Shown here: positions 1 to 64,000 of the stretch, one piece after another
Numbering within the stretch: position 1 is the first letter of the stretch
Layout: each line of letters opens with the position of its first letter
Source: Veillonella intestinalis
GTDB lineage: Bacteria > Bacillota > Negativicutes > Veillonellales > Veillonellaceae
Direction of reading: 5' to 3'
Length of the DNA stretch: 64,000 nt
Assembly: GCF_943193155.1 (NCBI RefSeq)
Contig: NZ_CALPDB010000002.1
Location: 1 to 64,000 of the forward strand
Program-made: the position numbers and the translations under genes
Notes under the pieces: generated by a model
What the model saw: only the letters and a program-made list of their open reading frames with translations
What the model was told of the DNA's origin: nothing
The model's database searches: none

Positions 1-115
1 ACCCGTTCGCCACTAAGATTGATAGAAGCAAGCTTCCATCGCTCTCCGTTCGACTTGCATGTGTTAAGCACGCCGCCAGCGTTCGTCCTGAGCCAGGATC
101 AAACTCTCCAAGATA
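1..115 (-). rRNA. rrs: 16S rRNA, 5' end only (partial)
   Basis: The reverse complement reads into the conserved bacterial 16S start, with GAGTTTGATCCTGGCTCAG at about residue 10 of the RNA, followed by the GACGAACGCTGGCGGCGTGC block and the first variable helix. The variable segment resembles Veillonella. The gene continues beyond the left edge of the window. The exact 5' end is approximate because mature ends cannot be read from DNA. Confidence 0.97.
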
Positions 116-260
116 TCTTGGAGCTATCTGCTAGCTCGTTTTTCGTTGTTGTTAGCTTAACCGAAGTTATCTAACTTAGAATTTATTTGGTTGGTTTCAA
201 CGTTGTTGAAACCCGCACTCTGGCTATGTTCATTTCGTTAGAAATGATTACCTTACATTG

Positions 261-280
261 TTCAGTTTTCAAAGATCTGC
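261..280 (-). promoter_or_regulatory. rRNA leader boxA-like antitermination site
   Basis: On the minus strand the leader reads GCAGATCTTTGAAAACTGAA, the common Firmicutes rRNA leader block related to the boxA element bound by NusB/NusE. It lies downstream of both rRNA promoters and about 150 bases before the 16S start. The function is inferred from similarity and position. Confidence 0.6.
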
Positions 281-307
281 TACATCGCTTGTTGCGACGT
301 CTTGTAT

Positions 308-336
308 ATACTACCACGTCAGAAACATCATGTCAA
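308..336 (-). promoter_or_regulatory. rRNA promoter P2 (proximal)
   Basis: On the minus strand a perfect -35 box TTGACA (336-331) is followed after 17 bases by TAGTAT (313-308). This is the promoter nearer to the 16S gene. Confidence 0.7.
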
Positions 337-438
337 CCACTTTTTCAAAGAATTTTTAATCATTTATTTTAACAATTAAATTCGAATAATTCTTTGTATT
401 TTGGTGTTTAATAATGTCTCAGTAACAGCGACTTGATT

Positions 439-467
439 AGTATACCGATTTATTGACATGTCGTCAA
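439..467 (-). promoter_or_regulatory. rRNA promoter P1 (distal)
   Basis: On the minus strand TTGACG (467-462), a 17-base spacer and TATACT (444-439). Together with P2 it gives the tandem layout usual for rRNA operons. The rest of the gap up to 704 holds AT-rich DNA and the terminator of the next gene, and no credible ORF. Confidence 0.7.
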
Positions 468-651
468 CCCCTAAATTTTATTTTTTACAAAATTTTCTAA
501 AATAACCTTATACCTTCAACCACTATACAGATACGATTAACATTTAGGCTCTTTTATTTACTTAAAGGCACCCTATGTGTCTTTAAACAAACACTAAAAT
601 ACCTTGCCGCTAAAACTCCTTATAAAAAATATCCCAAATCTCTTATAAAAA

Positions 652-680
652 ATGGCCCAGAGAATATGCTCTCCAGACCA
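652..680 (-). terminator. Rho-independent terminator of the TrxR-like gene
   Basis: On the minus strand a stem built on TGGTC/GGCCA and AGAG/CTCT is followed by six T. It lies 25 bases after the stop codon of the gene ending at 705. Confidence 0.65.
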
Positions 681-704
681 CTTCTAAAAAAATATTACCA
701 ATTA

Positions 705-1577
705 CTAGTTGGCACTAGCAAAGGCTACTGCACTAAAAGCAGCCATTTGCCCCTCACCAACAGCTTTCGCAACTTGTAATGGTGTTCCAGCCACATCACC
801 AGCTGCAAAAAGACCTTTATAGTTCGTTTCCATATTGCGTCCTACTGCCACAGACGTTCCATCTAAATGAACACCTTCTACAATATTTTCAGGTGGACAA
901 GCATCACGCAAGAAAAACACGCCATCTACATCTTTAGTCCCCTCATTGGTTTCAATAGCAGTTACCTTTTGTTCACCTACAACGCCGTTTACGATAGCTC
1001 GCTTATGCACAACAACTGAAGCTGGCAACGCGGCTAACCACTCTGCAGGTAACTGTAAAGCTCCACCAATATACAAATTAATTGTTTTTGCTAATGAAGC
1101 TAATAACTCTACATCTTGTTGATACGCTAATGTATTTATATATACAGCAATATCTTTGTTTTCAAAAAAATGACCATCACAGCTAGCACAATAACTTACC
1201 CCGCGTCCTAATAAAGCACGCTCGCCTGGCACAGTTTTACTCATAGTAACACCAGTAGCTAGAATTACACTTTTTGCTTGATATACATTTTCATCAGTCA
1301 TAATTGTGAACGGCGCCCCTATAAAAACAGATTGCACTCGTTCTTTTGCAATAGTAGGTTCGTACGCCAACGTTTGTTCTAACAATTGATCCATAAAATC
1401 AGGACCACTAATGGTCATAATTCCAGGATAATTATCAATTCGGTGCGCTCTACGCAACTTATCACTAAATCCAGCGGCTTCGAAAAGAATAACAGATTTA
1501 TTATGGACACGCGCTGTAAGAGCTGCTGAAAGTCCTGCTGGGCCACCACCTACAATAGCAATATCATATACAGTCAT
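705..1577 (-). CDS. Thioredoxin-reductase-like FAD disulfide oxidoreductase lacking NADPH motifs
   Basis: The 290-residue protein starts with the FAD fingerprint GGGPAG (residues 10-15), has a redox pair C130-A-S-C133 followed by DG, and ends with GDVAGTPLQVAKAVGEG, which matches the TrxR C-terminal FAD motif. This places it in the low-molecular-weight thioredoxin reductase family. The second nucleotide fold is odd. Where TrxR has GGGDSA, about residues 143-155, it reads DIAVYINTLAYQQ, and the HRRxxxR NADP-phosphate motif is not visible either. Pyridine-nucleotide-independent relatives (ferredoxin-linked FFTR/DTR types) are known, so the electron donor may not be NADPH. It is a single gene between two terminators. 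Its start has a GAGGAAG ribosome site. Confidence 0.8.
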   Translation of the reverse strand: MTVYDIAIVGGGPAGLSAALTARVHNKSVILFEAAGFSDKLRRAHRIDNYPGIMTISGPDFMDQLLEQTLAYEPTIAKERVQSVFIGAPFTIMTDENVYQAKSVILATGVTMSKTVPGERALLGRGVSYCASCDGHFFENKDIAVYINTLAYQQDVELLASLAKTINLYIGGALQLPAEWLAALPASVVVHKRAIVNGVVGEQKVTAIETNEGTKDVDGVFFLRDACPPENIVEGVHLDGTSVAVGRNMETNYKGLFAAGDVAGTPLQVAKAVGEGQMAAFSAVAFASAN

Positions 1578-1595
1578 ATACTTCCTCTATTATTT

Positions 1596-1632
1596 AATAA
1601 AAACTGGCTACTCGCCATTTGCAAGTAGCCAG
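1596..1632 (-). terminator. Terminator of the nitroreductase gene
   Basis: Inverted arms CTGGCTACTCGCC (1604-1616) and GCAAGTAGCCAG (1621-1632), followed on the minus strand by TTTTTATT. It separates the nitroreductase gene from the TrxR-like gene. Confidence 0.85.
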
Positions 1633-1670
1633 CATCTTCATGTGCTAAACCAAACGGTTATAAAGGTCTA

Positions 1671-2420
1671 TTAATTTTTTACATCAGAAAATTTAAAACC
1701 TTGTGCTTCTGCTTGTTGAATCAATTTTTGACGCATTGGCACTGGCTGTTTGCTAGCAATCTGTTTAGAAAAAGAATCAACACGACGATTGGTATCACGC
1801 ATATCGTAATATTGCTCCATTTCCTCATCATAATCTTCTAATAATTCCTTATACGAATCAAATACTGTATAGGAATCATCAAATACATTAGCCTCACGTG
1901 GCATTCTCGGCTTTAATTGTGGCTTTTGATTTGGTACGCCAATCCCTAAGCCTAGCATAGGGAATGTTAGCTCTGGCAATTTTAACAATTCAATCATTTT
2001 TGGCACATTATTTAAAATGCTGCCAAAGTAAACCGTACCGAACCCTGCCATTTCAGCAGCAGCCACCATATTCTGCGCAGCTAAACTAGCATCTGTCCAG
2101 CCCTGGAAAAAGCGATCACTATCACGTTCCGTATCAGATACAACCCCTTGTTCACGCGCAATTCTAGAATTACGGTACGCATCTACTAAAAATATAAATA
2201 ATTCTGGCACCCGTGCTACATATTCCTGATTACAAATTTCAGAAATTTGTGCTTTCAGTGATGGATCCACAATACGGATAATACTAAAACTTTGCATACC
2301 TTGACTACTAGCTGTACGCTTAGCTACATCTAATAAAATACTCAATTGTTGAGGTGGAATTGGACTTGATTTAAATTCACGAATAGTTCGGTGATTTAAT
2401 AATACATCAATAGGGTTCAT
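1671..2420 (-). CDS. Nitroreductase-family NADPH-dependent flavin oxidoreductase
   Basis: The 249-residue protein opens with IDVLLNHRTIREFKSSPIP, the R-x-x-R-x-F signature of FMN-binding nitroreductases. It continues with the TASSQGMQSFSII segment and the GLGIGVPNQKPQLKPRMP block typical of the NfsA/FRP-like group, which has a C-terminal extension. Such enzymes reduce nitro compounds, quinones or free flavin with NAD(P)H in the cytoplasm. The length fits the NfsA/NfrA branch. The physiological substrate cannot be read from the sequence. The gene is single, with a terminator immediately downstream. Confidence 0.88.
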   Translation of the reverse strand: MNPIDVLLNHRTIREFKSSPIPPQQLSILLDVAKRTASSQGMQSFSIIRIVDPSLKAQISEICNQEYVARVPELFIFLVDAYRNSRIAREQGVVSDTERDSDRFFQGWTDASLAAQNMVAAAEMAGFGTVYFGSILNNVPKMIELLKLPELTFPMLGLGIGVPNQKPQLKPRMPREANVFDDSYTVFDSYKELLEDYDEEMEQYYDMRDTNRRVDSFSKQIASKQPVPMRQKLIQQAEAQGFKFSDVKN

Positions 2421-2639
2421 AAAACTGACTCCTTTATATCTAAATATATCGAAATATCTCTTTCTACAGTACCACTATTTTATAAAATTGTCTACCCTTA
2501 GCCCAACTTACACCCTCACTAAGAAAAACTTCTCCACTAAGTAATTTAACTAAACCAAAAGATATCAAATAGTATAACTTTCATTTGAGAAATACCATTA
2601 CATAACACAACTGAGTATATTACTATTTTTCCAAGCTAC

Positions 2640-3026
2640 TTATCTATGGCCCCAAACCAACTGATATAGTTCTTCCCCAACGCTATCAGGCACAATAGTA
2701 TCTTCAGTTTGATCATATTCGTACTCATCTTCTGCATATGGAGTACCATCAGCATAGTATGGTTGCAATTCTAATGTCTGAATTGTATAGTCATGACGAT
2801 TTAAGCGCATGCGCTCATAATAATATTCACCACTTGGCTCATTAATACGCACCCACAGCACAGCTAAATCGGAATCTTTTTGCACAGTGCTATTGTCAAT
2901 GGAAATTTGATCCCCACTAGCACTTTCCCCTACATAATACCAATCAGCTGCCTCTACTGCATTAACGCCTAGCCCCAAAGCACTAACTACACCTAACACA
3001 GCAACATATTTTTTCCATGACTTCAT
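2640..3026 (-). CDS. Small secreted protein of unknown function
   Basis: The 128-residue product begins MKSWKKYVAVLGVVSALGLG and has a predicted signal-peptide cleavage after VEAA, so it is probably exported. The mature part is acidic and rich in Tyr, with segments such as WYYVGESASGDQISID and a Tyr/Asp/Glu-rich tail, but no family was recognised. The start was set at 3026 because AGAGGTG lies just upstream. A longer reading to 3071 would add 15 residues without a ribosome site. A strong promoter lies upstream (3097-3124). Confidence 0.7.
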   Translation of the reverse strand: MKSWKKYVAVLGVVSALGLGVNAVEAADWYYVGESASGDQISIDNSTVQKDSDLAVLWVRINEPSGEYYYERMRLNRHDYTIQTLELQPYYADGTPYAEDEYEYDQTEDTIVPDSVGEELYQLVWGHR

Positions 3027-3096
3027 ACTAACACCTCTTTTAAAAATTTTACACAAAAAACACAAAAACAAATTTTAATTATATAAGTTATATAAA

Positions 3097-3124
3097 ATTA
3101 TAATAAATTTAAGGAAAATGTCAA
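3097..3124 (-). promoter_or_regulatory. Promoter of the small secreted protein gene
   Basis: Minus strand: consensus TTGACA (3124-3119), 16 bases, consensus TATAAT (3102-3097). It lies about 70 bases before the chosen start. Confidence 0.75.
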
Positions 3125-3347
3125 ATTACTTATAGTCACAGCTTTATATGTGATATAATTTTAAAATTTCTTCTTGTTTTAATGCTTATTTTAATAATTC
3201 ATTTAATTTTAACTTATCGTTATAAATAAAACGTCATGATTCAAAAATATATGTCATCTCTCTATAGATATCCACTAAAAATGTCCATACTATATGGGCA
3301 TATTAAGTCTTTTTTATTCTTCAATATGAGTAAAAGTCATATTAAAT

Positions 3348-3376
3348 TTGGCTAAACTCCTTATTTTTGCTATACT
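3348..3376 (+). promoter_or_regulatory. Promoter of the SIMPL gene
   Basis: TTGGCT (3348-3353), 17 bases, TATACT (3371-3376). It implies a leader of about 130 bases, with a small inverted repeat GGTTAGCTAAAACC just after the start site. The 485-base gap 3027-3511 otherwise holds only AT-rich DNA and a short TGTCCATA/TATGGGCA inverted repeat near 3282-3302. Confidence 0.6.
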
Positions 3377-3511
3377 ATTAATAGGTTAGCTAAAACCTAC
3401 TATCAATTTAGAAGTGTAATTATGTCCTCACTGAGTAGATTCTATATCAGTGATTCATAAAAACACATTCTACGAATGTAAATAAGTCTATGAATTAAAA
3501 AGGAGTCTATT

Positions 3512-4258
3512 ATGAAACTTCAATTGAAAAAAACTGTAACTCGTGGTTTATTAATCGCCGCTTTAGCTGCTGGCTTTACAGGTTCTGCATTAGCCGCTGC
3601 TCCAGCTGATACTGGTGCACAAATTCATGTTAGTGGCACTGCTACTCGTTCTGTAGCGCCAAACTATGCTTTGTTGCGTTTAGGTATTACTAGTGAAGCT
3701 GCTACTGTTAACGCTGCTAAAACTACTAATGATCGTGTAATGAGCGATTTAATTTCTCGTTTAACAAATCTTGGTATTAATAAAAACTTAATCCAAACTT
3801 CCAATTTCTCTGTATCCCCACGCACAGAATATCGCCCACTTAAAAACAATGAGCAACAAGAAAAAATTACATCCTATGTAATTTCCAATACCGTTACTGT
3901 ACGCATCAATGATTTAAACAAAATTAGCCAAACCATTGATAATGCAGTAGCTGCTGGCGCTAATAATATCCAATCACTTAGCTTCCAAGCTGATGTAGAT
4001 CAAAGCTTAACAGACCAATTAACTGCGGAAGCAGTAAAAAATGGTCGCTATCAAGCCGAAGTAATTGCTAATGCATTAGGCCAACAACTTGGCAGCATTA
4101 AAGATGCTTCCGTAGGTTCAACTAATACTTACACTATGGAAAATACGTCCTTACGCATGTACAAAATGGCTGATGCTGCTTTAAGTTCTTCAACACCAGT
4201 AGAACAAGGTGATATTACTGTAAGTAAAGATGTAGATCTTACATTCTACGTATATTAA
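3512..4258 (+). CDS. SIMPL-domain (DUF541, YggE-like) exported protein
   Basis: The 248-residue protein has a clear signal peptide ending in GSALAAAPA. It is followed by HVSGTATRSVAPNYALLRLGITSEA, the hallmark opening of SIMPL/DUF541 proteins, and by YVISNTVTVRINDLNKISQTIDNAVAAGANNI, the second conserved block. The domain occupies nearly the whole mature protein. Family members such as E. coli YggE and Brucella BP26 are periplasmic or envelope-associated, and their molecular role is poorly defined. The start is supported by AAAAAGGAG, and a terminator follows. Confidence 0.88.
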   Translation: MKLQLKKTVTRGLLIAALAAGFTGSALAAAPADTGAQIHVSGTATRSVAPNYALLRLGITSEAATVNAAKTTNDRVMSDLISRLTNLGINKNLIQTSNFSVSPRTEYRPLKNNEQQEKITSYVISNTVTVRINDLNKISQTIDNAVAAGANNIQSLSFQADVDQSLTDQLTAEAVKNGRYQAEVIANALGQQLGSIKDASVGSTNTYTMENTSLRMYKMADAALSSSTPVEQGDITVSKDVDLTFYVY

Positions 4259-4330
4259 TTTAGAGCTGTAACTATTAACTGATAATTACACAAACTAAAT
4301 CAGCTACATAAACTAAATAAGTAAAATAAA

Positions 4331-4378
4331 GGCTGTAACCAAATGCGGATTTATTCCACATTCAGGTTACAGCCTTTT
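4331..4378 (+). terminator. Terminator after the SIMPL gene (probably bidirectional)
   Basis: Perfect outer arms GGCTGTAACC (4331-4340) and GGTTACAGCC (4365-4374) followed by TTTT, with a partly paired inner region. It lies between convergent genes, so it may also serve the methyltransferase gene on the other strand. Confidence 0.85.
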
Positions 4379-4410
4379 TACTATTACACTAATTATTTAT
4401 TATTAATTTA

Positions 4411-5178
4411 TTATTTCTTCTCAGGTACTATCCCTACATGAACAGCTACAATTCCACCAGTCAATTCATAATAAGCAGCCTCTTCAAAACCAACTTCTTT
4501 AAAATACTCTAGAACTTTGGATTGATGAGGATACCGCCGTAAAGATTCAGGTAACCACGCATAGGAAGAATTATCCTTACTAAGTTTTCCTAAAATAGGC
4601 AATATCTTTTCAAAATATAAATAATATAATTGTTTAAATCCTAAAGCAGTCGGTTTCGCTAGCTCTAAAGTAACGACACGACCACCCGGTTTTACAACAC
4701 GCTTCATTTCACTTAATGTTTTAATTATATCGGGTACATTACGAAGGGCAAATGCACTCATTGCACAATCAAATGAATTCGCCTCGTAAGGTAAATTCAT
4801 AGCATCCCCTTCCACTAAGTTGACTCGATCAAGTAACCCCGCTTCATGCAAGCGCACTTCCCCTTGAGCCAACATTTCAGGACTAAAATCTAACGCTTCA
4901 ATATGTAAAGAAGGCATCTGCCGCAAAGCTTCCTTAGTAAGCATCCCTGTGCCACAAGCCACATCTAATAGCTGCATACCCTCTGCTAAGCCTAACTTTT
5001 CTACTGCAAAACGACGCCAATAGGCATCTTGATGGAAACTCAACAATGAGTTCATCAAATCATAATGCTTTGCAATATGAGAAAATACGCCTTGTACAAA
5101 TACTTCTTTCTCTGCATGATTTGTAAATTGTAACGATTGTCTCGTTGTATTCCCATCCATATCCTTCTTCACTCTCAT
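4411..5178 (-). CDS. menG: Demethylmenaquinone methyltransferase
   Basis: The 255-residue class I SAM methyltransferase carries the UbiE/MenG signatures: HYDLMNSLLSFHQDAYWRR near the N-terminus, LLDVACGTGMLT for SAM binding, LDFSPEML, and FALRNVPDIIKTLSEMKRVVKPGG. It methylates demethylmenaquinone to menaquinone, the last step of menaquinone synthesis, at the membrane. No other men gene is adjacent. The start is uncertain: ATG at 5178 has only a weak ribosome site, and an internal ATG at 5160 sits too close to AGAAGGAT. The family commonly has a short variable N-terminus, so either start is possible. Confidence 0.92.
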   Translation of the reverse strand: MRVKKDMDGNTTRQSLQFTNHAEKEVFVQGVFSHIAKHYDLMNSLLSFHQDAYWRRFAVEKLGLAEGMQLLDVACGTGMLTKEALRQMPSLHIEALDFSPEMLAQGEVRLHEAGLLDRVNLVEGDAMNLPYEANSFDCAMSAFALRNVPDIIKTLSEMKRVVKPGGRVVTLELAKPTALGFKQLYYLYFEKILPILGKLSKDNSSYAWLPESLRRYPHQSKVLEYFKEVGFEEAAYYELTGGIVAVHVGIVPEKK

Positions 5179-5361
5179 TCTGCCAAACCTATACTACCTA
5201 ACTTCTTCATACCTTCTTGTATATTCTTTTAGTATACCTAATGATATGGTTATTTGTAAAGTTAGTCCCTGCATTTTGAATACAATATAGCCTATATATA
5301 CGGCGTTACTAAAGAAAAATTTAAACTTGTAAAAAAAGACAAAAAATTTTTAAATTTCCTC

Positions 5362-5390
5362 TTGCTATTATTTTTTGTCCGTATTATAAT
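5362..5390 (+). promoter_or_regulatory. Promoter of sstT
   Basis: TTGCTA (5362-5367), 17 bases, perfect TATAAT (5385-5390), about 50 bases before the coding start. Confidence 0.7.
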
Positions 5391-5442
5391 GACATATGTC
5401 CATCATGAATGAAACATTCTTTATATGTAAGGAGAGATGATT

Positions 5443-6702
5443 ATGAAACAAATTTTGCAGATTTTTAACCGAGTCCCATTAATTTATCAAATTATGGTTG
5501 GCCTCGTAATAGGGATTTGTATTTCCCTAATTAACCCTGACATTGGCAAGGATTTATCTTTATTAGGCATTATTTTTGTTGGTGCATTAAAAGGAATTGC
5601 ACCGTTACTTGTATTTTTCTTAGTTATTGCGGCTGTATGTCGTCACAAAGCAGGACAAAGCTCTGGAATGAAGCAAATTATCAGCATGTATGTGATTGGT
5701 ATGTTCTTATCTGCTTTAATTGCTGTATTTGCCAGTTATTTATTCCCTGCAACCTTGCATTTAACTGCTGTAACACAAGATACCAAAGCACCAGAAGGGA
5801 TTGCAGAAGTATTAATTACTCTTTTACGTAATATTGTCGATAATCCACTTCATGCAATCATGACTGGTAACTATATTGGTATTCTCGGCTGGTCTGTAGT
5901 TATCGGGTTTGCCCTTCGTCATGCTAAAGATGAAATTAAAGATGTCTTTGTTGGTATTTCAGATGCAATTACAACAGTAGTACAATGGGTTATTCGTTTA
6001 GCACCATTTGGTATCATGGGCTTAGTAGCTGAATCTATTGCCACTAATGGTATTGAAGCATTACTTGAATACGCTGTATTACTAGGCACTTTACTAGGAA
6101 GTATGTTCTTTGTTGCCTTAGTTGTAAATCCAATTATTGTATTTGCTGTTATGAAACGTAATCCATTCCCTCTTACGTTTAAGTGTTTGCGTGAATCTGG
6201 CATTACGGCCTTCTTTACCCGTAGTTCCGCAGCCAATATTCCTGTAAATATGAATATGGCTAAACGACTTGGTCTATCCCCTGATTTATACTCAATTGCA
6301 ATTCCACTAGGTGCCACTATTAATATGGCCGGTGCTGCTATTACAATCACTATTATGACATTAGCAGCCGTTAATACATTACAAATTCCAGTTGATTTTA
6401 GTACAGCCATTTTATTAAGTATTATTGCCACTATTGGTTCTTGTGGTGCTTCTGGAGTGGCCGGTGGTTCCCTATTACTTATTCCATTAGCATGTAGTTT
6501 ATTTGGCATTTCTAACGATATTGCAATGCAAGTTGTTGGTGTTGGCTTTATTATTGGGGTATTACAAGACTCCACTGAAACAGCCCTTAACTCCTCCACC
6601 GATATTCTATTTGTAGCAGCAGCTGATTTTGCTAAAAATGGATATCCAGAAGATTTAAACGCAGGTCGTGTAGAAACAATTAAACCTGAATTAGCTGAAT
6701 AA
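5443..6702 (+). CDS. sstT: Serine/threonine:Na+ symporter SstT
   Basis: The 419-residue protein is a dicarboxylate/amino acid:cation symporter family member and resembles SstT along its whole length. It opens with IFNRVPLIYQIMVGLVIGI, followed by GALKGIAPLLVFFLVIAAV, FFTRSSAANIPVNMNMAKRLGL (the serine-rich re-entrant loop), IPLGATINMAGAAITI and SCGASGVAGGSLLLIP. It has about eight membrane helices and two hairpin loops. It takes up serine and threonine with sodium, which suits an organism that does not live on sugars. The second ATG (5443) was chosen because GGAGAG is only two bases from the first (5437). Confidence 0.94.
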   Translation: MKQILQIFNRVPLIYQIMVGLVIGICISLINPDIGKDLSLLGIIFVGALKGIAPLLVFFLVIAAVCRHKAGQSSGMKQIISMYVIGMFLSALIAVFASYLFPATLHLTAVTQDTKAPEGIAEVLITLLRNIVDNPLHAIMTGNYIGILGWSVVIGFALRHAKDEIKDVFVGISDAITTVVQWVIRLAPFGIMGLVAESIATNGIEALLEYAVLLGTLLGSMFFVALVVNPIIVFAVMKRNPFPLTFKCLRESGITAFFTRSSAANIPVNMNMAKRLGLSPDLYSIAIPLGATINMAGAAITITIMTLAAVNTLQIPVDFSTAILLSIIATIGSCGASGVAGGSLLLIPLACSLFGISNDIAMQVVGVGFIIGVLQDSTETALNSSTDILFVAAADFAKNGYPEDLNAGRVETIKPELAE

Positions 6703-6791
6703 ATTTAAATGTAAAAAGATAGCTAATCTTATAGATTTATAATCGTTCTCCGTGTTTGCAGTAGTCATAAACTACTAAATAATATTCTTAC

Positions 6792-6831
6792 AACAAAAGA
6801 GGCGCTCTCTTAAGAGAGCGCCTCTTTTGTT
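6792..6831. terminator. Bidirectional terminator between sstT and the CDF gene
   Basis: A perfect 40-base palindrome centred on CTCTCTTAAGAGAG, with A-rich and T-rich ends on both strands. It lies between convergent genes and can stop transcription from both sides. Confidence 0.92.
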
Positions 6832-6847
6832 ATGCTTTAAACATAAT

Positions 6848-8038
6848 TTAATCATAATCATGAATATTTTCATCGCCTGTATAACTATGTTCAGCTGTAA
6901 TAGTAATCTCAAAGGTAGGATCCATGGCTTCTAAAATTTTCTTAATCGCTTGTGCAATGGTATCCATTCGTTGTCTATCCGAATAAGGCACGACTAAATC
7001 AAATAAAATATGCGTTTTATCATCACTCTTTACAGCCCGTAAGTCATGAATACTCAATTTTTCATCATACGCTTTAACTACAGTATGAATTTTATCATAT
7101 AATGCCATCGACTCTTTAGTTATTAATAGAGGATCCATATGAATGGTTAACTGAAGATATAATTCTTTTTGCGCATCTCGTTCAATTCTATCAATTAAAC
7201 TATGACTTTTAATTACATCTTCTTTAGCATCTACTTCCACATGAATGCTAGCAAATACATGGCCTGGACCATAGTCATGAATCATTAAATCATGAATTCC
7301 CAAAACACCAGGATATGATTTCACAAAATTAGCAATATCCTTTACCATCTCAGGACTCGGCTCATTGCCTAACAATCGACTAATAGCATCAGCCAACACA
7401 TGATACCCCGCACGACCAATCATCAAGGAGACAATAGCGCCTAAATAACCATCTACAGGAATTTTAAAAAGGCCACCTACAACTAAGCCAATCGTAATAC
7501 CTAAGGTAGCCCATACATCAGATAAATACTCCAAGCCATTGGCTTTTAATATGGGAGAATTAATCCGCTCGCCAATAGATTTAAAAAAGGTATATAACCA
7601 AACTTTTAACCCCATAGCACAGAGCATAACAAGTAAAGCCCAAATGGAGAAATCCACAATTTCAGGTTTAAAAATACGCCCTACTGACTCAATCAGTAGT
7701 TGTATAGCTACCACAAAAAGCAATATAGAAAATCCTATTGATAACAAATATTCTATACGCCCATGACCATAAGGATGCTCTTGGTCAGCTTTTTTGGCAG
7801 AAAATCTAAAACTTAGCAACGATATAGTAGATCCCCCAGCATCAGCTAAATCATGAATAGCATCGCTGACCATTGCAATAGAGCCAATTAAAAAGCCTAC
7901 AATTAATTCACCCAATGAAATGATTAAATTAGTGACAATACCAACTATACTTGTTAAATTGCCATACCGTGTACGCACTGCAGGCGCTTTAATACAATCA
8001 TAGTCTTTAACAAACCATCGAATTAATTGTTCTTGCAT
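6848..8038 (-). CDS. Cation diffusion facilitator family metal exporter
   Basis: The 396-residue protein has six membrane segments in the first ~220 residues and a C-terminal ZT-dimer-like domain. TM2 carries the usual metal site pattern H-D-L-A-D within SDAIHDLADAGGS. In TM5 the expected HxxxD is replaced by E-Y-L-S-D. After the first pair of helices comes HPYGHGRIEYLLS, a strong CDF signature. Members export Zn, Cd, Fe, Mn or Co using proton exchange. The altered TM5 residue makes the metal uncertain. The C-terminal part is longer than in FieF by about 90 residues. It is a single gene with its own promoter and a shared terminator. Confidence 0.9.
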   Translation of the reverse strand: MQEQLIRWFVKDYDCIKAPAVRTRYGNLTSIVGIVTNLIISLGELIVGFLIGSIAMVSDAIHDLADAGGSTISLLSFRFSAKKADQEHPYGHGRIEYLLSIGFSILLFVVAIQLLIESVGRIFKPEIVDFSIWALLVMLCAMGLKVWLYTFFKSIGERINSPILKANGLEYLSDVWATLGITIGLVVGGLFKIPVDGYLGAIVSLMIGRAGYHVLADAISRLLGNEPSPEMVKDIANFVKSYPGVLGIHDLMIHDYGPGHVFASIHVEVDAKEDVIKSHSLIDRIERDAQKELYLQLTIHMDPLLITKESMALYDKIHTVVKAYDEKLSIHDLRAVKSDDKTHILFDLVVPYSDRQRMDTIAQAIKKILEAMDPTFEITITAEHSYTGDENIHDYD

Positions 8039-8098
8039 ACCCTTCTCCTACTGTATTCTTCAATACATCCATAAATTCATGCTCTAATCAGTATCCCT

Positions 8099-8127
8099 AG
8101 TATACATCTTTTCTCATCGATTATCAA
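8099..8127 (-). promoter_or_regulatory. Promoter of the CDF gene
   Basis: Minus strand: TTGATA (8127-8122), 17 bases, TATACT (8104-8099), about 60 bases before the start codon. Confidence 0.7.
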
Positions 8128-8142
8128 TACAAAATAATGTAA

Positions 8143-8230
8143 AAAATACCTTTCTCAGTTTTTATATTTCTAAATAACTAGCTTACAATAAGCTAGCATC
8201 AAGAATCAAACAAACTAAGAAAGGTATTTT
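8143..8230 (-). terminator. Long double-hairpin terminator of the lipoyl-dehydrogenase-like gene
   Basis: Nineteen-base arms, AAAATACCTTTCTCAGTTT (8143-8161) and AAACTAAGAAAGGTATTTT (8212-8230), with one mismatch, enclose a second small hairpin TAGCTTA/TAAGCTA. On the minus strand a T-run follows the outer arm. Confidence 0.75.
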
Positions 8231-8268
8231 ATATATTCAAATATTACAGTCTTTTTACAAAGTGTATC

Positions 8269-9786
8269 TTACCAACGATGCTCATAGTATACTTGAGTCC
8301 ACATAATAACCTCTGACAAGGTTGGATGTGGCGACATTGTTTCGCCAACTGTAATCACTGAATGAGGATCCATCTTACGAACTAAGCCCTCTTGACGAAG
8401 TTGTTTAGTCAAAGTAGAACCAATTTCCTCATTAATAGGCACTAATGGTGTATCTCCGCTATTGAGTAAGTTAACAAATGGCTGGAACAAAATCGACGCC
8501 TGTGGACCAATAACATGAACGCCTAAAATGTGATTTGTTTTTGTATCGACCACAATTTTTACAAAGCCATCATTCTCATCGCCTGGATCAAAACCCATGG
8601 CAAATCCCTTAGCAGAAGATGAGTAGAAGTTCTTACCCGTTTTAACTTCATAGCCTTTTTCAATGGCTTCTTGCTCTGTTAAACCAACATGACCTACTTG
8701 AGGATATGTAAAGGTTACTGCTGGCACTAAATCATAGCGAGCCCAACGGAAGTCTTGTGGACTTGTGGCATGATATAAATTATGCGCTAAAATATCAGCT
8801 TCATAATTGGCTTTATGACGGAATGGCGCCTCCCCATTCACATCACCTAAAGCATACACACCATCTACAGAAGTTTCTAAAAATTCATTAGTAACAATCC
8901 AACCACCTCGTTTGGTTTGAATTGATGTATTCTCAAGTTTAAGTTCTTCAGTAGCTGGTTTAATGCCAGAAGCCATAAGAATTTCTTCCCCACGTATTTC
9001 ACGAACTTCACCAGTCTTACGATCACGAATTACAACAACCTTTTCGCCATTTTCTACACGCACTTCTTCAGGTTCTTGATTTAAAATAACATCAATACCT
9101 AAACGTGTAATATCTTTATAAATCTGTTCAGAAATTTCGGCATCTTCTTTAGGTAACAAACGTACATTATGCTGAATTAAAGTAACCTTCGTCCCTGCAG
9201 CAGCAAATACATGAGCAAATTCAGTCCCAATCGGGCCCCCACCCATAACTACTAAGGATTTAAGTGGAGTCTGCGGATATTTATGGCCGAATAGGCTTTC
9301 ACTACTCATATAACCAGCTTCTTCTAAGCCTTTAATAGGATTTACTTTGGTATGGCCCCCAACACCTAAAACAATAATAGGTGCTGTAATTTCTTCGGTC
9401 ACTTCTCCTGTATTTAATGTCACGGTCAATACTTTATCTTTTACAAACGTAGCGGCACCACGATACACATCTACATTATCAAACTTATCGTAATATGCTT
9501 CTACCCCTTTACTTTCATCAATTTTTTGCCATACACGTTTTGACATCAATTCCCAATCAATGATCGCTGGCTGAACTTTTACCCCAATTTTAGGTAATTC
9601 TTCAATTTCACGAACTGCATCGGCCACAGTAACCATTACCTTTGTAGGAATGCAGCCACGAGTTAAACAAGTGCCACCAAATTTGCCTTTTTCAATAATG
9701 GCTACCCGTTTACCTTTGCTAATGGCCGCATCAGCTACAATTGTAGCACCGCCAGTACCAACAACAATAATATCATATGTTTTCAT
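8269..9786 (-). CDS. Dihydrolipoyl-dehydrogenase-like FAD disulfide oxidoreductase
   Basis: The 505-residue protein has the class I pyridine-nucleotide disulfide reductase plan. It has an N-terminal FAD site, the redox-active C-x4-C in GGTCLTRGCIPTK (about residues 36-48), GGGPIGTEFAHVFAAAG for NAD(P)H near residue 180, the second FAD motif YALGDVNG, and the C-terminal HPTLSE His/Glu pair. The FAD motif reads GTGGAT rather than GAGPGG, as in the mycothione-reductase-like and archaeal branch. The CxxxxC is CLTRGC rather than CLNVGC. No 2-oxoacid dehydrogenase or glycine-cleavage genes are nearby, so the substrate is open: lipoyl protein, a low-molecular-weight disulfide or a metal are all possible. 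AGGAG precedes the ATG. Confidence 0.82.
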   Translation of the reverse strand: MKTYDIIVVGTGGATIVADAAISKGKRVAIIEKGKFGGTCLTRGCIPTKVMVTVADAVREIEELPKIGVKVQPAIIDWELMSKRVWQKIDESKGVEAYYDKFDNVDVYRGAATFVKDKVLTVTLNTGEVTEEITAPIIVLGVGGHTKVNPIKGLEEAGYMSSESLFGHKYPQTPLKSLVVMGGGPIGTEFAHVFAAAGTKVTLIQHNVRLLPKEDAEISEQIYKDITRLGIDVILNQEPEEVRVENGEKVVVIRDRKTGEVREIRGEEILMASGIKPATEELKLENTSIQTKRGGWIVTNEFLETSVDGVYALGDVNGEAPFRHKANYEADILAHNLYHATSPQDFRWARYDLVPAVTFTYPQVGHVGLTEQEAIEKGYEVKTGKNFYSSSAKGFAMGFDPGDENDGFVKIVVDTKTNHILGVHVIGPQASILFQPFVNLLNSGDTPLVPINEEIGSTLTKQLRQEGLVRKMDPHSVITVGETMSPHPTLSEVIMWTQVYYEHRW

Positions 9787-9950
9787 CTATGACTCCTCCA
9801 TATATTATATACACTTACAATGTATGATTACCTACTATACATGATTCAACTATTTATGAATTTTTGTTTACCAATTTATATAAACAAAAATTACAATCAA
9901 TAACCATAATCAATTACAAATCAATTATATCATATCGATACTTATAAATA

Positions 9951-10015
9951 AAGAACTCCCTATGCCAATCACGCTATGGTCCTAACAATAAATAGCGATG
10001 GCCTAAGGAGTTCTT
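9951..10015 (-). terminator. Terminator of hutH
   Basis: Outer arms AAGAACTCCCTATGCC (9951-9966) and GGCCTAAGGAGTTCTT (10000-10015), with an inner CGCTAT/ATAGCG pair, followed on the minus strand by TTATTTATAA. Confidence 0.8.
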
Positions 10016-10051
10016 CTATCTTACTTGAGGGCAAGTAATTAGTAAGTTATA

Positions 10052-11605
10052 TTAAATTTCAAGAGTTACTACATCTTCTACAGCTTCTAGTAAAGTACCA
10101 TCAGCTACAATAGCAGTTATTTTTTCTAACTCTTTAAACATTTCAATATCTTTATCATAGTCGATAAATTTATTGCTTGCACGAACAGCTTTATAAGCCG
10201 CTGCTGTGCCAACACCTAAAGTAAATTCATCTTCACGAAGGTCAATGGCTTGACAAGCAGCTAAAATTTCAGTAGCCACTACACGTCGTACATTATCAGC
10301 AATTTCCCCTGCTTTGCGAGCTGCATGAGCGCCCATACTTACCAAATCTTCCTGATTTTCACACGAAGGAATGGAGTCAACGGAAGCAGGATGAGCCAAC
10401 ACTTTATTTTCACTTACTAAAGCAGCCGCTGCATATTGAGTAATCATAAAGCCGGAATTTAAGCCAGAATGTTTTACTAAGAATGATGGGAAGCCACTCA
10501 ATGAATTATTGAGTAATCGTTCTAAACGGCGTTCTGAAATATTGGCAATTTCAGCTAAACCAATGCCAAGGAAGTCAAATGGAAGTGCCATTGGCTGTCC
10601 GTGGAAGTTACCACCAGAAATAACATCACCATCTGGTAAAATAATTGGATTATCTGTAACAGAGTTAATTTCAATATCCACTTTTTCTTTAACAAAAGCT
10701 AACGCGTCCTTAGAAGCACCATGTACTTGTGGTACACAACGCAAGGAATATGGATCTTGAACTCGCAATTCACCTTGCTGTGTAATTGATGTACTTCCCT
10801 TTAATAATTCGCGCATATTACGTGCTGTGTCTAATTGCCCTTTATGAGGACGAATCGTATGAATCCGTTCGTCATACGCATTAATAATACCACGCATAGC
10901 TTCCGCTGATAAAGCAGCTGCAATATCGCTTAATTTTAGAAGGCATAAACCTTCCCAAAGAGCCAACGCCCCTGCTGCAGTTAGTACTGGCGTGCCATTA
11001 ATAAGTGCCAAGCCTTCTTTAGCTTCTAACGCAATAATAGGAATCCCTGCTTTAGCCATTGCGTCTTTACCTGGCACAACTTGTCCTTCAAATTCTGCAT
11101 CACCAAGGCCAAGCATTGGCAATACCATATGAGATAATGGTGCTAAGTCACCAGATGCACCTAAAGATCCTTTTTCAGGAATGTATGGATGCACACCTTT
11201 ATTAATCATAGCAATTAAGGTTTCTAAGGTTTCTAAACGAATCCCTGAATACCCTTTTACTAATGCATTAGCACGAATTAACATCATAGCTCGAGTCGCT
11301 TCACGACTAAATGGCTTACCAAAACCACAAGCATGTGTACGAATTAAGTTTTCTTGTAATTGGGAGCAATCTTCTTTAGAAATATGTACACGACATAAAG
11401 AACCAAAACCGGTTGTAATACCATATACTACAGCATTGCTGTTCACAATATTATCTACAATAGCACGAGAGGCTTTAATATTTTCAATTGTTGATTCTGG
11501 TAATACAACTTTAGCATCATAACGAGCTACCGCCATTAATTCAGCTAAGGTTAAATCATTGCCAGTTAATACTACTTCTTTAATTGCTTTAACAGTTTTT
11601 ATCAT
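10052..11605 (-). CDS. hutH: Histidine ammonia-lyase
   Basis: The 517-residue enzyme has all landmarks of the MIO aromatic ammonia-lyases: the catalytic Tyr in YGITTGFG (residue 61), and the self-cyclising triad A150-S151-G152 in GSLGASGDLAPLSHM. It also has the NGTPVLTA loop and SVTDNPI. Length matches bacterial HutH. It removes ammonia from L-histidine to give urocanate. No hutU, hutI or hutG is in the window, so the fate of urocanate is not visible. It follows the carrier gene by 36 bases in the same orientation and is probably cotranscribed with it. Confidence 0.96.
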   Translation of the reverse strand: MIKTVKAIKEVVLTGNDLTLAELMAVARYDAKVVLPESTIENIKASRAIVDNIVNSNAVVYGITTGFGSLCRVHISKEDCSQLQENLIRTHACGFGKPFSREATRAMMLIRANALVKGYSGIRLETLETLIAMINKGVHPYIPEKGSLGASGDLAPLSHMVLPMLGLGDAEFEGQVVPGKDAMAKAGIPIIALEAKEGLALINGTPVLTAAGALALWEGLCLLKLSDIAAALSAEAMRGIINAYDERIHTIRPHKGQLDTARNMRELLKGSTSITQQGELRVQDPYSLRCVPQVHGASKDALAFVKEKVDIEINSVTDNPIILPDGDVISGGNFHGQPMALPFDFLGIGLAEIANISERRLERLLNNSLSGFPSFLVKHSGLNSGFMITQYAAAALVSENKVLAHPASVDSIPSCENQEDLVSMGAHAARKAGEIADNVRRVVATEILAACQAIDLREDEFTLGVGTAAAYKAVRASNKFIDYDKDIEMFKELEKITAIVADGTLLEAVEDVVTLEI

Positions 11606-11641
11606 TACAATTATCTCCTAATTATGCCTAGTTAATTAAAC

Positions 11642-12946
11642 TTATCCGAGCATTAATGCCCCGATAACACCACCGATAATTAAAGTAATATCATAGAATA
11701 TAAAGGTTGGTACACAAGTATCCCAAATATGATTATGCTGACCATCCGCATTTAAACCAGAAGTTGGTCCTAATGTAGAGTCAGAAGCTGGTGAACCAGC
11801 ATCACCTAAAGCGGCTGCAATACCAATAAGAAGGATAATAGCAGGTACACCAAATCCTAATTGCGTCCCCATTGGAATGTAAATAGACGCGATAACTGGA
11901 ATTGTACCAAAAGAAGTACCAATACCCATAGTAATTAAGAGACCAACTAATAACATAAGTAAAGCACCAGCAAATTTTGTATCAATAATAGCTGTAGTTG
12001 CTTCAACTAAAGTTTGAACAGATTGTGTTTCACGAAGCACATTAGCATAGCCAGCTGCAACTAACATTACAAATGCGATGAAGCCCATCATGCGTACGCC
12101 GCCGTCCATCATATTATCCATATCTTTCCATTTGATGCCACCAGTTACAATCATAACACCTAAACCACACATAGCACCAATTGGTAAGGATTTGAAATAT
12201 AATTGCGCTACAAAGGCTACCGCCGCCCCTAATAATGCTAGCCAGCAATCTTTTGTCATAGTTACATCTTCAGGATTTTCATCAGCACCAATAACTGGTA
12301 AATCTTCGTAATGACGATCTTTAGCATAGAAGAATACGGCTAAAATTAAGCCAACTAACATAGATAAACCGCCAATCCACATAACTGAAGATATATCGCT
12401 GATGGAAACATCTACCCCATTGGCTACCATTTGGTCTTTAAGAATTGTCATAAATAAGAGACCAAAACCAACTGGCAAACTAACATATGGCGCTTTTAAA
12501 CCAAATGTTAACGCACAAGCTACTGCACGACGGTCCAATTTCATATGATTCATTAAAGCTAATAATGGTGGAATTAAAATAGGAATAAATGCAATGTGTA
12601 CTGGAATCAAGTTTTGAGAAAAACAAGCTACAAAGGCAATTAAGAATGTGAAAGCAATTTTCTTACTACCTACTACTTGCGTAATCTTACGAGATACTAC
12701 AGCAGCTAAACCAGAGCGGCCAATTGCTACAGCTAATGCCCCTAATAAGATATAGCTTAGAGCTGTTTCAGAGTTGCCACCCATCCCATTAATCAAGGAT
12801 CCTACGGTGTCACTAATTGACATACCACCAATAGTGCCTGCTACAAGAGCAGCAATGATAACAGCTAGTAGCACGTTCATTTTCATTAAACAAACGGCTG
12901 ACATCACAATAACTGATACCACTATGGGATTCAATAAAATATCCAT
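11642..12946 (-). CDS. NhaC/YuiF-like membrane carrier, probable histidine transporter
   Basis: The 434-residue protein has about eleven hydrophobic segments and belongs to the Na+/H+ antiporter family group. It has the TALSYILLGALAVAIGRSGLA opening, the GSPASDSTLGPTSGLNADG block and the INDTC-like HIWDTCVPTFIFYD end typical of YuiF-like proteins. The family name suggests Na+/H+ exchange, but its position directly before hutH argues for histidine uptake, as has been proposed for YuiF relatives. That substrate is an inference. The start has AAAGGAG nine bases upstream. Confidence 0.8.
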   Translation of the reverse strand: MDILLNPIVVSVIVMSAVCLMKMNVLLAVIIAALVAGTIGGMSISDTVGSLINGMGGNSETALSYILLGALAVAIGRSGLAAVVSRKITQVVGSKKIAFTFLIAFVACFSQNLIPVHIAFIPILIPPLLALMNHMKLDRRAVACALTFGLKAPYVSLPVGFGLLFMTILKDQMVANGVDVSISDISSVMWIGGLSMLVGLILAVFFYAKDRHYEDLPVIGADENPEDVTMTKDCWLALLGAAVAFVAQLYFKSLPIGAMCGLGVMIVTGGIKWKDMDNMMDGGVRMMGFIAFVMLVAAGYANVLRETQSVQTLVEATTAIIDTKFAGALLMLLVGLLITMGIGTSFGTIPVIASIYIPMGTQLGFGVPAIILLIGIAAALGDAGSPASDSTLGPTSGLNADGQHNHIWDTCVPTFIFYDITLIIGGVIGALMLG

Positions 12947-13019
12947 ACACGTTCAACTCCTTTACTACAATAATTTACAATGAAAAAAGTCCGGCTTTAG
13001 TAAATATTTACTTTTCTAT

Positions 13020-13051
13020 AGTATACCTCTCGTTTGTCGTAAAATTGTCAA
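13020..13051 (-). promoter_or_regulatory. Candidate promoter of the hut genes with a 20-base spacer
   Basis: Minus strand: TTGACA (13051-13046) and TATACT (13025-13020) are 20 bases apart, three more than optimal. A long spacer of this kind often needs an activator. No other good promoter was seen in the 310-base gap 12947-13256. That gap also holds the SARP gene terminator and a weak Fur-like stretch at about 13114-13132. Confidence 0.5.
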
Positions 13052-13213
13052 ACTTTTTTAAGTATAAATAATTTGTCATCAAATTTCAATAAAAAGATTA
13101 TTAATATAACTTATGAGAATGATAATTTTCTACTTGATAAATAGACCTTTTTTCGACGTTTTTTATTAAGGTAACTAACTACTTCTCTATCAGGCTAAAT
13201 TGAGAAAGCAAAA

Positions 13214-13243
13214 AAAGAGATAGATGATATCATCTATCTCTTT
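13214..13243 (-). terminator. Terminator of the SARP regulator gene
   Basis: A perfect 30-base palindrome, AAAGAGATAGATGAT and its complement, followed on the minus strand by a T-run. It lies 14 bases after the stop codon. Confidence 0.88.
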
Positions 13244-13256
13244 GAAAACTGAATAC

Positions 13257-16200
13257 TTAGCCTTCATTAATGGATTCTAAACGAGCTCGTTCATGCGTAT
13301 CACGATATACATCAAGATATCGCAACGCTCTTCCCGAATACATGCCTATACTCCCTCGATAATGTTTGCTAATCTCAGATTGTGGATATTCAGCTTTAAT
13401 TAAAGCAATCACCATATTTACATACCCTACTTCTTGCGGGTTATTCATCATCGTCAATTTAGCCATAGCATCATCAATATATTGTATAGCCGCTGATTCT
13501 TGCCCTTCACGCATAGCCAATAAAGCCAAATAGGATTCAACAATCGGCCGACGCCAGTAAAAATCATAACGATTAAAGAATTCGTAAGCTTGTTCAAAAT
13601 AAATTTGAGCTTTTTCATATTGCTCCAAATTATAAGCTGCAATCCCTGCATTACAAGAGAATACAACCCAAGAACTATAAGCTTGTTGATCATTACAAAT
13701 AGCTAGTGCCTTGTCATAGTATTCAATGGCTTCTTCAAACTGACCACGACCACGGCGAATTTCACCAATGTAATTGTAAGCAGCCGCAATATTTAACGCA
13801 TAGCGCCGTGCCACAGTTTGCGTCACCATAAAGGTAGCAATAGATTCATTTAAAAGACGTTCCGCCTCATCAAAATCACCTTGCATAATCATATTAAGCC
13901 CTTTAAGACGCAAAAGAATGCCTACTTCTTTATGATAATTACATTCAACCGCTAAATCGAGTGCTATTTCAAGATAATTCTTCATTTCATTCGCATTACC
14001 AGTTTGAATGTCATAGTAAATCATTTGCTTATACCCCATCAAGGTATAATCACGATTATGCATTTCTAAGGCTTGTTCAATTAAATCGAGGATATAGCGA
14101 ACACCTTTTTCATATTTACCTTCGCGGATAAAATAACGCCCAATTAAATGTAAATACATGAGTTCTAGATTTTTTACATCCGCTGTAGCACCGCAGGTTT
14201 CACGAATGCGTTCCATCATTTTTTCAACATCATTCAAATACTGCAATGTATCAGCTTCTGTAAAATAGCTAGCACCACCTGTTTGCATTGGCTCAGATAA
14301 ACTTAATACAGGGAATAATTCATGACTAAAGTTCAAATAATACATAAGTCCCTTTAGTTTATAATGCCCCATTTTAACAAGTTCACCAGCTTGTTCGTAG
14401 TGATATTCTAAATGCTTATAAATAACTACGTCTTTTTTAGAGTGAGTTAATTTCTTTTCCCATAAAGAGCCTAAATAACCATGCAAGATTTTCCATTTTT
14501 CAGGCGATAATTGCTGCTGAATGAACTCTTTTAACTTCTGCTGACTAATTTCATAAAGAACATCTGCTTGTTGTGAAAATGGCGTTACTAAATTCTTTGC
14601 TTCTAAGCCTTCTAAATATTCCAACAAACGCAACGTATCCATTTTCATATATTCCCCAATCATAGCGATAGGAGCGCCATTATAGAATAGGGAAATAAAG
14701 TCAATGATTTTCTGCTGTTCTTCAGATAAAGAAAGATAGTTAGCTTTAAAAACAGTGGCCATATTATTAGTCAATTTATCTAAAGTACCCGTAGTCTTTA
14801 AGGAATTTAAACACTCTGTTAGTAAAAATAAATTCCCCTCTGTTTCAATTTGCAATTGTTGCAATAAAGCTTCGTCTACCACCATTGGTAAGTTGGCTGC
14901 TTCAACATAGCGACGAATGTCCTTTTTATTCAATGGATTAAGCTGAGTCACATGAAGCCGTTTATATACAGCAATAGATGTTATAAAATGCTGGAAATCC
15001 TTTTCACGCGAGTCTCGCCCTGTGAGCAAAAATAAAATTCTATCGGACTGTTTTCGTAAAATCAACGTACTTAATAAAGACAAACTCAATGGATCCATCC
15101 ACTGAATATCTTCAAATACAATAATTAATTTTTTATTGGCAGATGCTACATCAAGTACCGTCGACAATGTATGGAATATAGAGTCAAATTTTAAAATATC
15201 CTTAATTTCTACTAAACCTAAATCTCGATCAATACTCATATCCATTTGAGGAAATAATGCATAAATTCGGTTTAACTCAAAATCAGGAATCATCGTACCA
15301 TTGGCTTCTAATAAACGCACTAAGCCATTAACGATTTCCGTCCAAGGATGTAGTAAGAAGTTTCGTTCTAATTGATAGCAATTAGTTTGAATGACTGCTA
15401 CTTCATCTTGTAAGCTCTCTAAGGCTATGTCCTTCAAAGTGCTTTTGCCGCTACCCGCATCGCCTAATAAAATCAATGCTTCTCCAGCTCGCCCACGCAT
15501 AAAAGACCAAATATGAGCTGTCATATCTTCTAATTCACGTTCTCGCCCAATAGGGACTGCAATATGGTGAGACCGATTCTGAAATTTCTTTTCTTCTTGT
15601 TGCAAAGCATCCTTAATAATAGCATCAATTTCTGCTAATACATCAGACTGCAACTCTTTCTTGAAAAGGGCTTTCATTTCCTCATACAATTCCATAGCTT
15701 GTTGCATTTTACCTTGCTCGCAGTAAGCCCGCAAAACAATAGCATATACACTTTCATCATATGGATTTTGAGAAATTAAAAGCTTCCCATGACGTTCAAT
15801 CGTACTATAATCTTTATCTGCTACTGCACTTTGTAATTTAGAGCTAATAGCGTCCATGTACAAGTTTTTTAATCGATTCCGTTCAGCTAAATACCAATCT
15901 TCATACTCTACGGAATCTTTAATAAAGAAGCCTTGTAGAAAATCACCTTTATATAGTTCTAATTGTCCTACAGGATCGGCTTCAAATAATTTACTATCAA
16001 TGATTACATCAACGGCGGGGTTAACTTTAATTATCGCTTTACGCGGTGAAATAAATGTATCAGCGCCTAGATTTTTTTTTGCTTCATAAATAGCATTACG
16101 CAAATTTTTACGTGCTACTGCATCTGGTTTGTCTGCCCATAAAATGCCACTTAACTCATCACGCATTACTGTGCCACGAACTAGAATATAATAGACCAAG

Positions 16201-16292
16201 GCATTGACCTTGTTATAAGAGAAGAATACTTCCTCCCCGTCTTTTAAGATTGCTGGTGTTCCCAGAAATCGTACTTCCAATTTAGCTGCCAT
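13257..16292 (-). CDS. SARP/BTAD-type transcriptional regulator with AAA ATPase and TPR domains
   Basis: The 1011-residue protein has a clear domain order. Residues ~1-100 resemble an OmpR-like winged helix (KLEVRFLGTPAIL...DELSGILWADKP..ARKNLRNAIYEAKK). Residues ~100-240 match the bacterial transcriptional activation domain, with YKGDFLQGF and the helical AYCEQGKMQQAMELYEEM. Then comes an AAA16/STAND ATPase with Walker A GDAGSGKST near residue 277 and Walker B IIVFEDIQW near 385. The C-terminal third is TPR-like (YNYIGEIRRGRGQFEEAIEYYDKAL, YNLEQYEKAQIYFEQA). Such proteins are ligand- or ATP-dependent activators. Lying just upstream of the hut genes in the same orientation, it is a candidate regulator of them. 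No C-terminal LuxR helix-turn-helix was seen. Confidence 0.88.
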   Translation of the reverse strand: MAAKLEVRFLGTPAILKDGEEVFFSYNKVNALVYYILVRGTVMRDELSGILWADKPDAVARKNLRNAIYEAKKNLGADTFISPRKAIIKVNPAVDVIIDSKLFEADPVGQLELYKGDFLQGFFIKDSVEYEDWYLAERNRLKNLYMDAISSKLQSAVADKDYSTIERHGKLLISQNPYDESVYAIVLRAYCEQGKMQQAMELYEEMKALFKKELQSDVLAEIDAIIKDALQQEEKKFQNRSHHIAVPIGRERELEDMTAHIWSFMRGRAGEALILLGDAGSGKSTLKDIALESLQDEVAVIQTNCYQLERNFLLHPWTEIVNGLVRLLEANGTMIPDFELNRIYALFPQMDMSIDRDLGLVEIKDILKFDSIFHTLSTVLDVASANKKLIIVFEDIQWMDPLSLSLLSTLILRKQSDRILFLLTGRDSREKDFQHFITSIAVYKRLHVTQLNPLNKKDIRRYVEAANLPMVVDEALLQQLQIETEGNLFLLTECLNSLKTTGTLDKLTNNMATVFKANYLSLSEEQQKIIDFISLFYNGAPIAMIGEYMKMDTLRLLEYLEGLEAKNLVTPFSQQADVLYEISQQKLKEFIQQQLSPEKWKILHGYLGSLWEKKLTHSKKDVVIYKHLEYHYEQAGELVKMGHYKLKGLMYYLNFSHELFPVLSLSEPMQTGGASYFTEADTLQYLNDVEKMMERIRETCGATADVKNLELMYLHLIGRYFIREGKYEKGVRYILDLIEQALEMHNRDYTLMGYKQMIYYDIQTGNANEMKNYLEIALDLAVECNYHKEVGILLRLKGLNMIMQGDFDEAERLLNESIATFMVTQTVARRYALNIAAAYNYIGEIRRGRGQFEEAIEYYDKALAICNDQQAYSSWVVFSCNAGIAAYNLEQYEKAQIYFEQAYEFFNRYDFYWRRPIVESYLALLAMREGQESAAIQYIDDAMAKLTMMNNPQEVGYVNMVIALIKAEYPQSEISKHYRGSIGMYSGRALRYLDVYRDTHERARLESINEG

Positions 16293-16321
16293 AATAATCC
16301 CTCTGCCTAGGACCTATTTGG

Positions 16322-16364
16322 CGTCAATTCTGTTCCGTCAAATAGTATCGTCCAATAAATCGTC
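16322..16364 (-). promoter_or_regulatory. Array of four GACG direct repeats upstream of the SARP gene
   Basis: On the minus strand GACG recurs at 16364, 16352, 16339 and 16325, three times as TTGACG, with start-to-start distances of 12, 13 and 14 bases. SARP regulators bind short direct repeats at about 11-base spacing, so this could be an autoregulatory operator. It also contains -35-like boxes, so part of it may simply be promoter sequence. Confidence 0.35.
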
Positions 16365-16425
16365 AAACATTTAGATATAATAATTTAACGATTTTAAAAT
16401 TTTTAAAAAGTTTTTTGACACTTTT

Positions 16426-16452
16426 TATTATACAATAAAGACTTGTATAATA
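16426..16452. promoter_or_regulatory. 27-base dyad upstream of the SARP gene
   Basis: Perfect inverted repeat TATTATACAA (16426-16435), a seven-base spacer, then TTGTATAATA (16443-16452). Each arm holds a TATAAT-like box, so this may be a promoter under an operator, or paired promoters. It lies about 135-160 bases before the start codon. The rest of the gap 16293-16735 is AT-rich, with two and a half copies of TAATGTAGCCA at 16667-16706. Confidence 0.45.
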
Positions 16453-16735
16453 CATCTTAATTAATCAATTTTTCGCAAAATAGATATAGCAATTATGCAT
16501 AATTCACCGTATTTTTACTTTCCATATGCACCCTATCAATAATAGACAATATTTCACAGTTTGAAAAACCTCTAACACACTAAAATAAAATTACCGACAA
16601 ACTTAAACCGAAAACAAAATGAAGTAAACCATCGAAAATTGAATAAACGACAAAATTTATAATAACTAATGTAGCCACTATATATAATGTAGCCATTATA
16701 TAGCCACGAGTAAAAAGTATAGTAAAAAGAAAAAA

Positions 16736-16770
16736 CGCCATTACCAAACTTCAAAAGTTCAGTAATAGCG
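16736..16770 (-). terminator. Terminator of the yebC unit
   Basis: Sixteen-base arms CGCCATTACCAAACTT (16736-16751) and AAGTTCAGTAATAGCG (16755-16770) with two mismatches, followed on the minus strand by TTTTTTC and further T-rich sequence. Confidence 0.85.
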
Positions 16771-16785
16771 CTTATTTCATTGGGA

Positions 16786-17520
16786 TTATTCGTCTTCCTC
16801 AGGAAGCTCCGCATTATGATATACGTCTTGCACATCGTCAAGATCATCCAACGCATCTAACATTTTCTGCATTTTTACAGCATTGTCCCCTTCTAGGGCA
16901 ATCGTATTATCTGGTACCATTGTAATCTTACTTACAACAGTTTCAATATTAGCCTCTGCTAAAGCTGATTCTACCGCATCATAATCATCTGGTGCAGTAT
17001 AGATAACAAAAGTATCTTCTTCAACTTTCAAGTCTTCAGCACCAGCTTCTAAAGCCAATAAAGTCAATTCTTCTTCATCATGACCTTCACTATCAATGAC
17101 AAATACACCTTTGCGGTTAAACATCCAGGCCACACAACCAGTTTCACCTAAATTACCGCCGTTTTTAGAAAACGCATGACGTACATCTGCAGCGGTACGA
17201 TTGCGATTATCAGTCAAACATTCTACAGTTAACGCTACCCCGCCAGGACCATACCCTTCATAGGTAATTTCTTCGTAATTATCCATATCAGTAGCGCCAA
17301 CACCTTTAGCGATTGCTCGTTGGATATTATCTTTTGGCACATTGTTTTCACGTGCTTTTTGTAAAGCCAATTTCAAACGCATATTACCTACTGGATCACC
17401 ACCGCCCATACGAGCAGCTACTGTAATCTCACGGCTAATCTTAGTCGTAATTTTTGCTTTTAAAGCATCTGTTTTACCTTTTTTATGTTTAATATTGGCC
17501 CATTTGGAATGTCCAGACAT
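16786..17520 (-). CDS. yebC: YebC/PmpR/TACO1-family protein
   Basis: The 244-residue protein begins MSGHSKWANIKHKKGKTDA, the invariant start of the family. It continues with the MGGGDPVGNMRLKLALQKARENNVPKDNIQRAI block, YEGYGPGGVALTVECLTDNRNRT and GGNLGETGCVAWMF. The C-terminus is acidic. Family members have been described as DNA-binding regulators and more recently as ribosome-associated translation factors helping with proline-rich stretches. The sequence does not decide between these. It is 33 bases downstream of the RNA methyltransferase gene and ends the unit. Confidence 0.96.
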   Translation of the reverse strand: MSGHSKWANIKHKKGKTDALKAKITTKISREITVAARMGGGDPVGNMRLKLALQKARENNVPKDNIQRAIAKGVGATDMDNYEEITYEGYGPGGVALTVECLTDNRNRTAADVRHAFSKNGGNLGETGCVAWMFNRKGVFVIDSEGHDEEELTLLALEAGAEDLKVEEDTFVIYTAPDDYDAVESALAEANIETVVSKITMVPDNTIALEGDNAVKMQKMLDALDDLDDVQDVYHNAELPEEDE

Positions 17521-17553
17521 ACTAAAACCTCCTAAAAATATCCTGTGTTTATA

Positions 17554-18129
17554 TCAGTTCTTTTCCCACCAAGCTTCACCGCGCAAGCGATCTAAAATGA
17601 TGGAAACAGCACTGCGAACGGAAAGGTGATTATAATCCCCATGTCCATATACAGGTTCTAAAATATAATCAAAGTCTTCCATAGTTTCTTTCGTCATACC
17701 ATAGCCGGTACCAAATAATACTAACACAGGCTGCTGACCCTTTTCAAGGGTGTTACGCATCCAAGCATAGCTTACTGTATTAGGATAAGTACGAGCATCG
17801 GTTGTGGCGATTAATGGCGGCTGACCTTCTAACTTAGTCACTTCCTCAATAGCACTACGAATGGAATTAACAAGTACTACTTCCTCAAAAGCATCTTTAC
17901 GATCAGGATTATATGTACTTCCGAACCCCGTTTGCCAATGAGACATAATCTGCTTGGCCAAGTCACGTTGAGCAGGAATATTATGAATCACAAAATAACG
18001 GCTTACATCATAGGTAATGGCTACTCTAGCTATATCATGAATATCATAATTTGTAATCGCTGTTGTAATGACTTCGCCATGCTTATTATAAATAGGATAA
18101 TGAACTAAGCCTATATATAAATTTGCCAA
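17554..18129 (-). CDS. SPOUT-like SAM-dependent RNA methyltransferase
   Basis: The 191-residue protein starts ANLYIGLVHYPIYNKHGEVITTAITNYDIHDIAR and ends with LLVFGTGYGMTKE-like and LEPVYGHGDYNHLSVRSAVSIILDRL segments. These match the family often found after trmD in other bacteria (TM1570-like, PF09936). The GTGYG loop and the SVRSAVSI helix suit the knotted SAM site of SPOUT enzymes. Its RNA target is unknown. The start is a TTG, supported by GGGAGG with seven bases between. Confidence 0.82.
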   Translation of the reverse strand: MANLYIGLVHYPIYNKHGEVITTAITNYDIHDIARVAITYDVSRYFVIHNIPAQRDLAKQIMSHWQTGFGSTYNPDRKDAFEEVVLVNSIRSAIEEVTKLEGQPPLIATTDARTYPNTVSYAWMRNTLEKGQQPVLVLFGTGYGMTKETMEDFDYILEPVYGHGDYNHLSVRSAVSIILDRLRGEAWWEKN

Positions 18130-18270
18130 GGCTATACCTCCCTTTTTATTCGCTACTCTCCATTATAATGAATTATAGGGCTCCTAGCAATAAAAAGTTA
18201 AAATTTTACCTTTATATTCACTAGAAAATAGTCAGCTAATAAAAATAAAAGGACTATTACTGAATTATAA

Positions 18271-18339
18271 AAACCTTTGAGAAAAGAGTGCTTTATGAGC
18301 TAAATCATCTCATAAAACATAGCCTTTCCTCAAAGGTTT
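18271..18339 (-). terminator. Terminator of the glycolytic operon
   Basis: Outer arms AAACCTTTGAG (18271-18281) and CTCAAAGGTTT (18329-18339) enclose a second pair, TTTATGAG/CTCATAAA. On the minus strand TTTTTATAA follows. It lies 30 bases after the eno stop codon. Confidence 0.88.
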
Positions 18340-18368
18340 AATCAGTTAATAGACTCTGCTATTATAGC

Positions 18369-19679
<1,311 letters not shown>

Positions 19680-19706
19680 TCAATTAATCTACTCTATAAA
19701 TATATA

Positions 19707-21242
19707 TTATTTTTCTTTTACTAATAAACTTTGGCCCGTCATATCAGCCGGTTGTACTATGCCACCTAAATCAAGCATAGTAGGCGCTAAATCACATAGT
19801 TTACCAGCTGTAAGCTGTGCATTTTTATAAGCTTCACTCACTAAAATGAGTGGCACAGGATTGGTTGTATGTGCCGTATGTGGAACTCCTGTAGTATGAT
19901 CTACCATCATTTCAGAGTTACCATGATCTGCCGTTACCAATAAATGTCCTTGCACTTTATTAATAGCCTCAACAATGCGCCCTAAGCAAGCATCCACTGT
20001 TTGTACTGCTTTTTCAGCTGCTTCTAAAACGCCGGTATGACCTACCATATCAGGATTAGCAAAATTTAAAATGATCATATCAAATTGACCACCTTCTATA
20101 GCTGCCACTACCTTGTCGGTCACCTCTAAGGCACTCATTTCAGGTTGCAAATCATAGGTTGCCACTTTTGGTGAAGGTACTAAAATCCGTTCTTCCCCTG
20201 CAAATGGCACTTCTTCACCACCATTAAAGAAATAGGTAACATGAGCATATTTCTCTGTCTCAGCAATACGAAGTTGCGTATACCCACCATCAGCTAGCAC
20301 TTGTCCTAGCGTATTAGTAAGCACTTCTTTCTCATACACAATGTGAGTTGGTAAACCATCTTCATACTTAGTCATAGTCGCCATATAAAGTGGCAATAAA
20401 CCTTTTTTACGAGTAAACCCTGCAAACTCTGGATCTACTAACGCACGAGTCAACTGGCGTGCTCTATCAGGACGGAAATTTGCAAATATAACGGCATCAT
20501 TCGCTGCAATAGCGCCATCTGCATTCAATACCACCGGTACAACAAACTCATCTACAACCTCATTATTATAAGATGCCTCAATAGCTTCTTTAGTAGAACT
20601 AGCTGTTACACCAACACCATCTACGATAGCTTCATAGGCTTTTTCAATGCGTTCCCATCGTTTATCTCGGTCCATGCCATAATAACGACCACCAATAGTC
20701 GCAATCGTTCCTAGACCAATTTGTTGCATATACGTTTCTAAATCAGTTAAATAGGTTAAGGCACTTTGTGGTGGTACATCACGGCCATCCAACAAAGCAT
20801 GTACATATAATTCAGTAACTCCAGCCTCTTTAGCGCCTTTTATAATCGCTTTTATATGATCTAAAGAACTGTGAACGCCTCCATCAGATAACAGGCCTAA
20901 GACTTGCAAACGACTTGCTTTTGCGTGCTCATACAGCTCTTTTATTACTGGTCGATTGAAAAAACTACCATCTTCCGTATCTTTAGTAATACGGGTTAAC
21001 TCTTGATATACAATACGACCAGCACCAATATTTAAGTGCCCTACTTCAGAGTTCCCCATTTGCCCTTCTGGCAAACCAACTGCAAGACCAGACGCTTGTA
21101 ATTGAGTGTGAGGATAGGTTTCCCAAAGTTTTAAAAAGTTCTCTGGCTTTGCCTGTACCACTGCATTCGTAGGGTCATTTATATCCCCAATGCCAAAACC
21201 ATCTAAAATAGTTAGCATTACTGGGGCTTTCAATTTTGCCAT
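19707..21242 (-). CDS. gpmI: 2,3-bisphosphoglycerate-independent phosphoglycerate mutase
   Basis: The 511-residue enzyme shows the alkaline-phosphatase-superfamily plan: the metal site LTILDGFG, the phosphoserine in MGNSEVGHLNIGAGR, HALLDGRDVPPQSA, GRYYGMDRDKRWER, FANFRPDRARQLTRA and the C-terminal metal ligands VTADHGNSE and VPHTAHTTNPVP. It uses Mn2+ and interconverts 3- and 2-phosphoglycerate. ATG at 21242 was preferred over a TTG two codons upstream because GAAAGG gives correct spacing to it. Confidence 0.97.
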   Translation of the reverse strand: MAKLKAPVMLTILDGFGIGDINDPTNAVVQAKPENFLKLWETYPHTQLQASGLAVGLPEGQMGNSEVGHLNIGAGRIVYQELTRITKDTEDGSFFNRPVIKELYEHAKASRLQVLGLLSDGGVHSSLDHIKAIIKGAKEAGVTELYVHALLDGRDVPPQSALTYLTDLETYMQQIGLGTIATIGGRYYGMDRDKRWERIEKAYEAIVDGVGVTASSTKEAIEASYNNEVVDEFVVPVVLNADGAIAANDAVIFANFRPDRARQLTRALVDPEFAGFTRKKGLLPLYMATMTKYEDGLPTHIVYEKEVLTNTLGQVLADGGYTQLRIAETEKYAHVTYFFNGGEEVPFAGEERILVPSPKVATYDLQPEMSALEVTDKVVAAIEGGQFDMIILNFANPDMVGHTGVLEAAEKAVQTVDACLGRIVEAINKVQGHLLVTADHGNSEMMVDHTTGVPHTAHTTNPVPLILVSEAYKNAQLTAGKLCDLAPTMLDLGGIVQPADMTGQSLLVKEK

Positions 21243-21324
21243 ACACAATTCCTTTCAAATCTATATTGACTACCTAATTTCACAAATATATTATGCAATA
21301 ATCAGGCTTACTGTATATTTAATT

Positions 21325-22077
21325 TTAAGCATTGATAATAGCCATGAAATCATCTGCTTTTAATGCTGCACCACCAACTAAAGCACCATCAATATCTGGT
21401 TGTGATAAAATTTCTTGCGCATTACTGCCTTTAACACTGCCACCATATTGAATACGAACTGCCTCAGCTGTAGCTTCATCAAATAAACGCGCCACTTTTT
21501 GACGAATAGCCGTACATACTTCACCAGCTTGTTCTGCTGTGGCTGTTTTACCCGTACCAATTGCCCAAATAGGTTCATAGGCAATGACCATTTGACTAAC
21601 TTGGGCAGCCGTTAACTCAGCTAAGGCAACGGTTAATTGACTATCTATAAAAGCCTGTGTTTCATTAGCTTCTCTTTGTGCTAAACTTTCACCAACACAA
21701 AGAATAGGCACTAAATCATACGTAAAAGCTGCTTTAATTTTCTGATTAATCAAAGCATCGCTTTCACCAAAATATTGACGACGTTCAGAATGACCTAAAA
21801 TAACATAATGACAGCCTACGTCAGTAAGCATTAACGGAGACACTTCGCCCGTAAAAGCACCAGAAGCTTCAAAATACATATTTTGAGCACCTAAACCAAT
21901 GGTAGTTTCATCAATTAAATCAGCTACTATACCAAGTCCTGTAAACGGGGGGCAGACAACAACTTCTCGTTCGACTGAAGTCTTAGCTAAGGCTTCTTTA
22001 ATCCCTTCCACCAAAATGGTTGCTTCTGCTAAATTAGTATGCATTTTCCAATTGCCAGCAATAATTTGTTTACGCAT
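21325..22077 (-). CDS. tpiA: Triosephosphate isomerase
   Basis: The 250-residue TIM-barrel enzyme has AGNWKMHTN with the catalytic Lys, VILGHSERRQYFGE with the catalytic His, and AYEPIWAIGTGKTAT with the catalytic Glu and flexible loop 6. It also has IQYGGSVKGSNAQEIL for phosphate binding. It interconverts dihydroxyacetone phosphate and glyceraldehyde 3-phosphate. It follows pgk by 10 bases, so cotranscription is very likely. Confidence 0.98.
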   Translation of the reverse strand: MRKQIIAGNWKMHTNLAEATILVEGIKEALAKTSVEREVVVCPPFTGLGIVADLIDETTIGLGAQNMYFEASGAFTGEVSPLMLTDVGCHYVILGHSERRQYFGESDALINQKIKAAFTYDLVPILCVGESLAQREANETQAFIDSQLTVALAELTAAQVSQMVIAYEPIWAIGTGKTATAEQAGEVCTAIRQKVARLFDEATAEAVRIQYGGSVKGSNAQEILSQPDIDGALVGGAALKADDFMAIINA

Positions 22078-22087
22078 GAGAGCCTCC

Positions 22088-23266
22088 TTATTTATCAGCC
22101 AATGCTACAATCCCTGGAAGTGCTTTGCCTTCTAAGTATTCTAATGAAGCACCACCGCCAGTGGAAATATGAGAAATCTTAGCCGCTAAACCACTCTTTT
22201 CAATAGCAGCTACTGAATCCCCACCACCTACAATAGTCGTTGCATCGGCTTCTGCCACAGCTTTAGCTACTGCATTAGTACCAGCTGCAAAATTATCCAT
22301 TTCAAATACGCCCATTGGCCCATTCCAAACAATCATTTTCATTGGTTTCAATGCATCTGCAAAGGCTTTTTGGCTAGCAGGTCCAATATCTAAAGCCATC
22401 CAACCATCTTCAATACCATCAGCAGGTACTACTTTATGATTGGCCTCATTACTAAATGCATCAGCCACTACAAAGTCACTAGGTAATAGAAGGTTCGTAT
22501 TAGTTTCAGCAGCCTGTTTAATTAAGGAAGCTGCTAATTCAATTTTATCAGCTTCCACTAAAGATGCCCCTGTAGGATAGCCTTTAGCAGCGATAAAGGT
22601 ATTGGCCATACCTCCACCAATAATAAGAACTTCTACTTTTGGTAATAAATTAGAAATAACTTCGATTTTATCGCTTACTTTTGCGCCACCAATAATAGCA
22701 GCAAAAGGATGCTCTGGATGTTCAACAGCACCACCTACATATTTAATTTCTTTTTCTAATAAGTAGCCCGCTACCATTGGTAAAAATTGAGTGATACCTT
22801 CTACCGATGCATGTGCCCGATGAGATACCCCAAATGCATCATTAACCCCAACTTCAGCTAAACTTGCTAACGCCTTAGCAAATTCTTCACCATTCTTTTC
22901 TTCTTCTTTATGATAGCGAAGATTTTCTAATAATAATACGTCACCATCATGTAGTGCCTCTACTGCTTTGCGAGCAGCTTCGCCTACACAGTCATCAGCA
23001 AAAGCAACAGACTTACCTAATAATTCGCTTAATCGTTCGGCACAAGGTTTCAAGGTAAACTCAGGTTTACGCTCCCCTTTTGGACGACCTAAATGAGAGG
23101 CTAAAATCACTTTTGCCCCTTTACTAATTAAATAATTAATGGTTGGCAATGTTGCACGAATACGAGTATCATCAGTAATAACGCCCTCTTTTAAAGGTAC
23201 ATTAAAATCTACACGGACAAATACACGTTTATTAGCTACATCTATAGATTCAATCGTCTGTTTCAT
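22088..23266 (-). CDS. pgk: Phosphoglycerate kinase
   Basis: The 392-residue protein has [63 protein letters not shown] and [14 protein letters not shown], which are the substrate and nucleotide sites of Pgk. The HRAHAS motif is present within [11 protein letters not shown]. It makes ATP from 1,3-bisphosphoglycerate. Two adjacent ATG codons are possible; the second is five bases from GGAGG and was preferred. A hairpin lies between gapA and this gene. Confidence 0.97.
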
Positions 23267-23328
23267 CATAACCTCCGATAGTAGTAATACTTACCTAGTA
23301 ACATATAATCCCAAAAGACATGTAAAAT

Positions 23329-23352
23329 AGGGGACTATATACATAGTCCCCT
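23329..23352 (-). terminator. Hairpin between gapA and pgk (partial terminator or mRNA stabiliser)
   Basis: Ten-base perfect arms AGGGGACTAT (23329-23338) and ATAGTCCCCT (23343-23352) with a four-base loop, eight bases after the gapA stop codon, followed on the minus strand by ATTTTAC. The weak T-run suggests partial termination or protection of the gapA 3' end rather than a full stop, because the downstream genes belong to the same pathway. Confidence 0.65.
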
Positions 23353-23359
23353 GTTAATA

Positions 23360-24367
23360 TTATAAGCCTTTGTCAGCAATGAATTTAGCTAAGTCTACAA
23401 TACGGTTAGAATAGCCCCATTCATTATCGTACCAGGAAACAACTTTTACCATATTCCCTTCCATCGTCATCGTCAAATCAGCATCAACGATAGAACTGCG
23501 AGAATCGCCGTTGAAGTCATGAGATACGAGTGGTAAATCAGAAACGCCTAAAATACCTTTTAATTCGCCTTGTGCCGCTTCACGAAGAGCTGCATTAATT
23601 TCTTCTTTAGTAGTTTCTTTATCTAATTCAGCTACCAAATCAGTAATAGACACATTTGGAGTTGGTACACGAAGTGCAAACCCGTTCAATTTGCCTTTTA
23701 ATTCAGGCAATACTAAAGCAACCGCTTTAGCTGCCCCTGTAGTTGTTGGAATAATAGATAAAGCCGCTGCACGAGCACGACGTGGATCACTATGTGGTGT
23801 ATCCAAAATGCGTTGGTCATTAGTGTAGGAATGAACTGTCGTCATTAAACCACGTTTAATACCAAATTTATCATTTAATACTTTAGCAAATGGAGCTAAG
23901 CAGTTAGTTGTGCAACTTGCATTAGAAATAATGTGATGATTTGCTGGATCATATTTATCTTGGTTTACACCCATTACAATTGTAATATCTTCTTCTTTAG
24001 CTGGTGCTGAAATGATAACTTTTTTAACAGTACCACCTAAATGTTGTGCTGCTTCATCACGTTTACGGAAACGGCCAGTTGCTTCTACAACGATTTCTAC
24101 CCCTTCAGAAGACCAATCAAGATTAGCTGGGTTACGATCTTCAAATACACGAACTCGTTTGCCATCTACAACTAAATAGTCGCCATCTACTTTTACATCT
24201 TCTTTCAAATTGCCATGTACGGAATCATATTTGAAAAGAAGCGCCGCTCCTTCAATGTCCCCAATATTATTAATCGCCACTACTTCTACATCAGGATTAT
24301 TCAAAGTTGCACGCATTACACATTTACCAATACGACCAAATCCATTAATACCAATTTTTACTGCCAT
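23360..24367 (-). CDS. gapA: Glyceraldehyde-3-phosphate dehydrogenase
   Basis: The 335-residue enzyme has the NAD site [14 protein letters not shown] and the catalytic Cys in [12 protein letters not shown]. It also has [24 protein letters not shown] and the C-terminal [16 protein letters not shown]. It oxidises glyceraldehyde 3-phosphate to 1,3-bisphosphoglycerate. It is the first metabolic gene after the regulator cggR and has AGGAGG before the ATG. The 79-base gap before it contains a hairpin directly after cggR. Confidence 0.98.
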
Positions 24368-24415
24368 GATAGTTCCTCCTAGATAAACAATCTACCTACA
24401 ATAGTTACAATCTAC

Positions 24416-24442
24416 TATATAGATATGTCCAACATCTATATA
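24416..24442 (-). ncRNA. Hairpin between cggR and gapA, candidate mRNA processing/stability element
   Basis: Perfect nine-base arms TATATAGAT (24416-24424) and ATCTATATA (24434-24442) with a nine-base loop, four bases past the cggR stop codon and not followed by a T-run. In Bacillus subtilis the cggR-gapA transcript is cut near this point and a stem-loop then protects the gapA part. A similar role here is inferred from position. Confidence 0.45.
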
Positions 24443-24446
24443 TTTA

Positions 24447-25472
24447 CTAGCTAATCTGTAATAAAGCAGCCATTGCTTCAGCTGCACTTTCATCAATAAT
24501 CAGTGTACCTTTACGGCAAGCTCGCATAACACCAATAATAGCTTTCGCTTTACCAGCACCACCAGCTACGGCAATTACATGAGGAATGTTGACAATATCC
24601 GTCAATGTGATACCTACATTGTTCGTAGTATACACAATATTGCCACCAATATCACAATAATAGCCCAACGCTTCACCTACAGCTCGCTTAGTCCGTAAAA
24701 CAGCCCTTTGTGCGTCTGTAATGTGACGTTGTTCAGCCATGTGCAAAGCTTCGCCAATACCAAACATCAATATATCTGTTTGGTGAGCCAATTCAATGAC
24801 TTCTTTAATTTGCGGTTCCATCGTCATGAGAATGTTTAGGGCCTCTTGTGATAGCCCATCAGGTAAATGTAGCATTTTATAAGTACTGCCAATTTTATCG
24901 GCAATAACAGATGCAATTACATTAGCCTGATACTCCACACGCTCACCAATACCACCTCGAGCGGGGATTACTGTAGCTTGACATTTTTTGGCTGGCAACG
25001 CTTCCGCCATCGTTGCCATAGTGCTACCGCCACTTACAGCTAAGACACTACCATTTTGCAAAATCCCTTGTAGCGCTTTGGCCGCTTGGAACCCAAGTTC
25101 CTTGCGATCCATATCTGTTTCGCCACCACCATTAGTAATAATCACTTCATCTATGTTGAGTATTTCCTTTAATTTAGCTTCTAACTCACTAATTTTATTT
25201 AACTCGTGCATAGATGAATTTAACTGAGGCAATAATTCCTTACCTTCTTCAGTTAAAATCATTCCCTGTTGTGTAAATCCCACAAGGCCATTATCTTTCA
25301 TAATCTCCACGTGTGATCGTACAACTCGTTCTGATAATTTGCTAAGGATAGCTAACATGCGTCTACCAATAGGTTGAGCATATGATATGTGATTCAGCAG
25401 TATATAGCGTTCTTCAACAATTCGCATTAACTCCGGAGCTATTCGTTGATACACCTCCGATAAATCTTTCAT
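24447..25472 (-). CDS. cggR: Central glycolytic genes regulator CggR (SorC family)
   Basis: The 341-residue protein has an N-terminal winged helix (ISYAQPIGRRMLAILSKLSERVVRSHVEIMKDNGLV) and a SorC-type sugar-binding domain: AVSGGSTMATMAEALP, VIPARGGIGERVEYQAN, LMFGIGEALHMAEQR and GNIVYTTNNVGITL. Its fixed position as first gene before gapA matches CggR, which represses the operon and is released by fructose-1,6-bisphosphate. The ATG is preceded by AAAGAGGT. A promoter and a matching operator lie directly upstream, so autoregulation is expected. Confidence 0.93.
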   Translation of the reverse strand: MKDLSEVYQRIAPELMRIVEERYILLNHISYAQPIGRRMLAILSKLSERVVRSHVEIMKDNGLVGFTQQGMILTEEGKELLPQLNSSMHELNKISELEAKLKEILNIDEVIITNGGGETDMDRKELGFQAAKALQGILQNGSVLAVSGGSTMATMAEALPAKKCQATVIPARGGIGERVEYQANVIASVIADKIGSTYKMLHLPDGLSQEALNILMTMEPQIKEVIELAHQTDILMFGIGEALHMAEQRHITDAQRAVLRTKRAVGEALGYYCDIGGNIVYTTNNVGITLTDIVNIPHVIAVAGGAGKAKAIIGVMRACRKGTLIIDESAAEAMAALLQIS

Positions 25473-25475
25473 GCT

Positions 25476-25513
25476 GTACCTCTTTCATCCCGCCGGTGCA
25501 GATTATGTCCCAG
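25476..25513 (-). promoter_or_regulatory. Candidate CggR operator
   Basis: On the minus strand GGGAC (25511-25507) and GGGAT (25491-25487) recur exactly 20 bases apart just after the expected transcription start. This is the layout of the B. subtilis CggR operator, which has two CGGGAC-N6-TGTC repeats with a 20-base period. The TGTC halves are degenerate here. The match is inferred by eye. Confidence 0.5.
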
Positions 25514-25540
25514 CGTTGATAAAAAAATATCCTCGCCTAT

Positions 25541-25569
25541 ATTCTACCTCATATGGTAGTGTCGCGCAA
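25541..25569 (-). promoter_or_regulatory. Promoter of the cggR-gap-pgk-tpi-gpmI-eno operon
   Basis: Minus strand: TTGCGC (25569-25564), 17 bases, TAGAAT (25546-25541), about 60 bases before the cggR ATG and directly upstream of the candidate operator. Confidence 0.6.
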
Positions 25570-25611
25570 GTGATTTTACAAAATATTGTTAAGGAATTTA
25601 CAGATGTGTGG

Positions 25612-25686
25612 AGAAAGGAAAGACACTCTACCGCAAACCAAAATCTTCGATTTAAGTGTTTGCTTGCAGAGTGTCTTCCCTTTCCG
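25612..25686. other. Long imperfect hairpin next to the repeat block
   Basis: GAAAGGAAAGACACTCT near 25618-25631 pairs with AGAGTGTCTTCCCTTTC near 25667-25684. An inner GCAAAC/GTTTGC stem and an AAATC/GATTT stem lie around a TTCG loop. The right half is repeat copy 1 and the left half is an inverted fragment of the same unit. On the minus strand it lies after the carboxymuconolactone-decarboxylase-like gene and could act as its terminator, though the following T-tract is interrupted by C. Confidence 0.55.
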
Positions 25687-25975
25687 ACTTATCCTTTGTA
25701 CAAATTCCTCTACTTTATTTTATTAAGAATGCCTATGGTGACACTATCATTGAGTCGAGAATATAAGCTCGGTAACGTAAAGTCCAAAAGTCTTCGATTT
25801 AAGTGTTTGCTTGCAGAGTGTCTTCCCTTTTCGACTTTCCGTTGTACAAATTCCTTAACTTTATTTTTAAGAGTACCTATGTTGACACTATCATTGAGTC
25901 AAGAATATAAGCTCAGTGGCGTAAAGTCAAAAAGTCTTCGATTTAACTATTTGCTTGCAGAGTGTCTTCCTTTTT
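25644..25975. repeat. Three tandem repeats of about 145 bases in the cggR upstream region
   Basis: TCTTCGATTTAA begins units at 25644, 25791 and 25935, so the periods are 147 and 144 bases. The third unit stops after about 40 bases. Conserved blocks are TTTGCTTGCAGAGTGTCTTCC, TTGTACAAATTCCT, TGACACTATCATTGAGTC and AATATAAGCTC. Unit 2 contains TTGACA followed 18 bases later by TATAAG on the plus strand, a possible promoter; unit 1 has GTGACA there. Local frame changes between copies argue against coding. It fills the 520-base gap between two genes. No second location was noticed in this window. Confidence 0.85.
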
Positions 25976-25995
25976 GTTACTTTTAACTGTATTTC

Positions 25996-26469
25996 TTATT
26001 TATCGGACCATATGTCTTGTGCCATAGGAAAGGCTGCCCATACTTTAGGCCAACCTGCATAGAAGGCAATATGTGTTAAAATTTCAGCAATTTCATCCTT
26101 AGTAATTCCATTTGCTTTACCCATTTGCAAATGTGCTTTTAGAGCTTCACCAGTTAATCCTTGAGAAACTAATGCAGTAATAGTAATAATTGAACGTTGT
26201 TTAGCTGATAATTCTAAATCACGACTCCATACTTCACCAAATAATACATCATCATTTAAATGGGCAAAAGTAGGAGCAAATTCTCCTAATACTTTACGCC
26301 CAGCTGTTTGCTTTGGTACAACCTTCCCTGATGTAGTCACCATTTCTGAATCTGAAACTTTCATAGTACTGCCTCCTGTCATATGAGAACTCACTTCATT
26401 AGCAGCTATACTTGTCATAGCTGTACTCACAATTAAACAAGTAATTGCCAAAATTCGCTTCACTTTCAT
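25996..26469 (-). CDS. Secreted carboxymuconolactone-decarboxylase-family protein
   Basis: The 157-residue protein has an N-terminal signal peptide (MKVKRILAITCLIVSTAMTSIAA) and a CMD-like helical domain from about residue 60: RKVLGEFAPTFAHLNDDVLFGEVWSRDLELSAKQRSIITI, GLTGEALKAHLQMGKANGITKDEIAEILTHIAFYAGWPKVWAAF. The AhpD-type CxxC pair is absent, so a peroxidase role is not supported. Most CMD proteins are cytoplasmic, which makes the signal peptide unusual. A MerR-type promoter lies upstream. ATG at 26469 was chosen over a preceding TTG because of GAAGGAG. Confidence 0.85.
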   Translation of the reverse strand: MKVKRILAITCLIVSTAMTSIAANEVSSHMTGGSTMKVSDSEMVTTSGKVVPKQTAGRKVLGEFAPTFAHLNDDVLFGEVWSRDLELSAKQRSIITITALVSQGLTGEALKAHLQMGKANGITKDEIAEILTHIAFYAGWPKVWAAFPMAQDIWSDK

Positions 26470-26546
26470 CAATATTCACTCCTTCTACTTAACGTTCGCT
26501 TCCTTTCCCATGAAAGACAATATGTATTCGTCTTACTCATATGATT

Positions 26547-26577
26547 ACTCTATACCTTGGAGCCAACTTCAAGTCAA
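26547..26577 (-). promoter_or_regulatory. MerR-family type promoter with operator dyad
   Basis: Minus strand: TTGACT (26577-26572), a 19-base spacer, TAGAGT (26552-26547). The spacer region contains the dyad CTTGAAG-TTGG-CTCCAAG (26573-26556). An overlong spacer filled by this CTTGGAG-type dyad is the hallmark of promoters activated by MerR-family proteins such as AdhR and NmlR. No merR-like gene is in the window. The rest of the gap 26470-26864 is AT-rich and holds only the terminator of the next gene. Confidence 0.65.
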
Positions 26578-26772
26578 GAAGTTTAATTATAATTTACCAA
26601 CAAACTCTTATATTAATATTATTCTATTAACGAAATCCTTAACTTACAAAATTAATTAAAACTAACACATAAACAAAAGTAATTTATTTCTAGCTCTTAC
26701 TTACTAAAGTTAAAACATATCCTAAAAGTTAGATCATATCACAAATCTAGCTATACTATTAATCCATATAAA

Positions 26773-26807
26773 AAGGACATGCAATAACTATATCATCGCA
26801 TGTCCTT
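26773..26807 (-). terminator. Terminator of the M20 amidohydrolase gene
   Basis: Ten-base perfect arms AAGGACATGC (26773-26782) and GCATGTCCTT (26798-26807), followed on the minus strand by TTTATATGG. It lies about 60 bases after the stop codon. Confidence 0.8.
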
Positions 26808-26864
26808 CTCTTACCACTCATATAATTTTAAATTTAAAGTTTAACTATTTAACTAATTTATATA

Positions 26865-27974
26865 TTAAATAGTTTTCAAATGTTTAAGTGTTGCTAAATA
26901 TATTTTCACTCCATTTTCTAAGGCACTAGTATCAAAACTCATATCAGGATGATGAAGACCGGGCTTTAAATCACATCCTAAACCAAAAAAGCCTGCTTTT
27001 AAATTAGGATAACGATTTGTATACACCCAAAAATCTTCACCACCAGGAGTTACTACCTCTGGCACCATATTTTCTTCACCTAATACATCAATAATCGCTG
27101 CTTTTAATAACTCAATACATTCTTCATTATGCTCTGCAGCTGTTAACATTTTACTGTCATCATATGCAACCGTACATCCATTAGCAGTTCCCGCATTAGT
27201 AATAGCCTGTATAACTTTACTATGAAGTTCCTTCATTGTTGGATTTAACTGAGCTCTCAAATCCCATGTTACAGCTGCACTTCCAGGAATGCTATTAGTT
27301 ACTCCACTATCTGCATGAATCTGTGTAGCCTTTACACTGTAGGACTCTGTAGGACGCAAATGAATAGTATTAACAGCATTAATTGCAAGAACTGCAGCAT
27401 CTAATGCATTAACTCCTAAATGAGGTCGTGCAGCATGACTAGTAACCCCAGTAAATGTCGCTTGAATAGTAGCTGAAGATGCATAATATATTGCCGCAAC
27501 AGCTTGTCCATTGCTAGCTTCCTCTAACGGCCGTACATGAGCACCAAAAGCATAATCTACTCCTTCTAAAACACCGGCATCAGCAATTGCATGAGCTCCT
27601 GTTCCAAGTTCTTCAGCTGGTTGAAATAAAAATTTAAGTTTTCCCTGCTTAACAGAATAGTTTTTAATCACTTCTTCAGCAGTTGCTAAAAGCATTGAAG
27701 AATGACTATCATGTCCACATGTATGTCTAAGGACTACCTCACCATTAATATTATGTGCTAAACAATCCATATCAGCACGCAATAACACTGTTGGACCAGG
27801 ATTTCCACTATCCAATGTCGCTACTACACCTGTTGTTCCGCCCACATTAGTCTCAACTTTGTCAAAACCAAATTCAACTAATTTATCAGCAATAAATTTA
27901 GATGTCTTAACCTCTTCAAAACCTAATTCTGGTATAGTATGTAAATAATTATAGTATGTTAGTACATTACTCAT
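26865..27974 (-). CDS. M20-family metallo-amidohydrolase
   Basis: The 369-residue protein matches the amidohydrolase branch of peptidase family M20: YLHTIPELGFEE, VLLRADMDCL, the metal ligands in RHTCGHDSHSSMLLATAE, LFQPAEELGTGAHAI with the catalytic Glu, the dimerisation-domain His in SHAARPHLGVNALDAA, and a C-terminal LHHPDMSFD. Members remove acyl groups from amino acids (aminoacylase, hippurate or N-acetyl substrates) or split dipeptides. It is divergent from the YjiH/YjiG-like pair, so a shared substrate that is imported and then hydrolysed is likely, but that is an inference. Confidence 0.9.
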   Translation of the reverse strand: MSNVLTYYNYLHTIPELGFEEVKTSKFIADKLVEFGFDKVETNVGGTTGVVATLDSGNPGPTVLLRADMDCLAHNINGEVVLRHTCGHDSHSSMLLATAEEVIKNYSVKQGKLKFLFQPAEELGTGAHAIADAGVLEGVDYAFGAHVRPLEEASNGQAVAAIYYASSATIQATFTGVTSHAARPHLGVNALDAAVLAINAVNTIHLRPTESYSVKATQIHADSGVTNSIPGSAAVTWDLRAQLNPTMKELHSKVIQAITNAGTANGCTVAYDDSKMLTAAEHNEECIELLKAAIIDVLGEENMVPEVVTPGGEDFWVYTNRYPNLKAGFFGLGCDLKPGLHHPDMSFDTSALENGVKIYLATLKHLKTI

Positions 27975-28107
27975 ATAAGTCCCTCCTTAAATAATTAAAC
28001 AGACAAAACTTTTCCAAAAGCTATTATTCTTATAAATACTTAATCAATAACTTCACATAACAGATAAACATTTTGATTAAATTTTTAAAAAATTTTAGTA
28101 ATAGGGA

Positions 28108-28137
28108 TTGAAAGAGTCCATGACTCTATATTATAAT
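28108..28137 (+). promoter_or_regulatory. Promoter of the YjiH/YjiG-like pair with a dyad in its spacer
   Basis: TTGAAA (28108-28113), 18 bases, perfect TATAAT (28132-28137). The dyad AGAGTC-CAT-GACTCT (28113-28127) sits almost exactly between the two boxes, where a bound regulator would control the promoter. Confidence 0.6.
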
Positions 28138-28183
28138 ATTTTCATCTACTATACAAGTATATTTGTTCAAAGGAGGGCTACAA

Positions 28184-28861
28184 ATGAAAATTCAAGAACA
28201 AAACCAAACTGATTGGAACCCCAAAACAAAATGGACTGACTACATTGCTTTAGCCGTAGCAATCTTATTTTTCTCGGGAATTTTTATGAAAGTTCAAGGC
28301 CATGCTTGGCTTGGCGCTTTCGACTTTACTACATTAGGTGGCAAATTTGGTATCATTAGTGGTGAAGGAAGTAAATTAAACTTCCTAGGTGTAAAAGGTG
28401 AAGGTGCACGACAAGGTTTTATTTTTGCTTTATCACTTATTCCATCTATTATGCTTGCCCTTGGTATTCTAGAAGTATTAACTGAATATGGTGCAATCCG
28501 TGCTGCTCACAAACTATTAACTCCGCTCTTATATCCTATTATGCGAGTACCAGGTAGAACTGGCTTAGCTTTAATCACTGATTTACAAAGCACTGATGCT
28601 GGCGCAGCCCTCACTAAAGAACTTTTCGATAATAAACAAGTTACTTTAAAAGAACTCATAATCATTGCTCAATGGCAATATAGTGGAGCTGGTATGATAT
28701 CAAATTACTTTTCAAATGGAGCCGCTCTTTTTGGAGTATTAGTTCTCCCTTTATCAATACCATTAGTATGTATTTTTATTTTAAAATTCTTAGGTGCAGT
28801 ACTTTGCCGTATCGCCTTAAATACCATTTATAAGGGGGACTTCACTAATGAGCAACAATAA
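28184..28861 (+). CDS. YjiH-like membrane protein with nucleoside-recognition (Gate) domain
   Basis: The 225-residue protein has about five hydrophobic segments. GVKGEGARQGFIFALSLIPSIMLALGILEVL, PGRTGLALITDLQSTDAGAALTKELFDN and IIAQWQYSGAGMISNYFSNGAALFG are typical of the YjiH family, which carries the Gate (nucleoside recognition) domain. In E. coli yjiH and yjiG neighbour a dipeptidase gene, and here the pair is next to an M20 hydrolase, which points to uptake of a small amide or peptide. No transport assay is implied by the sequence. ATG at 28184 follows AAAGGAGG and was preferred to an upstream TTG. Confidence 0.82.
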   Translation: MKIQEQNQTDWNPKTKWTDYIALAVAILFFSGIFMKVQGHAWLGAFDFTTLGGKFGIISGEGSKLNFLGVKGEGARQGFIFALSLIPSIMLALGILEVLTEYGAIRAAHKLLTPLLYPIMRVPGRTGLALITDLQSTDAGAALTKELFDNKQVTLKELIIIAQWQYSGAGMISNYFSNGAALFGVLVLPLSIPLVCIFILKFLGAVLCRIALNTIYKGDFTNEQQ

Positions 28862-29321
28862 AACAAGTAAAAATCCTTTCGATATTTTTATCATTGGTGC
28901 CCGTAAAGGATTTACAGTAGGTACCACTAATTTATTACCAAATGTATTAATGGCCTATACCCTAGCGCTTATATTAAAACTATTAGGCATATTAGATTTA
29001 GTAGGTGTTATATTTGGGCCAATTATGGCTGTCTTTGGTCTCCCTGGTGAAGCTATTACGGTATTACTAACCTCTTGGTTATCTTCTTCTGCTGGCGTAG
29101 GAATAGCGGTAAGTTTAATGGGACAAGGCATACTAGATGGTACAGGTGCAACTATCTTAATGCCGGCAATCTTCTTAATAGGCTCTCAATTACAATATAT
29201 GGGACGCTTGTTAGGCGTTGCTGATATACCTGTTAAATATTGGCCTCTTCTTATATTACTAAGTGTAGTTAATGCTATAGTTGCCATGTTTATTATGCGT
29301 TTCTTAACATTAATGTTTTAA
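28848..29321 (+). CDS. YjiG-like membrane protein with nucleoside-recognition (Gate) domain
   Basis: The 157-residue partner of the preceding gene overlaps it by 14 bases, which implies translational coupling. It has four or five membrane segments and the Gate-type block LPGEAITVLLTSWLSSSAGVGIAVSLMGQG followed by GATILMPAIFLIGSQLQYMGRLLGVADIP. It probably forms one complex with the YjiH-like protein, like the SpmA/SpmB pair of the same superfamily. A strong terminator follows. Confidence 0.82.
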   Translation: MSNNKTSKNPFDIFIIGARKGFTVGTTNLLPNVLMAYTLALILKLLGILDLVGVIFGPIMAVFGLPGEAITVLLTSWLSSSAGVGIAVSLMGQGILDGTGATILMPAIFLIGSQLQYMGRLLGVADIPVKYWPLLILLSVVNAIVAMFIMRFLTLMF

Positions 29322-29359
29322 TCCTATAACACTAAATATCCTTACAAAAAATAACAAAT

Positions 29360-29393
29360 AATAAAAGAGCCCCTAATTAGGGGCTCTTTTATT
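29360..29393. terminator. Bidirectional terminator after the YjiG-like gene
   Basis: A perfect 34-base palindrome centred on CCCCTAATTAGGGG with T-runs on both strands. It serves the convergent yjiG-like and PepSY genes. Confidence 0.92.
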
Positions 29394-29429
29394 ATTTATA
29401 AATTAGAATTAAAATTATCTTTTATTCTA

Positions 29430-29714
29430 TTAGTCGCGGTCAATATCCCACTCTGTAATTTGGCCTGTAGCTGCATCAATTTCAAATTCATATTCTACGC
29501 CATTGAAGAAGATTTTACCTTCATATACTTTACGGCCATCTTCCCAATCTGGATGTGCTTTATAAACATGAGATGCATTAGCACCAGGCACTTTTGCCAA
29601 TGCGATTTCTGTAGCTTGATCTAAAGTAATTTCACCATTAGCTTGTGCAAACGTAAATGCACCTGCAGCTACCAAAGATAATGTTAATACTTTTAAAGAC
29701 TTGTTCATTTTCAT
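29430..29714 (-). CDS. PepSY-domain secreted protein
   Basis: The 94-residue protein has a signal peptide ending in FTFAQA and one PepSY domain: ITLDQATEIALAKVPGA, YEGKIFFNGVEYEFEIDAATGQITEWDIDRD. PepSY domains occur as inhibitors or binding modules in secreted and membrane proteins. The partner of this stand-alone copy cannot be named. AGAGGT precedes the ATG, and it has its own promoter. Confidence 0.88.
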   Translation of the reverse strand: MKMNKSLKVLTLSLVAAGAFTFAQANGEITLDQATEIALAKVPGANASHVYKAHPDWEDGRKVYEGKIFFNGVEYEFEIDAATGQITEWDIDRD

Positions 29715-29794
29715 TAGTTACCTCTCTTTACGTTAAACATCAAATATAAACTATGCATAAATATATTATGTTATTTACTGTTTTCTATACATCT

Positions 29795-29824
29795 ATTATA
29801 TTCGATATATAGATATATGTCCAA
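29795..29824 (-). promoter_or_regulatory. Promoter of the PepSY gene
   Basis: Minus strand: TTGGAC (29824-29819), 18 bases, TATAAT (29800-29795), about 80 bases before the start codon. Confidence 0.6.
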
Positions 29825-29918
29825 TGATAAAAAATCATATTCTATGCATTTAAGTAATGATTAATTATTTTTTAAGCTATGTTTTTTACAGAAAGTTATT
29901 CACAGCTAACTGCTCTTC

Positions 29919-30512
29919 TTATAAACCTAACTCTTCATCAATAAAAATAATTTCACAAGCCATACTGCTAGTAGGGCCCCACATAGTTACCATACCACGA
30001 CAAATTCGTTCTGGACTTTTACAATCATAACACCGATCTCCCTTAATGGCACATGGAGTTTTTACCTTCAATTGTTGAGCTCGCTGTGGCGCTGCAATAT
30101 TTCTAGCTCGCCATACAGCATCCTCATAAGTCTTTGTAATTTTATTCTTACCAACAACTAGATATAACTTTTTATGTCCAAACATCATGGAAGCTAAGCG
30201 ATTTCCATTGCCGTCAATATTAACAATCTCACCCGTTTCAGCAATCCCATTCACAGAAGCAATATAAATCTCTGTATCCATTGCCCCATGCCGTGCTTTA
30301 TCTGGTTCTTGTTGCCAGTGCCAATATACAATATTATGTGTTTCTAATAATTCAAATAACCCGATATCTCTTACTGTAGCAGAACCACCAATGCCAACTG
30401 ACACCCCATTAATAACCTCATTTAAGTATTGTGCTGCTTCTTTACCAGTAGCAAATCTTTTAACTGTATAGCCACGAGTTTTTAAATTCTCAGTAATCTT
30501 TGTAAAATCCAT
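29919..30512 (-). CDS. LUD-domain (LutC/YkgG-like) protein with C-terminal Cys cluster
   Basis: The 197-residue protein has the LUD/DUF162 opening with NLKTRGYTVKRFATGKEAAQYLNEVI and SVGIGGSATVRDIGLFELL, then IVNIDGNGNRLASMMFGHKKLYLVVGKNKI. LUD proteins include LutC of lactate oxidation and many unassigned relatives. Near the C-terminus four cysteines are spaced C-x6-C-x2-C-x6-C (CAIKGDRCYDCKSPERIC), as in a metal or iron-sulfur site, which is common in anaerobic members. No lutA or lutB lies nearby, so a lactate role is not shown. ATG at 30512 follows AGGTG. Confidence 0.85.
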   Translation of the reverse strand: MDFTKITENLKTRGYTVKRFATGKEAAQYLNEVINGVSVGIGGSATVRDIGLFELLETHNIVYWHWQQEPDKARHGAMDTEIYIASVNGIAETGEIVNIDGNGNRLASMMFGHKKLYLVVGKNKITKTYEDAVWRARNIAAPQRAQQLKVKTPCAIKGDRCYDCKSPERICRGMVTMWGPTSSMACEIIFIDEELGL

Positions 30513-30545
30513 ATAAGACACCTGCCTTTAAGACCTATATATACA

Positions 30546-30582
30546 AATAGAACAAGAATTGGCTACCAATTCTTGTTCTATT
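30546..30582 (-). terminator. Strong hairpin after upp
   Basis: Perfect 17-base arms, AATAGAACAAGAATTGG (30546-30562) and its complement (30566-30582), with a three-base loop. On the minus strand the following sequence is T-rich but not a pure T-run. It separates upp from the LUD gene. Confidence 0.65.
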
Positions 30583-30644
30583 GTCAAACTATTTAATTTT
30601 ATACACTATATACGCTAACAGCTATTTCTCGTATTGTAGGAACA

Positions 30645-31271
30645 TTATTTAGTACCAAAAATACGGTCCCCTGCATCACCAAGACCAGGTAAGATATAGC
30701 CATGTTCATTTAAGTCTTCATCAAGAGCTGCCACATAAATGCGCACATCAGGATGCTCTTTATTGACTACTTCTACCCCTTGTGGGGCCGCAACAAGACA
30801 CATCAACTGAATATCACGAGCCCCTTTTTCTTTTAAAAGCGTAATAGCTGCTGATGCACTACCACCAGTAGCAAGCATAGGGTCAGTCACAATAATACGA
30901 CGACCTGCTAAATCAGAAGGCAATTTGCAGTAATATTCAACTGGTTTTAAGGTTTCAGGATCACGATATAAACCTACATGCCCCACCTTAGCCATTGGCA
31001 TTAATTCCAACAAGCCATTAACCATGCCCAAGCCAGCACGTAAAATAGGAATAATCCCTAATTTTTTACCAGCAATTTGTTTACCAATTGCTTTTACTAA
31101 TGGTGTCTGAACTTCTACATCTTCCAAAGGTAAGTCACGAGTAATTTCGTAACCCATTAATAGTGTAATTTCTTCCAATAATTCACGAAAATCTTTTGAC
31201 CCTGTTTCTACATTGCGAATCAAGGTTACTTTATGTTGAATCAAGGGATGAGTCATTACATTAACATTCAT
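30645..31271 (-). CDS. upp: Uracil phosphoribosyltransferase
   Basis: The 208-residue enzyme has [49 protein letters not shown] and [20 protein letters not shown]. The PRPP-binding loop [12 protein letters not shown] and the uracil-binding end [18 protein letters not shown] are also present. It makes UMP from uracil and PRPP. It is the last gene of the rpmE-to-upp run. A 129-base gap with a TATAAT-like box at 31328-31333 precedes it, so it may also have its own promoter. Confidence 0.97.
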
Positions 31272-31400
31272 AAAATTTAGTGCCTCCTTATGCCTAAATA
31301 CTGTGCATTACTTTGTGTGTACTATACATTATACTACAATCTAGTCTCTAATGTATAACCTGCTCACACTATGTGAAACTCTCTCTCTCTGCTACTCGTA

Positions 31401-32642
31401 TTATAGATTAGGATACATAGGATATTTTTCACAAAGAGCAGCTACTCGTTTAGCCGCTTCTTCATGTTTTGCTTTATCTTCTGAGTTTTTAAGAACTAAA
31501 GCAATAATAGACGCAATTTCTTCCATATCAGCTTCTTTTAAGCCACGAGTTGTTAACGCTGGTGTACCCAAACGAATACCACTTGTTACAAAAGGACTTT
31601 CTGGATCGAATGGAATTGTATTTTTATTGCAAGTAATCCCTACTTCATCAAGTAAGAACTCTGCCACTTTACCAGTTAAGCCACAGCTACGTACATCTAC
31701 TAACATTACATGAGTATCTGTACCACCAGAAACAATTAAGAACCCTTCTTTTTCAAGTGCTGCTGCTAATACTTTAGCGTTAGTGATAACTTGTTGTGCA
31801 TATTCTTTGAAAGCTGGCTGTAAGGCTTCACCAAAAGCAACGGCTTTAGCTGCAATAACATGCATCAAAGGCCCCCCTTGAATACCAGGGAAGATTGCTT
31901 TATCAATAGCTTTTGCATATTCTTCTTTGCAAAGAATCATACCACCACGTGGACCACGTAATGTTTTATGTGTTGTAGTTGTTACTACATCAGCATATTC
32001 CACTGGATTTGGATGTAAGCCAGCAGCTACTAAACCAGCAAAATGAGCCATATCAACCATGAAAATAGCCCCTACTTCATGAGCAATATCAGCCATTTTC
32101 TTAAAGTCGATAATGCGGGAATATGCACTACCACCGCCAATAATCATTTTTGGCTTAGTTTCTAAAGCAATACTACGCATTTCATCATAGTCGATTTGTT
32201 GTGTTTCTGCATTCACACCGTACGGTACAATGTTAAAATATGTGCCTGATACATTAACAGGAGAACCATGAGTCAAGTGACCACCATGAGATAAGTTCAT
32301 CCCCATAATAGTATCACCTGGTTTTAATAGTGCAAAATATACCCCAAAGTTAGCTTGAGAACCAGAATGAGGTTGTACGTTTACATGATCAGCGCCAAAT
32401 AATTTTTTAGCTCGTGCAATAGCTAAATCTTCTACCATATCAACATATTCACAGCCACCATAATAGCGTTTACCAGAATAACCTTCTGCATATTTGTTAG
32501 TTAATACACTGCCTTGCGCTTCCATAACGGCTTCTGAAACAAAGTTTTCAGACGCAATCATTTCCAATTTATTACGCTGACGGCTCAACTCTAAATCAAT
32601 ACATTGTTTTAATTCTGGATCTTGACCTTTAAGAATGCTCAT
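31401..32642 (-). CDS. glyA: Serine hydroxymethyltransferase
   Basis: The 413-residue PLP enzyme has [52 protein letters not shown] and the Lys-PLP motif [16 protein letters not shown]. Length and order match GlyA. It transfers the serine hydroxymethyl group to tetrahydrofolate, yielding glycine. It is 69 bases downstream of rpiB, and the pairing glyA-upp after rpiB is a common Firmicutes order. Confidence 0.98.
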
Positions 32643-32711
32643 AGCATTACCTCCTACACACTCAACTCATAGTGCCTATGAAATAAAAGTTGTTTCCCAA
32701 ATTATAAAGGC

Positions 32712-33149
32712 TTACGCCTCTAATTCAGCAATTTTAGCAACACGCCGTTCATGACGGCCCCCTTCAAATTCAGTAGTTAGCCAAATTTTTACGATATCTG
32801 TTGCTAGACCTGGGCCAATAACCCGTTCACCCATAGTAAGAATATTTGCATTATTATGCTCTCGCGAAGCATGCGCGGAAAATGTATCATGACAAAGTGC
32901 CGCACGAATACCCGCTACTTTATTAGCCGCAATACCAATACCAATACCAGTGCCACAAATTAAAATGCCCCGATCATATTCACCCGCTGCTACCGCTTTA
33001 GTTACTGGAGCTGCAATGTCTGGATAATCTACTGATGCTTCAGAATCAGTTCCGAAGTCAGTATAGTCCACGTTAAGCTCATCAAGAACCGCTTTTACAG
33101 CAGCCTTTAAATGAACTCCACCATGGTCTGCACCAATGGCTACTTTCAT
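32712..33149 (-). CDS. rpiB: Ribose-5-phosphate isomerase B
   Basis: The 145-residue protein has [68 protein letters not shown] and [17 protein letters not shown], the conserved blocks of RpiB/LacAB isomerases. The active-site Cys lies in ICGTGIG. It interconverts ribulose 5-phosphate and ribose 5-phosphate. GGAGGG precedes the ATG. The 223-base gap upstream carries two good promoter candidates. Confidence 0.95.
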
Positions 33150-33196
33150 CCTATCCCTCCTAATCGCTACTTTGAAATATAAATATCTCTCACACT

Positions 33197-33225
33197 ATTT
33201 TACTATGTCGTATTAAATCAAGCAA
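33197..33225 (-). promoter_or_regulatory. Candidate promoter of rpiB-glyA-upp, proximal
   Basis: Minus strand: TTGCTT (33225-33220), 17 bases, TAAAAT (33202-33197), about 50 bases before rpiB. Confidence 0.55.
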
Positions 33226-33230
33226 CGACA

Positions 33231-33259
33231 TTTGTACATATTCTAAAGATACTTGTCAA
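33231..33259 (-). promoter_or_regulatory. Candidate promoter of rpiB-glyA-upp, distal
   Basis: Minus strand: perfect TTGACA (33259-33254), 17 bases, TACAAA (33236-33231). With the proximal box it suggests that rpiB-glyA-upp can be transcribed apart from the upstream prfA genes. Confidence 0.5.
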
Positions 33260-33372
33260 TTTATAGAAAATAGTATTTATATTTAAAAATATCAATACTA
33301 ACCAACAACTATAAATATCTCTAAAAAGTAACATTATTAGAAATTAATTAACCAATGAAAGTTAAGGTAAAC

Positions 33373-33810
33373 TTATTTTAAATTAGCTAACCCTTTTGCT
33401 AATAAGGTTTTAATTTGAGCGGCACAGGCATCATATTCTTCTTGTGTGCCACCAAATGGGTCTGCTACATCTTCCTGAGTGCCAGCCCATTCACCTAAGG
33501 TCATTATTTTATCTTTCAAATCAGGGAATTGACGAAGTAATACGTTTTTATGATCAGAGGAAAGACCTAATATTAAATCAGCCGCATCAATTAACGCTTT
33601 AGTGAGTGGTCGAGACTGATGCATCGAAATATCTACCATATCTTTAACTGCCGTTTCAGCATATGGTGATACCCGCCCCCCTGGTGCTGTAAATAAGCCC
33701 GCTGATAGTGTAGTAATATCTTTATTTTCTTTTTCCGCCATTACACGCAATAAACCTTCTGCCATTGGACTGCGACAAGTATTGCCTGTGCAAACAAATA
33801 AAATATTCAT
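33373..33810 (-). CDS. ywlE: Low-molecular-weight protein arginine phosphatase (YwlE-like)
   Basis: The 145-residue protein has the P-loop C7-TGNTC-R13 and the general acid Asp in VADPFGGTQEEYDAC. Residue 11 is Thr, as in YwlE and other phosphoarginine phosphatases, whereas tyrosine phosphatases of this fold usually have Ile there. It is therefore likely to remove phosphate from arginine residues. No McsB kinase is in the window. Its place after sua5 matches B. subtilis gene order. ATG at 33810 was chosen over one at 33822 because GAGG lies six bases before it. Confidence 0.87.
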   Translation of the reverse strand: MNILFVCTGNTCRSPMAEGLLRVMAEKENKDITTLSAGLFTAPGGRVSPYAETAVKDMVDISMHQSRPLTKALIDAADLILGLSSDHKNVLLRQFPDLKDKIMTLGEWAGTQEDVADPFGGTQEEYDACAAQIKTLLAKGLANLK

Positions 33811-33847
33811 AATAAACCTCATTTCCTAATAACTAAAGCCCTGATTA

Positions 33848-34966
33848 TTATCGCTTAGGAATAGCATTTACAATTTTATAGCCGCTCGCCTTATCCATGC
33901 GATTCATGATAGCTCGCCCAAAACCTTGCCGTGGTACGCCCGTAGCAAATATATGAGTCACACCAGCATCATTGAACATCAATAAGGAGGCATATAATGA
34001 ACGTGCTAACCCTCGATAATCTGCCGCATTGCCATAAATAGTAAATTCAAATGGCACCGATAAATCAGCCAAATATATGTCTAAGAATTGAGCCACTTCC
34101 TCATTAATTAAGAAGCCAAATCGTAATGGTTTTATATTATGCTCACCCGCCATAGCTTGCGTCTTTGCTTTATATTCAGCTTGAATTGATTCCATAGCTT
34201 CAATCATAGCTTCACTAATTAATTTAGGAACGCCTACATAAGTAGTCATTTCTCCATCTGGTGCATAGTGCTTATATTTCATTCCCGGTGCTTTGGGTGC
34301 CACATCTGGTGCTGTCAACGCTTCATCAAAATTTACCTGACTAACCACCTGACGTAGCATAGCGTCAGTTACACCACCGGGTCGTAATATGGTCACGCTG
34401 TCTTCACCACATTCTACAATCGTAGATTCCACACCTACCTCGCAAGGACCTGCATCAACAATCGCCTCAATTCGCCCTTTCATATCGTGGTATACAGCTT
34501 CAGCCGTAGTCGGGCTAGGTCGGCCTGAAATATTAGCACTAGGAGCCGCAATAGGCACGCCAGCCGCTTCTAAAATAGCCCGACAGACTTCATGGTCTGG
34601 AGAACGGATTGCTACACTATCAAGACCACCAGTAGCTCGAAGTGGCACTTTATCAGACTTAGGCAAAATGATTGTTAATGGTCCTGGCCAAAAGGCATCC
34701 ATTAATTGTTTCGCAATAGGTGGAATTTCCTTTACTAAAGGTAGAACACTAGCCTGATTAGGAACATGTAAAATTAATGGATTATCAGACGGACGACCTT
34801 TGGCTTCATAAATACGAGCCATAGCTACTTCATCAAACCCATTAGCCCCTAAGCCATATACGGTTTCCGTCGGAATCGCTACTAATTGACCGTCCCGTAA
34901 GCGGGCGCCCAATTCAGCAATATCAGCGTCTTCTAATTGTCTATATATTTTAGTTTCTAATGCCAT
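33848..34966 (-). CDS. ywlC: L-threonylcarbamoyladenylate synthase (Sua5/YwlC type)
   Basis: The 372-residue protein has the YrdC domain in its first ~210 residues: LVAIPTETVYGLGANGFDEVAMARIYEAKGRPSDNPLILHV, FWPGPLTIIL, VAIRSPDH and AAPSANISGRPSPTTA. It also has a C-terminal Sua5 domain (from KAPGMKYKHYAPDGEM), so it is the long form. It makes threonylcarbamoyl-AMP for t6A37 of tRNAs. ATG at 34966 starts one base after the prmC stop codon and follows AGGTGAT, so translation is coupled to prmC. A GTG three codons earlier is less likely. Confidence 0.95.
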   Translation of the reverse strand: MALETKIYRQLEDADIAELGARLRDGQLVAIPTETVYGLGANGFDEVAMARIYEAKGRPSDNPLILHVPNQASVLPLVKEIPPIAKQLMDAFWPGPLTIILPKSDKVPLRATGGLDSVAIRSPDHEVCRAILEAAGVPIAAPSANISGRPSPTTAEAVYHDMKGRIEAIVDAGPCEVGVESTIVECGEDSVTILRPGGVTDAMLRQVVSQVNFDEALTAPDVAPKAPGMKYKHYAPDGEMTTYVGVPKLISEAMIEAMESIQAEYKAKTQAMAGEHNIKPLRFGFLINEEVAQFLDIYLADLSVPFEFTIYGNAADYRGLARSLYASLLMFNDAGVTHIFATGVPRQGFGRAIMNRMDKASGYKIVNAIPKR

Positions 34967-34967
34967 T

Positions 34968-35849
34968 TTAATCACCTATTTTCTGCCACCGTAATTCACG
35001 TACAATCCCTGCAATATCCGCATTAGCCACTACTTCACTATAACAGCCTACTGCATTAGCTAAAGCAATCACTTTCTCCGCTTGATCATACCCTATTTCA
35101 ACAGCTAAATAGCCGCCTTTTTTCAAATACCGAGGAGCTTCTACTACTAAGCGCCGATAAAAATCAAGCCCATCAGCACCTCCATCTAACGCTAATATAG
35201 GCTCGTGCAATACTTCTGGTGCTAATGTTTTCACTTCTTCAGTAGGAATATAAGGCGGATTAGACACAATAATGTCAAAAGCCTCTTCATATTGTGAGTC
35301 CTGTTGTAAAGCACTAAATAAATCAGACATGCACAATTTAGCCCGTTCTTCTAACTGTAATCGCTCCCGATTAGACACTGCTACGGTTAAGGCCTCTTTA
35401 CTAATATCAAGGCCTAAACCAGTCGCTTCAGGAAGATAATGTAACAAACTATATAAAATAGTCCCAGGTCCTGTACATACATCTAAAATATAAGAACTTT
35501 CTTCCTTAGGGATAATTGTTAAAATATCCTCTACCAACGTTTCTGTGTCTGGTCTTGGGATGAGTACATCTTTTGTAACTGAAAAAGTAAGGCCCATAAA
35601 TTCTTTTTCACCAATAATAGCAGCTACACTATAACCCTTACCACGCTCTATGACTAAAGGACGATAAGCATCTAATTCAGCCTTAGTTAGCGGCTTATCA
35701 TAATGTGTATAAAGATATATCCTATCTTTCCCCAATATATGAGAAAGCAGCACTTCCCCATCAAGGCGACTTGATTCGACGCCTTTGCCGAGAAAATACT
35801 GCTCTGTCCACTGGAGCAAACGACCAATCGTCCATAGCTCCTTAGGCAT
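34968..35849 (-). CDS. prmC: Peptide chain release factor N5-glutamine methyltransferase
   Basis: The 293-residue protein has the PrmC N-terminal helical domain and a SAM fold with [27 protein letters not shown] and the catalytic [14 protein letters not shown]. It methylates the Gln of the GGQ motif in release factors. Its ATG overlaps the prfA stop region by eight bases and AGGAGG lies inside the prfA end, so the enzyme and its substrate protein are translationally coupled. Confidence 0.95.
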
Positions 35850-36927
35850 TTTGATCAGCCTCCTGCATTTTAGCAGCTTGATCTGCCGCAACTAAAGCTT
35901 GAATCAATTCGTCTAAATCCCCATTAAGCACGGCATCTAACTTATACAAAGTTAAATTAATGCGATGATCAGTAACACGGCCTTGAGGGAAATTATAGGT
36001 ACGGATACGTTCACTACGGTCACCAGTACCTACTTGACTTTTACGATCAGCGGCTACACTAGCAGCTGCTTCTTGTTCTGCTTTATCTTGCAACTTTGCA
36101 CGTAAAACGCGCATTGCCTTATCTTTATTTTTTAATTGGGAACGTTCATCTTGACAAGCTACTACAATACCAGTTGGTTTGTGAGTAATACGAACCGCTG
36201 ATTCAGTACGGTTAACGTGCTGTCCACCAGCGCCACTGGCACAATAAGTGTCAATTTGAAGGTCCTTGTCGTTAATTTCAATGTCTACATCTTCTGCTTC
36301 TGGTAAAACAGCTACTGTTACAGTCGATGTATGAATACGACCAGACGATTCTGTTTCTGGTACGCGTTGCACACGATGTACACCACTTTCAAATTTCAAT
36401 TTAGAATACGCACTATTGCCATCAACGGAGAATACGACTTCTTTAAAGCCTCCCAATTCTGGTGCATTCGCATCAATAATTTCACAACGCCAGCCCTGTG
36501 CTTCTGCATATTTCGTGTACATGCGGAATAAATCGCCAGCAAATAAAGCAGCTTCATCGCCACCAGCACCGCCACGAATTTCCACAATAACATTCTTTTC
36601 ATCATTAGGATCTTTAGGCAACAATAGAATATGAAGACGCTCTTCTAGATCTTCTTTACGCTCTTTTAGCTCTTTTAATTCTTCTTGTGCCATTTCACGA
36701 AACTCTTCATCAAGACTTTTATCTTCTAATACTTCAAGTGCTTCATCAATGCCAGTTAACACTTGTTTATACTCGCGAAAAGCTTGTACTGTTTCAGTAA
36801 GACTAGCATGCTGACGTGTTAATTTTTGCCACTCTTGTTGACGAGCAATCACTTCAGGGTCACTAATGCGTTGCTCCAAGTCCATATATTTATCTTCAAT
36901 AACTTGTAATTTATCTACTAATACCAT
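35842..36927 (-). CDS. prfA: Peptide chain release factor 1
   Basis: The 361-residue protein has [21 protein letters not shown], the stop-codon-reading [21 protein letters not shown] region and the peptidyl-transferase GGQ in [19 protein letters not shown]. It ends with [22 protein letters not shown]. In the codon-recognition loop PETESSGR the family's PxT appears as PET. Release factor 1 reads UAA and UAG. It lies upstream of prmC and downstream of the DUF1385 gene. Confidence 0.97.
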
Positions 36928-36979
36928 GAATGGGTACCCCTTTCAGGTTAATTCTATCAATTTCTTCATCTTAATAACG

Positions 36980-37011
36980 AATTAATAACTAATTAATAAC
37001 TAATTAATAAT
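36980..37011. repeat. Short AT-rich tandem repeat between DUF1385 and prfA
   Basis: ATTAATAACTA recurs in tandem about two and a half to three times, with further ATTAATAA and TTAATAACTAA variants to about 37035. No other feature was seen in this 133-base gap. Confidence 0.6.
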
Positions 37012-37060
37012 TGATATTCTACTTAATAACTAATAAGCTACTATCGTTATCTAGACAAAG

Positions 37061-37948
37061 TTACACTTCATAAGCATCTTCTTCGCTAGGTCTTACTTCT
37101 TCAAGAGCGCGAATAGCCACTTCAATTTGATCATCTTCGGGCTCTCGAGTTGTCATATACTGCAACCATAAGCCTGGTGTTATTAAGAGTTTTACCAAGG
37201 CGTTATCACTGCGACCAGCTAAGCGAATCATTTCATAAGCAATCCCTGCTACTACGGGCATTAAAACAACCCGTGAAAGGATACGCTCCCATAAACTAGG
37301 CCATCCTAAAAAAGCAAATACAAAGATACTTGTTACCATAACAATGAGTAAAAAGTTAGTGCCACAACGAGCATGTAACCGGGAATGATTACGCACATTC
37401 GCTACCGTTAAAGGCATATCACTTTCATAGGTATGAATGGTCTTATGTTCAGCACCATGATATTGAAATACTCGACGAATATCTTTAGTCTGTCCAATAA
37501 CCCATATATAAAGCAAAAATAGAAGTAAGCGGATAGCACCTTCTATTAAATTCAATACAAAATGATTATCTCCTACACCAGGAATCCACTTAGCTGCATA
37601 TGTTGGTAAAGCCAAAAATAATCCAATAGCTAATAAGGTAGAAATAACCATAGTAATGGCTATTTCCTTATTCGTCATTGTTTCTTCCTCTTCTCCGGCC
37701 GCTTTAGCTGAAAAAGATAACGCCTTCATACCAATCACTAAAGACTCATATAAAGCTACACAACCACGCAATAAAGGTTTCTTTAATATAGGATATTGTT
37801 CACTAATTGAACTAGTTGTAGTCCTATCGACTACAATCTGGCCACTCGGTTCTCTAACCGCTGTGGCTGTATACTTAGGGCCGCGCATCATAACACCTTC
37901 TATGACCGCCTGTCCACCTACAAATTTTTTAACTCGTTTTGTTTCCAA
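37061..37948 (-). CDS. DUF1385 membrane protein
   Basis: The 295-residue protein starts METKRVKKFVGGQAVIEGVMMRGPKYTATAVREPSGQIVVD and contains FQYHGAEHKTIHTYE and HARCGTNFLLIV, the strongest signatures of DUF1385. It has four or five membrane helices between residues ~95 and 270. A His and Cys-rich conserved core suggests metal binding, but the function is unknown. The position between rpmE and prfA is conserved in many Firmicutes. The start is a TTG at 37948, five bases after GAGGAG; an upstream TTG is possible but has no ribosome site. Confidence 0.87.
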   Translation of the reverse strand: METKRVKKFVGGQAVIEGVMMRGPKYTATAVREPSGQIVVDRTTTSSISEQYPILKKPLLRGCVALYESLVIGMKALSFSAKAAGEEEETMTNKEIAITMVISTLLAIGLFLALPTYAAKWIPGVGDNHFVLNLIEGAIRLLLFLLYIWVIGQTKDIRRVFQYHGAEHKTIHTYESDMPLTVANVRNHSRLHARCGTNFLLIVMVTSIFVFAFLGWPSLWERILSRVVLMPVVAGIAYEMIRLAGRSDNALVKLLITPGLWLQYMTTREPEDDQIEVAIRALEEVRPSEEDAYEV

Positions 37949-38023
37949 AGCGTCTCCTCTCTCAAACAAATATAGGCAGAGCCGAAGCTCTGCCGTATTA
38001 TTTGTATAGCTAGACTACAGTAA

Positions 38024-38221
38024 TTATTTACCGTAACGCTTGTTGAATTGTTCGATACGACCGCGAGCCTGAGCAGTACGTTGCTGTCCTGTGAAGAACG
38101 GATGACATTTGGAACATACGTCTACACGAAGGTCGTTTTTAACAGAACCAGTTTTAAACGTATTGCCACAACCGCAAGTTACGGTAGCTTCACCATAATT
38201 AGGATGAATTCCTTCTTTCAT
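38024..38221 (-). CDS. rpmE: Ribosomal protein L31
   Basis: The 65-residue protein begins [19 protein letters not shown] and ends [26 protein letters not shown]. The four zinc ligands are present as CGC and CSKC, so this is the zinc-binding C+ form. It is a large-subunit ribosomal protein. ATG at 38221 follows AGAGGTG. A good promoter lies upstream. Confidence 0.96.
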
Positions 38222-38261
38222 TCTATACACCTCTTTCCACTGTCCAAAACTATGCTTATTG

Positions 38262-38290
38262 ATTATATCATGGAGAATCAGTTAATGCAA
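38262..38290 (-). promoter_or_regulatory. Promoter of the rpmE-DUF1385-prfA-prmC-ywlC-ywlE unit
   Basis: Minus strand: TTGCAT (38290-38285), 17 bases, TATAAT (38267-38262) with a TG one base upstream of it (extended -10). About 40 bases before rpmE. Confidence 0.7.
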
Positions 38291-38320
38291 CTTATTCAAC
38301 TGAAAATGATAAAATTTTTC

Positions 38321-38626
38321 TTATTCGTCGGCCCCATCTTTTTCAGCTGCCTTTTCAGCAGCTTTAGCAACTTGACGTTCCGCTACAGATTCTTCATAAG
38401 CCGCTTCTAAATCTACTTCATTTAATAAATCGCGAAGCGCCAAAATTTCTTCTAGAGACAAAGTAATCCCCTTAGTCATACCATTGTACTCACTGTCCCA
38501 AGAGCGAAGATCAAATTTAGGGTTATAACGTCCCCAACTAGTACAAGTTAACTGCTTTTTCCAGCCATCTTTATTTTCAGATAAAGTGCCAAGTACTTTA
38601 TAAATCTCAAAATTTACTACAGCCAT
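38321..38626 (-). CDS. YdbC/PC4-like single-stranded nucleic acid binding protein
   Basis: The 101-residue protein has VNFEIYKVLGTLSENKDGWKKQLTCTSWG and PKFDLRSWDSEYNGMTKGITLSLEEILALRDLL. These correspond to the PC4-like fold of YdbC (Lactococcus) and its relatives, which bind single-stranded DNA or RNA. An Ala/Glu-rich tail of about 25 residues follows. It is 50 bases downstream of the 493-residue orphan gene and may share its transcript. Confidence 0.82.
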   Translation of the reverse strand: MAVVNFEIYKVLGTLSENKDGWKKQLTCTSWGRYNPKFDLRSWDSEYNGMTKGITLSLEEILALRDLLNEVDLEAAYEESVAERQVAKAAEKAAEKDGADE

Positions 38627-38676
38627 TACGTACCTCCTAGTCTATTCCTTTACTTTATCCCAATTCCTCAATCCTG

Positions 38677-40158
38677 TCAATTCGTTACTTCAGCCGGTGG
38701 CACAATTTCAGCCGCCATAGTTTCAATAGCAGTCTGCCAATCCTTGTCTGCTTTTTCTAAGGCTTGTTTACGTGCTTCTCGCGCTGTTTCAAATTGTCCG
38801 GCTAATTCAGCTAGGGCCTCTTCCTTAATAACACTACGCCGTACACTGCCCATCAACTGCAATAAGGCCGCTGATGATAAAACCATCTGAGCTAATTTAG
38901 TTAATACAGCTTTCCCTTTTTCACTACGGAAATAGGTATACCAAATATAGGCAGCTTGCGCATTCGTAAATAACCAATATGCGTCTGTGTCCTGAGATAC
39001 ATCCACCTGTTCGACTAATTCTGCATACGCCACTTCATCCAAAGCTTCACCGCTAGGACGGCCAGGCTGTTCAACAAGTTTTAACTGCACATCTAAGCCC
39101 TGACGTTCTACTACTAGACGAGTCGCTTCATAAGCACTAAAAATCTTCTGCACATATAAAGGCACTTTAGGATCTAATGAGGTAAAGCCATCTTCACCTA
39201 ACGTAGGCAATTGCGCCTTCATAGCAGGTTCTACACCACATAGTGATAAACCATACTGCACTAACGAAAACGTATCCATAGAGGCTAATACTTCATGTGG
39301 CAAGGCAATAAATGGTGTACTGCGCCAGCCATCGTCTATAACCTCACGAATCTCCAATCCTACTTTTTTTACATCATAATTAGTATATACAAACTCATAT
39401 GTCCCTAAAGGAGCCCATTCCCGTACAGTTTGCAAACGCTTTTGTAAAAGCATATATTGTACTGCCATACGATTCATGCCTACCTGGTCCTGAATCGCAC
39501 TAATAGGAATAAAATAATGAGCCGTGCCTAATTCTGTAATATTGCCTACACGGGTTGCTAACTCTTCCATTATCTGTACAGGTGCTCGGAATAAACCAGT
39601 CGATGCCGCAATAATATGGTCAAAAATTACATCGTCTGGCCATTCATTTATGACTGGTGCCAATGGATATAATTGCTTAAATAAGTTATAGCATGTCTCT
39701 GATGGCGTATACAATAATAAACGCTCTACTGGCAGAGTTTGTAGAATCTCTTCAGCTAAGCTAGCATATTCTTCAATAAAGGCAAGTAAAATAATACCTT
39801 CCGTGGATTTATGTGTTTCAATAATTTCCTTAAATGGCAAACGCCATTGTTCACCACTTACAATCCCTTCCACATAACCAGTTTCACTAATAAAATCCAT
39901 CACTTCTATTGCAAACGATGGGCCATACACTCGTTCAAAACCCGCTTGATCATAAGGAATGGGACCAAAAACCTCTACTGTACTCTGCGTAGCTAATTCA
40001 TATAGCTTTTCACCAGTAATCCCCCATTGACGAACTTCAGAACTACCTTGTAATATTTGATCCAATACACGAAAGCGCAAAAGTTCTGTTACTACGTCAC
40101 TTCCCGTAACTCCTAGCTCTTTAAATTTATTAATTATACTTTGCATTGCTTCTTTCAA
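38677..40158 (-). CDS. Protein of unknown function coupled to nth
   Basis: The 493-residue protein was not recognised. It is acidic and appears cytoplasmic, with no signal peptide or membrane segment. A region around residues 115-190 (ILLAFIEEYASLAEEIL, VERLLLYTPSE, VIFDHIIAASTGLFRAP) alternates strands and helices like a Rossmann-type fold, loosely reminiscent of N6-adenine methylase relatives but without an NPPY motif. The last ~90 residues are helical and charged, probably coiled coil. The TTG start at 40158 has AAGGAGG inside the end of nth, only two bases separate the genes, and translation is probably coupled. It may be restricted to Veillonella and relatives. Confidence 0.75.
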   Translation of the reverse strand: MKEAMQSIINKFKELGVTGSDVVTELLRFRVLDQILQGSSEVRQWGITGEKLYELATQSTVEVFGPIPYDQAGFERVYGPSFAIEVMDFISETGYVEGIVSGEQWRLPFKEIIETHKSTEGIILLAFIEEYASLAEEILQTLPVERLLLYTPSETCYNLFKQLYPLAPVINEWPDDVIFDHIIAASTGLFRAPVQIMEELATRVGNITELGTAHYFIPISAIQDQVGMNRMAVQYMLLQKRLQTVREWAPLGTYEFVYTNYDVKKVGLEIREVIDDGWRSTPFIALPHEVLASMDTFSLVQYGLSLCGVEPAMKAQLPTLGEDGFTSLDPKVPLYVQKIFSAYEATRLVVERQGLDVQLKLVEQPGRPSGEALDEVAYAELVEQVDVSQDTDAYWLFTNAQAAYIWYTYFRSEKGKAVLTKLAQMVLSSAALLQLMGSVRRSVIKEEALAELAGQFETAREARKQALEKADKDWQTAIETMAAEIVPPAEVTN

Positions 40159-40160
40159 TT

Positions 40161-40799
40161 TTATGCCTCCTTACCCGCTGACGGACATACATGAGCCAAC
40201 GGACATTCACCACATACAGGTTTGCGGGCCTTGCATATTTTACGACCATGCCAAATCAACCAATGATGTGCCGCACTCCATTTTTCCATGGGAATCGCTT
40301 TTTTAAGTTTTTCTTCTACCGCTTCAGGTGTCTTGCCACGTGCTAAGCCTAAGCGATTAGACACTCTAAACACATGCGTATCTACAGCAATAGCTGGTAT
40401 ATCAAACAAAACAGAAATTAGTACATTCGCTGTTTTACGCCCTACTCCTGGCAATTGTACCAATTTGTCAAAATCTGCTGGTACTTCACCACCATAGGTA
40501 TGCACCAAAATATCGCAAGTTTTAATTAAATTAGCAGCTTTTGCCCGATAGAGACCACAATCACGAATTAGTACTTCTAACTTTGCAGTACCTAAGGCAA
40601 GCATGTCAGCTGGATCACTATAAGTAGGAAATAAACGATTCGTAATAATATTAACTCGCTCATCCGTACACTGTGCCGATAATACAACCGCCACTAATAA
40701 TTCAAAAGGACTATTATAATGTAGTGCCGGCTTGGCATCTTTATATATAGTTTCTAATATTTCAATTTGTTCTGCTTTAATAGCTTTAGTTACACGCAT
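40161..40799 (-). CDS. nth: Endonuclease III
   Basis: The 212-residue DNA glycosylase/AP lyase has the helix-hairpin-helix LPGVGRKTANVLI with the catalytic Lys122 and the catalytic Asp140 in AVDTHVFRV. It also has the iron-sulfur cluster ligands C-x6-C-x2-C-x5-C in CKARKPVCGECPLAHVC. LSAQCTDERVN near residue 40 is also typical. It removes oxidised pyrimidines and cuts at the abasic site. Its leader of up to 200 bases in the 342-base gap 40800-41141 shows no clear promoter or structure. Confidence 0.97.
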   Translation of the reverse strand: MRVTKAIKAEQIEILETIYKDAKPALHYNSPFELLVAVVLSAQCTDERVNIITNRLFPTYSDPADMLALGTAKLEVLIRDCGLYRAKAANLIKTCDILVHTYGGEVPADFDKLVQLPGVGRKTANVLISVLFDIPAIAVDTHVFRVSNRLGLARGKTPEAVEEKLKKAIPMEKWSAAHHWLIWHGRKICKARKPVCGECPLAHVCPSAGKEA

Positions 40800-41104
40800 T
40801 ATTATAGACTCCTAATGCCATTATCGAATACCTATTCACTATGTGCTATCACTCATATCTTACATGACCGCTAAAGAATTAATTGCTTCTAAAAATAAAA
40901 ATTAGATACTTTTAAAAATCTATCTCTAACACTGATAGCATATAATCTTCTAATTCATATTGTACCATAAACAATCAGTAAACCTCATACTTTTACAATT
41001 ATATCACTAACATTAGGGAAACATCAAACAACACACCTTCTAAAAAGCCCCTTCTATTGCCCCCTATATCTTATAGTTTCGCATAGAACCTCATTGACCG
41101 ATAT

Positions 41105-41112
41105 GATATAAT
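41105..41112 (+). promoter_or_regulatory. Extended -10 promoter of the DUF896 gene
   Basis: TGATATAAT is a TGn-extended TATAAT (41107-41112), about 30 bases before the coding start. No good -35 box lies at the right distance. GGGAGG precedes the ATG. Confidence 0.5.
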
Positions 41113-41141
41113 AATTACATATTACTACTTGGGAGGATTGT

Positions 41142-41381
41142 ATGGAAATTAATGATGTGTTAGCTCGTATCAATGAATTAGCTCATAAAAAGAAGTCCGG
41201 TCAAGCCTTAACAGAGGCAGAATTGGTTGAAAAAAAAGAATTATACCGTATTTATCTCGACTTTATTCGGGGCCAAGTAAAATCACAACTGGACCGCGTT
41301 CAATTTGTCGACGAAGAAACGGGAACTATTACACCGGCCAAAGATTTAGCAGCTGCTAAGGCTAAAAAACAGACTCATTAA
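41142..41381 (+). CDS. DUF896 (YnzC/YlaC-like) small protein
   Basis: The 79-residue protein has DVLARINELAHKKKSGQALTEAELVEKKELYRIYLDFIRGQVKSQLDRVQFVDEETG, the near-invariant core of DUF896 (B. subtilis YnzC). The family consists of small helical cytoplasmic proteins without an assigned activity. The C-terminus is Lys/Ala-rich. It is a single gene on the opposite strand to its neighbours with its own terminator. Confidence 0.92.
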   Translation: MEINDVLARINELAHKKKSGQALTEAELVEKKELYRIYLDFIRGQVKSQLDRVQFVDEETGTITPAKDLAAAKAKKQTH

Positions 41382-41400
41382 ACTATATAAACATAAAAAA

Positions 41401-41438
41401 AATCCGGTAACTAACCTATAAAAATTAGTTACCGGATT
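41401..41438 (+). terminator. Terminator after the DUF896 gene
   Basis: Fourteen-base perfect arms AATCCGGTAACTAA (41401-41414) and TTAGTTACCGGATT (41425-41438) followed by TTTTA. A-rich upstream sequence means it could work on both strands, and the convergent aminotransferase gene ends 100 bases away. Confidence 0.9.
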
Positions 41439-41537
41439 TTTATATTAACATCTTACTTACATTGTATATTCTCAAATCTTCTCTATATCCATAGAAAACA
41501 TAGAGAAAATCTTACATCAATTCACTTATAACTACTT

Positions 41538-42788
41538 TTATAAATGACCTAATCGATGCATTACATTATATACAGTTTTAGCTAAACCATGCATTTGACG
41601 CTTAGGAATGCTACAAGCAGCAATACGAATACCATGTTTTAAAGCAATGACATACACATGATCTTTTGTTAATTCCTCAACAATTTCTTTACTATGTTCA
41701 GTAGGAATCGTCAAGAAGAAACCACCACAATATGGCAAGCAAGGAACGCCCAATTCTTTCGCTTCTTCTGTAAAAATATGAGCACGTTCTTGCACCAATT
41801 CACAATATTCAGCACGTTCTTTTTCATGAGCAGCCAACTTAGCTGGATCATTTACAATATTCGCCATAGTGCGCATAGCTGGACGACAAATATTAGACCA
41901 AGTAGCACGAGATGTTAAAGCATTAATTTCTGTAAATTCATTATTAACATCTTTATCAGATGTAATACCAATCATCGCGCCAACACGCTGACCATACATA
42001 GTAAAGCCTTTAGATAAACTATAGCAAGCTACTACTAAAATTTCTTTTGGTAATTGGCTAAACTTTTTAAAGAAACGACGTACTGTTTGCTTTTCACCAG
42101 AGTAATCAATATATGCAACGTCACAAGCAATAATAACTTTATTCTTGCCACTGCCTACTAACTCCTTAGCAAAACCAATGACTTTATCCCAATCTTCATC
42201 CGTTAAGCTAAAACCTGTAGGATTATTACCAGGTGTATTGAAAATTAACACTACATTTTCCTGATTAGCGGCTACTTCTAAAGCTTTTGCTTTAAAAGCT
42301 TCGAAGTTAAAATGCAAACTTTCATCAAACAAAGGATATGTTTCTAAACGACGGTGATTATCACCACAAATTTGTTCATAAGCACCCCAATACCAATCGG
42401 CTGTAAGAACCACATCTTCTGGGTTAGTATAATTATGAACTAAATGATGAATCCCACCAGTACCACCAGCCGTTGCCACAGCTGAAATTAAAGCGTCTGG
42501 TCTTGATTCACCAAAGCACTCTTTTTGAGCAGCTTCTAAAAATTCTGGCAAGCCTGCAATAGGCGCATATGCAGTATATTCATTGCGTGGTAAATGCAAG
42601 TATTCATGTTCTACGGCTTTTAAGAAGACAATATTCCCCTCTTCGTCCATAATAGAACCCAAGGTGCCATTCAATACATTTTCTTTCCCATTTTGTCGAG
42701 CATCTTCCTGTGCTCGTGCATTCATGACGAAAATATTATCTTTTGCTTTTTTGCCACGGGCGTGCGCAGCAGCCATACTCATAGTCAT
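41538..42788 (-). CDS. PLP-dependent class I/II aminotransferase
   Basis: The 416-residue protein has the aminotransferase fold type I landmarks: VATAGGTGGIHHLVHNYTNPEDVVL, FNTPGNNPTGFSLTDEDW with the conserved Asn-Pro, ACDVAYIDYSG with the pyridine-nitrogen Asp, and the Lys-PLP motif CYSLSKGFTMYGQRVG. This resembles aromatic or branched-chain amino acid aminotransferases of the MalY/TyrB-like groups, but the substrate cannot be read. It is a single gene. The ATG has only GGTG upstream; an ATG two codons later is an alternative. Confidence 0.9.
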   Translation of the reverse strand: MTMSMAAAHARGKKAKDNIFVMNARAQEDARQNGKENVLNGTLGSIMDEEGNIVFLKAVEHEYLHLPRNEYTAYAPIAGLPEFLEAAQKECFGESRPDALISAVATAGGTGGIHHLVHNYTNPEDVVLTADWYWGAYEQICGDNHRRLETYPLFDESLHFNFEAFKAKALEVAANQENVVLIFNTPGNNPTGFSLTDEDWDKVIGFAKELVGSGKNKVIIACDVAYIDYSGEKQTVRRFFKKFSQLPKEILVVACYSLSKGFTMYGQRVGAMIGITSDKDVNNEFTEINALTSRATWSNICRPAMRTMANIVNDPAKLAAHEKERAEYCELVQERAHIFTEEAKELGVPCLPYCGGFFLTIPTEHSKEIVEELTKDHVYVIALKHGIRIAACSIPKRQMHGLAKTVYNVMHRLGHL

Positions 42789-42946
42789 TTATAACACCAT
42801 CCCATCTTAAGTTAATAATTCCTTACTTAATAATAACTAAAATAGGTGTCTCTTACAAGCGGAAATGCATTGTTTTTCAAAAGAATATTGTATACACTAT
42901 TGTGTCTATTTTATATACTATTTTTTCTAATAATTAGATTAAAAAA

Positions 42947-42978
42947 GCCCGTGACTATAGAAATCTATAGTCACGGAC
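42947..42978 (-). terminator. Terminator after the outer-membrane protein gene
   Basis: Arms GCCCGTGACTATAG (42947-42960) and CTATAGTCACGGAC (42965-42978), one mismatch, followed on the minus strand by TTTTTTAATC. It ends the dcw-ftsZ run. Confidence 0.9.
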
Positions 42979-43025
42979 TTGATTAATCACTAGCTATTGC
43001 CTAGTAGTAACAACTCTAGATAATA

Positions 43026-43604
43026 TTAGAAGTTGTAACCTACGCCAGCATGTAAGCCTTTAACAGTGCCACGATCGCCATCTACACTGTATTTATCATA
43101 TTGATAATATACATTAAGATCTAAATCTTCGTTTAACTCATAAGCAGCACCGATTTGATATGTATTTTTGATGTCATTACCAAAACCGATTTTAGCATAA
43201 CCATTAAGTTTGTCAGCTAATGGCACATGACCAATTACACCAGCTTGCATACCAGTTTCATGATCGCCAGCTGCTTTAATGTATGTACCAGCACCGTATA
43301 CGTTTACATTTGGATGGATTTTATATACAGCTGCTAATTGATGATCTTTCAAATCGCTCTGATCATCAAGATTTACTTTGCTATAAGCATATTGTAAAGC
43401 CCATTTATCGCTTAAAGCAGTTTGTAAGTTAGCACCAAAACCATCAGCATGACCGCTTTCGCCAGTTACGCTTTGGTTAAAGCTGTATTCAACACCCACT
43501 TTGCTCTGACCTTCGTTAATGTCAGTTACAGGTACAGCAGCTGCAAAAGCAGCGCCAGTTAACATAGTAGAGGCTAAAGTAGCCACGAATAATTTCTTGT
43601 TCAT
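43026..43604 (-). CDS. Outer-membrane beta-barrel protein
   Basis: The 192-residue protein has a signal peptide MNKKLFVATLASTMLTGAAFAA. It is followed by alternating amphipathic strands (KVGVEYSFNQSV, GFGANLQTALSDKWALQYAYSKV, NVYGAGTYIKA, YAKIGFGND, YQIGAAYELNEDLDLNVYYQYDKY) and a terminal strand ending in aromatic F (GLHAGVGYNF), the usual signal for outer-membrane insertion. Eight strands would fit an OmpW/OmpX-sized barrel. The start at 43604 follows TGAGGAGG; a TTG upstream would include that ribosome site. It lies 41 bases after ftsZ with no terminator between. Confidence 0.85.
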   Translation of the reverse strand: MNKKLFVATLASTMLTGAAFAAAVPVTDINEGQSKVGVEYSFNQSVTGESGHADGFGANLQTALSDKWALQYAYSKVNLDDQSDLKDHQLAAVYKIHPNVNVYGAGTYIKAAGDHETGMQAGVIGHVPLADKLNGYAKIGFGNDIKNTYQIGAAYELNEDLDLNVYYQYDKYSVDGDRGTVKGLHAGVGYNF

Positions 43605-43645
43605 AAGGTACCTCCTCAAATCTCAACACAAAACTAATTATTTAA

Positions 43646-44650
43646 TTAGCGTTTCATAAATGTAGGAATTTCTGGCCCTACGGTTCCAAATGGAGATTTT
43701 GTCACACCTGTTTTAGGTTGCGCCCCGAAGCCAGTAGCTACAACAGTAATTTGTACGCGATCTCCAAGGTTTTCATCTATAACGGAACCAAAGATAATAT
43801 TTGCTTCTGGATCCGCTGCTTCGGAAATGATTTCAGCCGCTTCGTTAATTTCGAATAAGCTTAAATCATTGCTACCAGTAATATTCAAGAGAATGCCTTT
43901 AGCCCCTTCAATAGAAGTTTCTAATAATGGGCTATTAATTGCCATTTTAGCAGCATCAACAGCACGGTTTTCACCTTCGCCGATACCAATGCCCATCAAA
44001 GCTTCCCCTTGATTAGTCATAATAGTTTTAACGTCAGCAAAGTCAAGGTTAATAAGACCTGGTACTGTAATCAAATCAGAAATACCTTTAATACCTTGAC
44101 GAAGCACATCGTCAGCCGTACGGAAGGCTTCATTCAATGGAGTCTTTTTATCCACAACTTGCAATAATTTATCATTAGGAATCACAATAATTGTATCTAC
44201 TTTGCTAGTTAACATTTCAATACCTTTATCAGCTTGATTTTTACGACGTTTACCTTCAAAAGTAAATGGTTTTGTTACAACACCAACAGTTAACGCACCC
44301 ATTTCACGAGCACATTCTGCTACGATTGGCGCTGCACCAGTACCAGTGCCACCACCCATACCAGCAGTAACAAATACCATGTCGGAACCTTGAAGGGCTT
44401 TAGTAATTTCTTCACGACTTTCTTGAGCAGCTTCTTCCCCTACTTCTGGGTTAGCACCGGCACCAAGACCTTTAGTCAATTTTTCACCTAATTGGATTTT
44501 TGTTGTTGCTTTTGAATTATCTAATGCTTGTGTTTCTGTATTGGCTACCAAGAACTCTACACCTTGAAGGCCACTGTCAATCATACGATTTACGGCGTTG
44601 CTTCCGCCACCACCGACACCAATAACTTTAATACTTGCGAATTCCGACAT
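43646..44650 (-). CDS. ftsZ: Cell division protein FtsZ
   Basis: The 334-residue tubulin-like GTPase has [17 protein letters not shown], the tubulin signature GMGGGTGTG (97-105), [13 protein letters not shown] and [11 protein letters not shown], and ends in IPTFMKR, the conserved C-terminal peptide that binds FtsA, SepF or EzrA partners. The linker before that peptide is very short (about 15 residues), making the protein shorter than the usual 350-390. It forms the division ring. It is separated from the small basic protein gene by 144 bases that hold TATAAT-like boxes, so an own promoter is likely. ftsA is not next to it. Confidence 0.97.
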
Positions 44651-44794
44651 TTACGTTCCTCCTCCTGTTGCCCGTAAGATTTATATGCCCTTTATTTCAA
44701 ACTAAGTGATTATATTCAATATTATTATAACTAGTTTCATTTCATTTTACACTATTTTTTTTATTTTTTCCACTCTTTTAAGTAAAAGTATACC

Positions 44795-45139
44795 TTATTT
44801 TGTACGTCTTGACAAAAGTAATCGACGAATTGCTGCGGTATTTTGGAACAATCGTAAGCCAAAACTGATTAATGCAACATAATAGAGGTCGATACCAACA
44901 AAATTGCCCAAGAATACTAACAAAGCGGCTAATAGTGAATTTGAAAAGAAACCGGTCAAAAAGATAGATAAATTAAAGATACGCTCTAAGGCTGCTCGAG
45001 TGCCACCAAATACACTATCCAAAGCGGCTAATAAGGCAACCGAAGTATATTTAGCATAAATAGGTGAAATTTCTAATGGAGTTAACACGCCAATAGCAAT
45101 CCCCAAAATTAACCCGCCAGCGATAAATAAATACATCAT
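44795..45139 (-). CDS. sbp: Small basic protein (Sbp, DUF1290)
   Basis: The 114-residue protein has three hydrophobic segments and reads MYLFIAGGLILGIAIGVLTPLEISPIYAKYTSVALLAALDSVFGGTRAALE. This is the family signature of Sbp, found next to DUF881 genes between ftsQ and ftsZ in Firmicutes. The C-terminal RRLLLSRRTK is basic. Its function is unknown. It overlaps the DUF881 stop by one base. Confidence 0.9.
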   Translation of the reverse strand: MMYLFIAGGLILGIAIGVLTPLEISPIYAKYTSVALLAALDSVFGGTRAALERIFNLSIFLTGFFSNSLLAALLVFLGNFVGIDLYYVALISFGLRLFQNTAAIRRLLLSRRTK

Positions 45140-45834
45140 TATTTTTTACCGCCTCCTTGATTAAGCTCTTTTAAATGTTCCTCCTTAAAGGTTCCTGAAA
45201 AAGCAGGTACTACAATGTTATCTTCTTTTTGGATTTTTAATTCAATCCCCCAATATTTTAAAGATTCTACTACACCACCACGCATGGTTAAAGCGGCTGA
45301 TAATGTTTTTGGATCACCAATGGCCTTAATAACAAAAGGCGGTGCAAATACTTTACCATTTACCATAACCGTTGGTCCTGCACAACGTACCTCTGAAGTG
45401 CCTACTAAGCGCTGATCATTAATAGCAATGGCCTCAGCACCACCAGCGCGCAATTCATTGAGAACACGTAATAAATCTTCATCATGAATTAAATAGAGAT
45501 TGGGATTTTCATTATCTTTTACGGGAACTTTACTGTCATTAATTGTAATGACTACTCCTGGACCACTCACATCAGTGAGGCCCGCTCGTTGTTTTAATAA
45601 GTTAATATCACTCACTGCACTAGCAGTGGCATTATTTTTTTGTATTGCTTCTAATTGCTGACGTAGTTCATCCCGTTCCTTTTCAACTGCCGTCAGTTCA
45701 CGTGCTAAATCTCCTGTACGCTGTAAATGAATGTTGCTAGCCGCAATACTTTGCGTCATTTTATATTGCCCTACCAACATGACGCCTAACAACATGCTTA
45801 CAGCGGCTATCGCCCAACGACCTTGCTTTAACAT
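45139..45834 (-). CDS. DUF881 (YlxW/YlxX-like) division-cluster protein
   Basis: The 231-residue protein has one N-terminal membrane helix (WAIAAVSMLLGVMLVGQYKM), a coiled-coil stretch (ELTAVEKERDELRQQLEAIQKN, ~47-68) and the DUF881 domain with AGLTDVSGPGVVITINDSK, LLRVLNELRAGGAEAIAINDQRLV and SLKYWGIELKI. The bulk is outside the cytoplasm. It sits between ftsQ and sbp, as in Bacillus, and probably belongs to the division machinery, though no precise role is known. Confidence 0.9.
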   Translation of the reverse strand: MLKQGRWAIAAVSMLLGVMLVGQYKMTQSIAASNIHLQRTGDLARELTAVEKERDELRQQLEAIQKNNATASAVSDINLLKQRAGLTDVSGPGVVITINDSKVPVKDNENPNLYLIHDEDLLRVLNELRAGGAEAIAINDQRLVGTSEVRCAGPTVMVNGKVFAPPFVIKAIGDPKTLSAALTMRGGVVESLKYWGIELKIQKEDNIVVPAFSGTFKEEHLKELNQGGGKK

Positions 45835-45855
45835 GCTTCCTCTTCCATTATTATA

Positions 45856-46818
45856 TTAAGGCGTCTTAATAAAGGGCGCCTTTACATTCACATCTAAATA
45901 TTGTGCTGCTACTCCACGAGCCTTTACATCTCGCAGCATATTTTCTGATAAAGGCCCTTTTTTATCTAGTTCACTCGTATCCCCCAAGTGCAATGGTAAA
46001 CCATCTACCGTATAAGCAATTAATTGTTGCGTGTCCCCTACATTAATTTCAGCAATTTGTTTACGCCCCTCTGCACTAATAGAACCTAAATATGTTAATG
46101 TCCCTTTGATAACAGCTACATCAATCATATCTCCCAATAATACATTTCCTAATTTAATTCCGGAAATAATGGGCGCGGATGTATCTTCAATAGCTGGTCC
46201 TAAATTAATAACACGCCCAGATGAATCTAAAGTGGCAAAACCAAATTGAGTCGCCACTACAGCTGCAGCCTGACGTTCCGTTATATTTACTTGTAAAGTC
46301 AAAGGTAATACATAGGTAACTTTAGCTGTTTCCACGCGTAAATCATGTTGTAAGCGTTCTTCCAATTGCCCACTATTAATCTGTAATAAATTTACAGGAT
46401 AGCGAATATTACCAGCTGCCATTACATCAGACACCGTCACTTTATCACTACCGACTACTTGGATTGTACCAAAAGGAATAGGCAGCATAAATAATAGCGC
46501 CCAAATAATTAGTAGCGCCCCACCACCCCAAACAACACGTCGTCGCCAAGCATGAGGTCGTTTTGGTGGGCCTGGCGGTTCCTCTGAATTGCCAGAACCA
46601 CCCATATCATCTTGATAAGTGCCAAACTCATTAGGCTGATGAAAATCATGCAACTGACCAAACTCTGATGACTGTGGCGGTATAAAGCGAGATTGAGGGT
46701 TTGGTTTTACAACATCATCACTATTTTGCTCAGCCCAATGAGACCAATTAGTTTCATTGGGCCCTTTGTGCATATGCTGATTTGAACTAGATGAATACTG
46801 ACGAGTCTCTCCGTTCAT
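45856..46818 (-). CDS. ftsQ: Cell division protein FtsQ/DivIB
   Basis: The 320-residue protein has a long polar N-terminal region (~1-90, rich in Gln, Pro and Ser) and a basic KRPHAWRRRV stop before one membrane helix (VWGGGALLIIWALLFMLPI). It has a POTRA domain starting IQVVGSDKVTVSDVMAAGN and an FtsQ domain with AKVTYVLPLTLQVNITERQAAAVV. It acts in the septal divisome with FtsL and FtsB. The cytoplasmic N-terminus is unusually long. It follows ddl by 20 bases. Confidence 0.93.
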   Translation of the reverse strand: MNGETRQYSSSSNQHMHKGPNETNWSHWAEQNSDDVVKPNPQSRFIPPQSSEFGQLHDFHQPNEFGTYQDDMGGSGNSEEPPGPPKRPHAWRRRVVWGGGALLIIWALLFMLPIPFGTIQVVGSDKVTVSDVMAAGNIRYPVNLLQINSGQLEERLQHDLRVETAKVTYVLPLTLQVNITERQAAAVVATQFGFATLDSSGRVINLGPAIEDTSAPIISGIKLGNVLLGDMIDVAVIKGTLTYLGSISAEGRKQIAEINVGDTQQLIAYTVDGLPLHLGDTSELDKKGPLSENMLRDVKARGVAAQYLDVNVKAPFIKTP

Positions 46819-46838
46819 CTTGTTATCTCCACATTTAA

Positions 46839-47771
46839 TTAAAACTTACCTAAACCAGCAGATAATAAAATCTTTTCACATAAGGTTGGAAAATCAATCC
46901 CCATAGCATTAGCTGCCTTAGGTACCAAAGATGTAGCCGTCATACCAGGCACTGTATTATACTCTAAAACAAATGGCTCACCTGCGCTATTGGTCATAAT
47001 ATCAACACGGATAACACCGCTACATTGTAATTCATTATAAACAGTTTCACCAATGGATTGCATTCTAGCCGTTAACTTTTCATCAATTGGTGCAGGCACT
47101 AAATAATCGGTTGCGCCAGTCGTATACTTTGAAGCATAATCATATTCCCCAGAATGAGGGCGAATTTCAATCACTGGCAAGGCTTTACCATCTAATACAG
47201 ACACAGTAAATTCACGACCATCTAAATACTGTTCAACCACTAAAATATGGTCAAAAACTAACGCTTCTTTTACCGCTGCTGCTAACTCTGTTTCTTGACG
47301 AACAATAACTACACCAATACTAGAACCTTGTGTAGCCGGTTTTAATACAACTGGGTACGTAAAATTAGCCTTAATATGCGCTATAATAACATCTTCACTT
47401 TGCTGTTCATGATTATATGATACCGCTTGTGCTGTTGGAATCTGGGATCCAACAAAAACATCTTTACTAATTTTCTTATTCATCCCTACGGCTTGAGCCA
47501 TAATACCTGAGCCCGTATAAGGGATGCCTGCCATTTCAAGTAATCCTTGTAACGCACCATCTTCCCCAAACTTACCATGTAATGCATTAAATACAACATC
47601 TCCCTTAAGGGCTTTAATATCTTGCAATACCTGTTCTGGTACTAATTCTAGGGTTTTAACTTTATAGCCAAGACCATCTAAAGCCTTAGCAATGGCTTCA
47701 CCGGTACGCCGTGAAACTTCTGCTTCTTTCGATGGACCACCCATTAATACGATAATTTGTTTATCCTTCAT
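46839..47771 (-). CDS. ddl: D-alanine--D-alanine ligase
   Basis: The 310-residue ATP-grasp enzyme has VLMGGPSKEAEVSRRTG, VFNALHGKFGEDGALQGLLEMAGIPYTGSG, PVVLKPATQGSSIGV, EQYLDGREFTVSVLDG and VLEYNTVPGMTATSLVPKAA. The ATP, Mg and D-Ala sites are all visible. It makes the D-Ala-D-Ala dipeptide used by MurF. It follows murC with two bases between. Confidence 0.97.
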   Translation of the reverse strand: MKDKQIIVLMGGPSKEAEVSRRTGEAIAKALDGLGYKVKTLELVPEQVLQDIKALKGDVVFNALHGKFGEDGALQGLLEMAGIPYTGSGIMAQAVGMNKKISKDVFVGSQIPTAQAVSYNHEQQSEDVIIAHIKANFTYPVVLKPATQGSSIGVVIVRQETELAAAVKEALVFDHILVVEQYLDGREFTVSVLDGKALPVIEIRPHSGEYDYASKYTTGATDYLVPAPIDEKLTARMQSIGETVYNELQCSGVIRVDIMTNSAGEPFVLEYNTVPGMTATSLVPKAANAMGIDFPTLCEKILLSAGLGKF

Positions 47772-47773
47772 GA

Positions 47774-49147
47774 TTATTCCTCTTCTAATGTTGCTAACAA
47801 CTTAGGACCGTATTGACTAATACTGCCAGCCCCCATAGTAATGACTAAATCATTAGGCTGCAATACAGCTTTTACTACTTGTGGTACATCCTCTACATTA
47901 GCAATATAATGCACGGTCTGTCCTGTAGTCGCCTCTACCATCTTAGGAATAGATTGTCCATCAATCCCTGCTATAGGATCTTCACCAGCACTATAAATAT
48001 CAGTAATAAACAGCACATCGGCTTTTTGAAAAGCCTGACCAAATTCCTTTAACAATAGATTTGTTCGAGTGAAACGATGAGGCTGGAATACACAAACTAC
48101 ACGATGAGATTTCAAAGCTTTAGCGGCCCCTAAGGTAGCGGCAATCTCAGTTGGATGATGGGCATAATCATCGACAACCCACACATCTTGACTGTGTCCC
48201 TTCGTTTCAAAACGACGTTTAGCACCTGTAAATTTTGCTAAACCGGCAACAACAACCTCAACAGGAATACCACAGCGAATTGCCATAACTAAAGCCCCTA
48301 GAGAATTAAGTGCATTATGTGTGCCAGGCACTTTTAAACGAACCGTAGCTATATGCTCAGACGTATGATAGGCATCATACACTAAAATACCCTTTTCATA
48401 ACGAATATTCTGTACAGTATATTCATTGCTTGGCGCTAAGCCATAGGTGATAAACTGACGAGCCACTTGTGTCATTATCTGTTGAATATTTGAATTATCA
48501 CCACATACAACAGCAACACCGGTATCAGGTAACTTACCAACAAATTCACCAAAGGCAACTAATAAGTTTTCCATAGTCCCATAATGGTCCATATGATCAT
48601 TTTCAATGTTAGTGATGACGATTTCATGAGGATTCAATTTTAAGAAAGATCCATCACTTTCATCGGCCTCAGCAATACTGTATTCGCCCTGTCCCCACTG
48701 ACTGCTACCACCTAAATAATCTACTTCACCGCCAATAATAACAGTAGGATCTAGGCCTGCTTCCACAAAGATTTGGCCTAACATAGAGGTCGTAGTTGTC
48801 TTGCCATGAGCACCAGCTACAGCAATGCCTTTTGTAATATCCAATACTGCCTTTACAATATCAGAACGGTGTAAAATTGGAATGTGCTGCGCTTTAGCTG
48901 CTACTAATTCAGGATTATCCTCATGAATAGCCGTTGAGCGAACTACAGCATCTACTCCATTTACATACTCTGCATTATGACCAATATGAATGGTGGCGCC
49001 CATCTTACGAAATCGTTCAGTTACTGCTGATTCTTGAATATCAGAACCAGATACGTCAAAACCTTGACTGATTAATATATTGGCAATAGCTCTCATTCCT
49101 GAGCCAGCAATGCCAATGAGATGTATTTTATGAATACCATCTAGCAT
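47774..49147 (-). CDS. murC: UDP-N-acetylmuramate--L-alanine ligase
   Basis: The 457-residue Mur ligase has the N-terminal UDP-binding HLIGIAGSGMRAIANIL, the P-loop GIAVAGAHGKTTTTSML, EADESDGSFL and the C-terminal DDYAHHPTEIAATL. It adds L-Ala to UDP-MurNAc. In many relatives murB follows or is fused; here the next gene is ddl and murB is absent from the cluster. Confidence 0.97.
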   Translation of the reverse strand: MLDGIHKIHLIGIAGSGMRAIANILISQGFDVSGSDIQESAVTERFRKMGATIHIGHNAEYVNGVDAVVRSTAIHEDNPELVAAKAQHIPILHRSDIVKAVLDITKGIAVAGAHGKTTTTSMLGQIFVEAGLDPTVIIGGEVDYLGGSSQWGQGEYSIAEADESDGSFLKLNPHEIVITNIENDHMDHYGTMENLLVAFGEFVGKLPDTGVAVVCGDNSNIQQIMTQVARQFITYGLAPSNEYTVQNIRYEKGILVYDAYHTSEHIATVRLKVPGTHNALNSLGALVMAIRCGIPVEVVVAGLAKFTGAKRRFETKGHSQDVWVVDDYAHHPTEIAATLGAAKALKSHRVVCVFQPHRFTRTNLLLKEFGQAFQKADVLFITDIYSAGEDPIAGIDGQSIPKMVEATTGQTVHYIANVEDVPQVVKAVLQPNDLVITMGAGSISQYGPKLLATLEEE

Positions 49148-49168
49148 GGTCTAATCGCTCCTTATAAT

Positions 49169-50275
49169 TTATTTTGCAATATCTAGGGCTAATTGAGCTA
49201 TATCATGTGCGGCCTGTGGCTTGCCTAGTGATTTGGCCGCTACAGACATACGAGCACGCTCCGCTGGATTTTCCATAAAAAATTCAATTTCCCCAATTAA
49301 ATCATTTCCTTGTAACATTTTATCCACTATCATACGCGCTGCTCCAGTACTTACTAAAGCTCGCGCATTATAGGTTTGGTGATCTTCAGCCGCATAGGGA
49401 TAAGGAATTAAAATAGAGGGAATGCCTCTTACTGTTAATTCAGCTAACCCTACAGCCCCTGCACGGAACACTGCTAAGTCAGCAGCTGCTAAAGCTTTTG
49501 GCATTTCATGTAAATATGGCAAAATCACTGACGTATCGCTATAAGCTTGACCATCCTCAATGCCTAAAGCAGACAATACACGCTCATATTCACCAGTACC
49601 TGTTACATGAATTAGCTTAATGCCTTTACGATTTTTAAAATGCTTATGCACCTCTATCATAGCTGTATTAATACTACGAGCTCCGCGAGAACCACCAGCA
49701 ATTAACACCGCAAATTCGTCCTCTTTGAGATTAAAGAAGGCGCGTCCCGTTGCCCGTGTATCTACAAGTACCTCTGGCCGTACAGGATTGCCTGTATAAA
49801 CAATCCGTTTAGCTCCTTCAAAAGCCTTTTCAGCCTCTGCAAAACCAACGGCTACTACATCTACAAAGCGGCTTAAAATTTTATTAGTAATGCCACCAAT
49901 CGTATTTTGTTCCTGAATTAAAGTAGGCACATGCCGTAAAGCAGCAGCTAACAAAATAGGACCGCATACATAGCCACCAGTACCAATGACAATGTCTGGT
50001 TTAAATTCTGAAATAATACGATTGGCCTTTACTAAAGAGCCTAATGTTTTACCCAAAGTTAACAAGGCACGGAATGAAAGATTACGGTTTAGTCCTTCTA
50101 CGGGCAATGTTTTAAAAGGAATTCCTTCTTTAGGTACTAAAGTAGCTTCCAAGCCCTTTTCAGTACCAATATAAAGAAACTCAGCCTCTGTCATGGACGC
50201 TATTTCTTTATAAATCGTAATGGCTGGATAAATATGTCCTCCAGTGCCACCACCGGAAATAATTATACGCTTCAT
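49169..50275 (-). CDS. murG: Undecaprenyldiphospho-muramoylpentapeptide beta-N-acetylglucosaminyltransferase
   Basis: The 368-residue GT28 enzyme has the glycine-rich ISGGGTGGHIYPAITI, VIGTGGYVCGPILLAA, QEQNTIGGITNKIL, GGSRGARSIN and FRAGAVGLAELTVRGIPSILIPYPYAAEDHQTYNA. It adds GlcNAc to lipid I on the cytoplasmic face to give lipid II. Its ATG overlaps the murD stop by four bases (ATGA). Confidence 0.97.
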   Translation of the reverse strand: MKRIIISGGGTGGHIYPAITIYKEIASMTEAEFLYIGTEKGLEATLVPKEGIPFKTLPVEGLNRNLSFRALLTLGKTLGSLVKANRIISEFKPDIVIGTGGYVCGPILLAAALRHVPTLIQEQNTIGGITNKILSRFVDVVAVGFAEAEKAFEGAKRIVYTGNPVRPEVLVDTRATGRAFFNLKEDEFAVLIAGGSRGARSINTAMIEVHKHFKNRKGIKLIHVTGTGEYERVLSALGIEDGQAYSDTSVILPYLHEMPKALAAADLAVFRAGAVGLAELTVRGIPSILIPYPYAAEDHQTYNARALVSTGAARMIVDKMLQGNDLIGEIEFFMENPAERARMSVAAKSLGKPQAAHDIAQLALDIAK

Positions 50276-51669
50276 GACAATGACCCTTTCTTCTCTACTG
50301 TTGATTCAACTAATTCTTTTAGAGCATATACTTCATTTTTAAAATCATCGCCTCGTTCTTCAAAACAATGATACCAGTCAAAACTAGAACAAGCTGGTGA
50401 TAGTAGAACAACGTCTCCATGCTTAGCTAGTTCATACCCTTTAGCTACAGCTTCCGCCATAGAACGAACTTGATAAACATTCGTTACCCCAGCTACTTTC
50501 GCTGCCTCAGCAAAACGTTGAGCCGCTTCCCCCATTAAGATTAAATCACGAACACGCGCCTTAACGAGTTGCATAAACTCACTTAAATCAGTCATTTTAT
50601 CATGACCCCCAGCTAATAAAATAATAGGCTCTTTAAAAGCTTCAATGGCTTTAATGGCAGAGTCTGTATTTGTTGCCTTCGAATCATTAAAATAACTAGC
50701 TCCAGCAATATGAGCTACTGGTTCTAACCGATGTTCTACCCCAGTAAACTGTGCAATTACAGTATGGAGTTGCATAGCTGATACGCCTAACTCATAGGCC
50801 AAAGCAATAACCGCCAAAATATTTTCAATATTGTGACGGCCTGGTAATTGAATCTCATCTGTTCCGATGATTAATTCAGCTACACCTTCACGCACTGCAT
50901 AGCACTGACCATTTTCAAAATACGCTCCATCCGTCACACTATGGTTCTGACTGATGCAAAGTACTTTGCCCGGTACACGTGTTTGCATACTAGCTACTAA
51001 GGGATCATCCACATTAAGCACCGTACAATCACTCGCCGTTTGATGCATAAAAATTTGTTCTTTCGCCGCTTGATATGCTTCCATAGTTTTATGCCGTTGT
51101 AAATGGTCTGGTGTAATATTTAACACTAACGCACCTACAGGCTTAAAAGTCTTCACTGTTTCTAACTGATAACTAGATAATTCAGCGATTAAATACCCAT
51201 CAGCCGAAATTTCATAAGCAGCTTCACTCAAAGAGGCTCCTATATTGCCACCAACTTTAATTGGTTTGCCCGTTTGCGCCATAACTTCACCTAATAAGGT
51301 AGTTGTTGTAGTTTTGCCATTTGTGCCAGTTACCCCTAAAATAGGTGCTTTGGAAATATCATAGGCCACTTCTACTTCGCCTACAATATCTATGCCTCGT
51401 TGTTTAGCAGCCACCAAAATAGGAATCGTCAATGCAATCCCTGGGGACACAACAATGCGATCTACATTAGCCAATAAATCTTCATCTTGACGCCCTGTAA
51501 TAATGGTTACATGACCTTGCGCTAACAGCGTTGTTTCAGCAGCCGTTAAAGTCACGTCTTTATAATCATTTAACACCACTTGAGCCCCTAATAGGCCGAG
51601 TACATGGGCCGCGCCAATCCCACTGCGCCCTGCTCCCAGTACTAAAATTCGTTTTCCCTTGTACTCCAT
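50272..51669 (-). CDS. murD: UDP-N-acetylmuramoylalanine--D-glutamate ligase
   Basis: The 465-residue Mur ligase has an N-terminal Rossmann domain (RILVLGAGRSGIGAA), the P-loop GVTGTNGKTTTTTLLGE, the central NITPDHLQRHKTMEAYQAAK and the C-terminal NDSKATNTDSAIKAI with the catalytic loop, then LLSPACSSFDWYHCFEERGDDFK. It adds D-Glu to UDP-MurNAc-L-Ala. In most dcw clusters ftsW follows; here murG overlaps it directly. Confidence 0.97.
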   Translation of the reverse strand: MEYKGKRILVLGAGRSGIGAAHVLGLLGAQVVLNDYKDVTLTAAETTLLAQGHVTIITGRQDEDLLANVDRIVVSPGIALTIPILVAAKQRGIDIVGEVEVAYDISKAPILGVTGTNGKTTTTTLLGEVMAQTGKPIKVGGNIGASLSEAAYEISADGYLIAELSSYQLETVKTFKPVGALVLNITPDHLQRHKTMEAYQAAKEQIFMHQTASDCTVLNVDDPLVASMQTRVPGKVLCISQNHSVTDGAYFENGQCYAVREGVAELIIGTDEIQLPGRHNIENILAVIALAYELGVSAMQLHTVIAQFTGVEHRLEPVAHIAGASYFNDSKATNTDSAIKAIEAFKEPIILLAGGHDKMTDLSEFMQLVKARVRDLILMGEAAQRFAEAAKVAGVTNVYQVRSMAEAVAKGYELAKHGDVVLLSPACSSFDWYHCFEERGDDFKNEVYALKELVESTVEKKGSLS

Positions 51670-51681
51670 AATAACGCCTAC

Positions 51682-52644
51682 CTATCGCAATGTATACATC
51701 AATAAACCAATAACAGCAAATGCACAGCTACCAAGCCAGAAACGAGATACTACTTTTTGTTCGCTCCACCCAGATAATTCAAAATGGTGATGAATCGGAC
51801 TCATCTTAAACACGCGTACCCCTCGTGTTTTAAAAGAAGCCACTTGAATAATTACGGACAGTGCTTCCATAACAAAAATCCCACCAATAATTACTAATAA
51901 TAATTCTGTCTTAGTTAAGATTGCCATGCCTGCAAAAGCACCGCCTAACGCTAAGGAACCAGTATCGCCCATGAATACCTTGGCTGGATTTGCATTAAAA
52001 TATAAGAATCCTAATACAGCACCACAAAGAATTATACCAAAGAAGGCGACACTCGTTTGAAAGGCCAACATACCAATGACTGTATACGCAATGGCTGCCG
52101 CTGCTGAAGTTCCAGAAGCTAAGCCATCTAAGCCATCAGTCAAATTAACAGCATTAGTCGTGCCTACAATAATCATAAATACTAACACATAGTAGAACCA
52201 ACCTAAGTCAACAGTAATATCAGTTAAAGGAATCCACACCGTTGTAGGAATCACTAATATTTCGGTAGCAATATAACAGAAAATAGCTGACATAATAATC
52301 TGGCCTAAAAACTTCTGTTTAGCTGTAAGCCCTAAATTGCGTTTTTTTACTGATTTAATAAAATCATCTAAGAAACCCAGTAAACCATGCCCTAATGTCA
52401 AAAATAATAATACCCAAGTAGCCATATGAAATGGTGAAAATATCAATACGCTAATCACCATAGCCGCCAGCATAAAAAGACCACCCATAGTCGGGGTCCC
52501 AGCCTTAGCTAAATGCGCCTGTGGTCCATCTTCACGAATGCTCTGCTGCGCATGTAAACGGCGTAACAAAGGGATTCCTACTTTTCCTAATACTAACGTT
52601 ATTACTAAAGTTGTAATAAACGCAAACAATAATTGCATGGTCAT
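51682..52644 (-). CDS. mraY: Phospho-N-acetylmuramoyl-pentapeptide-transferase
   Basis: The 320-residue membrane enzyme has about ten helices and the MraY motifs GTPTMGG, LGFLDDFIKSVKKRNLGL with the catalytic Asp pair, NAVNLTDGLDGLASG, FNANPAKVFMGDTGSLALGG and PIHHHFELSGW. It links UDP-MurNAc-pentapeptide to undecaprenyl phosphate to form lipid I. AAGGAG lies eleven bases before the ATG. A hairpin element lies in the 205-base gap before it. Confidence 0.97.
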   Translation of the reverse strand: MTMQLLFAFITTLVITLVLGKVGIPLLRRLHAQQSIREDGPQAHLAKAGTPTMGGLFMLAAMVISVLIFSPFHMATWVLLFLTLGHGLLGFLDDFIKSVKKRNLGLTAKQKFLGQIIMSAIFCYIATEILVIPTTVWIPLTDITVDLGWFYYVLVFMIIVGTTNAVNLTDGLDGLASGTSAAAAIAYTVIGMLAFQTSVAFFGIILCGAVLGFLYFNANPAKVFMGDTGSLALGGAFAGMAILTKTELLLVIIGGIFVMEALSVIIQVASFKTRGVRVFKMSPIHHHFELSGWSEQKVVSRFWLGSCAFAVIGLLMYTLR

Positions 52645-52746
52645 TCTAACAATCGCTCCTTAAAGATAAGTGTAAAGCCTCCTAACAAAGGCTTGCAAGA
52701 TACATAACTAACATAGCCTCTAAGTCGCTAAGGGACTGTAAAAAAT

Positions 52747-52805
52747 AAAGGCCGTTATCTATGGTAGTACATCTATGGCTGTAATGCAAATAGATTTCGA
52801 CCTTT
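52747..52805 (-). terminator. Terminator or attenuator between murF and mraY
   Basis: Minus strand: AAAGGTCG-AA-ATCTAT (52805-52790) pairs with ATAGAT-AA-CGGCCTTT (52762-52747), followed by ATTTTTTAC. CATAGAT occurs twice (also near 52770-52776), so ATCTAT can pair with either copy, giving two alternative folds. It lies about 45 bases after the murF stop codon and 100 bases before mraY. Confidence 0.65.
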
Positions 52806-52849
52806 TTGAAAAATATCGTTTACTATTTATGTTTTATGCACAATCGTCT

Positions 52850-54226
52850 CTATTTCAAAGACTCTCTATCCCTTAATTCAGAAACTACGCGCTCCATTCG
52901 TAAGCCTCGTGATCCTTTCACTAAAATTACGTCACCTTTAGCTCGTTCATCCCAGTATGTATTTACCATATCTAAATGGCTATCACAAATTTTAGCTACC
53001 CGAATACCTGCTGTTTTAGCTTCCCGTGCAATAAATTTGGCAGCTTCCCCAAAAGTATATACTTGGTCATAACCTTCAGCTACTAATAAGCGCCCAATCT
53101 CACGATGGTTCGCTTCGGTATAATCCCCTAATTCAAGCATATCCCCTAGCATAGCAATTTTTCGCTTACCTTCTAATTGCCCCATAGCTTTAATAGACTC
53201 TGCCATAGAGGCTGGATTCGCATTATAAGCATCATTAAGGGCCACAATATCTCCAAAAGAAACTATTTCTTGACGCATAGGAATGCCAGTAAAGCTACCC
53301 AATGCTTTAGTAATTTTTTGTGAAGATACGCCTAATGCACGACCTACAGCAACAGCGGCTAACGCATCGTACACATTATGATCCCCAATCATAGGTAAAA
53401 ATATATCAAATACTTCATCAAAACAACGGCAAGTAAATTTAATACCATCTTTTTTATAGCGCAACTGAAAACCAGATACGGTAGCATTCTCTTTGATACC
53501 GTAAAAGATAGTCTTACCTTCCGTTAAAGTTGCCATTTGTCGCACTAATTCATCATCTTCATTTAAAATAGCTGTTCCCTCTGGCGGAATATGACGAATT
53601 AATTCACTTTTAGCTTTGCCTATATTTTCTCGAGAACCTAACAATTCAATATGACTATTACCTACATTTGTAATAACGCCTACAGTTGGTTCAGCAATAC
53701 GAGCTAATTCATCAATTTGGCCTAGGCCTCGCATCCCCATTTCAACCACGCAGGCCTCATGTTCTTCTGTCAATTGTAACAGCGTTTTTGGTAAGCCAAT
53801 TTCATTATTAAAATTCTTTTCAGTTTTAAGCACTTTAAATTTAGCTTCTAATACAGTAGCAATCATTTCTTTTGTCGTAGTCTTACCAGATGAACCAGTA
53901 ACAGCTACTACAGGAATCACAAAGCGACGGCGATGATAATTTGCTAGTTGTTGGTACGCTAACAAGGGGGAATCTACTTCGATGCAGATTAAATCACTAA
54001 TCCCTCGTCCTTTCCCAACTAAAGCACCTAACGCTCCCTTAGATTTGGCCTGTTCTAAGAAGTCATGGCCATCAAAGGTATCACCGGTTAAAGCTACAAA
54101 CAAAGAGCCTTCTTCAATGGTACGCGTATCGGTTGACACATTCGTAAACATTGTTTGTTTTTTTGAATCACCAGCATAGGTACCACCTGTAACGGTTAAC
54201 ACCTCCTGGAGCGTAAATTCTGCCAT
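52850..54226 (-). CDS. murF: UDP-N-acetylmuramoyl-tripeptide--D-alanyl-D-alanine ligase
   Basis: The 458-residue Mur ligase has GSLFVALTGDTFDGHDFL, the P-loop VTGSSGKTTTKEMIATVL, NFNNEIGLPKTLL, EMGMRGLGQIDELA and NDAYNANPASMAESIKA. It attaches D-Ala-D-Ala to the tripeptide precursor. It follows murE with two bases between. Confidence 0.97.
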   Translation of the reverse strand: MAEFTLQEVLTVTGGTYAGDSKKQTMFTNVSTDTRTIEEGSLFVALTGDTFDGHDFLEQAKSKGALGALVGKGRGISDLICIEVDSPLLAYQQLANYHRRRFVIPVVAVTGSSGKTTTKEMIATVLEAKFKVLKTEKNFNNEIGLPKTLLQLTEEHEACVVEMGMRGLGQIDELARIAEPTVGVITNVGNSHIELLGSRENIGKAKSELIRHIPPEGTAILNEDDELVRQMATLTEGKTIFYGIKENATVSGFQLRYKKDGIKFTCRCFDEVFDIFLPMIGDHNVYDALAAVAVGRALGVSSQKITKALGSFTGIPMRQEIVSFGDIVALNDAYNANPASMAESIKAMGQLEGKRKIAMLGDMLELGDYTEANHREIGRLLVAEGYDQVYTFGEAAKFIAREAKTAGIRVAKICDSHLDMVNTYWDERAKGDVILVKGSRGLRMERVVSELRDRESLK

Positions 54227-54228
54227 CC

Positions 54229-55713
54229 TTATCTCTCCTTCAATGCTTCGCGTGCTACTTCTCTATCATCAAAATGAATCGTTTTATCTTTCAAAATCTG
54301 ATAATCTTCATGTCCTTTACCAGCAATAATAACTACATCGCCAGCTTCAGCTTGCTTAATAGCTTCATGAATAGCAGTACGTCGATCTACAATAATTTCA
54401 TACGATGAATCTGGTCGAAGTGCTTCTTTTACCCCTACGGCTACCTGCTCAACAATCTGATTAGGATCTTCCGTACGAGGATTGTCAGACGTTACAAAAA
54501 TTTTATCACCATATTGCGCTGCTATACGCCCCATGATAGGTCGCTTAGTAGCATCTCGGTCACCACCACAACCAAAGACAACTAGTATCTTATTGTCAAC
54601 AATCTTTTGCGCCGTTTCTAAAATATTTTCCAAACCATCAGGTGTATGTGCATAGTCTACTACGACTGCAAACGGTTGTCCTTCTTCTACTAATTCAAAG
54701 CGCCCTGGAACAGCTGTGAAATCACTTAGGGCCTCAATAATAGCTTCCATGGAAATGCCTTCAAATAAGCAAGCCCCCATAGCGGCTAATGTGTTATACA
54801 CATTGAAAAGCCCAGTAATTCTCATATGAATAGGATATGACTTCCCTTGGTACACTACATCATAAGCAGACGTTTTAGAGGTAATTGTAAGATTTTCACC
54901 TTCTAAAGTCCCCTGCCCCTTCGTGCCATATGTAATAAGCGGCGCTGAATTTTTGGCCATCACTTGTTTACCATAAGGATCGTCAATATTAATAACCGCC
55001 CCTTTATTAGTTTTATGCTGCTTAGACATACTTACCTGTTCAAACAACTTGCACTTTGCCGCTAAATAGTTTTCAAAAGTCTTATGAAAATCTAAATGGT
55101 CCTGTGTTAAGTTAGTAAATACAGCCGTATCGTATTCTACACCAGCTACACGACCTAAAGCTAACGCATGAGAGGATACTTCCATAATACAATGAGTTAC
55201 CCCTTCAGCTACCATGCGCGCCAAAATATGTTGTAAATCTACAACATCGGGAGTTGTGTTGTGAATGGGATATGTTTTATCGCCAATCATTACATGAACA
55301 GTACCAATAATCCCTACTTTATAACCTTGGGCCTTTAAAATATGGCCAATAATATGAGTTGTTGTCGTTTTTCCATTAGTCCCCGTTACGCCAATCATGC
55401 GCATTTTACAACCTGGATAGTCATAAAAAAATGGCACACATTGTTGCATGGCAATACGAGTATCCCCTACTGTTAAAACTGCTATATGGGCAGGCACCGC
55501 TACAGGCTGTGAAACCAGTAAGGCCACTGCACCGGCTTCAATCGCTTTTGCTATATAATCATGACCATTAACATGGGCGCCAGTCAAACAAATAAACAAA
55601 CTGCCAGGCTTAACTTCCCGAGAATCAGCTGTTATATGTGAAACAGCCACATCAGTGGGCCCTGTAACGGTCACCTCTTTAATTACATCTATAATTTCTT
55701 GAACTGTTTTCAC
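54229..55713 (-). CDS. murE: UDP-N-acetylmuramoyl-tripeptide synthetase, meso-diaminopimelate type
   Basis: The 494-residue Mur ligase has TADSREVKPGSLFICLTGAHVNGHDY, GVTGTNGKTTTTHIIGHIL, TNLTQDHLDFHKTFENY and VVVDYAHTPDGLENIL. The substrate motif reads SDNPRTEDP; DNPR is the meso-diaminopimelate form, so the stem peptide should contain DAP, as expected for Veillonella. It follows ftsL by 61 bases; the pbpB/ftsI gene usually found here is missing. Confidence 0.97.
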   Translation of the reverse strand: MKTVQEIIDVIKEVTVTGPTDVAVSHITADSREVKPGSLFICLTGAHVNGHDYIAKAIEAGAVALLVSQPVAVPAHIAVLTVGDTRIAMQQCVPFFYDYPGCKMRMIGVTGTNGKTTTTHIIGHILKAQGYKVGIIGTVHVMIGDKTYPIHNTTPDVVDLQHILARMVAEGVTHCIMEVSSHALALGRVAGVEYDTAVFTNLTQDHLDFHKTFENYLAAKCKLFEQVSMSKQHKTNKGAVINIDDPYGKQVMAKNSAPLITYGTKGQGTLEGENLTITSKTSAYDVVYQGKSYPIHMRITGLFNVYNTLAAMGACLFEGISMEAIIEALSDFTAVPGRFELVEEGQPFAVVVDYAHTPDGLENILETAQKIVDNKILVVFGCGGDRDATKRPIMGRIAAQYGDKIFVTSDNPRTEDPNQIVEQVAVGVKEALRPDSSYEIIVDRRTAIHEAIKQAEAGDVVIIAGKGHEDYQILKDKTIHFDDREVAREALKER

Positions 55714-55741
55714 AATAATACCTCCACTTCAAACAAGGAAA

Positions 55742-55762
55742 GCAGCTCACCTACGGAGCTGC
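55742..55762 (-). other. Hairpin between ftsL and murE
   Basis: Perfect arms GCAGCTC (55742-55748) and GAGCTGC (55756-55762) with a seven-base loop, 13 bases after the ftsL stop codon, followed on the minus strand by only TTTCCTTG. It may be a weak attenuator or mRNA processing element. It stands at the point where ftsI would be expected. Confidence 0.5.
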
Positions 55763-55774
55763 CTCATACCGTAG

Positions 55775-56191
55775 TTACTCCATGATGTGCTGTGTTACAT
55801 TCACATCTCGTTCTACAGTAGTACCTTTGCTATTGTACACAAAAGCATCGGGCAAAACCATTCCCAATTTATCTTGCGCAATCTGTTGAATTCTTGTAGG
55901 TGATTTTAATTCTGCCACCTCTAAATTCAATTCATCGTTATCTCTTGAAAGTTGAACCATCTCTTTTTGCAGACTCACCAATTGATAGCCAGCACCTGCT
56001 TTTATTGCTTCAGCCCCAACTATGGAAAAACAAATAGCACAAAGCATACCAACCAATAACATCGCTTGCTTTAATTCTGGCGATGCATTACTAAATACGC
56101 CAGCTCGTTTAGCTGAACGCCCACGTGTCGGTATATACGGTCTCGCTGTCGGTTGAGCCACTCTCACACCAACTGTTTTTCTCGCTAACAT
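55775..56191 (-). CDS. ftsL: Cell division protein FtsL-like
   Basis: The 138-residue protein has a basic N-terminus of about 45 residues, one membrane helix (AMLLVGMLCAICFSIVGAEAI) and a coiled coil (LVSLQKEMVQLSRDNDELNLEVAELKSPTRIQQIAQDKLGMVLP), with the final KLGMVLP typical of FtsL/DivIC. Sequence conservation in this family is low, and the assignment rests on topology and on its position after rsmH. It bridges FtsQ and FtsB in the divisome. The start was set at ATG 56191; a GTG five codons earlier is possible. Confidence 0.85.
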   Translation of the reverse strand: MLARKTVGVRVAQPTARPYIPTRGRSAKRAGVFSNASPELKQAMLLVGMLCAICFSIVGAEAIKAGAGYQLVSLQKEMVQLSRDNDELNLEVAELKSPTRIQQIAQDKLGMVLPDAFVYNSKGTTVERDVNVTQHIME

Positions 56192-56213
56192 ACAATCAAC
56201 CCCCACAATCTAT

Positions 56214-57146
56214 CTATACCTTTTGAGCTACCCGTAATTTAGCACTACGAGATCTCGGATTAATAGCCACTTCTTCTTCACTAGGCTCAATCGCTTTATT
56301 GCGCGCTTTAACACTAGCCTTGTGATGACACACACACACAGGTAAACCTGGCGGGCAAACACAGCCCGTACTCAACTCTTTAAAAGTTTGCTTAGTAATT
56401 CTATCTTCTAACGAATGGAAGGTAATTACACCAATATGGCCACCTGGTTTTAATAATTCAACAGCATCTTTAAAACTATCTTGTAAAATAGCTAACTCTT
56501 GATTCACTTCAATACGAATCGCTTGAAATGTCCGCTTAGCTGGATGTGGACCTTCACGACGAGCACCAGCTGGAATCGCCTGCTTAATGATAGTTGTCAA
56601 TTCACCAGTCGTTTCAATCGGACTTTCTTCTCGAGCAGCTACAATAAATTGAGCAATTCGTTTAGCCCAACGTTCTTCGCCATAATCACGAATAATTCGG
56701 TATAAATCAGCTTCACTATAGCTGTTAACTACCTTAGCGGCCGTTAAGTCACTATGCTGATCCATCCGCATATCTAAAGGACCATCCTGCATATAGGAAA
56801 ACCCTCGCTCAGCTGTATCTAATTGATAGCTTGATACGCCCAAGTCAAAGATAAATCCATCAACAGCTGTAATGCCTCGCTCTGTAAGAGCTTGTTTTAA
56901 ATGGCGAAAATTTGTTGGAATAGTCATAACCTGACAAGACAAATCTTGCAAACGCTCTGTAGCTGTAGCTAAGGCTACTTCATCTTGGTCCAGACCAATA
57001 AGTAATCCATCTTCAGCTAATTGTTCACCTAATGCGTGTGCATGACCGGCACCACCAAGCGTACAATCTACATAGACCCCATGGGGATCCGTAATAACAG
57101 CTTGTACCGTCTCGTCAAGCAACACGCTGACATGATGAAATTCCAT
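56214..57146 (-). CDS. rsmH: 16S rRNA (cytosine1402-N4)-methyltransferase
   Basis: The 310-residue enzyme (MraW) has HHVSVLLDETVQAV, VDCTLGGAGHAHAL, LIGLDQDEVAL, GFIFDLGVSSYQLDTAERGFSYMQDGPLDMRMD, AKRTFQAIRIEVNQEL and ITFHSLEDRITKQTF. It methylates C1402 of 16S rRNA using SAM. A Cys cluster (CVCPPGLPVCVCHHK) near the C-terminus is common in the family. It is 49 bases after mraZ. Confidence 0.97.
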   Translation of the reverse strand: MEFHHVSVLLDETVQAVITDPHGVYVDCTLGGAGHAHALGEQLAEDGLLIGLDQDEVALATATERLQDLSCQVMTIPTNFRHLKQALTERGITAVDGFIFDLGVSSYQLDTAERGFSYMQDGPLDMRMDQHSDLTAAKVVNSYSEADLYRIIRDYGEERWAKRIAQFIVAAREESPIETTGELTTIIKQAIPAGARREGPHPAKRTFQAIRIEVNQELAILQDSFKDAVELLKPGGHIGVITFHSLEDRITKQTFKELSTGCVCPPGLPVCVCHHKASVKARNKAIEPSEEEVAINPRSRSAKLRVAQKV

Positions 57147-57195
57147 AGGGCCTCCCTTCTTTTACTAACTAAACTTTGTTGAAAACTTATAACTT

Positions 57196-57630
57196 TTAGA
57201 AAATAAGTCCTTCCATATTTTCAGTTAAAGCTTCCATATTGGCATCCATATCTGCTGAATAAGCATCCCAATGTTCACGACTCCAAATTTCTACATGATC
57301 ACCAGCGCCGATAACCACAGCTTCTTTTTTTAAGAACGCATAGTTACGTAAGCTAGCAGGCACTAAGATACGTCCTTGTTTATCAAACTCTAGTTCATTT
57401 GCATTTGCAAAAATAGAACGTTTTAAACCCCGTACACTAGCCTTGCCATTAGATTGAGCCGCTAATTGAGTTGCTTTGGCTTCAAAGGTTTCGTACGTAT
57501 AAATGGCGAGACAATTATCAAGGCTCTTGGTCATAATACAGGACTCCCCTAATTGCTCACGCAATTTAGCTGGAATAATTAATCGCCCTTTTGTATCAAT
57601 GGTATGTGAATATTCACCCATGAACATCAT
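57196..57630 (-). CDS. mraZ: MraZ transcriptional regulator
   Basis: The 144-residue protein has two AbrB-like SpoVT/MraZ repeats: MFMGEYSHTIDTKGRLIIPAKLREQLG and ANELEFDKQGRILVPASLRNYA. MraZ proteins bind TGGG/GTGG direct repeats before their own gene and repress the dcw cluster. GGAGGTG lies three bases from the first of two adjacent ATG codons. GTGG boxes occur in its promoter. Confidence 0.96.
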   Translation of the reverse strand: MMFMGEYSHTIDTKGRLIIPAKLREQLGESCIMTKSLDNCLAIYTYETFEAKATQLAAQSNGKASVRGLKRSIFANANELEFDKQGRILVPASLRNYAFLKKEAVVIGAGDHVEIWSREHWDAYSADMDANMEALTENMEGLIF

Positions 57631-57667
57631 TGTCTCACCTCCTTTTACACGTTCCCTATCTTATTCA

Positions 57668-57711
57668 CCACTATATGGTAAATTCTACCACATTCCCCCA
57701 CTTAATAACAA
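57668..57711 (-). promoter_or_regulatory. mraZ promoter with GTGG operator boxes
   Basis: Minus strand: TTGTTA (57711-57706), 18 bases, TAGAAT (57687-57682). GTGG boxes begin at 57701, 57691 and 57671, so they are 10 and 20 bases apart on one helical face. This is the direct-repeat layout recognised by MraZ, and it overlaps the promoter as expected for autorepression of the cluster. Confidence 0.7.
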
Positions 57712-57734
57712 TAAAATATGTGAAATTTAATAAA

Positions 57735-57776
57735 AAAAGCAGAAAAAATTTTCAAATCTTTATTTTTTCTGCTTTT
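57735..57776. terminator. Bidirectional terminator between mraZ and the ThrE-like gene
   Basis: Perfect 15-base arms AAAAGCAGAAAAAAT (57735-57749) and ATTTTTTCTGCTTTT (57762-57776), with T-runs on the minus strand. The two flanking genes are divergent, so it protects the mraZ promoter from readthrough rather than ending a gene. A weak extended -10 (TGATATACT, ending 57923) for the ThrE gene is the only other feature in the gap 57631-57991. Confidence 0.75.
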
Positions 57777-57991
57777 AAACGTTTTTTTGTTTTATTTTAA
57801 GATTCATATGTTCGTTATTATTAGACTTTATCTTGGCTCAATTTTAAAGTAGTCCCCACTTCGCCCCCCAGTTACCATTTTTTGCCACTCCCTAATCACA
57901 CGACAACCCCAATATGATATACTAATATAAAATAAAACTAAGATTACAAGATAGAACCATACATTATACAATGTAGAGAAAGGACTATTGT

Positions 57992-59446
57992 ATGACTCAC
58001 AAGACCAACAAAAAACATACTATGACTACTGTTCACGAATCGACAACAGGAAATAGTCATAACCACCACATGCATCCGCAACATCGCCATCATCATACTG
58101 CCAATAGTTGCTCATCCGGTCCTTCTAATTATCAAATTATGAACGAACCATTTGTAGCGATTCGGCGTAAAATGGATTTATTACTCGACTTAGGACAACT
58201 ACTTATGGAAAACGGCGCTAACACCAATCATCTACAACGAGATATGATGCGCGCCGCTACCTATATGGGAATTCCCCCTGAATATGTCCATATTCATATA
58301 ACCTATATGACATTAATGCTCAATATTAATGACGAAAAGCATTCCTATACAGCCTTTCGTAAAACGCCTGTTCACGGCGTAAATATGACGATTTTATCCA
58401 CCTTATCAAAATTAACCTGGAAAGCTATAGAACAAAATTTTACCTTAGATGAATTCGAAGCACATCTTAAAAGTATTGCCCAAGCACCACCTAAATATTC
58501 AACTTCAGTTCTAGCCATCGGTGCAGGTTTAGCTTGTGGGGCTTTTACTATTTTATTTGGTGGTTCTCTTTTCTCCGCTCTAATGACTTCTATTTGTGCT
58601 ATCGTTGGCTTTTTAGTTCGTTATATATGCCATCATTTCAAGATTAACTTTTATTTTGGTGTAGTAGCGGCCGCTTTTTCCGCCACCTCAGCAGCCTATT
58701 TACTCAATACTACCTTAGGCTCTTTTGAAATTATTTATGCTATGGTTAGTTGCACACTGTTTCTAATTCCTGGCATTCCCCTTATAAATGCAGTAGATGA
58801 TATGATTAATAACCACATTGTATCTGGTATGACACGAGCTATGCACACCTTACTCATAGTTAGTAGTATGTCTGTAGGCATTGCCATGGCACTCTACTTT
58901 GATCATGTCTCTACTTTTACCCACCTAAATATTACACCCGCTGTAGTATCGCCGATTCAAGCGGTAGCGGCAGCCATCGGAGCCGTATGTTTTTCCCTTA
59001 TTTTTAACACGCCGTATCGCCTATTATGGATTGTTGCTCTAGGCGGGACTATCAGTGTCATCACACGCAATATTTTAATCGTAAACTTTAACTTTACCTT
59101 AGTCGGTGCTAGCTTTGTAGCTGCTGCTATTATCGGTTTATTAGCCTTGCGGTTTTACAAATTTTTCCGAACAGCGCCACTCATTTTATCCATTCCTTCT
59201 GTTATTCCAATGATTCCTGGTGTTTTACTCTACCGCTTTTTATTTGGCCTATTAACCATTAATTCGTTAACACCTGATAATCTCCTCTTTGCGCTACGCA
59301 GTGGAATTACAGGCGTTATGACTATTATTTGTATAGCTATTGGCGTATCCATTCCTCACATTTTTGCTCGTAGCTACTTAGACCGTAAAAAAGCATTATC
59401 CTTAGATAAAGCTTTAAAAGCACGTCAAAAAGAATTACAAAACTAA
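57992..59446 (+). CDS. ThrE-family (DUF1212) threonine/serine exporter with His-rich N-terminus
   Basis: The 484-residue protein has a DUF1212 domain (MDLLLDLGQLLMENGANTNHLQRDMMRAATYMGIPPEYVHIHITYMTLML) followed by about ten membrane helices, including the DUF3815-like half (LILSIPSVIPMIPGVLLYRFLFGLL). This is the full-length ThrE plan in one chain. Family members export threonine and serine. The first ~45 residues add a tail with about ten His in HNHHMHPQHRHHH plus a Cys, a possible metal site. sstT, an importer for the same amino acids, is elsewhere in the window. AAAGGA precedes the ATG. Confidence 0.85.
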   Translation: MTHKTNKKHTMTTVHESTTGNSHNHHMHPQHRHHHTANSCSSGPSNYQIMNEPFVAIRRKMDLLLDLGQLLMENGANTNHLQRDMMRAATYMGIPPEYVHIHITYMTLMLNINDEKHSYTAFRKTPVHGVNMTILSTLSKLTWKAIEQNFTLDEFEAHLKSIAQAPPKYSTSVLAIGAGLACGAFTILFGGSLFSALMTSICAIVGFLVRYICHHFKINFYFGVVAAAFSATSAAYLLNTTLGSFEIIYAMVSCTLFLIPGIPLINAVDDMINNHIVSGMTRAMHTLLIVSSMSVGIAMALYFDHVSTFTHLNITPAVVSPIQAVAAAIGAVCFSLIFNTPYRLLWIVALGGTISVITRNILIVNFNFTLVGASFVAAAIIGLLALRFYKFFRTAPLILSIPSVIPMIPGVLLYRFLFGLLTINSLTPDNLLFALRSGITGVMTIICIAIGVSIPHIFARSYLDRKKALSLDKALKARQKELQN

Positions 59447-59447
59447 A

Positions 59448-59513
59448 AAAGCCTGGTACTGAAGTGTAACCATGAGCATATAACTCATGACTACTATCAG
59501 CACCAGGCCTTTC
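59448..59513. terminator. Bidirectional terminator between the ThrE-like gene and trxA
   Basis: Outer arms AAAGCCTGGT (59448-59457) and ACCAGGCCTTT (from 59502), with an inner CATGAG/CTCATG hairpin (59471-59489). T-runs flank both sides of this convergent junction. Confidence 0.88.
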
Positions 59514-59517
59514 TATA

Positions 59518-59838
59518 TTATAAGTGAGCTTCAATAGCTGCTTTTAATTCATTTTGTGGTACATAACCAATTTTACGGTCTACTACTTCACCATTTTTAA
59601 TAATAGCAAATGTTGGTAGTACTTCTACTTGGTATTCTTTTGCTAATTCAACAACTTCATCAGTGTTAACTTTAGCAAAAGCTACTTTATCACCTAATTC
59701 TTCAGCTAACGCTTCAAATACAGGCATCATACGTACGCAATAACCGCACCATGGAGCCCAAAAATCTACGATTGCCACTTCTTTAGATGTAATTGTTTCT
59801 TTAAAATTTGCTGTTGTTAATTCTGCAATATTTGCCAT
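59518..59838 (-). CDS. trxA: Thioredoxin with CGYC active site
   Basis: The 106-residue protein is a full-length thioredoxin: VDFWAPW then C31-G-Y-C34, AFAKVNTDEVVELAKEYQVEVLPTF with the cis-Pro, and IIKNGEVVDRKIGYVPQNEL. The usual CGPC is changed to CGYC. The residue before the second Cys strongly affects redox potential in this fold, so the protein may be more oxidising than ordinary thioredoxin. The TrxR-like gene at the other end of the window is a possible partner but is not adjacent. GGAGGG precedes the ATG. Confidence 0.93.
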   Translation of the reverse strand: MANIAELTTANFKETITSKEVAIVDFWAPWCGYCVRMMPVFEALAEELGDKVAFAKVNTDEVVELAKEYQVEVLPTFAIIKNGEVVDRKIGYVPQNELKAAIEAHL

Positions 59839-59897
59839 AATAAAATACCCTCCTAAATGTATTGTCTAAAATTATATTTCAATGAAATGAACTTACA

Positions 59898-60284
59898 TTA
59901 ATGATTATCTGGACGTATTTGAACCAATACACAATCCTCAATGACTGCGAGTCCTAGCTCCTTAGCTTTTGCTACTACAGCTGGTTTATCAGCACCAGGC
60001 TGAAGCCAAACTGTCGGAATTTGTAATGATTTGCATTCCTCCAAAGCGGCTAAGCCTACTTTTTCTGGAACTACAAAATCCACTACTTCTGGCACTTCTG
60101 GTAAATCACTAAGTGATGGATAGCAGATAACTCCATCAATCTCTGTAACATTAGGATTGACTGGATACACTGTATAGCCATGATCACGCAAGCAAGCATA
60201 AATTTTGTAACCAAATTTTTCTTTACGACTTGTAGCGCCTAACACAGCCCATACTTTCTTAGTAAGTGCGTCTTTAGGTGTCAT
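59898..60284 (-). CDS. CoA-binding domain protein (YccU-like)
   Basis: The 128-residue protein has WAVLGATSRKEKFGYKIYACLRDHGYTVYPVNPN, then GVICYPSLSDLPEVPEVVDFVVPEKVGLAALEEC and VWLQPGADKPAVVAKAKELGLAVIEDCVL. This is the stand-alone CoA-binding Rossmann domain related to succinyl-CoA synthetase alpha. The function of the family is unknown. GAGGTGAT precedes the ATG, and it lies 27 bases from gluQ and 59 from trxA. Confidence 0.9.
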   Translation of the reverse strand: MTPKDALTKKVWAVLGATSRKEKFGYKIYACLRDHGYTVYPVNPNVTEIDGVICYPSLSDLPEVPEVVDFVVPEKVGLAALEECKSLQIPTVWLQPGADKPAVVAKAKELGLAVIEDCVLVQIRPDNH

Positions 60285-60311
60285 ACTATCACCTCAACTC
60301 TCTACACTAAA

Positions 60312-61277
60312 TTATATCACAATATCGAAATTTGTCAATTTGATTTGCTGTTGTTTAAGAGATAAATTCTCAATATTACTATCTAGTAAGGTCGACCAAG
60401 ATAGAGTCTCTCCTGGGCCCAACGCTTTTCGCGAAACAAGCCCTGCTGCCAAGGCTAAACGACCTAATATCATAGGCGCACTATAACCACTTTCACGCAA
60501 CTCACGCAAAGTAATACTCTGTTGTCTCTTTGATAAACGATAGCCATCTTCATCTACCACTAAAGGGGCGTGCCAATATATAGGGGCTGACTCATCTAAT
60601 ACTTCATATAACCAGAGCTGCGAAGCAACAGCAGGCAATAAATCATAGCCTCGAACTACATCCGTAATCCCCATAGCAATATCATCCATAACAACCGCTA
60701 AATTATAGGCAAACATACCATCTGCTCGTTTTACAACAAAATCGTCTGTCTCCGGCCATAATTCTTGACTTTGTAGTCCTTGCCAAGAGTCCATAAATTC
60801 ATATCTTCGCTTTGCTACTTTTAATCGCCAAGAGGGCTCTTTTTGACTATATAATTGGTGTCGCATAGTTTCATTTAGGTGGCGGCAATGACCATCATAG
60901 TGAGCAATCCCCTCATGTCCATGAGGAGCTGAACTAATAGACTGTAAACGAGCTCTATTACAAAAACAGGGATATATTAGCCCTTCAGTCTGCCACTTTT
61001 GTAATTGTGCCTCATAAAAATCATAGCGCTCACTTTGCCAATAAGAGATAGAAGGACCGCCCGTTCGTGGTCCTTCATCCCAAGTAAGGCCTAACCATTC
61101 TAAATCATCTAATAAATCGTCCCCTAAAGTGCGCTTAGCTCGTTGTGTATCAATATCTTCCATGCGCAAGACAAACGTACCACCCTGCTGTTTCACTACT
61201 AACCAAGACAACATGGCAATCCACACATTGCCTAAATGAATATGTCCCGTTGGACTTGGTGCAAATCGCCCTTTCAT
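60312..61277 (-). CDS. gluQ: Glutamyl-Q tRNA(Asp) synthetase
   Basis: The 321-residue protein is a truncated class I glutamyl-tRNA synthetase without the anticodon domain. It has KGRFAPSPTGHIHLGNVWIAML (HIGH region), FVLRMEDIDTQRAKR, a zinc-site Cys pair in YPCFCNRARL with later H-Y-D-G-H-C, MDDIAMGITDVVRGYDLL, and RLSKRQQS (KMSKS-like). It charges glutamate onto queuosine of tRNA-Asp. Its ATG overlaps the ABC-F stop codon (ATGA). Confidence 0.92.
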   Translation of the reverse strand: MKGRFAPSPTGHIHLGNVWIAMLSWLVVKQQGGTFVLRMEDIDTQRAKRTLGDDLLDDLEWLGLTWDEGPRTGGPSISYWQSERYDFYEAQLQKWQTEGLIYPCFCNRARLQSISSAPHGHEGIAHYDGHCRHLNETMRHQLYSQKEPSWRLKVAKRRYEFMDSWQGLQSQELWPETDDFVVKRADGMFAYNLAVVMDDIAMGITDVVRGYDLLPAVASQLWLYEVLDESAPIYWHAPLVVDEDGYRLSKRQQSITLRELRESGYSAPMILGRLALAAGLVSRKALGPGETLSWSTLLDSNIENLSLKQQQIKLTNFDIVI

Positions 61278-63259
61278 TGTGCTAATTGCTCCCATTTTTC
61301 ATACAAACTAGCTAACTTACTATTAACCGTCTCCATCTGTGCAGCTACGTCAGCTAAGGCTTCACTATCTTCTTGTAAAGCTGGATTTTGTAGTTGCACT
61401 TCATACATTTTTAAAGTTGCCTCTAAACGAGCAATCTCCGTTTCTGTTTCCTCTAATTGCTTAGCTTGCATATATGCATTAAGTTTCTTAGGCTCCTCAC
61501 TAATTGCGTCCTTAGCTGATATTACACCAGAATTAGAAGCATTTAATTCTAAAGCATCAGAAGAAACCTCAAAATTAGACTGTCCTTCATTACCTAATTT
61601 TGAAGATAAAGTTTTACGCCCTTCACCCGCTACCTTAGCTTCTTTAAGAGCCATCTGTTCAGCGAGCTGTGCCTGCTCTTTTAATTTATCTTTGTAATAC
61701 GAATAATTTCCCTGAAACTCCTCAATCCCCTCTGGTTCTAATACCAAGGTTCGCTTAGCTACTTTATCTAAGAAATAACGATCATGCGAGACTACCAACA
61801 AAGTGCCAGTAAAGCCCATAAGTGCTTCTTCCACAACTTCACGAGTAGGAATGTCTAAATGGTTAGTAGGTTCGTCAAGAATTAAAAAATTATCGCCTTG
61901 CAAGAATAATTTTAACAAACTTAAACGGGCTCTTTCGCCGCCAGATAAATCACGAACTTGTTTAAATACATCATCACCACGGAATAAAAACATCCCTAAC
62001 ACATTACGAGCTTTCTCTTCACTAAAGTTAAATTGACTCATAACTTCTTCGACAGCCGTCCACTGTAGATGTAATTCCTCATGTTCCTGTGAAAAATACC
62101 CTACTGATACACGACTCCCAATGTCAATGAAGCCTGCTTCCGGCACTAATTCACCAGTGATGGCTTTTAAAAGCGTTGATTTTCCCGCTCCATTAGGTCC
62201 AATTAAAGCTACAGAGTCCCCGCGACGAATCATAAAGGAAACATCTTCTACAATATCTCGTTCACCATAGGATAAAAACAATTCTTCCACAGTTAATACT
62301 TTATCAGCACTGAATTCAGCTTTCGGAAAAGTAAATTTTAACTGTTCAGAATGTTCTGGTGCTTCCAAACGTTCTAAACGATTTAACTGAGACTGGCGGC
62401 CACGAGCCATTTTAGATTTAATCCCAGCCCTATACTTATCTATATACTCTTCTGTTTTGCGAATATACTCTTGCTGTTTCTCATAGGCAGACTGTTGCGC
62501 CTTATATTGCGCTGCCCGTTGTTCTACATAGCGACTATAATTCCCGCGGTAACTAGTTGCCTTATGATGATCTAGTTCAACGATACGCGTCGTTACACGG
62601 TCAAGAAAATAGCGGTCGTGACTGATAATTAAAATACCACCGCCATAGGAACTTAAATAATTCTCTAACCACTCTAGCATATCCATATCTAAGTGGTTTG
62701 TTGGTTCGTCTAAAAATAAAAAGTCTGGGCGACGAACTAAGGCTTTTGCCAAATTAATTCTCGTCTTTTGCCCACCAGAAAACTCAGACACCGATTTAGT
62801 TAAGTCTTCATCTGTAAAACCTAAACCATAAACAATACGGCGACTTTGTGCCTCATAATCATAACCACCTAGCCAATCTAACCGATCTTGAATATGAGCC
62901 AATCGCTTAAGCAAACTTTCATCCTGTGGACTAGTTTCTAATTGTTTAGAAACCTCCAACAACTGTGCCTCCCATTGTTGCACATCAGCAAAGGCTTTTT
63001 GAATTTCAACAGCCAAACTATCGTCACCTAAATTGATATCCTGCTGTAAATAGCCAATTGTAGTGGCACTGTCTTTTACAACCTGCCCTTCGTCTGCTTC
63101 TTCAATCCCTAAAATACATTTCATGAGAGTTGACTTGCCGGCTCCATTAGTGCCTACTAAGCCAACACGCTCACCCTGTTTTATTTCAAAGGATACATTA
63201 GTAAACACTTGACGTATCCCAAATGATTTACCTAATCCAATTATTCGGATTCGCTCCAT
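61274..63259 (-). CDS. ABC-F family ATPase
   Basis: The 661-residue protein has two ABC cassettes: Walker A GTNGAGKST and GPNGAGKST, signatures SGGQ and LSGGE, Walker B FLFLDEPTNHLDM and FLILDEPTNHLDI. The long helical linker between them includes ATSYRGNYSRYVEQRAAQYKAQQSAYEKQQEYIRKTEEYIDKYRAGIKSKMARGRQ. A C-terminal coiled coil (from about residue 540) is present. No membrane segment is seen, so it is a ribosome-associated translation factor or resistance-type protein, closest in layout to Uup/YdiF. The start at 63259 follows GGAGG. Confidence 0.93.
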   Translation of the reverse strand: MERIRIIGLGKSFGIRQVFTNVSFEIKQGERVGLVGTNGAGKSTLMKCILGIEEADEGQVVKDSATTIGYLQQDINLGDDSLAVEIQKAFADVQQWEAQLLEVSKQLETSPQDESLLKRLAHIQDRLDWLGGYDYEAQSRRIVYGLGFTDEDLTKSVSEFSGGQKTRINLAKALVRRPDFLFLDEPTNHLDMDMLEWLENYLSSYGGGILIISHDRYFLDRVTTRIVELDHHKATSYRGNYSRYVEQRAAQYKAQQSAYEKQQEYIRKTEEYIDKYRAGIKSKMARGRQSQLNRLERLEAPEHSEQLKFTFPKAEFSADKVLTVEELFLSYGERDIVEDVSFMIRRGDSVALIGPNGAGKSTLLKAITGELVPEAGFIDIGSRVSVGYFSQEHEELHLQWTAVEEVMSQFNFSEEKARNVLGMFLFRGDDVFKQVRDLSGGERARLSLLKLFLQGDNFLILDEPTNHLDIPTREVVEEALMGFTGTLLVVSHDRYFLDKVAKRTLVLEPEGIEEFQGNYSYYKDKLKEQAQLAEQMALKEAKVAGEGRKTLSSKLGNEGQSNFEVSSDALELNASNSGVISAKDAISEEPKKLNAYMQAKQLEETETEIARLEATLKMYEVQLQNPALQEDSEALADVAAQMETVNSKLASLYEKWEQLAQ

Positions 63260-63297
63260 CCTTCTGCCTCCGTTCATCTACATATGACTTTATTATA

Positions 63298-64000
63298 TCA
63301 TAGAGATGACGTACTTGGCTCTTCTAAGGCTTCAGCTTTTACAAAAATACATAGCTCTACCTTATCTTTAGTGCGGCGCGCATGTTGAAATAGTTTTCCC
63401 AGCAAAGGAATATCTCCTAAAATCGGAATTTTAGAAAACTGCTTGCCCTCCCGATTATCCATTAAACCTCCAATCACTAAAACATCGCCAGATTGCAAAT
63501 GCACTTTTGTATGTGCCTCTCGAGTGGTAATACGATAGGCTTTCATTTCAGATACAAGCGCAGGACTACTTACTTCGGCATGAATCTCCGCTTCAATGCC
63601 TTTATCCTCAGAAATAAAAGGTGTACAGGTAAGGCGAATGCCCGCTTCTTCGTATCTTGTAGTCGTTCGACTTTCATTACCATCTTTTACTTCTTCTACT
63701 ACAGGAATACGATCCCCTATCAATATCTTTGCTTCTTCACCATTCAAAGCCATAATGGATGGTCGCGCAATTAACACTGTTTTATCCGTCGTTTCTTGTG
63801 CCTTTATTTCAGGCTTAAACCAAAACGTATACGGTGTGCCTGAAGGGGCTCGGCCAAAACGAATCCCGCCATATGAATTGGTAGAATCTTCCCCATGTCC
63901 TGTAAGACTCTGCCAAGACCATTGAATACCCGTCTCTTTTACATAGGAATGTTCAAATGCCACAACTGCTACTTCTAAACGTACTTGTTTAGGCTGTACA
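63298..64000 (-). CDS. Secretin C-terminal domain (type II/IV pilus secretin), partial
   Basis: The reading frame stays open to the right edge, so the N-terminal part is outside the window. The visible 233 residues contain PKQVRLEVAVVAFEHS, SIMALNGEEAKILIGDRIPVVEE, YEEAGIRLTCTPFIS and HAEVSSPALVSE. VLVIGGLMDNREGKQFSKIPILGDIPLLGKLF, the diagnostic secretin signature, is also present. Secretins form outer-membrane channels for type IV pili or type II secretion, consistent with a diderm cell. The rest of the pilus or secretion locus probably lies further right. A GTG at 63963 is inside the domain and is not a plausible start. Confidence 0.93.
   Translation of the reverse strand, partial: VQPKQVRLEVAVVAFEHSYVKETGIQWSWQSLTGHGEDSTNSYGGIRFGRAPSGTPYTFWFKPEIKAQETTDKTVLIARPSIMALNGEEAKILIGDRIPVVEEVKDGNESRTTTRYEEAGIRLTCTPFISEDKGIEAEIHAEVSSPALVSEMKAYRITTREAHTKVHLQSGDVLVIGGLMDNREGKQFSKIPILGDIPLLGKLFQHARRTKDKVELCIFVKAEALEEPSTSSL

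Follow-up and report, generated by a model that had tools for sequence, protein, structure and literature searches.

The gene at the beginning of the window (by which we mean the whole stretch of DNA analysed, 64,000 nucleotides from Veillonella intestinalis) probably encodes a ferredoxin-dependent FFTR (ferredoxin-flavin thioredoxin reductase) of the clostridial/Negativicutes kind that would provide the main route to reduced thioredoxin. Its open reading frame is intact, begins with ATG and specifies a protein of 290 aa on the minus strand. An earlier note on this DNA had recognized in the product the FAD motif, the C130-A-S-C133 pair and the C-terminal FAD motif of thioredoxin reductase (TrxR), and all three are found in the 290-aa translation (Table 1). 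Residues G10, G12 and G15 of the N-terminal motif and both C130 and C133 are invariant across alignments A1 (11 rows) and A2 (26 rows), and residues 258-261 of the C-terminal motif read AAGD. The same note had reported that VYINTLAYQQ stands in place of GGGDSA and that HRRxxxR could not be seen; we find residues 145-154 at the canonical glycine-rich NADPH loop and GGALQLP (171-177) at the HRRxxxR position. The protein also carries both members of the motif set (GR/KG and FF) that PMC9025218, in its accessible part, gives for cyanobacterial FFTR.

Table 1. Coordinates of the FFTR gene, its motifs and neighbours, and the thioredoxin genes (positions in the window, except for the last row).
Feature	Position	Strand	Basis
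FFTR-type flavoprotein disulfide reductase	705..1577	-	ORF, best PDB matches, tree, model
N-terminal FAD motif GGGPAG (residues 10-15)	1533..1550	-	protein sequence
G-R-G (residues 124-126), thioredoxin-contact motif of NTR/FFTR	1200..1208	-	sequence; definition from the accessible part of PMC9025218
C130-A-S-C133 redox disulfide	1179..1190	-	protein sequence
F137-F138, second thioredoxin-contact motif	1164..1169	-	sequence; definition from the accessible part of PMC9025218
VYINTLAYQQ (145-154), where the GxGxxA NADPH loop is expected	1116..1145	-	alignment, motif scan
GGALQLP (171-177), at the HRRxxxR position	1047..1067	-	alignment, motif scan
C-terminal FAD motif GLFAAGDVAGTPLQ (255-268)	774..815	-	sequence, alignment
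Nitroreductase-family protein, 249 aa, directly upstream of FFTR	1671..2420	-	PF00881
16S rRNA 5' end, downstream of FFTR, cut by contig start	1..114	-	
Terminator/attenuator-like hairpin, 13 pairs and T-run, between nitroreductase and FFTR start	1603..1633	-	z -4.8
106-aa thioredoxin with WCGYC active site, possible electron acceptor	59518..59838	-	
Second thioredoxin, active site WCKPC	C2:212.6 kb		

Searches with the protein sequence returned Pyr_redox_2 as the best Pfam match and TIGR01292 (TRX_reduct) as the best NCBI family, the latter at 180.5 bits, which is below the equivalog cut-off of 343.45. The top three matches in the PDB were 6gnc (5.7e-57), 6gna and 6gnd (range 5.7e-57 to 3.5e-52), all of which are ferredoxin-flavin thioredoxin reductases of Clostridium acetobutylicum according to their titles; the next match was 5uth, the best NTR, at 2.4e-36. 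(The original FFTR paper appeared in PNAS in 2018.)

The earlier note had proposed placing the protein in a tree. In a tree of 86 rows a single clade, with support of 100/99, held the FFTR-like proteins of Clostridia and Negativicutes together with both PDB FFTR fragments, and the 24 NTRs fell apart from this clade; a quick tree of 76 rows gave the same grouping (SH-aLRT 99). The window protein groups with the clostridial FFTRs and away from the NTRs, and clustering with canonical enzymes did not occur. (Note that the 86-row tree took in 41 of 71 further loci, the 30 left out being distant, truncated, X-containing or near copies, as well as 13 of the 30 Negativicutes NTR loci, 29 of the 30 FFTR loci, with L071 left out, and L077; the 76-row tree was made from chosen subsets by a quick search.) The genus of the window genome forms its own group on a long stem of 0.53 changes per site in the 86-row tree, and because the nearest neighbours of this group differ between the two trees we claim no precise source for the FFTR of the genus. 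Prochlorococcus FFTRs in both trees, and a Crocosphaera relative in the 86-row tree, lie on the NTR side, in trees that had no Gloeobacter sequence and, in the case of the 76-row tree, long Prochlorococcus branches. Because the cyanobacterial sequences are placed elsewhere, the window protein is, to judge from sequence, of the clostridial and not the cyanobacterial kind. Enzymes of separate origin may share the name FFTR, and the placement of the cyanobacterial enzymes suggests, with the uncertainty that long branches bring to such sequence comparisons, repeated loss of the NADPH site.

The absence of NADPH motifs extends to the relatives of the window protein. Neither motif was found by motif scan in the 31 Negativicutes FFTR-like proteins (L047-L077, with L071 scanned to its internal stop) or in any of 15 further FFTR-like loci (L085, which has X residues, was uncounted), such that GxGxxA and HRRxxxR are both absent from 46 of the 46 FFTR-like proteins counted. 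Both motifs are present in 25 of 30 Negativicutes proteins that exceed the NCBI TrxR cut-off; the other five (322-559 aa) have glycine-rich loops of the forms GNGDAA, GGGYVA and GGGFSA, for which the scan pattern was too narrow. Negativicutes also have a third TrxB-like type (L240-L248), which is roughly 280-300 aa long, contains a CxxC, has a GxGxYALHEA-like loop in eight of nine cases, is devoid of HRRxxxR by eye, and forms one clade separate from both NTR and FFTR. In another Negativicutes family (f5), 11 of 23 FFTR homologues have lost one or both cysteines of the CxxC (L251, L252, L253, L256 and L263-L269, with the variants CAKV, CATR, CTHG, SAKV, CAKI and CAFV), and these homologues form one clade in the 76-row tree (SH-aLRT 99). 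In three genomes of that family (G009, G010 and G020) TIGR01292 matches reach 1e-44 to 1e-54 at best, short of NTR level.

Modelling of the second domain had likewise been proposed. An AlphaFold2 model obtained with the window protein and 25 relatives (mean pLDDT 92.9, pTM 0.78) was closest to solved FFTRs and not to NTRs. In a structure search in which VIA-align re-ranks Foldseek hits only, 6gnc came first (rmsd 2.9 A over 283 residues, Z 35.2), then 6gna and 6gnd, followed by two Gloeobacter structures at 4.0 A, 6xtf (a crystal of the enzyme together with its electron donor) and 5j60, and then by the Desulfovibrio TRi 5nii (5.8 A). For most of the full-length NTRs listed the rmsd was roughly 10-16 A, as their domains are placed differently. 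In the model the second domain retains its strand-helix-strand order (strand 142-147, helix 150-162) and the glycine-rich loop is gone; the predicted domain arrangement is open, as in FFTR crystals. Note that this open arrangement is supportive and no independent proof, since AlphaFold may have been trained on the FFTRs of the PDB. Sequence, tree and predicted structure all point to FFTR, and the kinship with NADPH-independent TrxR relatives that the earlier note had suggested is borne out; one refinement is that DTR, which the note listed beside FFTR, was formerly the name for cyanobacterial FFTR according to the available portion of PMC9025218.

Comparison with characterised enzymes places the window protein nearest to clostridial FFTR (6gna, 6gnc and 6gnd), with which it shares the FAD motifs, the CxxC, the lack of NADPH motifs, a similar length, the clade and the predicted domain arrangement. 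It differs from these enzymes in having only 37-38% identity, another sequence at the former NADPH loop and seven extra residues in the second domain, and in having FF at the second thioredoxin-contact site, where 6gna and 6gnc have LY; moreover, its gene is without an adjacent thioredoxin and is apparently the sole TrxR gene of its genome. Cyanobacterial FFTR, formerly DTR (Gloeobacter 5j60 and 6xtf, and Prochlorococcus), is alike in its CxxC, FAD and lack of NADPH motifs, but has a C-terminal tail with a stacking tryptophan (PMC12796991, accessible part) that is absent from the window protein, the last 100 residues of which contain no Trp. The atypical Desulfovibrio TrxR TRi (5nii) has the same low-Mr fold and is further from the window protein both in sequence (1.2e-26) and in structure. 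Canonical low-Mr NTRs share the fold, the FAD motifs and the CxxC, but they have GxGxxA and HRRxxxR, both of which the window protein lacks, and they occupy the other side of the tree. Finally, DDORs are described in the portion of PMC9025218 at hand as being without the GR/KG and FF contact motifs, whereas the window protein has both.

According to the accessible part of PMC10880999, most Negativicutes and Clostridia carry TrxBs of the NTR kind alongside others that are not NTRs and are probably FFTR, and TrxB1 of C. difficile is without NADPH motifs and clusters with FFTRs. The mechanism and open conformation of FFTR are covered in the available portions of PMC12796991 and PMC8469568; the thioredoxin reductase treated in that of PMC11633186 is streptococcal. 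Among the papers listed, none concerned a Veillonella FFTR as far as titles and opening lines of abstracts go, and the one relevant statement on Negativicutes was that of PMC10880999. What is new here is the genomic setting; the family itself is established, and TrxBs of Negativicutes that do not use NADPH are already in print.

An FFTR homologue is present in all seven genomes of the window genus. VYINTLAYQQ is identical in six of them, and in the seventh (G247; L077, 5177-6139) the protein has 320 aa, the loop differs and the second domain is longer. In four close pairs the whole gene is under purifying selection (dN/dS 0.029-0.041), and the disulfide domain is constrained in the same four pairs (dN/dS 0.026-0.074); dS was saturated in two more distant pairs. 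Its presence throughout the genus and the low dN/dS values show that the gene is no chance reading frame or sequencing error, and they speak against a pseudogene.

The gene directly upstream encodes a nitroreductase-family protein whose best NCBI match, NF008033, reaches 189.5 bits, under the cut-off of 223, and it adjoins the FFTR gene in 7 of 7 genus members. We considered a simple operon of the two genes; the adjacency across the genus is real, but the intervening hairpin speaks against it. This hairpin, which may stop or dampen transcription that runs on into the FFTR gene, is kept in six of the seven genus members and was not seen in the upstream gap of G247. Both-sided changes occur at some of its pairs, and there is one mismatch in one sequence. 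(Note that three of the six sequences are close relatives, so that this covariation reflects few independent events.) The terminator scan returned 3 matches where 1.4 were expected (sd 1.1), a mild excess, and no sigma-70-like promoter was found in the nitroreductase-FFTR gap in a scan that was uninformative, with 7 matches as against 8.3 in shuffled sequence. In one sister genome (G238) no FFTR gene separates the orthologue of the nitroreductase gene from the nearby start of the 16S gene, which argues that this is a place where FFTR was gained or lost and that the neighbourhood is independent of it. (The stretch examined in the other sister contigs did not include the 16S start.)

The window genome is 99.96% complete, and a search of it with the TIGR01292 profile gave seven matches. 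The FFTR led by a wide margin at 3.3e-53 (the runner-up had 1.1e-17) and was the only one with a TrxR-type CxxC. A second TrxR was sought among the other six and rejected, as these frames of 420-763 aa are without a TrxR-type CxxC, although one of them, of 763 aa, spans the whole profile. This 763-aa frame, a fused flavoprotein of 761 aa, resembles by eye an NfnAB-type ferredoxin:NADP oxidoreductase; it could exchange electrons between ferredoxin and NADPH and so feed ferredoxin indirectly from NADPH. The iron-sulphur FTR route was also considered and discarded for this genome, in which the catalytic subunit is absent; that subunit was found in none of the 28 family genomes and in 2 of 14 control genomes.

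Two thioredoxins are encoded in the window genome, both far from the FFTR gene, and neither lies beside it. A thioredoxin gene is close to FFTR at 5 of 18 other loci (L082-L098 and L118) and was found near none of the 31 Negativicutes FFTR loci (L047-L077), in a scan whose motif misses WCGYC and WCKPC and which covered flanks of about 1.5 kb or less for most. With the exception of L166 (WCSHC) and L153 (pattern unmatched), the thioredoxin loci of the family that were read (L153-L181) have WCGYC and not WCGPC. The WCKPC thioredoxin gene adjoins an ORF that resembles, by eye, a hydrogenase small subunit. PFOR is encoded in the genome, as is a small ferredoxin, a 61-aa ORF with two Fer4 stretches.

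In the three sister genera (g2, g3 and g4; G225-G245) each of the 21 genomes has two thioredoxin matches, and none has a match of NTR, FFTR or FTR type when all candidates are scored (loci L182-L211). TIGR01292 finds weak matches in these genomes, none better than 1.6e-19; most cover only part of the profile, and the frames that contain them measure 416-669 aa. Three of them (L182, L183 and L189) are by eye one GltD-like frame and two orthologue-like copies of a 505-aa flavoprotein of the window, all without a TrxR-type CxxC; the remaining matches were judged from frame length and profile range only. (This 505-aa protein, encoded in the window at 8269-9786, belongs with the lipoamide dehydrogenase/mycothione reductase flavoproteins and scores under the cut-off of each of the 25 NCBI families listed; frames like it rank near the top of the TrxR-profile matches in the sister genera.) In a survey of 252 Negativicutes genomes, hand counts gave an FFTR-type match in 87, of which 23 were without an NTR-level match, with thresholds (E of at most 1e-44 for FFTR, TIGR01292 weaker than 1e-70) that were set after seeing the data. 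For NTR up to eight candidates of each genome were scored, and NTR-level matches include long AhpF-like frames. Thus, having FFTR without NTR is not peculiar to the window genus, since these 23 of 87 genomes of the class are alike in this respect; the contrast with the sister genera of its own family is sharper.

Because neither an FTR nor another match with a TrxR-type CxxC is found in the genome, the FFTR would be the main route of thioredoxin reduction, and the presence of PFOR, ferredoxin and thioredoxins makes plausible a chain from pyruvate through PFOR, ferredoxin and FFTR to thioredoxin. By analogy with its characterised relatives, the enzyme would be a homodimer with ferredoxin as donor and thioredoxin as acceptor, would work by a domain swing, and would make no use of NADPH. 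In particular, oxidation of pyruvate by PFOR would reduce the small 2[4Fe-4S] ferredoxin, and reduced ferredoxin would pass electrons to the FAD of FFTR, with NADPH being no direct donor. The disulfide domain would swing in for reduced FAD to reduce the C130-C133 disulfide, and, once the domain had swung out again, the C130/C133 dithiol would reduce one of the thioredoxins, either that with WCGYC in the window or that with WCKPC elsewhere in the genome. Points that count against a ferredoxin-dependent FFTR are the remodelled second domain, the lack of an adjacent thioredoxin gene and the NfnAB-like protein; moreover, the partner could have changed, given the modest identity to the characterised FFTR fragments and the long stem of the genus.

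Such a change of partner might concern the donor, in which case an FFTR-like enzyme would receive its electrons from flavodoxin or a different carrier of low potential, with a possible link to the nitroreductase. The adjacency of the nitroreductase gene throughout the genus, the divergent second domain and the long stem speak for this proposal, but G238 keeps the nitroreductase gene beside the 16S start without FFTR, the terminator-like hairpin separates the two genes in six of seven members, and ferredoxin and PFOR are encoded; we regard it as unlikely. The acceptor might instead be a dedicated protein other than thioredoxin, as in DDOR-like or other disulfide pathways, and here the unusual active sites of the thioredoxins of the genome (WCGYC and WCKPC) and the fast-changing disulfide domain could be cited. 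Yet GRG and FF are kept, motifs that DDORs are reported to be without in what is available of PMC9025218, and the enzyme is the sole recognisable TrxR of a genome that has thioredoxins, which leaves this idea with little probability. That the protein is a normal TrxR that uses NADPH through an atypical nucleotide site is highly improbable: the overall fold is the same and TIGR01292 is its best NCBI family, albeit below the cut-off, but GxGxxA and HRRxxxR are missing, both trees place it away from the NTRs and its model is nearest to FFTRs.

A ferredoxin-dependent FFTR acting on thioredoxin is the reading that we prefer, and it can be carried further, if tentatively. Veillonellaceae might have abandoned direct NADPH-driven reduction of thioredoxin, with the window genus relying on ferredoxin only. 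Its FFTR, which evolves fast, would have a remodelled disulfide domain suited to the unusual WCGYC/WCKPC thioredoxins, and the sister genera, in which such thioredoxins are kept and no TrxR is recognisable, would use an undiscovered reductase or another reductant. We consider this extension doubtful, and the NfnAB-like protein makes it less likely because it lets NADPH and ferredoxin swap electrons. The more interesting question that these findings raise is how thioredoxin is recharged in the sister genera. A ferredoxin-dependent FFTR in the window genus would add host-associated anaerobes to the organisms with a thioredoxin system that apparently depends on ferredoxin alone, and in these anaerobes thiol repair would be tied to fermentation and not to NADPH.
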